From: Treponema sp.
GTDB taxonomy: Bacteria; Spirochaetota; Spirochaetia; Treponematales; Breznakiellaceae
NCBI GenBank assembly: GCA_031275035.1
Contig: JAISPH010000061.1
Coordinates: forward strand, 1 to 14,214
DNA length: 14,214 nucleotides
Direction: 5' to 3'
The position numbers and the translations under genes were made by a program. How positions within the stretch are numbered: the first letter of the stretch is position 1; each line of letters begins with the position of its first letter. Shown here piece after piece: positions 1 through 14,214 of this stretch. Under the pieces are notes generated by a model, which was given only the letters and a program-made list of their open reading frames with translations, had not been told where the DNA came from and searched no databases.

Positions 1-108
1 AAAACCCGGTTGGTTTCGGGAAAGGCTTTGGAAAAAACGGCCAAAAGCCCGTTTTTTCCTCTAAATCTAAGGTTGCTTTCCCAAAAGCTGAAGTTTTGGG
101 AAAGCCTC
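1..108. repeat. Three-hairpin composite repeat, copy 1 (cut by window edge)
   Basis: This is the right part of a composite element that recurs at 524-642 and 14096-14214. The window starts inside its first hairpin (AAAACCCGGTTGGTTT loop region, then GGGAAAGGC as the right arm). The second hairpin is a perfect 11-bp inverted repeat (GGAAAAAACGG and its complement, 30-59). A conserved linker TAAATCTAAGGTTG follows. The third hairpin has left arm GCTTTCCCAAAA and spans 75-105. The arms of hairpins 1 and 2 differ from the other copies, yet remain complementary in hairpin 2. On the minus strand the third hairpin is read as the last codons of the chemotaxis-receptor fragment. Confidence 0.85.
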
Positions 109-285
109 ATCGTCCTGTAGGTTATTTAACGTGTTCCGGCTTATCTCCTGGGCTTGTAAAAAAATAATGCCGGATGAGGATTGTTGAAACAGCACGGTCT
201 GGACTATCAGCGCAAGCAGCGTACAGCTAATACAGGAGAGGAGAATTTTTGTCCTCATGCTTATGGCTTTTTTTCCATCCTTCAC
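67..285 (-). pseudogene. Methyl-accepting chemotaxis protein, 5' fragment ending in a repeat
   Basis: Only the first ~59 residues look like a real protein: a short basic N-terminus (MKDGKKAISMRTK), one hydrophobic membrane segment (about residues 13-33, ILLSCISCTLLALIVQTVLF) and the start of a periplasmic domain (QSSSGIIFLQAQEISRNTLN). This resembles the N-terminus of treponemal methyl-accepting chemotaxis receptors, which are several hundred residues long. From about residue 60 the frame enters the third hairpin of the composite repeat and stops at 67, so sensor, HAMP and signalling domains are absent here. The ATG at 285 has AAGGTG a few bases upstream; a second ATG lies at 258. Either the repeat interrupted the gene, with the rest left of the window, or this is a leftover of a deleted gene. 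The family call rests on pattern recognition of a short piece. Confidence 0.5.
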
Positions 286-317
286 CTTGTTTTCTTCCCG
301 CCCCGGAAGATACCGTG

Positions 318-358
318 GGGGGCCTGCGGGGAACCGGCCTGGTCCCCCGCAGGCCCCC
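318..358. other. Strong GC-rich inverted repeat (14-bp arms)
   Basis: A perfect 14-bp stem (left arm GGGGGCCTGCGGGG, 318-331; right arm 345-358) encloses a 13-base loop. It lies 33 bases upstream of the ATG of the chemotaxis-receptor fragment, so on the minus strand it would fold in that gene's leader or upstream DNA. There is no T-run after it in either direction, so I do not call it an intrinsic terminator. A weaker hairpin (GCTGCC 398-403 with 412-417) follows. Confidence 0.6.
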
Positions 359-424
359 TGAGCATATCACGGAAAGCATTGAAAGTACGGATTGCGCGCT
401 GCCGCTTTCAGGGCAGCCGCCTTA

Positions 425-523
425 GGAACCGTACAGAAATAACATGACCGTTTGGTCATGTTATTTCCTTATTGCATAAGCAATTAAAATAAAATGCTGT
501 GCATTTTATTTATGTACAGTTCC
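425..523. repeat. Nested palindromic element with two internal hairpins
   Basis: The ends form an 11-bp inverted repeat with one mismatch (GGAACCGTACA 425-435; TGTACAGTTCC 513-523). Inside sit a perfect 14-bp hairpin with a GTTT loop (436-467, left arm GAAATAACATGACC), a small 5-bp hairpin (468-480) and a perfect 11-bp hairpin with a TGT loop (487-511, left arm AAATAAAATGC). The whole could fold into a closed multi-branch junction or a cruciform. It has no coding content. It looks like a small MITE-like or structured-RNA element, but I know no family for it. It abuts composite repeat copy 2. Confidence 0.6.
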
Positions 524-642
524 GAGCATTTCCCAAAACCCGGTTGGTTTTAGGAAATGCTCTTGAAAATGCGGTCTAAAGCCCGCTTTTTCCCATAAAT
601 CTAAGGTTGCTTTCCCAAAAACTGAAGTTTTGGGAAAGCCTC
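524..642. repeat. Three-hairpin composite repeat, copy 2
   Basis: This copy is complete and nearly identical to 14096-14214. Hairpin 1 (524-562) has arms GAGCATTTCC / GGAAATGCTC plus AAAACC / GGTTTT around CGGTT. Hairpin 2 is imperfect here (GCGG..CCCGC with an AAAA/TTTT extension). The linker TAAATCTAAGGTTG follows. Hairpin 3 (about 609-640) carries the core CCAAAAACTGAAGTTTTGG. TTCC stands immediately before and immediately after the element, which could be a 4-bp target duplication, though so short a match can be chance. Confidence 0.85.
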
Positions 643-677
643 TTCCTTATGAGGTTTTTCAGGAAAGCCGCCGGTAA

Positions 678-730
678 CGGGGGCTTTCATATAAATTTGA
701 AAGCCCCCGCGCCAGCGCGGTTCTTTTTTT
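678..730 (+). terminator. Two adjacent hairpins followed by a T-run on the plus strand
   Basis: The first stem is an 11-12 bp inverted repeat (CGGGGGCTTTC 678-688 with 699-709). The second is a short GC stem (CCGCGC 707-712, GCGCGG 715-720) followed directly by TTCTTTTTTT (721-730), the textbook form of an intrinsic terminator reading rightwards. No plus-strand gene precedes it, so it may end an RNA from the repeat-rich DNA at 425-660 or block antisense transcription into the next gene. For the minus-strand gene ending at 792 the first hairpin lies downstream but lacks a T-run, so it is at best a 3' stabiliser. Confidence 0.45.
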
Positions 731-791
731 CCTCCTCACCGAGTTATAACGCGGCCGCCCCGCTCCCGCTTTGCCTGAACCGCGGCCTGCT

Positions 792-1889
792 TTAGTCCGC
801 CGGGGCGGGGGCCTTGAGGACCAGCGTGAGGGGGAGGTGGTCGCTGAGGCCGAAACCGGTACGGGGGTTATAGGCGTTGGGATACCCCTGGGCATTGAGG
901 AAGGGTTCCCGGGCCCCCACCTGGCAGGTGTCGAAATCCCAGCCGCTATGGTCAAAGAGGGCCTCGGATAACAGCAGGTGATCGATGGTTTCCCAGGCGT
1001 CCCGGTAATAATAGGACCCCGGGGACAGTTCGATTCCCCAGGGGGAATAAAAGGCCCGGGAGCCCGGGGGGAAATATTCCGCCCGGGGCGGTTTTTCCCC
1101 GCTGATAATGAGAAAGTCCTCGCGGCCCCCGGCGGGAATTTTACCGGCGTATTCAGCCGCCCCGGGATCGTCCGGGAGCAGGGCGCTCTGGTAGGCGCCC
1201 TTTTGACGGTAAAATTCATCGTGATTTTCGTTGAGATCCCCCAGGATTATCACCGGCATCCCGGGATTTTCCCGGCCGAGCTCCTCCATCCTGCGGTTGA
1301 TAATCCAGGCCGAGGCCCGGCGGAGGGGTTCGGTGTTTTTATCCCCCCCGAGCTTTGATTTCCAGTGGCAGATAAAGAGAACCAGGGGCCGGCCCTCCGG
1401 TTCAAGCCACAGCTCCAGAACAGGCCGGGGGACGGCTTCTTCCCCGTAAACCGCGGAATGGGTTTTGGTCTTGACAAAGGGGTAGCGGCTGAGAACGCCG
1501 ATACCCAGGGACGCTCCCGGGTTATGGGCGAAAAAAGCCCACCGGTAGTTTTGCTTTGCCAGCGGGCCCGAAGCGAGGGTTTCCAGAATCCGGAGGTTTT
1601 CCACCTCTATCATCCCCAGAATATCGGCCCCTATGTGGTCCGCCCCCTGGGCGAGGAAGGCCAGCCGGGCCAGATATTTTTCCTCGGACCACCCCGACGA
1701 AGCGGTGTATTCCCCGTATTCGTTCCCGGTTTCGGTTCCGTCAAACAGGGCCTGTACATTCCAGGCGGCAATGGTTACGGTCCCCAGCGGCTGGGAACCC
1801 CGGACAGAAGACACCGTACAAGCGGCGAGCCCCAAAACCATGGGGATGAACCCCAGGGCAAGCCTGTTTTTTCGTGATGAAATTATCAT
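792..1889 (-). CDS. Endonuclease/exonuclease/phosphatase-fold lipoprotein
   Basis: This 365-residue exported protein is predicted to cleave phosphodiester or phosphomonoester bonds; its substrate is unknown. All metal and catalytic motifs of the endonuclease/exonuclease/phosphatase fold are present: Asn44 in AAWNVQ, Glu95/Glu97 in GMIEVEN, His175 in ICHWKS, Asp218 and Asn220 in GDLNEN, Asp303 in TIDHLL, and Asp350-His351 in GLSDHLPL. The N-terminus has a basic start, a hydrophobic stretch and a lipobox LGLAAC with Cys24, so it should be a membrane-anchored lipoprotein acting outside the cytoplasm, perhaps as a nuclease scavenging nucleotides or as a phosphatase. I chose the ATG at 1889 because AGGAGG lies 7 bases upstream. 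An upstream start at 1955 would only translate the adjacent ~62-bp repeat. It is the only gene here without an obvious sugar role and may have its own promoter within that repeat. Confidence 0.85.
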   Translation of the reverse strand: MIISSRKNRLALGFIPMVLGLAACTVSSVRGSQPLGTVTIAAWNVQALFDGTETGNEYGEYTASSGWSEEKYLARLAFLAQGADHIGADILGMIEVENLRILETLASGPLAKQNYRWAFFAHNPGASLGIGVLSRYPFVKTKTHSAVYGEEAVPRPVLELWLEPEGRPLVLFICHWKSKLGGDKNTEPLRRASAWIINRRMEELGRENPGMPVIILGDLNENHDEFYRQKGAYQSALLPDDPGAAEYAGKIPAGGREDFLIISGEKPPRAEYFPPGSRAFYSPWGIELSPGSYYYRDAWETIDHLLLSEALFDHSGWDFDTCQVGAREPFLNAQGYPNAYNPRTGFGLSDHLPLTLVLKAPAPAD

Positions 1890-1900
1890 CCAAACGCCTC

Positions 1901-1961
1901 CTAGAGCCTGTTGCACTGGTGGATTTTTATACGATTTTACGCTGAAGCGCAACAAACTGCT
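1901..1961 (-). repeat. 62-bp interspersed repeat, copy 1
   Basis: One of three copies (also 2020-2081 and 3993-4054). On the minus strand the order is AGCAGTTTGTTG, a hairpin TTGCGC-TTCA-GCG(C/T)AA, then TATAAAAATC and GTGCAACAGGCTC. The termini GAGC/GCTC and the inner GTTGC/GCAAC can pair across the element. A promoter-like core, TTGTTG (1950-1955), 18 bases, TATAAA (1926-1931), points at the lipoprotein gene whose start codon is 37 bases downstream of the -10-like hexamer. The element ends beside that gene's ribosome-binding site. Confidence 0.85.
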
Positions 1962-2019
1962 CGGTTATATATGGCATTGGGATGCAGGCTGCTTTAGTCT
2001 TTGGAAAAAAAAATATCCC

Positions 2020-2081
2020 CTAGGAGCCTGTTGCACTGGTGGATTTTTATACAATTTTGCGCTGAAGCGCAACAAACTGCT
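2020..2081 (-). repeat. 62-bp interspersed repeat, copy 2
   Basis: Nearly identical to copy 1 (a few substitutions, for example ACAATTTTGC for ACGATTTTAC) and in the same orientation; the two copies begin 119 bp apart. The internal hairpin is perfect in this copy (TTGCGC and its complement around a 4-base loop). The promoter-like TTGTTG (2070-2075) and TATAAA (2046-2051) are kept with the same 18-base spacing. The 58 bases between copies 1 and 2 include a run of nine A and are otherwise featureless. Confidence 0.85.
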
Positions 2082-2092
2082 GGGCCGGGGGC

Positions 2093-2133
2093 GCGGGGCT
2101 GTTCCAAAAACTGAAGTTTTGGAACAGCCCCGC
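2093..2133 (-). repeat. Hairpin 3 variant of the composite repeat, downstream of araA
   Basis: A near-perfect hairpin with 13-bp outer arms (GCGGGGCTGTTCC 2093-2105; complement 2121-2133) around the same core, CCAAAAACTGAAGTTTTGG, that defines hairpin 3 of the composite repeat. The outer arms differ from the usual GGCTTTCCC/GGGAAAGCC on both sides together. It lies 34 bases after the araA stop codon on the transcript. No T-run follows on the minus strand, so it may protect the 3' end of the pentose-operon mRNA rather than terminate it. Confidence 0.7.
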
Positions 2134-2167
2134 CGTACCCATATACGCGCCGGCCCGGGCGATCCGG

Positions 2168-3667
2168 TCAGCGCCGGGACGACCAGTAGGCTTCGGCCCA
2201 CCGGAGTTCATCCCGCAGCCTGACCGGTTTGGTGTCCTTGCCGATAAGGACAAATTCGATGCCCATCATTTCCGCCCAATCCCGAAAGTGCTCCGCGGTA
2301 AGGGCGCTGGTATAAACCGAATGATGGGCGCCCCCGGCAATGATCCAGGATTCGGCGGCAGCCCCCATGGAAGGATAGGGTTTCCAGAGGGCCCGGGCCA
2401 CCGGGAGTTTGGGCATGGTGTTTTCTATCTTAACGGTCTCGATTTCGTTGGCGATCATCCTGAACCGGTCCCCCAGGTCAACCACGGTAGCCAAAACCGC
2501 GGGCCCCGGGGCGGCGTCAAATACCATCCGGGCGGGGTCGGCCTTGCCCCCTATCCCCAGGGGATGTACCTCGATCCGGGGCTTTCCCTCGGCGATGGAG
2601 GGACACACCTCAAGCATGTGGGCGCCCAGGGCCGCCTCCCGGTGGGGTTCAAAATGGTAGGTATAATCTTCCATAAAAGAAACGCCCCCCGGAAGCCCCG
2701 CGGCCATGACCTTGGCGGCCCGGACCAGCATGGACTGTTTCCAATCCCCTTCGGCGCCGAAGCCATAGCCCTTTTCCATAAGCCGCTGACAGGCCAGGCC
2801 GGGAAGCTGGGGAAGGCCGTGGAGGTCCTGGAAGGTGGTGGTAAAGGCCCCGGCGTGTTCCGCCTCCAGCAGGGCCTGCAGGGCAATTTCGATCCTGGCC
2901 TGCTCCGTCATGGCGGTCCGTTTCGGTCCGGCCTCCCGCAATTCCGGCGCGAGCTCGTAGGAAGCCTCGTATTCCGCGGTGATTTTTTCCGCTTCCCCGG
3001 CGCTTACCTTCTTGAAACCCTCCGCCAGATCCCCAATCCCCCAGGTGTTGACCTGCCAGCCGAATTTGATCTGGGCCTCCACCTTGTCCCCTTCGGTAAC
3101 CGCCACTTCCCGCATATTGTCCCCCAGCCGCAGGACCACCGAACCGATCCCGTCCAGCCGGGCGGCGGCGGCCCGCATCCATACGCCGATGCGGCGGCGG
3201 ATTTCACCGTCCTGCCAGAAACCGGCGGCGACCTTCCGGGGCAGCCGCATCCGGGCGTAGATGTAGCCGTGTTCCCGGTCGCCGTGGGCGGACTGGTTCA
3301 GGTTCATAAAGTCCATGTCTATCCCCGCCCAGGGAATGTCCCGGTTAAACTGGGTATGCAGGTGGAGGAGGGGTTTCTTGTTGACCCCCAATCCGCCTAT
3401 CCACATCTTTGAGGGGGAAAAGGTGTGCATCCAGGTAATGATCCCGGCGCAGGAGGAAGCCCCGTTGGCCTCCTCAAAAATTTTCCGTATGCCCTCCGGG
3501 GACTTTGCCACGGGCTTAAGGACCACCCTGCCGGGGATCACCGGGTCCCGGTCAAATTCCTCCGCCATGATCCGGGCGTGCCCCGCCACCTGCCGCAGGG
3601 TTTCCTCGCCGTAAAGGTCCTGACTGCCGACGATAAACCAGAATTCGAATTTTTTAAGATCAAACAT
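2168..3667 (-). CDS. araA: L-arabinose isomerase
   Basis: AraA interconverts L-arabinose and L-ribulose, the first step of bacterial L-arabinose breakdown, in the cytoplasm with a divalent metal. The protein is 499 residues, matching the ~500 of the family, and the known active-site residues fall at almost the same numbers as in the E. coli enzyme: Glu306 (GAEGDWK), Glu333 (FMEDYTYHF), His350 (GAHMLEVCPS) and His449 (GAHHSVYT). N-terminal hallmarks FWFIVGSQDLYG and ITWMHTFSP are present. I chose the ATG at 3667, with GGGAGG 5-6 bases upstream, over the longer frame from 3715, whose extra 16 residues are unlike the family. It is the last gene of the pentose operon, separated from the kinase gene by 385 bp of palindrome-rich DNA. 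AraD is not in the window. Confidence 0.97.
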   Translation of the reverse strand: MFDLKKFEFWFIVGSQDLYGEETLRQVAGHARIMAEEFDRDPVIPGRVVLKPVAKSPEGIRKIFEEANGASSCAGIITWMHTFSPSKMWIGGLGVNKKPLLHLHTQFNRDIPWAGIDMDFMNLNQSAHGDREHGYIYARMRLPRKVAAGFWQDGEIRRRIGVWMRAAAARLDGIGSVVLRLGDNMREVAVTEGDKVEAQIKFGWQVNTWGIGDLAEGFKKVSAGEAEKITAEYEASYELAPELREAGPKRTAMTEQARIEIALQALLEAEHAGAFTTTFQDLHGLPQLPGLACQRLMEKGYGFGAEGDWKQSMLVRAAKVMAAGLPGGVSFMEDYTYHFEPHREAALGAHMLEVCPSIAEGKPRIEVHPLGIGGKADPARMVFDAAPGPAVLATVVDLGDRFRMIANEIETVKIENTMPKLPVARALWKPYPSMGAAAESWIIAGGAHHSVYTSALTAEHFRDWAEMMGIEFVLIGKDTKPVRLRDELRWAEAYWSSRR

Positions 3668-3992
3668 ACCTGCCTCCCCGTCAAAATTGAGCCCCGGAAA
3701 CCGGGGCCGCCGCAAAACCCGGCCGGCGCCGAAACCGCCCCAGGGCGCCTCAACCCGGCCGCGGTTAAACCGGCGGATCTTGCCTTTGAATTTGGGCGCA
3801 TTCCCGCCTGCGGCGGGAACCGGGCTTTTCGGGGCTCCGCTTCGCTCCGGCCCCGGCGCTCCGCGCCGGGGCTGCTCCGCACCCCTCCAATCCCTTGCGC
3901 GGTTCCGTATCCGGCGCCGGTTCTCTTAATCAAGCACCCTTTATGTTCATCACCCGCCGGGGCTGTTCCGGAACCCGGCCGCGGTTAAACCG
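3668..3992. other. GC-rich palindrome cluster between kinase and araA genes
   Basis: This stretch has no credible gene. It holds three perfect hairpins: GCCCCGG/CCGGGGC with an AAA loop (3691-3707), TTCCCGCC/GGCGGGAA (3801-3819) and CCCCGGCGC/GCGCCGGGG with a TCC loop (3851-3871). A 21-bp direct repeat beginning AACCCGGCCGCGG occurs at 3752-3772 and again, identical, at 3972-3992. The first hairpin sits 24 bases upstream of the araA start, so it could affect araA mRNA stability or translation. The region resembles clustered REP-like intergenic repeats. Whether transcription reads through it from the kinase gene is unknown. Confidence 0.6.
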
Positions 3993-4054
3993 CTAGGAGC
4001 CTGTTGCACTTGTGAATTTTTATACGATTTTGCGCTGAAGCGCAACAAACTGCT
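3993..4054 (-). repeat. 62-bp interspersed repeat, copy 3
   Basis: Same element as at 1901 and 2020, in the same orientation, with small changes (TTGTGAATTTT for TGGTGGATTTT). It carries TTGTTG (4043-4048) and TATAAA (4019-4024) 18 bases apart. Its ends read CGCTAG...CTAGCG, and the terminal CTAG supplies the TAG stop codon of the kinase gene, so the element abuts the coding region exactly. Confidence 0.85.
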
Positions 4055-5648
4055 AGCGTAAGTTTTCCACCGCGGCGCTTTCTATGGCGATCCCCGCCCG
4101 GTAGCGTTCCATGAACCGCGTGAAACCCTGCCGGTCCTGGGGGTCCGGTTGTACCGATTCCCCCCGGTTATGGGCAAATACCCTCCGGGCGAGAAAATCC
4201 TCCAGGGTTTCGGTTTCCCCCTTTTGCCGCCCGTAGGCCGCGAGGAGGGCGATGCCCCAGGCGCCGCCCTCCCCGGCGCTTTCCATGACGGCCACCGGCA
4301 CGTTCAAGGCCGCCGCCAAAAGCCGCTGGCCCACGGTTTTGGTTTTGAAAAGGCCCCCGTGCCCCAAAAGCCGATCCAGCCGGATCTGTTCCCGGCCGGT
4401 TAAAATGTCCATGCCGATTTTCAAGGCCGCCATGGTGGAATACAGGGTGGTCCGCATAAAATTAGCCAGGGTCAGGCTGCTGTCCGGCAGCCTGACAAAG
4501 AGGGGGCGGCCCTGTTCCAGGGCGGTGATCGGTTCGCCGCCGTAATAGTTGTACGCGAGGAGCCCGCCGCCGTCGGCTTCCCCCTCCAGGGCTTTACCGT
4601 ACATGGCATCGTAAAGCGCGGGTTTCGCGGCCCGGACGCCGAAGGTTTGCAGCACCTCGTCGAAAAGCTTAAGCCACGCGTCCAGATCGCTGGTACAGTT
4701 GTTGCAGTGAACCATGGCCACCGGCCTGCCCGAGGGCGTGGTAACCATGTCGATTTCGGGGTACATCCGGGACAGATCTTTCTCCAGAACAACCATGGCA
4801 AAGATCGAGGTGCCCGCCGAAACGTTGCCGGTCCGTTCCGCCACGCTGTTGGTGGCGACCATGCCCGTTCCCGCGTCTCCCTCGGGCGGGCAGAGGGGAA
4901 TCCCCGCCGGTATACCGCCGGAGGGATCGATGAGCCCCGCGCCCTCCGCGCTCAAGACCCCGGCGTTTTCACCGGCGGTCAAAACCCGGGGCAGCATATC
5001 CCCCAGGCTTATGTCCAGGCCCTGTTCACGGGCCAGGGATTCAAACTGTTCCGCCATTTCCCGCTGGTATGTTTTCGTTCCGCTGTCAACGGGAAACATC
5101 CCGGAAGCGTCTCCTATGCCCAGGACCTTTTCCCCGGTGAGCCTCCAGTGCACATACCCCGAAAGGGTGGTCAAAAACGCGATGTCCCTGACATGGGCTT
5201 CCTTATTCAGGATCGCCTGGTAGAGATGGGCAGCGCTCCAGCGCAGGGGGATATTAAAACGGAATTTTTCACTTAAAATCCCGGCGGCGGTTTCGGTGGT
5301 GGTGTTCCGCCAGGTACGGAAGGGGACGAGCTGGGTTCCGTTTTTATCAAAGGCCAGGTAGCCGTGCATCATGGCGGAAATGCCGATGCCCCGCGGCGGG
5401 GCAAGGGGAATGCCTTGGTCCCTCAGTTCCCGGGCCAGCTGGTGAAAGCTGCTTTGGATGCCCTTCCACACGTCTTCCAAACGGTAGGTCCATATCCCGT
5501 CTTCCAGCCGGTTTTCCCAGTCATAGCCCCCCGATGCGAGCGGCGCGTAGTCTTCCCCGATAAGTACCGCCTTGATCCGGGTAGACCCGAGTTCAATGCC
5601 CAGAAAGGTTTTACCCGCGGCAATCCCGTCTTTTTTTGCCTGATCCAT
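4053..5648 (-). CDS. FGGY-family carbohydrate kinase, probable L-ribulokinase
   Basis: This 531-residue ATP-dependent sugar kinase probably phosphorylates L-ribulose to L-ribulose 5-phosphate. The actin-like fold shows a first phosphate loop ([16 protein letters not shown], about residues 15-30), the catalytic base Asp258 in PEGDAGTGM, a second phosphate-loop region (GNVSAGTS, 274-281) and a C-terminal nucleotide-binding segment ([21 protein letters not shown]). The stretch [16 protein letters not shown] resembles kinases annotated as xylulokinase/L-ribulokinase in Bacteroidetes and Clostridia rather than the longer E. coli AraB (566 residues). Neighbouring araA makes L-ribulose the best substrate guess; xylulose is the main alternative. 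The ATG at 5648 has GAGGAGGGGG just upstream and starts 14 bases after mmsB ends, suggesting coupled expression. The stop codon is formed by the end of a 62-bp repeat. Confidence 0.88.
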
Positions 5649-5662
5649 GCTCCCCCTCCTCG

Positions 5663-6844
5663 TTACTTTGCGCTGTGCGCTTTGGAATAGAGATCAAAGG
5701 CCACCGCCGCCAGCAGTACAAAGCCCTTGATCGCCTGCTGCCAGTCGGTGCTGACCCCCAGGATGGACATGCCGTTGTTCAGGATGCCGATAAAGAGGCC
5801 CCCCACCACCGCCCCGATGATGGTCCCGATGCCGCCGGATACCGCCGACCCCCCCACATAACAGGCGGCGATGGCGTCCATTTCAAAGTTTTGCCCTGCC
5901 TTCGGCGTGGCCGCGTTAAGCCGGGCCGCAAAAACCAGGGCCGCTACCGAGGCAAGAACCGCCATGTTGGTGTATATCCAGAACATCACCCATTCGGTTT
6001 TGACCCCCGAAAGTTTCGCCGCCTTGGCGTTGCCCCCCAGGGCATAGATATGCCGGCCCTGGACCGTCTTGGCGGCGACAAACTGGTAGCCGGCAATAAG
6101 CACGCCGAGGACTATCAAAATATTCGGCAAACCCCGGTAAAGGGCAAACACCATGGTAAAGGCCATGAGGACCGCGGCAATGGCCGCCAGCTTGAGGATC
6201 CAAATGCCCCGGGGAAGCAGATCAAAGTGATACTCCCGCTGCTTTTTGCGTTTGTTAACCTCGCTTATTATGATAAAGGCGACGATCACCAGCCCGATAA
6301 CAATAGAAAAAAGATGAAACGTGGTGTTACCTATGGTAAGACCCCCCAGCGGATCCGGAATATAACCGGAAGCTATCACCTGAAATTCCGCGGGGAAAGG
6401 CGCCTTGGTCTGCCCCTGCATGATCACCTGCCCGAGGCCCCGGAAGATCAGCATCCCCGCCAGGGTCGCGATAAAGGGGGGGACGTGGACAAAGGCGATC
6501 CAGAAGCCCTGCCACATGCCGATGACCCCGCCGATAAGGAGGGCGATGAACATGACCAGGAAGGGATTCAGGCGCATGTCCACGATCATCACCCCGCAGA
6601 CCGCCCCCACAAAGCAGACAATGGAGCCTACCGAGAGGTCCACGTTGCCGGTCAGGGTACAGAGGAGCATCCCCACCGCCAGGATGAGGACATAACTGTT
6701 CTGCAGCACCAGGTTGGTCAGGTTCACCGGCCGGAAAAAAATGCCGTTGGTCAGGATACCGAAAAAAATCATCGCCACCGCCATGGCGATGACCATGCCG
6801 TATTGCCGTGAATTCTTCTTTAACAGCACAAACAAGCTATTCAT
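5663..6844 (-). CDS. mmsB: Monosaccharide ABC transporter permease (CUT2, MmsB/GguB type)
   Basis: Inner-membrane channel subunit of the ChvE-type monosaccharide importer, 393 residues, the usual size for this group. It is mostly hydrophobic, with about ten likely membrane segments. Family landmarks are GNVDLSVGS (about residue 65), [17 protein letters not shown], a long cytoplasmic basic stretch [29 protein letters not shown] (the ATPase-coupling loop) and [18 protein letters not shown] near the C-terminus. I chose the ATG at 6844, preceded by AAAGGAGA, rather than the frame start at 6916, whose extra residues lie antisense-like within the mmsA end. The ribosome-binding site overlaps the mmsA stop codon and the gap is 10 bases, so the two are translationally coupled. 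Specificity is set by the binding protein. Confidence 0.93.
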
Positions 6845-6854
6845 TGCGTCTCCT

Positions 6855-8399
6855 TTAACTGGACAGAATATGGCCCATGATCTGTTCCTGGGTGGCGGTT
6901 CTGCCCTCCAGCTCACCGGTAATCCGCCCCTCGCTCATGACGTAAATCCTGTCGCTCATGCCGATAATTTCCGGCATTTCGCTGGATATAAGGATGCAGG
7001 CTATACCCTGGGCCGCCAGGGTGTTGATGATCGTGTAGATCTCGTGTTTGGCCCCCACGTCAATGCCCCGGGTCGGCTCGTCCAGAATGAGGATCCGGGG
7101 GTCCGAGAAGAGCCACTTGGCCAGCACCACCTTTTGCTGGTTTCCCCCGGAGAGGTTCCCCGCAAGCTGTAAAATCGACGGCGTTTTGGTATTGAGTTTT
7201 TTACGGTAATCCTCCGCCGCGAGGATCTCCTCGTGTTCGTTAATCACGCTGTTCCGGGCGATTTTTTTCAGTTTTGCCAGGGTGGTATTTTCTTTGATGG
7301 TCCCGATCAGCACGAGGCCGAATTCCTTCCGGTCCTCGGTCATATAGGCGAGTCCCTGTTCAATCGCCCGGGGAATTGAATTGAGGTTCACTTCCCTGCC
7401 GTTGATAAAGGTTTGGCCGCTGATGTTCTCGCCGTAATACTTGCCGAAAATGCTGGTAGCCAGTTCCGTGCGCCCCGCCCCCACGAGGCCCGCCAGGCCC
7501 ACCACTTCCCCGGCCCGGACGGCGATATTCACCTTATCCAGCTTCTTCCGTTCGGGATTGTCGGGGTTATACACCGTCCAGTCCCGCACCTCAAACACCA
7601 CGTCCCCGATGGGGTTGTTCCGTTTGGGAAAGCGGTCGGTGATTTCCCGCCCAACCATGCCCTTGATGATCCGCTCTTCGCTGATAGAGGCCCTGCCGGC
7701 GGAATCCCGCTCCACTTCCAGGGTCTCGATGGTCCTGCCGTCCCGTAGTATGGTGATATTGTCCGCTACCGCCGCCACTTCGTTGAGCTTGTGGGAGATC
7801 AGCACCGATGAAATGTTGTGCAGATCCCGGAGTTCCCGCAGAATTTGGAGCAGATGTTCGCTGTCGTTCTCGTTGAGCGCCGAGGTGGGCTCGTCCAGGA
7901 TCAGGATCTTGGCGTCCTTTGCCAGGGCCTTGGCGATTTCCACCAGCTGCTGTTTACCCACCCCCAGCTTGTTCACCGGCATATTGGGGTTTTCTTCCAG
8001 CCCCAGTTTCCGCATATAGATAAGGGCGTCGTCCCTTGTTTTATCCCAGTTAATGATATTATATTTTGCCCGCTCGTCCCCCAGGAAAATATTTTCCGCG
8101 ATAGAAAGATAGGGGCTGAGGGCCAATTCCTGATGGATAATCACGATCCCCGCCTTTTCACTTTGTTTGATGTTGGCAAAGGCGCAGGGAAGCCCTTCAA
8201 ACACGATCTCCCCCTCATAACTGCCGTGGGGATAGACCCCGGAGAGAATTTTCACCAGGGTGGATTTTCCCGCGCCGTTCTCTCCCACCAGGGCATGGAT
8301 CTCCCGCCGATTTACCCGGAGATTGACCTTATCCAGGGCCACCACGCCGGGAAAGGTCTTGGTGATGTTTTTCATTTCAAGCAAAGCTTGATGAGGCAT
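6855..8399 (-). CDS. mmsA: Monosaccharide ABC transporter ATP-binding protein (MmsA/GguA type)
   Basis: Fused double ATPase of a CUT2 sugar importer, 514 residues, driving uptake through MmsB. The first nucleotide-binding domain has Walker [10 protein letters not shown] (39-47), Q-loop Gln90, a degenerate signature LGVGKQQ (145-151) and Walker B KILILDEP (164-171). The second has a degenerate Walker A ([10 protein letters not shown]) but a full signature LSGGNQQK and Walker [14 protein letters not shown]. This asymmetry is normal in the RbsA/XylG/MglA family. The ATG at 8399 has AAGGAG 6 bases upstream; the longer frame from 8552 would translate the intergenic hairpins. It lies between chvE and mmsB; the 153-bp gap after chvE holds strong hairpins that probably lower its expression relative to the binding protein. 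Confidence 0.95.
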
Positions 8400-8418
8400 G
8401 AAACACTCCTTAATCACA

Positions 8419-8494
8419 GAAGCTCTTTGAAAATGGAGGCTTTCCCAAAAACTGAAGTTTTGGGAAAGCCTCAATGACCATTTCAAAGAGCTTC
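8419..8494 (-). repeat. Nested hairpin between chvE and mmsA, built round a hairpin 3 repeat
   Basis: The outer arms GAAGCTCTTTGAAAATGG (8419-8436) and its near-complement (8478-8494) enclose a standalone copy of hairpin 3 of the composite repeat (GAGGCTTTCCC arm from 8436; complement to 8472; core CCAAAAACTGAAGTTTTGG). The result is a very long stem of about 76 bases just 19 bases upstream of the mmsA start codon. On the mRNA it would form a strong structure between binding-protein and ATPase genes, likely affecting mRNA stability, ribosome access or processing. It looks like a repeat sitting inside an older palindrome. Confidence 0.75.
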
Positions 8495-8537
8495 CAAGGA
8501 AAAACAGAACCGGCTCCAAACCCCGGGGGTTTGGAGC
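8495..8537 (-). terminator. Terminator-like hairpin directly after chvE
   Basis: An 11-bp perfect stem (GCTCCAAACCC 8513-8523; complement 8527-8537, loop CGG) begins 15 bases past the chvE stop codon. Reading leftwards it is followed by CCGGTTCTGTTTTTCC, with a five-T run at 8504-8500, slightly displaced from the stem. It could be a leaky terminator or attenuator, giving more chvE than downstream mRNA. Confidence 0.6.
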
Positions 8538-8552
8538 GGGTAAAAGCTTCAA

Positions 8553-9653
8553 TTACAGCCCGAGCTCCGCGGCGGTATGATACCCCGTATCGATCACGTC
8601 TTTTTGAACATTATCCTTGGTAACAATAACGGAGTCAAGCAGCAAAGACGGGACTATCTTGGCGCCGTTGTGGTAGCTCTTCGTGTCCAGGCCCGTGGGG
8701 GTCTTGCCCTGCATAAGGGTGTCCACCAGGGTCACCGTCGCGGCTCCCAGGGAGCGGGTGTCTTTCAGCACGGTGGCGTACTGCTCGCCGGCAAGGATGG
8801 ACTTAACGGAAGCGACGATACAATCCTGACCGCCTACCACCGGCAGGGGTTTGCCGGGAGCGCTGCCGTAACCGACGGCTTTGCAGGCTTCCAGGCAGGA
8901 CAGGCTGATGGGGTCATAGGGGGAGAGGATCCCGTTAAGCACCACATCCCCTGAGTAGTAGGCCGAAAGCAGGTTCTCCATACGCTTCTGGGCTTCCGCG
9001 GCGTCCCAGCGCAGGGTGCCGATGACGGCCCGGTCTATCTGGCCCGAGGGAACCTTGAGCACTCCCTTGTCGAAGTAGGGTTTCAGCTTGTCCATGGCGC
9101 CCTGATAGAAGCCGACGGAGTTGTTGTCGTCCGGGGAACCGGCGAACAGTTCGACGATCACCGGTTTTGAGGCAACGGCCTGATCCAGCTTGAGGCCCCT
9201 GATCAGGATGTCGCCCATCTGGCCGCCGACCTTGTAGTTGTCGAAGGAGACATAGTAGTCCACATTGGGGGACTGCATGAGAAGCCGGTCATAGGAGATG
9301 ACGGGAATCTTGGCCGCGGCGGCGTTGGCGAGCTGGTTGGAAAGCGCCGAGCCGTCTATAGAAGCGATAACGAGAACTTTTACCCCTTTGGTGATCATGT
9401 CGTCAATCTGCCGGGTCTGGGTGGCGATGTCGTCGTCGGAATACTGCAAGTCCACGGCGTAGCCGAGTTTTTCCAGGCCCTCTTTGACCGCGTTTCCGTC
9501 CTTAATCCACCGTTCCTCCGACCGGGTGGGCATGACGACGCCGATTAGGCTTTTGCCCCCCCCCTGGGTTTGGCTGCCGCCGCCTGAGAAAACTGTCCCC
9601 GCCGCGATAAGCAGGACCAGAGCCGCCAGTAAAGCTTTCCGTACACCTTTCAT
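8553..9653 (-). CDS. chvE: ChvE-like periplasmic monosaccharide-binding protein
   Basis: High-affinity binding protein that delivers monosaccharides to MmsA-MmsB; 366 residues. It matches Agrobacterium ChvE along its length as I remember that sequence: IGVVMPTRSEERWIKDG, LQYSDDDIATQTRQIDDM, KGVKVLVIASIDGSALS, ISYDRLL, VELFAGSPDDNNS, GTLRWDAAEAQKRMENLLSAYY, ILSPYD, PVVGGQD and LKDTRSLG. ChvE binds arabinose, galactose, glucose, xylose and related sugars. The araA neighbour favours L-arabinose here. A signal peptide covers about residues 1-23 (AAGTVFS then GGGSQTQ); no lipobox Cys is seen, so it is likely free in the periplasm. I chose the ATG at 9653, 6 bases after GGAGG, over the frame start at 9800, which would run through the promoter. 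It is the first gene of the operon. Confidence 0.94.
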   Translation of the reverse strand: MKGVRKALLAALVLLIAAGTVFSGGGSQTQGGGKSLIGVVMPTRSEERWIKDGNAVKEGLEKLGYAVDLQYSDDDIATQTRQIDDMITKGVKVLVIASIDGSALSNQLANAAAAKIPVISYDRLLMQSPNVDYYVSFDNYKVGGQMGDILIRGLKLDQAVASKPVIVELFAGSPDDNNSVGFYQGAMDKLKPYFDKGVLKVPSGQIDRAVIGTLRWDAAEAQKRMENLLSAYYSGDVVLNGILSPYDPISLSCLEACKAVGYGSAPGKPLPVVGGQDCIVASVKSILAGEQYATVLKDTRSLGAATVTLVDTLMQGKTPTGLDTKSYHNGAKIVPSLLLDSVIVTKDNVQKDVIDTGYHTAAELGL

Positions 9654-9692
9654 TTCTTTCCTCCGCTGAGATGATTTTGGCGCAAACGTTCT

Positions 9693-9718
9693 CAATGCGT
9701 GTTCGTTCACGCTCATTG
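9693..9718 (-). promoter_or_regulatory. Possible operator or 5'-leader inverted repeat before chvE
   Basis: CAATGCGTG (9693-9701), six bases TTCGTT, then CACGCTCATTG (9708-9718) form an inverted repeat with one bulged base. It begins 4 bases downstream of the -10 box, over the expected transcription start. That is where a repressor could block transcription, or it could be a hairpin at the mRNA 5' end. The half-site GTG-N6-CAC fits GntR- or LacI-type sites loosely; it does not match the AraR operator consensus that I know. Confidence 0.45.
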
Positions 9719-9722
9719 GCCC

Positions 9723-9751
9723 ATTATACAACGGGAATTCGGGGTTGTCAA
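9723..9751 (-). promoter_or_regulatory. Consensus sigma70 promoter of the pentose operon
   Basis: On the minus strand, TTGACA (9751-9746), exactly 17 bases, then TATAAT (9728-9723): both hexamers match the consensus completely at the ideal spacing. The T-rich sequence just upstream (two T7 runs, 9753-9780) could act as an UP-like element. The start codon of chvE is 70 bases beyond the -10 box. So strong a promoter implies control by a repressor, consistent with the inverted repeat over the start site. Confidence 0.9.
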
Positions 9752-9781
9752 GAAAAAAATGAACGGAAAAAAATCGGGGGA

Positions 9782-9883
9782 TCATGGGGCGGATACCCAT
9801 ACCCGGCTATTCCGGACCGGATCCCCGCGGGCCGGCGGAAGCCGCCGTGCAAATCCTCCGGGAAACTGATAATTTCCGGACAT
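9782..9883 (-). CDS. Doubtful 33-residue ORF upstream of the chvE promoter
   Basis: An ATG at 9883 preceded by GGAGG at a 6-base distance opens a 33-codon frame (beginning MSGNYQFPGGFARRLPPARG) that ends at 9782, about 30 bases before the -35 box. The composition is rich in Arg, Pro and Gly, as random GC-rich DNA would give. I see no homology or membrane segment. The ribosome-binding site is the only positive evidence, so it may be chance. Confidence 0.15.
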   Translation of the reverse strand: MSGNYQFPGGFARRLPPARGDPVRNSRVWVSAP

Positions 9884-9914
9884 GCCGTTCCTCCGTAAAA
9901 ATAGCGCTATGCTT

Positions 9915-9938
9915 ATCCGGAAACCAATCCGGAAACCA
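9915..9938. repeat. Perfect 12-bp tandem repeat (two units)
   Basis: ATCCGGAAACCA occurs twice head to tail, 21 bases past the end of the CUT1 operon. Related TCCGG(G)AAA / TTTCCGGA arms at 9857-9865 and 9873-9880 could form a hairpin. Pairs of direct repeats of this size can be regulator half-sites; here they lie far (about 165 bp) upstream of the chvE -35 box, so the role is open. The rest of 9752-9958 shows nothing else clear; I find no convincing intrinsic terminator for the CUT1 operon. Confidence 0.5.
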
Positions 9939-9958
9939 TACGTTTCCCACGGTTAAAA

Positions 9959-10753
9959 TTACGCTTCTTCGCCATAAACCGCCCATTGGGTAAGCGCCGG
10001 AAACGGAGAAGCATCATCATTCTTGACGAGATTTGCAAGCTTAACCCATCTTGTATTCCGTTTTGAAAACATAAATTCCTGAACGTCACCGGTCTTCTTT
10101 AAATGCAAACCAATGCTGGTCCCATTGGAAAAAAACAAACGCGCCTCTTTCCAGTAACTGTCATGGGGAAAGTCAGCCCGCAGGACAATGTATATCCTGT
10201 CAATTCGCACGGATCGGCCGAATTCAATCATAATCTCCGCGTCAGGGTCTTCATTTTCTCCCCATGATTGATAGGGCCAGGCGCCGTGGCCGAAAGGTTC
10301 GACAACTCCGTCGATGGTATTACGAGCCGCAAAAACGGATTCGCCCCTGGTTTCGGCGGTGGCGGTACAGTGGGGGTAATAGGTAGAAGGTCCCCGGCGG
10401 TCAATAGGATTTTCACTGAGATTACGGTACCGGGCCCAAATGTCCGCGGCAGCGAGGGATACCGAAAGCCGTTTCTCCCCAGCGGCGAAGGATCCAGGAG
10501 GATACGCATCGTGCTCCTCTCCCAGGGGTACCGGGAATTCCAGACGGGAAGCGGCCAACCACACCATAGCCGCCGGGACCGCCGGGTCGAACCGCATACA
10601 CAACGGGAGCGGAAAGACCGTGCTTTTTACCGTAATCATGTCTCCTTCCTCATAAATTCCCCCAAACACCAGTTCAGCGGCATTCGTCCCCTTCGCCGAC
10701 GCCTTTACCCTGCCGTGCATGTCACAAACCGAAAGCTCCAACCCTACTTCCAA
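9959..10753 (-). CDS. Cytosolic protein with discoidin/galactose-binding-like C-terminal domain
   Basis: This 264-residue protein is of uncertain function. Residues 1 to ~95 look like a small beta-rich domain; ~105-264 resemble the beta-sandwich of F5/8 type C (discoidin) carbohydrate-binding modules, with AARNTIDG, PYQSWGENEDPDAEIMIEFGR, IDRIYIVLRADFPHDSYW and a closing RWVKLANL strand. I recall similar uncharacterised proteins beside sugar transporters in Clostridia. There is no signal peptide or membrane segment, so it should be cytoplasmic, unusual for a discoidin-like module. It may bind the imported sugar or a polymer fragment. The start is probably the TTG at 10753: GGGGGTGA lies just upstream and the frame begins 10 bases after the malG-like gene stops. 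The first in-frame ATG (10720) would cut off the first beta strand. Confidence 0.7.
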   Translation of the reverse strand: MEVGLELSVCDMHGRVKASAKGTNAAELVFGGIYEEGDMITVKSTVFPLPLCMRFDPAVPAAMVWLAASRLEFPVPLGEEHDAYPPGSFAAGEKRLSVSLAAADIWARYRNLSENPIDRRGPSTYYPHCTATAETRGESVFAARNTIDGVVEPFGHGAWPYQSWGENEDPDAEIMIEFGRSVRIDRIYIVLRADFPHDSYWKEARLFFSNGTSIGLHLKKTGDVQEFMFSKRNTRWVKLANLVKNDDASPFPALTQWAVYGEEA

Positions 10754-10763
10754 CTATCACCCC

Positions 10764-11600
10764 CTATTCTTTGACAGCCGCACTGGCAAGTCCGCTTATC
10801 AAATTCCTTGAGAATACGGCAAACATGATCAACATGGGAATTGTCGCGATTGTCATGCCCAAGATTTGAGCCGCTACATCAGCGCGGAATTGAGTTGCAA
10901 GCTGACGGATACCTAAAGGTATCGTATATAGTTTTAGACTGGACAATACAATCATGGGTATAAAGAAACTATTCCATGACCAGAGGAACGAAAGCATGAT
11001 CAGCGTTGCGCAGGCCGGCCCCATAAAGGGCACCGCGATCATCAAAAATATCCTGAATTCACCGCAGCCGTCAAGACGGGCGCTTTCCACCACAGAATCC
11101 GGTATGGCGTTTGAGCTATACTGCCGAATCCAGAAAACACCAAACGCGCTTGCCGCCGGAGGTATGATGAGGGGCAGATGAGTATTAAGCCAGCCTATCT
11201 TGTTTATCTCGATGACAAAACCAACCAAACTGAGCTGGGTTGGAACCATCATGGTAAGCATAACAATAGTTAACATTACTTTCCGGCCTTTAAATTTGTA
11301 TTTGGAAAGGGCATACCCGCACATGGAACAAACGATAACCGTCAGGATTGAACACGAAAGGGATACAAAGAGAGAGTTGAAATAAAAGCGATCTATACGT
11401 ATCTGTCTGAGGGTCTTCAGATTTCCCTGAAGATAATCGCCCGGCAAAAGCCTGAGTCCTGTATAAAGGGCATTCGTTTTATATGTTCCCATATTTATCA
11501 TAAACCAGAAGGGGGCAAGGGCAACCATGGAAATAAAGATCATCATAACAAGCAGGGGAATTTTCTTGAGCGTAGCCCTGCCGACAAATGAACCTTGCAT
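10764..11600 (-). CDS. CUT1 sugar ABC transporter permease (MalG-like)
   Basis: Inner-membrane permease subunit, 278 residues, with six likely membrane segments (first at about residues 13-37, IPLLVMMIFISMVALAPFWFMI). The ATPase-contact EAA loop reads ESARLDGCGEFRIFLMIAVPFMGP, where the usual EAA--DGA-----F--I-LP pattern is recognisable, with Cys in place of Ala after DG. CUT1 permeases of this class move oligosaccharides or glycerol-phosphates; sequence alone does not give the substrate. The ATG at 11600 directly follows the TAG of the preceding gene, and its ribosome-binding site AAGGAGG is read as the last codons (KKED) of the MalF-like protein, so the two permeases are tightly coupled. 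Confidence 0.93.
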   Translation of the reverse strand: MQGSFVGRATLKKIPLLVMMIFISMVALAPFWFMINMGTYKTNALYTGLRLLPGDYLQGNLKTLRQIRIDRFYFNSLFVSLSCSILTVIVCSMCGYALSKYKFKGRKVMLTIVMLTMMVPTQLSLVGFVIEINKIGWLNTHLPLIIPPAASAFGVFWIRQYSSNAIPDSVVESARLDGCGEFRIFLMIAVPFMGPACATLIMLSFLWSWNSFFIPMIVLSSLKLYTIPLGIRQLATQFRADVAAQILGMTIATIPMLIMFAVFSRNLISGLASAAVKE

Positions 11601-12518
11601 CTAGTCCTCCTTTTTCCCGGCCATAAGACGGTTCACCATAAATGAAATAATAGCGATAATGACAAAAAGACATACCGCGATGGCCGCGCCGTACCCGTTT
11701 CTGAATTTTCCATTAAAAGCCGTTTCGTAAAAAAGCCATATACCGGTCAGGACCGAATAATCAGGACCACCGATCTGTTTTCCTGTGATGGTAAAAATCA
11801 TAAAGGGTTCTTCAAATATCTGAAAACATCCTATCATGGTGGTAATAACGACAAAGATAATAACAGGCTTCAAAAGGGGAACGGTTATTGCCCTCATCCT
11901 CTGAAACGCGTTTGCCCCGTCTATTTCACTGGCCTCATAATAATCCCTGTTGATATTGGTCAGGCCCGCCAGAAAAAGAATCGCCGTATAGCCTGTCCAG
12001 CGCCAGATGGTAACGAGGGCAACCAAGATCCGGGCAGGCCATGGCTCCCTTGTCCAGAGAACCGGCGGAATACCAATCTTTCCCAGCAGCGTGTTTATTA
12101 TGCCCAATGCGGGATCAAACAGCAGGGCAAAGATTATCCCCAAGGCAATGGGAGTGGTAAGGTAAGGAAGAAAATTTAACAGCCGGAACCCTTTCTTCCA
12201 AATCATTTGCCTGCTGTTCAGAAAATTTGATATCAGAAAGCCAAGAATAATCTGAATCGGAATAACCATGGCCATCAACAAAAAAGTATTGGTAAGCGAT
12301 TTATAGAAAAGTCTGTCATGAAAAACTTCGATATAGTTACTTATTCCAATAAAGGCAGGCGTATCAAACCCATGCCAGTCATTAAGGCTGATAAAGGCGC
12401 TGAAAATTATCGGAAATACCGCAAAGGTCAGAAAAATGATGAAATACGGGGCCGCAAAAAGATAGGGAGCAATTTTCTGTTTCAGCAAATAACTATGTTG
12501 GGTTACTTTTCTCGTCAT
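11601..12518 (-). CDS. CUT1 sugar ABC transporter permease (MalF-like)
   Basis: Partner permease of 305 residues, with a typical start (KIAPYLFAAPYFIIFLTFAVFPIIFSAFISLNDW, here read in pieces: APYLFAAPYF, FAVFPIIFS, SLNDW) and about six membrane segments. The EAA loop is EASEIDGANAFQRMRAITVPLLKP, the standard CUT1 form. The C-terminus ends in MAGKKED, whose codons double as the ribosome-binding site of the next gene. The ATG at 12518 has AAGGAT 6 bases upstream, a moderate site. It follows the binding-protein gene after a 105-bp gap that contains a strong terminator-like hairpin, so its expression is probably below that of the binding protein. Confidence 0.93.
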   Translation of the reverse strand: MTRKVTQHSYLLKQKIAPYLFAAPYFIIFLTFAVFPIIFSAFISLNDWHGFDTPAFIGISNYIEVFHDRLFYKSLTNTFLLMAMVIPIQIILGFLISNFLNSRQMIWKKGFRLLNFLPYLTTPIALGIIFALLFDPALGIINTLLGKIGIPPVLWTREPWPARILVALVTIWRWTGYTAILFLAGLTNINRDYYEASEIDGANAFQRMRAITVPLLKPVIIFVVITTMIGCFQIFEEPFMIFTITGKQIGGPDYSVLTGIWLFYETAFNGKFRNGYGAAIAVCLFVIIAIISFMVNRLMAGKKED

Positions 12519-12579
12519 AGCCGCATCCTTTTATCCTTACTCATCGAACCCCCGGACCGAAATGGGGGCCCTCAAACAA

Positions 12580-12616
12580 AGAAACGCCGGTTAACAGGTG
12601 ATTAACCGGCGTTTCT
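12580..12616 (-). terminator. Attenuator-like hairpin between binding-protein and permease genes
   Basis: A perfect 15-bp stem (left arm AGAAACGCCGGTTAA, 12580-12594; right arm 12602-12616) with a 7-base loop starts 7 bases past the binding-protein stop codon. Reading leftwards it is followed by TTTGTTTGAGG, a weak T-rich tail. No new promoter is evident before the MalF-like gene, so I read it as a leaky terminator or 3' mRNA stabiliser that favours the binding protein. A small C5/G5 hairpin (12549-12568) comes next. Confidence 0.65.
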
Positions 12617-12623
12617 CTTAAAA

Positions 12624-13961
12624 TTACCGGGAAAGTTCGGGCGCCCTTTCCAGGAGCAGGGTTATGAATTTCGTGTAGGTTTCATCGGCGCTTTTTCCGG
12701 ACATGAGATCGGGCAGGGTTTGGGAGTTCACCCTTCCAATGTGAAAGTCAAAGGGACCCATGATTGGGGCCGATGTCCCGGGAAGTACGGAAATTTCGTT
12801 GAGCTTTGCAACCCAGTTCTGTCCTCCGAAATAAGGATCCGGCTCTCCTTTAAAAAGATCCGTATCATAAGCAGGTTTGTACATGGTAGTAGCGTTATGG
12901 GCCTGGAAGAAACTCTTGGAACCTTCCATGGTCATAGTAAACCATTTGACGGCCTCCCAGGCAAGCTCTTTGTTTTTCGCCTTCTTGGGAATCGCATAGG
13001 CAGTCCCGCCCCGGTTAAAACCGTCTCCAGGGGGAGTTATGAGACCCCACTTGCCGACGGAATCGGGATCCGCGGGTTTCACTACATAACTGAAAAACCA
13101 TGCCGGTCCTTCATAGAAAAGCACCTTGTTGGAAGAGAAGGAGGTCATCCAGGTAGGGGTCCACATAGTGTAGGGGCCTATAGCCTTGTTAGCCGCCAGT
13201 TTTTCAATGACCCGATAAGTTGGCAGGGTGGTATTATCGGTATTCAATTTCGTACCGATGGTGTGGGGTTCCTTAAAAAGACTCCCTATACAATCCACTA
13301 CGTCTTCGGGACTGGCAAACATATAGTCTCCGCCGGCGGCCACGACTTTGCTTTTTTCGATAAAGTCGTCAATGCTGGCAAAAAGTTTTTCCATTTCGGC
13401 GGGATCATCGGTACCAAAATATTTCTTTGCCAAGTTACGGTCATACATATAGCCGGATACGCAGTTGTCAATTTGAGAACAAACAATTTCGCCCTTTGAA
13501 TTGCTGATGAGGGGTATGTCAATGGGCAGCACATCGTTCTTGTTGAAGTTGTACGGCGGCGCGTCCAGCCGTTCCCACACGTCCATATTGTTAAACTGGC
13601 CCCGTTCGGCGCTTTCGATGTTAATGATATCCGGCAGATCGATACCTGTGGCAAAGGCGGTAAGCACCTTCTCGGGGAACTCATCACTAGGAACCGCCAC
13701 AAAATCTATCTTTACATTGGGATAATACTTATTGAAGTCCTGAGTTCCGCGGATTTCATAATCTCCCCATACCCACCATGAAATTTCACCCTTGAGTTCC
13801 GTATTAACCTTACTCGGATCAATAGGATTTCCCAAGGCATCCACATTGTTCTCCGCCGTTCTTGCCTCTGAATCTGACGACGACTTTGAGCCGCCGCAAG
13901 CAACAAGAAAAGACAAGATAAAGATGCCTGCCATACTGATAAGTTTCCAGCTAACCTTCAT
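12624..13961 (-). CDS. Extracellular solute-binding lipoprotein (CUT1 sugar transporter)
   Basis: Binding protein of 445 residues that captures the transported sugar at the cell surface or periplasm. The signal sequence MKVSWKLISMAGIFILSF leads into the lipobox LVAC with Cys22, then GGSKSSSD, so it is a membrane-anchored lipoprotein. The body has the family-1 solute-binding layout: GEISWWVWGDYE, DFNKYYPNVKIDFVAVPSD near the N-terminus, EKVLTAFATGIDLPDII, VLFYEGPAWFFSYV, KWGLITPPGDG, GGTAYAIPKKAKNKELAWEA and a C-terminal helix rich in Leu. Aromatic residues (WWVWG, PAWFF) are candidate sugar-stacking positions. The ATG at 13961, just after GGAGGAAGGT, is chosen over 14012 because only it gives a proper signal peptide. 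It is the first gene of the operon. The substrate cannot be told from sequence; the following discoidin-like gene hints at a plant-polymer oligosaccharide. Confidence 0.92.
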   Translation of the reverse strand: MKVSWKLISMAGIFILSFLVACGGSKSSSDSEARTAENNVDALGNPIDPSKVNTELKGEISWWVWGDYEIRGTQDFNKYYPNVKIDFVAVPSDEFPEKVLTAFATGIDLPDIINIESAERGQFNNMDVWERLDAPPYNFNKNDVLPIDIPLISNSKGEIVCSQIDNCVSGYMYDRNLAKKYFGTDDPAEMEKLFASIDDFIEKSKVVAAGGDYMFASPEDVVDCIGSLFKEPHTIGTKLNTDNTTLPTYRVIEKLAANKAIGPYTMWTPTWMTSFSSNKVLFYEGPAWFFSYVVKPADPDSVGKWGLITPPGDGFNRGGTAYAIPKKAKNKELAWEAVKWFTMTMEGSKSFFQAHNATTMYKPAYDTDLFKGEPDPYFGGQNWVAKLNEISVLPGTSAPIMGPFDFHIGRVNSQTLPDLMSGKSADETYTKFITLLLERAPELSR

Positions 13962-13990
13962 TACCTTCCTCCATACTAAAAAATATATGT

Positions 13991-14039
13991 CCTCTGAATT
14001 ATAATTTTTCAAAGGACCAATTTCCCAGAGGTATACCTC
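13991..14039 (-). promoter_or_regulatory. Putative promoter and palindromic operator of the CUT1 operon
   Basis: On the minus strand a perfect -10 box TATAAT (14003-13998) stands 36 bases upstream of the start codon. No good -35 box lies 16-18 bases before it (GGGAAA at 17), which suggests an activator-dependent promoter. A perfect 12-bp palindrome GAGGTATACCTC (14028-14039) covers roughly the -40 to -50 region, where an activator would bind. A second imperfect inverted repeat (CCTCTGAA 13991-13998; TTCAAAGG 14008-14015) brackets the -10 box. Confidence 0.55.
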
Positions 14040-14095
14040 GGGTAAATTGCGCTAAAATTAAACCGTATCGCTTCGCTAAATAAAACATCTTACTG

Positions 14096-14214
14096 GAGCA
14101 TTTCCCAAAACCCGGTTGGTTTTAGGAAATGCTCTTGAAAAAGCGGTCTTAAAGCCCGCTTTTCCCCATAAATCTAAGGTTGCTTTCCCAAAAACTGAAG
14201 TTTTGGGAAAGCCT
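14096..14214. repeat. Three-hairpin composite repeat, copy 3 (reaches window edge)
   Basis: Nearly identical to 524-642, with only a few differences, all in or near hairpin 2. Hairpin 1 arms are GAGCATTTCC / GGAAATGCTC with AAAACC / GGTTTT inside; hairpin 2 pairs AAAAGCGG with CCGCTTTT better than in copy 2; then the TAAATCTAAGGTTG linker and hairpin 3 with core CCAAAAACTGAAGTTTTGG. The element lies about 135 bp upstream of the CUT1 binding-protein gene, so it marks the upstream border of that operon. The right end runs to the window edge. Confidence 0.85.

Follow-up and report, generated by a model that had tools for sequence, protein, structure and literature searches.

A three-hairpin repeat of treponeme genomes, probably a MITE moved in trans by an IS1182/IS5-like transposase

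Several families of MITEs have been described in bacteria, among them RUP and NEMIS (PMC3733652) and Correia and QMITE (PMC10969869). The treponeme repeat analysed here resembles these bacterial MITEs in that it is gene-free, multicopy, often intergenic and able to fold, has terminal inverted repeats bordered by short direct repeats, and presumably moves in trans. Unlike other bacterial MITEs, it consists of three separate hairpins, and both of its ends are themselves palindromic. Its lone forms, at 37 nt, fall below the range of 50–500 bp given for MITEs in PMC10969869, a source that also gives QMITE1 copies down to 39 bp. With REP, REPIN and BIME elements the repeat shares small paired palindromes and a mostly intergenic position; it differs from them by its target-site duplications and in that a link to RAYT was not found. 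Sequence comparisons make it very likely that the repeat is a MITE which a candidate IS1182/IS5-like transposase, or a close relative of it, moves in trans. This MITE family of treponemes is new in itself, while the type of element is already known.

The window, by which we mean the whole stretch of 14,214 nucleotides that was analysed, contained the following features:

1..108, plus strand: second composite copy, without its first 11 nt (window start); sequence read and repeat search
520..523, no strand: left target-site duplication TTCC; sequence read
524..642, plus strand: complete three-hairpin element (probable MITE), 119 nt, ends GAGC...GCCTC, first bases GAGCATTTCCCAAAA, last bases TTTTGGGAAAGCCTC; sequence read, member of the 31-copy alignment
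524..562, plus strand: hairpin A, outer end GAGCATTTCCCAAAA, TTTCCC end class; alignment and covariation
565..592, plus strand: hairpin B, internal, A/T-flanked GC stem; alignment and covariation
596..609, plus strand: linker TAAATCTAAGGTTG; sequence read, differs between species in the alignment
609..642, plus strand: hairpin C, loop ACTGAAG, outer end GCCTC; 98.8% of cells paired in the alignment
643..646, no strand: right target-site duplication TTCC; sequence read
about 2098..2128, plus strand: degenerate lone hairpin with the same core, ends now GCGGGGC..GCCCCGC; repeat search
8436..8472, plus strand: lone 37-nt version with the outer ends and the loop ACTGAAG; AATG duplicated at 8432-8435 and 8473-8476
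14096..14214, plus strand: third composite copy, without its last base (window end); sequence read and repeat search

The three composite copies, which the sequence-only reading had described, were confirmed by reading the sequence and by a repeat search as one direct-repeat family, the other two matching the first at 88% and 79% of positions in an ungapped comparison of 107 nt. The order that had been claimed for them (a hairpin with loop CGGTT, an A/T-flanked GC hairpin, the linker TAAATCTAAGGTTG and a hairpin with core CCAAAAnCTGAAGTTTTGG, copy 1-108 having G at n) was found on reading in every part, and the list of open reading frames agreed with the claim that the repeat has no coding capacity. 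The full unit is 119 nt, and two of the three copies sit at the window's ends. In genome G001, too, several copies come to within a few bases of a contig end, so the window probably represents a contig whose assembly broke off at the repeats. The copy at 524-642 had a predicted folding energy of -47.8 kcal/mol (z = -7.0), and none of 200 shuffles was as stable. Rfam gave no match over the gathering threshold anywhere in the window. The sequence-only reading knew of no named family that matches the repeat; none was found in Rfam either, and no description of the repeat family turned up among the best-ranked matches in open-licence literature.

We aligned 31 of 42 composites (112-126 nt, with duplications) and compared their pairing with that of shuffled alignments, which do not control for the kinship of the copies, either here or in the comparison of hairpins A and C. 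Standard pairs made up 93.0% of the paired cells in the 31 copies (85.9% in shuffles), two-sided changes were present in 17 of 39 pairs (9.7 in shuffles), and 83 cells carried such changes (30.5 in shuffles, with 0 of 500 shuffles as high). Sliding the partner columns by one to three lowered every pairing measure. The internal hairpin B had two-sided changes in 5 of its 11 modelled pairs in the 31 copies. The 5-base stems of hairpins A and C were identical in 26 of the 31 copies, against a mean of 10.6 and a maximum of 20 in shuffles; such joint change of the two ends of an element would be expected where a single protein binds them. The covariation does not show an RNA function, because palindromic transposon DNA would covary too. 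A structured RNA, which had been considered for this repeat, would fit the covarying stems, as would a transposon, and the repeat is probably to be read as mobile DNA rather than as an unknown RNA machine.

Terminal inverted repeats (GAGC..CCAAAA / TTTTGG..CTC) were present at both element ends; the left outer end was GAGCnnTTCCCAAAA or GAGCnTGTTCCAAAA, and the right ends were near-inverses of these. A variant of hairpin A of 58-59 nt, with the inner hairpin TGTGCGC..GCGCAC, also occurred alone (L052, 1678-1735; L033, 1478-1536). As a separate observation, a tandem short palindrome, CCAAGCAAAGCTTGTCTC, with variants, interrupts the left arm of hairpin C in contigs of Im510_bin105 (L019, L022, L047, L120).

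In the printed contexts of the copies, short direct repeats were seen at the element borders. Exact 4-bp duplications bordered 30 of 38 elements of 80-150 nt, against 1.15 expected from shuffled flanks; this is the controlled figure, although a few of its rows share an end. No 3-bp or 5-bp duplication was found in these 38 elements. The corresponding 4-bp figures were 9 of 24 (0.57 expected) for elements of 25-45 nt, 3 of 9 (0.46) for 45-80 nt and 2 of 10 (0.21) for 150-400 nt. A looser finder, which may use the same right end for two different left ends and favours ends that give a duplication, reported duplications at 63 of 106 composites. The target at the 63 composites with duplications was A/T-rich and symmetric, the fourth base outside the duplication being A or T in 95% on both sides. 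The repeat came in size classes of 37, about 59, 119 and about 140 nt. Among lone forms, 11 of 28 had a duplication (0.65 expected in a nearly equal set of 29, which had included hairpin Cs of composites and was re-filtered to 28), and eight of the 28 rows, starting GAAG, are probably still composite remnants.

Further evidence of insertion was obtained at the lone copy at 8436-8472, the one copy for which an empty site is documented. Its neighbours are genes for a sugar-binding protein and an ABC ATPase (Pfam assignments), and the orthologous gap was readable in 28 of 30 relatives' loci. In G016 (L358) the gap contained GAAGCTCTTTGAAAATAACTATTTCAAAGAGCTTC; the window has the same arms split by the 37-nt element plus one extra AATG. 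The spacer (about 8400-8552, the presumed start codon being 8397-8399) contains an older hairpin, GAAGCTCTTT..AAAGAGCTTC, which is uninterrupted in six relatives (G016, G057, G047, G052, G060 and G051) and in whose loop the window's lone copy sits. In G017 the gap holds an element hairpin and the older hairpin is absent, and in G056 a related palindrome lies elsewhere in the gap, flanked on either side by AAAT. The idea that hairpins are generally the target was not supported: no general hairpin was found at 68 reconstructed empty sites (mean of 6.69 matches versus 6.81 in the null), and only the window's site stood out.

The repeat is not confined to the window. Scanning the species genomes for CCAAAAACTGAAGTTTTGG gave at least 120 stretches, and among those listed every record was titled Treponema sp. 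or Spirochaetaceae bacterium; their sample codes look like those of termite-gut metagenomes. In the family of locus L004 (genome G002), 97 of 195 genomes had the core with one free base, with up to 67 matches per genome, and the reversed core gave 0 matches in the same 195 genomes. In a draw across the phylum, 6 of 392 genomes carried the core; five of these belong to the family set, and the sixth, G375, which had a single match, lies outside it. A search of viral contigs with a single 27-base form of the palindrome gave 0 matches.

Transposase families were searched in the carrier genomes and across the family. No insertion sequence of the kind sought was found among long elements with MITE ends in 679 kb of two genomes or in the loci first fetched, nor as any inverted repeat with a 4-bp duplication around 42 of 52 transposase loci. 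The candidate surfaced among 20 further transposase regions. It is an insertion sequence of about 1.2 kb, found in L405 and L404, with a DDE transposase of 365 or 367 aa, and its end classes GAGCCTGTTCCAAAAC and GAGCCTTTCCCAAAAC match the end classes of the MITE. In L405 the right end was GAGCCTGTTCCAAAAC and the left end CCTGTTCCAAAAC, altered in its first three bases; L404 had GAGCCTGTTGCAAAAC at both ends. Relatives of the candidate transposase were present in 51 of the 195 family genomes, many as pieces at contig ends. With one mismatch allowed, 23 of 28 left and 24 of 27 right flanks of the transposase bore GAG[CG]C..AAAA ends, counts in which two left loci and one right locus duplicate listed copies (L441 and L453 are repeats). 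The TGTTCC and TTTCCC classes (TGTTCCAAAAC, TTTCCCAAAAC) were found in both the insertion sequence and the MITEs. In the TGTTCC class the right end directly follows the stop codon (TAGGGGTTTTGGAACAGGCTC), and the TTTCCC class includes the window's copies and the insertion-sequence copies L411, L419 and L422. In G005 the classes did not agree, the composites being of the TTTCCC class and the insertion-sequence ends of the GTTCC class.

The candidate proteins scored 88.4 and 101.9 bits with the IS1182 NCBIfam model (cut-off 270) and 71.1 and 68 bits with the IS5 model NF033581 (cut-off 140; curated IS5 scores 110-140), and thus remained under both cut-offs, while Pfam DUF772 and DDE_Tnp_1 were over theirs. 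The likeness to IS1182 lies in this best NCBIfam score, in the two Pfam domains and in the larger IS1182-type elements of treponemes, which have related ends; the difference lies in a length of 365-367 aa and in a score well below 270 bits. On these scores the candidate transposase is near IS1182 and IS5 and a member of neither curated model. The larger IS1182-type elements of the family have nAGnCTGTnnnAAAA ends, and a complete one (L305) is 1,635 bp long, with a 505-aa frame and the duplication GCGG. In the 217,641 bases surrounding such transposases this end pattern was counted 31 times, a number that includes some matches from MITE copies in those loci, and 0 times when the same bases were reversed.

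In ten distinct insertion-sequence copies with both ends, we found an exact 4-bp duplication in two (L413 and L438), a 5-bp duplication in one (L411) and none in seven. The transposase was present in 30 of 97 core-bearing and 21 of 98 core-free genomes, an association that was not significant (Fisher p = 0.14; counts made by hand from listings), and the MITE-rich genomes G001, G004, G009 and G019 gave no transposase match. Because draft genomes lose multicopy elements, the missing association carries less weight, though not none.

One locus, L418, joins the insertion sequence to the composite. It contains a degenerate transposase up to its stop codon and a worn terminal repeat (...TTTAGGATTTTTGATCAGGC), followed by TTCCG, hairpin B, TTAAATCTAAGG and hairpin C to GCCTC. 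From this order of parts, the insertion sequence therefore occupies the place that hairpin A has in the composites. Read from this arrangement, either hairpin A would be what is left of a collapsed insertion sequence that had a B-C tail, or hairpin A would have given way to the insertion sequence. The arrangement comes from one degenerate copy, which the start of the contig truncates on the left, and no B-C tail was seen after the other right ends that were read.

An IS4-family element in L211 (118 bits with NF033592, cut-off 115), which first seemed to end in the MITE's terminal repeat, was rejected as a partner; its own ends are CCCACTGTCAACAAGTTAAG, and it sits beside or within a GAGCCTGTT-ended element. 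At three places in G010 (L109, L199 and L211), an IS4-family end adjoins GAGCCTGTT-ended sequence, with a target like AGACTTCCCCC.

The window also contained a second repeat family, GAGCCTGTTGCAC...GCGCTGAAGCGCAACAAACTG, at 1897-1961, 2017-2081 and 3990-4054, the third copy being flanked by CTAG. An IS1182-like element in L319 ends in GAGCCTGTTGTGCTTC and CAGTTTGTTGCGCTTC, both beside CTAG. Because its ends resemble those of this element, the second repeat family is probably a MITE of an IS1182-like element.

Among the alternatives that had been listed for the three-hairpin repeat, the non-autonomous mobile element is supported, because of the 4-bp duplications, the empty site and the insertion sequence with matching ends, and the terminator is not. 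The transposase, acting in trans, would most probably recognise both ends of the MITE, move the element and leave 4-bp target-site duplications. Observed were the duplications, the symmetric A/T-rich target, the empty site of one lone form, the matching ends of the insertion sequence and the joint change of the two end stems; that the mover is probably the candidate or a close relative is what we infer. Hairpin A may be a collapsed insertion sequence, as the one copy in L418 suggests. Many of the lone 37-nt forms would be composites that have suffered a deletion between the repeated CCAAAA stretches of hairpins A and C, because GAGC, the start of hairpin A, also opens 8 of the 11 lone forms that carry duplications, while their right part matches hairpin C; such a deletion would keep the flanking duplication intact. 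We tentatively raise the possibility, which we would not call likely, of a self-collapsing series in which a parent built of an insertion sequence, hairpin B, a linker and hairpin C would shed its transposase part, leaving hairpin A in the 119-nt composite, and the composite would in turn shed A-B between the CCAAAA repeats, leaving a 37-nt palindrome with both ends, each stage being mobile. If this were true, 37 nt would be near the smallest transposing unit known.

The hairpins might also be spread by transposition and kept for a function of the host, as an mRNA stabiliser, a processing site or a site of nucleoid binding. REP in the malE-malF gap is a known case. The lone copy lies in a similar position, between the genes for a sugar-binding protein and an ABC ATPase, where a hairpin could alter mRNA decay and where an older hairpin was present beforehand. 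The strong folding of the copy at 524-642 and the covariation of the stems beyond controls, that of internal hairpin B included, also fit such a function, but covariation is expected of palindromic DNA. The mapping of copies against genes that the sequence-only reading had proposed gave, for 63 composites, 18 between tandem, 12 between divergent and 4 between convergent genes; these context counts, which rest on a crude longest-frame gene caller, do not include the 19 composites at locus ends or the 10 that overlap frames. Between tandem genes, 11 copies ran with the genes and 7 against, which, together with the 4 of 63 between convergent genes, argues against a host function. We saw no sign of a host role in these contexts or in the terminator-like sites, and consider this reading rather unlikely.

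IS1272 has been reported to replace stem-loops (PMC5678879). The hairpins could similarly be both product and target of stem-loop replacement by an IS1182-type transposase, as would fit the lone copy in the older hairpin's loop, the element hairpin found in its stead in G017, the insertion sequence in hairpin A's place in L418 and the 7 of 10 insertion-sequence copies without duplications. Against this stand the lack of a general hairpin at the 68 reconstructed empty sites and the ordinary duplications at most composites of 80-150 nt, so that we regard such replacement as improbable. We hold it equally improbable that the MITE is moved by another DDE transposase with similar ends that escaped detection. 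The candidate is not significantly associated with the core, and the larger IS1182-type elements have related nAGnCTGTnnnAAAA ends, one of them (L305) with a 4-bp duplication; however, among the elements examined, only the candidate had both TGTTCCAAAAC and TTTCCCAAAAC ends, and in L418 it is followed by B, linker and C.

A transcription terminator or boundary cassette is very improbable and was rejected. There was one terminator-like match, at 609-639, but its tail CTCTTCCTTA is no continuous T run, and window positions 1-1000 held 2 terminator-like sites versus a shuffle mean of 2.2, i.e., chance level. In addition, 42 flanks faced gene starts and 26 faced stops, according to the crude gene caller, and the orientations in tandem genes were 11 versus 7.

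Least credible of all is a REP/REPIN element moved by a RAYT (Y1_Tnp) transposase, which would suit a palindromic, mostly intergenic, high-copy repeat with hairpins in inverted pairs and the PF01797 matches in 14 of 20 carrier genomes, but is opposed by the 6 of 20 carriers without such a match, by a GTAG or CGTC tag not having been noticed, by the 4-bp duplications, which are not expected of this transposase class, and by the 30 fetched Y1_Tnp loci, of which 2 had the repeat motif, on one side of the gene only; a RAYT partner was rejected, no RAYT gene among these 30 loci having the repeat on both sides.

Y1_Tnp matches were themselves numerous in some genomes: 47, mostly weak (e.g., L142, 1222-1890, minus strand), in the 2.0-Mb draft G003, 18 in G010 and 11 in G018. 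One G003 sequence that was read had no apparent HUH motif.

A MITE explains a repeat that seems to break treponeme assemblies, and provides a marker for insertion polymorphism in treponeme genomes. The insertion sequence and its 119-nt and 37-nt counterparts form a natural series for the minimum DNA that a DDE transposase moves. The palindromic ends of such transposons scatter RNA-like hairpins between genes, where they can be mistaken for structured RNAs.
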